From the NCBI GenBank assembly GCA_016209155.1, contig JACQWU010000291.1, positions 1 through 7,185 of the forward strand: a stretch of DNA of 7,185 nucleotides. The letters run 5' to 3'. A program made the position numbers and the translations under genes. The notes beneath the pieces are model-generated. The model ran no database searches and was not told where the DNA came from. It worked only from the letters and a program-made list of their open reading frames with translations. Numbering within the stretch: position 1 is the first letter of the stretch; every line of letters begins with the position of its first letter. Shown here in pieces: positions 1-7,185 of the stretch. The DNA comes from Candidatus Desantisiibacteriota bacterium (lineage in GTDB: Bacteria; JACRDZ01).

Positions 1-2
1 AT

Positions 3-29
3 TTGTAGGGGCAGGTCTTGCGCCTGCCC
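3..29. repeat. Palindromic GC-rich dispersed repeat, copy 1
   Basis: The segment begins TTGTAGGGGCAGG and closes with CCTGCCC. The arms GGGCAGG (9-15) and CCTGCCC (23-29) pair perfectly around a 7-base loop. A second copy with the same arms but a different loop (8 bases) lies at 5112-5146. Conserved arms with a variable loop suggest selection or spread as a hairpin. The TACAA that closes the second copy is not seen here, so the right-hand end of this copy is degenerate or differently bounded. It sits 9 bases beyond the stop codon of the minus-strand gene ending at 39 and could act as a 3' hairpin for that transcript. I have a general impression that repeats of this form are common in environmental genomes, but I could not search. 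Confidence 0.7.
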
Positions 30-38
30 TGAAATCAA

Positions 39-299
39 CTAATTTTTTGGTAGTTGTGCTATTAGCACTTCCTTAAATACATTTTTACCGACCCCACTAA
101 TCCTCATTTTCGCTGCATATAAATTTGTTTTGCCAGCCAAATCTTCGATGTCCGCACTGATTATTTTTAGTTTATCTCTTTGCTCTTGGATTTCTAATGA
201 GATTTTAGTTGAATCATAGTGTGACTGAGAGAAGGTTGTGGTTGAAAAGATTAGTAAGATAAATATTATAATAATTTCTAATAATTTAATTTTATTCAT
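39..299 (-). CDS. Small secreted or membrane-anchored protein, unknown family
   Basis: An 86-residue protein of no family I recognise. Residues 1-8 are a short basic start (MNKIKLLE). Residues 9-23 are strongly hydrophobic (a run of Ile, Leu and Phe), followed by a small polar TTTFSQ stretch where signal peptidase I could cut, near residue 24. No lipobox cysteine is present, so it is not an obvious lipoprotein; an uncleaved N-terminal anchor is the alternative. The remaining 60 or so residues are charged and probably helical, for example EIQEQRDKLK and ISADIEDLAGK, with no cysteine or catalytic motif. The start is supported by the signal-like N-terminus and by a perfect TATAAT on the minus strand about 12 bases upstream, although no Shine-Dalgarno is visible. 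It is transcribed away from purL. The gene is probably real, but it is short and AT-rich and lacks known homology. Confidence 0.55.
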   Translation of the reverse strand: MNKIKLLEIIIIFILLIFSTTTFSQSHYDSTKISLEIQEQRDKLKIISADIEDLAGKTNLYAAKMRISGVGKNVFKEVLIAQLPKN

Positions 300-310
300 A
301 AATTGGTAAT

Positions 311-319
311 ATTATAGCA
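311..319 (-). promoter_or_regulatory. Extended -10 promoter for the small secreted-protein gene
   Basis: Read on the minus strand this is TGCTATAAT: a perfect TATAAT hexamer (311-316) preceded by the TGn extended -10 motif. No good TTGACA-like -35 is seen at 16-18 bases upstream, which an extended -10 can tolerate. Transcription would start near 304-305, only 5-6 bases before the ATG at 299, so the mRNA would be almost leaderless. That fits the lack of a Shine-Dalgarno. Inferred from consensus only. Confidence 0.5.
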
Positions 320-369
320 TGAAATTATTTATAAACATATTTTATATGGGGAATTCTGTTCATATCTCC

Positions 370-399
370 TTGACTTTTTTACCTGCCCAAAGGTAATAT
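370..399 (+). promoter_or_regulatory. Putative sigma-70 promoter of the pur operon, with an internal palindrome
   Basis: TTGACT (370-375) matches the -35 consensus at 5 of 6 positions. An 18-base spacer leads to TAATAT (394-399). TATACT (397-402) is a better -10 match but is 21 bases from the -35. Either choice puts the transcript start around 405-409, downstream of the TTG codon at 402. The spacer contains a perfect 6-bp inverted repeat, TTACCT (379-384) and AGGTAA (391-396), separated by GCCCAA. This could be an operator lying between or over the promoter elements. I do not recognise it as a known PurR box, and no purine riboswitch is visible in the short leader. Confidence 0.4.
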
Positions 400-421
400 A
401 CTTGGATAATATTAAAATAAT

Positions 422-426
422 AAGGA
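422..426 (+). promoter_or_regulatory. Shine-Dalgarno deciding the purL start
   Basis: AAGGA lies 11 bases before the ATG at 438. Together with the promoter position and the start of the PurS-like fold, it favours ATG 438 over the upstream in-frame TTG at 402. The TTG has its own weak AAAGGT at 389-394, but that would lie in the promoter. Confidence 0.5.
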
Positions 427-437
427 ACATAAGTCTT

Positions 438-3305
438 ATGTCGATTCATCGAATAGAAGTGGCAACCATAAATAGCTTTCCCGATTCTGAAGGATTGAAT
501 TTACTGCATGATATAAAATCTTTTGGAATAACTTCAGTAAAAGGGGTAAGAGTAATTAAAATATATAAATTGGAAGGTATTGATAATACTGATGTTTTGC
601 AAAAGATAATAAATAATCTTCTGGTTGAAGCATTATGGCAGGAGTATGCACTTGATTCACCGGTTATTTCCGCAGGCGAAAGAAAAACAGTTGAAATCGC
701 GCTGAATCCGGGGGTAATGGACACTGAGATAGAATCCATTTTGCGCGCAGTAAAGGATTTAGGGATACAAAATTTAAAAATGGCAGGCACAGGAAAAAAA
801 TATATTTTTGACGGTAATCCGGAAGATAAAGAGATTGATTCTATTACCGAAAAACTTTTAATGAATAAAATAATTCAGCATCGGGTAATAACTCCTGAGA
901 AAACCCTGTTTCTCGGACATAAACCGCGCCTGTCAGCGGTTATTCCTGTTCGAAATATTTCTGATGAAAAACTAATGGAGCTGAGCAGGGACAAGCTCTG
1001 GCTTGCGCTTTCCGAGATGAAAATATTACAGAAATATTTTAATATTTTGAAGCGCGATCCTACGGATGTGGAGCTTGAAACACTTGCGCAGACATGGTCG
1101 GAACATTGTAATCATAAAACATTCAGGGCAAACCTTAAGATAAACAATAAAAAGACTCCTTCTCTTATGTCAAGAATAAAGGATGCCACCCGTAAAGTAA
1201 ATTCACCGCGTGTTATTTCCGTATTTCATGATAATTCGGGAGTGGTTGATTTTTACGGGCAGTGGGCAATTTGCGGTAAAGTTGAGACTCATAACTCTCC
1301 AAGTGCAATTGAACCGTACGGCGGAGCAATGACAGGCTCAGGCGGTGTATTTCGGGATATTGCGGGTACTGGGAAAGGGGCTAAAGTAATTGCGTCTACT
1401 GATATTTTCTGTTTTGCGCCTTATGACCTGCCCCCTGAAGAGGTACCTCCCGGCTGTATTCATCCGCGGAGGTTATTTAAGGAAATAGTACGCGGAGTAA
1501 AAGATTATGGAAATAGGATGGGAATACCTACAGTGAATGGTTCAGTGCACTTTTATCAGCGTAATTTAACAGGCTGGGCCGCAAAACCTTCTGTAATTGT
1601 CGGAGCATATGGTTTAATCCCTAAAAAATTTGCGCATAAAGGTGAGCCTAAAAAAGGCGATTTGGTTTTGATTGCCGGCGGGAAAACAGGAAGAGACGGC
1701 ATCCATGGAGCGACTTTTTCATCCGGGGCAATGACAAAAAGTACAGAGAGCATTTCATCCGGAGCAGTGCAGATAGGAAATCCCATTGAAGAAAAACGTA
1801 TGTTTGAAGCTGTCCTTAAGGTGCGCGACAGGGGATATATCCGTGCTTTAACGGATTGCGGAGCAGGGGGATTTTCGTCTGCTGTCGGCGAGATGGGGAA
1901 AAATACCGGAGCCATTATACATCTTGAAAAAGCTCCTTTAAAGTACTCAGGACTTGCTCCATGGGAGATTTGGGTATCTGAATCTCAGGAAAGAATGGTT
2001 CTTGCGATTCCTCCTGAATTTTTAGATGAAACGCAGAAGATTTTTAGCGATTATAATGTTGAATCAACAGTATTAGGTAATTTTAGCGCGGATAAAAAAC
2101 TTAAAATTTTTTATGAAAATTCTCTTGTATGCGATCTTGATATGAAATTTTTACATGATGGTCTGCCCAAGCTTACTTTGAATGGCACCTGGACCAAAAA
2201 AGAATTAAAAGAACCTGATATAAAAACAGAAATAACAAGCGGTATGCTTAAAAAAATATTCAGTCATGGAAATATATGCAGTAAAGAACCTATAATTAGG
2301 CAATATGATCATGAAGTACAGGGAGGCCTGGTTTTAAATCCATATACAGGGGTAAAATTGGACGGGCCAAACAATTCCTCTGTCCAGGAGATAATTCTCC
2401 GGAGCGGGAAAGGTATAGCTATAGCACACGGTCTGAATCCTGTTTATAATCTTATAGATCCGTATCACGGAGCATGCTGCGCAATAGATGAGGCAGTCCG
2501 CAATCTGGTTTCAACCGGTACAAATCCAAAGCATATTGCGCTTATTGATAATTTTATAACCGGTGTTCCGGATGAGAAAGTTATAGGCGAGCTTGACAGG
2601 ATGGTGCAGGCTTCTTATGATCTGGCTGTTGCATGGAAAATGCCGTTTGTATCAGGTAAAGACAGTCTTAGCAGTACATATAAATATCCCGACGGCAGAA
2701 TATTAAATATTCCGCCGGTTTTATGCATTTCAGCTTTTGCTCCTATTTATGATATTAAAAGGACAGTAACAACAGATTTTAAAAAATCTGGGAATCTTAT
2801 TTATATGGTAGGTGAGACACGCCATGAATTGGGAGGTTCTGTTTATTATGATATTCACGGAGAATTAGGAGCTTCAGTACCTGTTGTTTTACCGGGACGC
2901 GCAATAAAAATATTTAACAGTATTTATAATCTCATCTCAAAAGGTATTATATCATCCTGCCATGATATAAGCGAAGGCGGTCTTCTTGTAAGTTCAGGGG
3001 AGATGTGTTTTGGCGGGGAATGCGGAGCAGAAATAGATCTGGGAATGGTTCCTGTGCTTTCCGGTCTTACCCAAAGTGACGTGATTTTATTTTCAGAGTC
3101 ATGTTCGCGTTTTTTGATTGAAGTTCCGCCGGCGGGGAAGAAAGATGTTGAAAAGATATTAAAAGGATTACCCTTTGCCTGTATAGGTAAAGTATTAAAA
3201 GAAAAAAGGTTGAGGTTTAAAAAAGATAAAAATATAATATTTGAAAGTGATATAACAGTCCTTAAAAAAGCCTGGCAGGCACCTATGAAAGAAATTTTCG
3301 GATAA
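438..3305 (+). CDS. purL: FGAM synthase large subunit PurL with two N-terminal PurS-like units
   Basis: Phosphoribosylformylglycinamidine synthase converts FGAR, ATP and ammonia (from glutamine via PurQ) to FGAM, step 4 of de novo purine synthesis, in the cytoplasm. From ATG 438 the protein has 955 residues. This lies between small PurL (about 720-750) and the large single-chain enzyme (about 1,300). Residues 3-76 look like PurS (HRIEVATINSFPDSEG then GVRVIKIYKLEG). Residues 83-152 look like a second PurS unit (KTVEIALNPGVMDTE then MAGTGKKYIFDG). The synthetase core follows with WSEHC (220-224), KVETHNSPSAIEPYGG (281-296), DCGAGGF (473-479), GKDS (740-743) and CHDISEGG (841-848). The large PurL N-domain is known to resemble a PurS dimer, so a separate purS may be unnecessary. 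The longer frame from TTG 402 adds 12 unconserved residues and would overlap the promoter. The stop is 9 bases before purQ, so the two are co-transcribed. Confidence 0.95.
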   Translation: MSIHRIEVATINSFPDSEGLNLLHDIKSFGITSVKGVRVIKIYKLEGIDNTDVLQKIINNLLVEALWQEYALDSPVISAGERKTVEIALNPGVMDTEIESILRAVKDLGIQNLKMAGTGKKYIFDGNPEDKEIDSITEKLLMNKIIQHRVITPEKTLFLGHKPRLSAVIPVRNISDEKLMELSRDKLWLALSEMKILQKYFNILKRDPTDVELETLAQTWSEHCNHKTFRANLKINNKKTPSLMSRIKDATRKVNSPRVISVFHDNSGVVDFYGQWAICGKVETHNSPSAIEPYGGAMTGSGGVFRDIAGTGKGAKVIASTDIFCFAPYDLPPEEVPPGCIHPRRLFKEIVRGVKDYGNRMGIPTVNGSVHFYQRNLTGWAAKPSVIVGAYGLIPKKFAHKGEPKKGDLVLIAGGKTGRDGIHGATFSSGAMTKSTESISSGAVQIGNPIEEKRMFEAVLKVRDRGYIRALTDCGAGGFSSAVGEMGKNTGAIIHLEKAPLKYSGLAPWEIWVSESQERMVLAIPPEFLDETQKIFSDYNVESTVLGNFSADKKLKIFYENSLVCDLDMKFLHDGLPKLTLNGTWTKKELKEPDIKTEITSGMLKKIFSHGNICSKEPIIRQYDHEVQGGLVLNPYTGVKLDGPNNSSVQEIILRSGKGIAIAHGLNPVYNLIDPYHGACCAIDEAVRNLVSTGTNPKHIALIDNFITGVPDEKVIGELDRMVQASYDLAVAWKMPFVSGKDSLSSTYKYPDGRILNIPPVLCISAFAPIYDIKRTVTTDFKKSGNLIYMVGETRHELGGSVYYDIHGELGASVPVVLPGRAIKIFNSIYNLISKGIISSCHDISEGGLLVSSGEMCFGGECGAEIDLGMVPVLSGLTQSDVILFSESCSRFLIEVPPAGKKDVEKILKGLPFACIGKVLKEKRLRFKKDKNIIFESDITVLKKAWQAPMKEIFG

Positions 3306-3314
3306 GAGGAAATA

Positions 3315-3932
3315 ATGAAACATAAACCTAAAGTTGCTATACTTGTTACTGATGGTACCAACTGTGATATGGAAACTTTTTTTGCATTTTCTGAAGCAGG
3401 GGGGAAGCCTCAATATGTACATATCAATCAATTATTTTCTAAAGAAATAAAACTTGAAGATTTTCAGATTCTGGCGCTTCCCGGAGGTTTTTCTTATGGT
3501 GATGATATTATATCAGGTAAGATTCTTGCCAATCAGTTAATCTATCGCCTTAAAGAAAGCCTTGAGAGATTTATACAGAAAGACACCCTGATACTTGGAA
3601 TATGCAATGGTTTTCAGGTGCTTGTGAGGACGGGGATATTGCCGTTCGGGAAACATCCGGCAGGTGAAACCACACTTGTTTACAATGATTCTAATCATTT
3701 TCAGTGTGAATGGGTGGATTTAAAAGCTACTCCGTCTGTATGTGTATTTACCGGAGGGCTTGAAGAAGTTGAAATATCATGGCCTATTGCTCATGCTGAG
3801 GGAAAATTTATAGTTCATAACTATGATGTGTATAAAAAAATGTTAAAAGCCAAACAAATAGTATTAAAATATAAAAATAAAAATCCTAACGGATCTTTTG
3901 CCTCCATTGCAGATATTTTGGATAAAAGCAAT
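3315..3932 (+). pseudogene. purQ: PurQ glutaminase portion, missing the catalytic His-Glu end
   Basis: This is a class I glutamine amidotransferase domain. KVAILVTDGTNCDMETFFAF (residues 6-25) is the typical opening, LPGGFSYGDD (55-64) the oxyanion-region motif, and LGICNGFQVL (94-103) holds the nucleophile Cys97. PIAHAEGKF (157-165) and NPNGSFASIAD (190-200) are also conserved. B. subtilis PurQ, for comparison, continues from the equivalent of NPNGS to MPHPER, which provides the His and Glu of the Cys-His-Glu triad; these are absent here. As it stands it should not hydrolyse glutamine, although PurL enzymes can often use free ammonia. If the organism makes purines, an intact purQ is expected elsewhere, or the real 3' end of this gene has been lost from the assembly. 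The wording and length suggest the longer PurQ type seen with PurS-containing PurL. Confidence 0.7.
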
Positions 3933-5117
3933 ATGAATAAAAAAAAACTTTCTGTGTGTATTGTCACACAGCAATTCGGTTCACAATATAATAAAAGCGG
4001 TCTCGGTTCATATACGAACATGCTTGTTGAATATCTTATTAATGCAGGAGAAGATGTAACTGTATGCACACCCGATGTCCCGGACATTTTAGAACATAAA
4101 AAAACCGGCATACGCTTTTATAAAATACCAGTCTTAAAATACGATATCTCCCACGGGAAATGGATATCCTTTGCATATAATTTTGCAAAAATATTAAAAA
4201 AAATATCAGGTGAAAATAAATTTGATGTAATTCATTTTACGGATGCCAGGGAAGCTCTGTTTTGTAAAAAAATTGGAATTCCTTTTGTCGGTACGCAGAA
4301 TGATTATTATTTTGCTGAAGCATCAAGTAATCCCTTAAAGTTCAGAGAAAATTATAAAGACTGGATAAAAAGATATTTTTATTATCAATTAGTAAAAAAA
4401 ATTGAACCGGTATCGCTTAAAAAGATGACCCATATTATTACTGCCGTCCCATTAACAAAAAAAATATTAAGGGAGATATATCACATTCCCGAAGAAAAAA
4501 TGGATGTAATATATTACGGGATAAAAGAAAATATAAATAAAAAAGTTAAGCGGAATATTAATGACTTAATGGCTTCCCCGAAACTTCTCTTTGTAGGGGC
4601 GAATTATCAGAGAAAGGGGCTTCCTCTTTTGTTAAAAGCTCTTGCTCTTGTCATAAAAAAATTTCCAAATACAACTTTAAATGTTATAGGAGAAAATTCT
4701 GAAAAAACCGGTATGATAGAAATGGCAAAACAACTTGGAGTGCATTCTTGTGTAAATTTTTTGGGATTTGTACCAAATGATAAAACGCTGGAATATTTTT
4801 CCATGTCGGATATTTTCATTATGCCGTCACTTATTGAAGCATTCGGAATAGTATTTTTAGAGGCAATGAGCTCCGGTGTTCCGGTAATCGGAAGCAATAC
4901 AGGAGGGATATCGGAAGTAATTAAAAATGGTGAAAATGGATTTCTTGTTGACCCTGCTGATCATGAGGATCTGGCTGAAAAAATAATCCAGCTTATAACA
5001 AACCCCGATTTAAGAGAAAAATTTATTCAGGGTGGATATGGTTGTGTGAAGAATTTTTCAATTGAAAATATGGGGATAGAAACCGAAAAGATATATCACA
5101 AAGTAATACATTTGTAG
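3315..5117 (+). CDS. purQ: In-frame fusion: C-terminally truncated PurQ joined to a GT4 glycosyltransferase
   Basis: One uninterrupted 600-codon frame contains two unrelated proteins. Residues 1 to about 201 are PurQ, the glutaminase subunit that supplies ammonia to PurL. Residues 207-600 are a full-length GT4 glycosyltransferase that starts at its own methionine. The start at 3315 is well supported: AGAGGA at 3305-3310 is a strong Shine-Dalgarno, and the gene begins 9 bases after the purL stop. PurQ homology ends at NPNGSFASIADI. Family members normally continue for another 30-70 residues with a segment of the form GxMPHPER, which carries the catalytic His and Glu; nothing like it is present here. 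Three explanations remain open: a real deletion that fused the genes, a purQ remnant whose ribosomes re-start at ATG 3933, or a chimeric assembly. The open frame across the join argues mildly for a real sequence, since a random join keeps frame about one time in three. The functions of the two halves have no known link. Confidence 0.75.
   Translation: MKHKPKVAILVTDGTNCDMETFFAFSEAGGKPQYVHINQLFSKEIKLEDFQILALPGGFSYGDDIISGKILANQLIYRLKESLERFIQKDTLILGICNGFQVLVRTGILPFGKHPAGETTLVYNDSNHFQCEWVDLKATPSVCVFTGGLEEVEISWPIAHAEGKFIVHNYDVYKKMLKAKQIVLKYKNKNPNGSFASIADILDKSNMNKKKLSVCIVTQQFGSQYNKSGLGSYTNMLVEYLINAGEDVTVCTPDVPDILEHKKTGIRFYKIPVLKYDISHGKWISFAYNFAKILKKISGENKFDVIHFTDAREALFCKKIGIPFVGTQNDYYFAEASSNPLKFRENYKDWIKRYFYYQLVKKIEPVSLKKMTHIITAVPLTKKILREIYHIPEEKMDVIYYGIKENINKKVKRNINDLMASPKLLFVGANYQRKGLPLLLKALALVIKKFPNTTLNVIGENSEKTGMIEMAKQLGVHSCVNFLGFVPNDKTLEYFSMSDIFIMPSLIEAFGIVFLEAMSSGVPVIGSNTGGISEVIKNGENGFLVDPADHEDLAEKIIQLITNPDLREKFIQGGYGCVKNFSIENMGIETEKIYHKVIHL
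3933..5117 (+). other. GT4 glycosyltransferase portion (394 residues from ATG 3933)
   Basis: This is a complete retaining GT-B glycosyltransferase of family GT4, likely to transfer a sugar from a nucleotide donor to a lipid-linked or surface glycan at the cytoplasmic face of the membrane. Numbered from ATG 3933, residues 6-28 are the first Rossmann strand and the glycine-rich SGLGSY loop. VIYYGI (192-197) precedes the second domain. LLFVGANYQRKG (218-229) is the usual start of the Glycos_transf_1 domain. EAFGIVFLE (302-310) is the E-x7-E donor-binding motif, followed by GVPVIGSNTGGISEVI. No transmembrane segment is seen. Length is normal for the family, so nothing is missing from this half. 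The ATG has only a weak GGA (3920-3922) as a ribosome site. The sequence is visibly richer in A runs than purL. The donor and acceptor cannot be told from sequence. The next gene, a methyltransferase, is a common partner. Confidence 0.85.
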
Positions 5118-5183
5118 GGGCAGGTCCCCGTGCCTGCCCAATACAAGATGGAAACCGAAAAGATATATCATAAAGTAATACAT
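5075..5183 (+). repeat. 37-bp direct repeat flanking the palindromic element
   Basis: Bases 5075-5111 and 5147-5183 are the same 37-mer with two differences (A/G at 5078/5150 and C/T at 5099/5171). The repeat period is 72 bases. The repeat covers the last codons of the glycosyltransferase (IETEKIYHKVIH). After the second copy the next codons are ATT TAG (5184-5189), presumably the original ending ...KVIHI, 13 bases before the methyltransferase ATG. The inserted element replaced it with ...KVIHL plus its own TAG, so the protein differs by only one residue. The second copy now opens with ATG and can encode the 13-residue METEKIYHKVIHI, probably without meaning. Confidence 0.8.
5112..5146. mobile_element. 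35-bp palindromic element, copy 2, with TTGTA/TACAA ends
   Basis: The unit opens with TTGTA (5112-5116) and closes with its complement TACAA (5142-5146). Inside, GGGCAGG (5118-5124) pairs with CCTGCCC (5133-5139) around an 8-base loop. The two stems are separated by a small G/AA internal mismatch, giving a hairpin of 12 pairs. It is flanked on both sides by a 37-bp direct repeat (5075-5111 and 5147-5183). The TAG inside the element is the stop codon now used by the glycosyltransferase frame. It encodes nothing itself, so a MITE- or REP-like non-autonomous element is the simplest reading. Copy 1 is at 3-29. Confidence 0.6.
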
Positions 5184-5202
5184 ATTTAGCGAGATTAAAT
5201 TA

Positions 5203-6105
5203 ATGGACACTTTAATATCAATAAAACAATGTATTTTATGCGGTTCTTACAATAATACTCCGCCTTCGGCTTCCCCTGAATATATAATTTGTAAAAATTG
5301 CGGACTGGTATATTCATCTTTGCGGTTTAGTGATGAAAAACTGGAAGAAGTTGCTAATTCCTGCGCTCAAATGCATCATCTATCAAAAAACAGGTTAGAA
5401 GCGGATTTTTCTCAATTTATGATTCAGATGGTATATGAGCCCAGGTTGAAAGATATTTCTCCTTTTCGCAAAAATAATAGAATCCTGGATATTGGATGTG
5501 CAACAGGCGGATGGCTTAGTTTTTTAAAAGAAAATGGATGGGATGCTCATGGCCTGGAATTATCTCCGGAAAATGCGCAATACGGGATAAAGGTAAAAGG
5601 ATTAAATATTTTTTGCGGGAATATAAATGAAGCTTCTTATCCGGATGAATATTTTGATGTTGTCACACTCTGGGAAGTAATAGAACATGTTAATGACCCG
5701 ATTAATAATTTAAAAAAAGCTTATCAAATTTTAAGAAAAGGCGGGATCCTGGCTCTTTCCACCCCCAACTATAACTGCTTAACCCGTTTAATCATTCAGA
5801 ATAATTGGACGGGTATGGATCCTAATTCTCATTATCATTTATTCACTCCTTCTACTATAAAAAAACTATTAACAAAAACCGGTTTTAAAAATATAAAAAT
5901 TAGGACTATGGATCTAAATCCCTATGAAATATTACATGAGTTTAAAAAAGATAAATCCTACGAAAAGCATCAAGAAGATATAAAAAAGATAAAAGAAAAA
6001 ATAAAAAATAATAAATTAATGTATCTTACCAGAGCAGCATTAAATAAAATATTAGGAGTAATTCCTTTAGGTGAAAAGATGGTGATTTTGGCAGTAAAAC
6101 CTTGA
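5203..6105 (+). CDS. Zinc-ribbon class I SAM-dependent methyltransferase
   Basis: A 300-residue cytoplasmic methyltransferase of the Methyltransf_23 / UbiE-like superfamily. Residues 10-33 form a likely zinc ribbon with two CxxC pairs (C10-C13, C30-C33; ending CKNCGLVYSS). Residues 93-120 carry SAM-binding motif I, ILDIGCATGGW, with the acidic Glu119 after the second strand. DVVTLWEVIEHV (152-163) and LRKGGILALSTPN (177-189) are the usual motifs II and III. HYHLFTPSTI (210-219) is typical of methyltransferases found in polysaccharide clusters. A lysine-rich helix (about 245-271) precedes the C-terminal strand EKMVILAVKP. The substrate is probably a sugar or glycan, inferred from the glycosyltransferase directly upstream; the sequence alone does not fix it. 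The ATG at 5203 has only a weak upstream purine stretch. Before the palindromic insertion the gap to the previous gene would have been 13 bases, which indicates an operon. Confidence 0.88.
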   Translation: MDTLISIKQCILCGSYNNTPPSASPEYIICKNCGLVYSSLRFSDEKLEEVANSCAQMHHLSKNRLEADFSQFMIQMVYEPRLKDISPFRKNNRILDIGCATGGWLSFLKENGWDAHGLELSPENAQYGIKVKGLNIFCGNINEASYPDEYFDVVTLWEVIEHVNDPINNLKKAYQILRKGGILALSTPNYNCLTRLIIQNNWTGMDPNSHYHLFTPSTIKKLLTKTGFKNIKIRTMDLNPYEILHEFKKDKSYEKHQEDIKKIKEKIKNNKLMYLTRAALNKILGVIPLGEKMVILAVKP

Positions 6106-6130
6106 TATTAAAAACACTGGTGATAGAGTA

Positions 6131-6159
6131 TGGATAAACAGCGGAGTAAGTGGTATAAT
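6131..6159 (+). promoter_or_regulatory. Strong-looking sigma-70 promoter of the DUF6922/AbiEii pair
   Basis: TGGATA (6131-6136, 4 of 6 to consensus) is followed by an exact 17-base spacer and a perfect TATAAT (6154-6159), with TGG directly before it forming an extended -10. The expected start is about 6166. A clear AGGAG Shine-Dalgarno follows at 6171-6175, 9 bases before the ATG at 6185. This lets the two downstream genes be expressed independently of the methyltransferase. No terminator hairpin is visible between 6106 and 6130. Confidence 0.65.
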
Positions 6160-6184
6160 AATTATTAAAGAGGAGAATTGCTTA

Positions 6185-6484
6185 ATGAACAATATTGATA
6201 TTAAAAAAATTATTGCTCCTTGTCTCTGGAGTGCTTCGCTCGAGGATATTGATATTAATTTAGATAAATTTCTTATTATTGAACGAATACTTGAACATGG
6301 GGGAGATAAACAAATCAGCTTTCTTTTTAATATATATATAAAAGAAGATATAATTCAAGTAATAAAGGAAAGCTCATATTTAAACGCAAAAACCGTAAAT
6401 TACTGGTGTTGTTTTTTTGATATAAAAAAAGGGGATACAAGATGTTATACAAAGCCATCTCTCCATCTCTGGCCGGCATCCTGA
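6185..6484 (+). CDS. DUF6922-like small protein, putative antitoxin partner of AbiEii
   Basis: A 99-residue cytoplasmic protein. CLWS (13-16), IDINLDKFLIIERILEHGG (22-40) and the segment ending NAKTVNYWCCFFDIKKGD (67-84) match my memory of the DUF6922 pattern: a W near residue 15, an IIeRvLeyGd core, and an aromatic W at the end. Proteins of this kind often sit just upstream of AbiEii-type nucleotidyltransferase genes. No DNA-binding or enzymatic motif is obvious, so a regulatory or antitoxin role is inferred from position only. It does not resemble the winged-helix AbiEi antitoxin. The start is supported by AGGAG at 6171-6175 and the promoter at 6131-6159. Its last 43 bases overlap the next gene in another frame, and its final 15 or so residues (RCYTKPSLHLWPAS) look unconserved. 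Confidence 0.7.
   Translation: MNNIDIKKIIAPCLWSASLEDIDINLDKFLIIERILEHGGDKQISFLFNIYIKEDIIQVIKESSYLNAKTVNYWCCFFDIKKGDTRCYTKPSLHLWPAS
6424..6430 (+). other. In-phase A AAA AAA slippery heptamer
   Basis: The run of seven A residues is phased as ATA AAA AAA GGG in the DUF6922-like frame, which is the X XXY YYZ arrangement used for -1 frameshifting. A -1 slip leads directly into the AbiEii frame (AGG GGA TAC AAG ATG), with no stop before its ATG at 6442. It is preceded by seven T residues (6412-6418), so a weak T7-GATAT-A7 hairpin is also possible. No strong downstream stimulatory hairpin is visible, and A runs are common in this AT-rich sequence. Confidence 0.3.
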
Positions 6485-7095
6485 AAGAAATAAATACATT
6501 TCAATTACCCCAGGGAACATATTTAGCAGGCGGTACTGCTTTAGCTATATATTTAAATCATAGAATATCTGTTGATATTGATTTATTTACGGAAAATGAA
6601 TTTTACAATCAACCCATATTATCTATTCTGAGTCAAAAATTTAAAACGGTTGTAACAAATGCTTATGAAAAAAATACTTTAATAGCAGAAATAGATAATA
6701 TCAAATTCAGTTTGTTTAAATATCCCTATCCGCTTCTTGAACCATTATTTTATGTTTCGGATTTTAATATATATTTAGCTTCTATTATTGATATCGCTGC
6801 TATGAAAATAGTTGCGATTGGGCAAAGAGGTACAGCAAAGGATTTTGTTGATTTAAAGGCAATTATATCAACCCGCAATTTTTCACTGGAATATCTAATA
6901 ATGCAAGTTCAAAAAAAATATAAAGTAAGTGAAGAATATAACTATCAAATAAAAAAAAGTCTGGTATTTTTTGATGACGCAAAAAAAAGCTTAGGTGAAG
7001 TTACTTTGTTTGAAAATAATGAATTTAACAGAATAAAAATAGAAGAATGGGAGAAAACAGAAAAATTTTTTAAAAAATTAATATTCAACAAATAA
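6442..7095 (+). CDS. AbiEii/AbiGii-type nucleotidyltransferase, putative toxin
   Basis: A 217-residue protein of the DNA polymerase beta-like nucleotidyltransferase superfamily, AbiEii (PF08843/DUF1814) type. YLAGGTALAIYL (27-38) followed by RISVDIDLFT (41-50) gives the GG...DxD metal and nucleotide site, with Asp45 and Asp47. DIAAMKIVAIGQRGTAKDFVDL (117-138, only key residues quoted further: Lys122, Lys133, Asp134, Asp137) is the second conserved block. The known AbiEii toxin transfers nucleotides, and relatives modify tRNA; the same activity here is inferred. The rest is a helical, lysine-rich C-terminal region. At 217 residues it is shorter than AbiEii proteins of about 300, but within the range of the small COG2253 relatives. 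GGGG at 6431-6434 lies 7 bases before the ATG. The start overlaps the previous gene by 43 bases, so translation is probably coupled. A housekeeping or non-toxic role cannot be excluded. Confidence 0.85.
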   Translation: MLYKAISPSLAGILKEINTFQLPQGTYLAGGTALAIYLNHRISVDIDLFTENEFYNQPILSILSQKFKTVVTNAYEKNTLIAEIDNIKFSLFKYPYPLLEPLFYVSDFNIYLASIIDIAAMKIVAIGQRGTAKDFVDLKAIISTRNFSLEYLIMQVQKKYKVSEEYNYQIKKSLVFFDDAKKSLGEVTLFENNEFNRIKIEEWEKTEKFFKKLIFNK

Positions 7096-7122
7096 TTTTT
7101 TTATCTGGATGTTCCATTAATA

Positions 7123-7143
7123 CCCTGCCTTTCTAAGGCAGGG
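7123..7143. repeat. Perfect GC-rich hairpin, possible IS200/IS605-like end or 3' stem
   Basis: CCCTGCCTT (7123-7131) and AAGGCAGGG (7135-7143) form a perfect 9-bp stem with loop TCT, 27 bases after the AbiEii stop. No T tract follows on either strand, so a classic intrinsic terminator is unlikely. It shares no arm sequence with the repeat at 3-29 beyond general GC content. A compact subterminal hairpin next to GGGATGAATTGG recalls ends of IS200/IS605 family elements, but no transposase is in view, and this is only a resemblance. The last 42 bases of the window are AT-rich with nothing recognisable. Confidence 0.5.
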
Positions 7144-7185
7144 ATGAATTGGCACAAAAATAAATAATAAAGAATTCCTATCAGA

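Follow-up and report, generated by a model that had tools for sequence, protein, structure and literature searches.

The contig described here raises the question of whether an open reading frame that begins as a PurQ amidotransferase and ends as a glycosyltransferase encodes a new fused enzyme, records a genuine rearrangement, or was created during assembly. The window, by which we mean the entire stretch of DNA analysed, is one whole contig of 7185 bases from a metagenome-assembled genome (the bin) of 3,075,986 bases (~3.08 Mb) in 352 contigs, which is 78.8% complete and 2.3% contaminated. Along it lie, in order, purL, an ORF of 600 amino acids (3315-5117), a methyltransferase gene and a DUF6922/AbiEii pair (6185-7095) (Table 1). 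The join within the 600-residue ORF, seen in this one draft genome, is in our view most likely an error of assembly or else a single recent deletion event, and not a new fused enzyme.

Table 1. Positions of the features of the 7185-base window.
Feature	Position	Strand	Basis
purL, medium type (PurS-like N-terminus fused to PurL)	438..3305	+	PurS, FGAR-AT linker, two AIRS/AIRS_C pairs; TIGR01736 above cut-off
5' portion of purQ (residues 1-206), with Cys97 but without the catalytic tail	3315..3932	+	GATase_5 match; alignments with relatives and 3d54_D
Junction zone	3909..3935	+	End of PurQ homology; GT Met207 at 3933
Complete GT4-family glycosyltransferase (GT), 394 aa from ORF Met207	3933..5117	+	Glyco_transf_4 and Glycos_transf_1 domains; homologue starts
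Palindromic repeat element (GTAGGGGCAGGTC...GCCTGCCC), copy providing the GT ORF with its stop codon	5114..5139	+	Pattern search, 25 bin matches
Methyltransferase	5203-6105		ORF list and domain search

The ORF is a single open frame in which PurQ occupies residues 1 to about 205 and a complete GT4 glycosyltransferase follows. The purQ fragment adjoins purL, which ends at 3305, the ORF starting at 3315. Pfam GATase_5 (PF13507) covers ORF residues 4-204, corresponding to positions 1-215 of the 260 in the profile (E 2.7e-56), and the domain is present over the N-terminal three quarters of PurQ, including the nucleophile cysteine. An earlier, sequence-only reading of this DNA had held that Cys97 was kept, and the residue is indeed retained, within the motif ILGICNGFQ. 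The same reading had PurQ homology stopping at residue 201, ahead of the MPHPE segment; the segment is missing as described, but the homology is about four residues longer, since the alignment with the Thermotoga maritima protein (3d54_D) extends through S205. When compared with PurQ, the glutaminase subunit of FGAM synthase (TIGR01737; PF13507; 3d54 chain D), residues 1-205 of the ORF align and share the motifs and Cys97 of the family, whereas the last ~55 residues of PurQ, including the C-terminal MPHPE with the catalytic His and Glu, are lost, and the TIGR01737 score of 157.3 lies under the curated equivalog cut-off of 177.8. A frameshift concealing the tail in another frame is ruled out, as the motif M.HPE occurs neither in the ORF nor in any of the six frames of the window. 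In class I amidotransferases, a PurQ without two of its three catalytic residues should not hydrolyse glutamine normally; judged from its sequence, the protein as given should not act as a normal glutaminase, whether the join is a misassembly or a deletion. What remains of PurQ is in good order: over residues 1-190, 36 of the 37 columns conserved in 47 homologues are kept, and the departures from conserved columns cluster at the join, with G200D the first of them. The fragment is almost undecayed and is therefore not an old pseudogene.

The glycosyltransferase on the other side of the join is complete. Its two domains match ORF residues 228-575 and both are complete (PF13439, positions 3-166 of 170; PF00534, positions 13-170 of 172), and among solved structures those nearest to it belong to GT4 enzymes, 6n1x and 5d00 being examples. 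Its homologues begin at the corresponding methionine, a few residues ahead of the first strand, and we therefore take Met207 to be the natural start of the GT. Set against GT4 glycosyltransferases (PF13439, PF00534; 6n1x, 5d00), the ORF thus contains the same complete two-domain enzyme of 394 residues with its natural start, and differs in that a PurQ fragment precedes it without a stop codon. The frame does stay open from PurQ into this methionine, encoded at base 3933, as had been proposed. In the alignment, IADILDKS(N) of the ORF corresponds to IAGICDKTGR in the PurQ proteins of relatives, which places the likeliest break at ~3927-3933, no more than about two codons from where the GT starts; G200D is the single departure immediately ahead of it. 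Neither an integrase nor a transposase nor a target duplication is found at the join within the window. When the 181-base stretch around the junction was compared with the rest of the bin, it gave short AT-rich matches, the longest exact one being 17 nt, which lends no support to a within-bin repeat as the cause of a misjoin.

The two arms of the contig resemble one another and the remainder of the bin. The shift in composition previously noted, from a GC-richer purL to an A-rich glycosyltransferase, is seen in overall GC, which falls from 39.5% in purL to 36.7% in purQ (1-180) and 32.6% in the GT, but there is no step in GC3 at the join: the value is 0.262 for the purQ fragment and 0.266 for the GT, against a bin mean of 0.255 (sd 0.044; 156 genes from 260 kb), placing them at the 62nd and 66th percentiles of those 156 genes. 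The codon usage of both is ordinary for the bin, with purL a mild outlier. A palindromic repeat element, present in 25 exact-pattern copies of two loop types in the bin (0 for a control pattern), lies on both arms of the contig, at 5-29 on the left end and at the GT stop codon; the loci examined from other genomes showed no copy of it. The bin-like GC3, the codon usage and the presence of the element on both sides indicate that both arms are native to this genome, and a chimera between species is unlikely. As compositional evidence, this argues against a cross-species chimera; it does not count against a misjoin inside one genome, nor against a deletion of very recent date.

The missing tail was sought in the bin and the join in other genomes, and the results bear on each of the explanations. 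Of the checks the sequence-only reading had suggested, the search of the genome for an intact purQ or for the MPHPE-coding end returned neither: the Pfam model found this purQ and no second one in the bin, and a profile built from the tail alone gave no match in the bin, while in a control it recovered the tail from each of 10 other genomes (E-values 1e-33 to 1e-7). A second purQ or a displaced tail is thereby ruled out for the bin as assembled; since the bin is 79% complete, the absence of the tail from these contigs is suggestive only. Among ~67 distinct PurQ homologues from relatives in several phyla the tail is kept in all, one of them having PHPD for PHPE, and a survey of 157 further genomes with the Pfam model gave matches in 121 and replacement of the tail by another domain in 0. 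Incomplete hits in that survey lay at contig edges, were two hits in one frame or split over two frames, or, in one case, were a small isolated fragment. The loss of the tail is therefore more than chance variation. The other suggested check, a search of related genomes for the same join, found it in none: the join is absent from 60 relatives, the compared genomes of the phylum, a set of chosen genomes, the Omnitrophota loci and viral contigs, and the replacement of the PurQ tail is likewise absent from the 157 further genomes, searched with the PurQ part. The closest genomes compared with the source are four of the same phylum, and because none is closer the join lacks an independent witness.

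The purine genes of the bin and its relatives provide the setting for this loss. Medium PurL works with a separate PurQ (PMC3261824), and the arrangement here matches the archaeal mdPurL system in that a PurS-like N-terminus is joined to PurL and purQ follows as a gene of its own (PMC3261824); it differs in that the PurQ partner is truncated. A TTG at 402 is also possible as the start of purL. The protein departs from 33 of 232 highly conserved columns, the most distant homologues departing at up to 30, and being near their range PurL is divergent rather than broken. In a scan, its nearest relatives came mostly from Omnitrophota; identities were 44-49%, apart from a partial match at 57%. Its GC of 39.5% stands at the 96th percentile and its codon usage at the 15th among genes sampled from the bin; the high GC, the less typical codon usage and the mostly Omnitrophota matches might hint at transfer of purL. 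In relatives whose contig continues past purL, an intact purQ is found there, usually followed by purM or purF (read by eye from sequence starts), and no relative of this GT4 was found near purQ in these loci. Close relatives with an intact purQ at this site and the glycosyltransferase elsewhere had been named as the mark of an assembly chimera; the relatives do have an intact purQ and no such GT nearby, although they are distant and not close. A PurM-like gene of the bin lies on a different contig and is not preceded by a purQ tail. In two genomes of the same phylum, PurQ lies inside a frame of 1230-1251 aa, as against the separate purL and purQ of the window; these frames are probably single-chain PurL-PurQ.

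The earlier reading had left a choice between a deletion that fused two loci and a misassembly. Both still stand, though the choice is narrower, and we give an assembly misjoin an even chance, slightly ahead of a real deletion; that the fault lies in the assembly rather than in the DNA is what we infer, and the weighting is our judgement and not a computed figure. In this account the assembly, having followed purL and the first 205 purQ codons, would have continued into the beginning of an unrelated GT4 gene that probably comes from the same genome. That the frame stayed open across the join would then be a coincidence with a chance of about one in three, and the organism itself would carry a complete purQ, with the glycosyltransferase at some other place. 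We favor a misjoin because the source is a fragmented metagenome, no relative carries the join, the PurQ piece is undecayed and the loss of a single-copy core gene is rare. The retention of 36 of 37 columns to residue 190 is what would be expected if the true gene were intact, and, as the bin has PurL and PurM yet no other purQ, losing its one glutaminase would be costly. Counting against a misjoin, the missing tail is on no other contig of the bin, where such an error might have left it. That absence, set beside the recovery of the tail in all ten control genomes, favors a genuine deletion or rearrangement that arose recently in the population sampled and would have removed the end of purQ and set the remainder in frame with the GT4 start; so do the native character of both arms by GC3, codon usage and repeat element, and the lack of any misleading repeat in the bin at the join. 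We regard such a deletion as a serious contender, of somewhat less than even probability: it is seen in no relative, it would have to be very recent given the almost undecayed PurQ piece, it would take away the sole PurQ observed in the bin, and the bin is a fragmented draft. Under a deletion PurQ would be a dead glutaminase, with Cys kept and His and Glu gone, and the GT could be produced either within a fusion or independently from its own ATG; PurL would then, we infer, have to run on free ammonia, or purines would have to be taken up.

The contig could also arise by insertion, a segment starting with the GT gene having entered purQ and left the tail in unassembled sequence to the right of the contig. 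Genes often found in variable regions do occupy the right side (the GT4, the methyltransferase and the AbiEii-like pair) and the bin is only 79% complete, but the tail is in neither window nor bin and the join within the window bears no integrase, transposase or target duplication, and we hold an insertion to be improbable. We attach still less weight to a functional, selected fusion in which the PurQ piece docks on or regulates PurL and carries the glycosyltransferase. Such a protein would accord with the open frame over the join, the complete GT and a PurQ undecayed to residue 190; however, it has no linker between the parts, its PurQ piece lacks two of the three catalytic residues along with the last part of the domain, and the new amidotransferase-glycosyltransferase fusion held out as a prospect by the sequence-only reading has an architecture found in no independent genome examined. 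Least probable of all, and close to negligible, is that a PurQ-GT4 protein in this uncultured lineage docks on an ammonia-fed PurL and tethers a glycosyltransferase to a purine enzyme.

In archaeal PurQ the catalytic triad is reported to be present, with Cys and Glu fully conserved, and Memar_1841 of Methanoculleus marisnigri is a partial PurQ-like protein without the triad residues that has been read as gene decay (PMC3261824). The ORF described here resembles Memar_1841 in being a PurQ-like remnant short of catalytic-triad residues. The archaeal protein, in contrast, is without ~150 residues and all three triad residues, and its genome keeps a full-length purQ (PMC3261824), whereas the present ORF retains Cys and the incomplete bin shows no second purQ. 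Were the join genuine and fixed, the locus would offer a natural PurL without a glutaminase, with which an FGAM synthase living on ammonia in nature could be tested. For now the locus serves mainly as a caution: on one contig of a draft genome, an in-frame fusion can look convincing and yet have no support in any relative.

Further observations concern the right side of the contig. A 43-nt direct repeat of the GT 3' end (5075-5117 and 5147-5189, 91% identical) flanks the palindromic repeat element; it looks as if insertion of the element duplicated the end of the GT gene, and because the copies have diverged the repeat is not an assembly duplicate. Beyond the methyltransferase gene, the DUF6922 ORF (6185-6484) overlaps that of the AbiEii-like nucleotidyltransferase (6442-7095), a layout that resembles an AbiE-type toxin-antitoxin pair. 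At the right end of the contig, 7110-7156 holds a hairpin with almost perfect pairing (CCCTGCCTT tct AAGGCAGGG), which may be a terminator or a further repeat.
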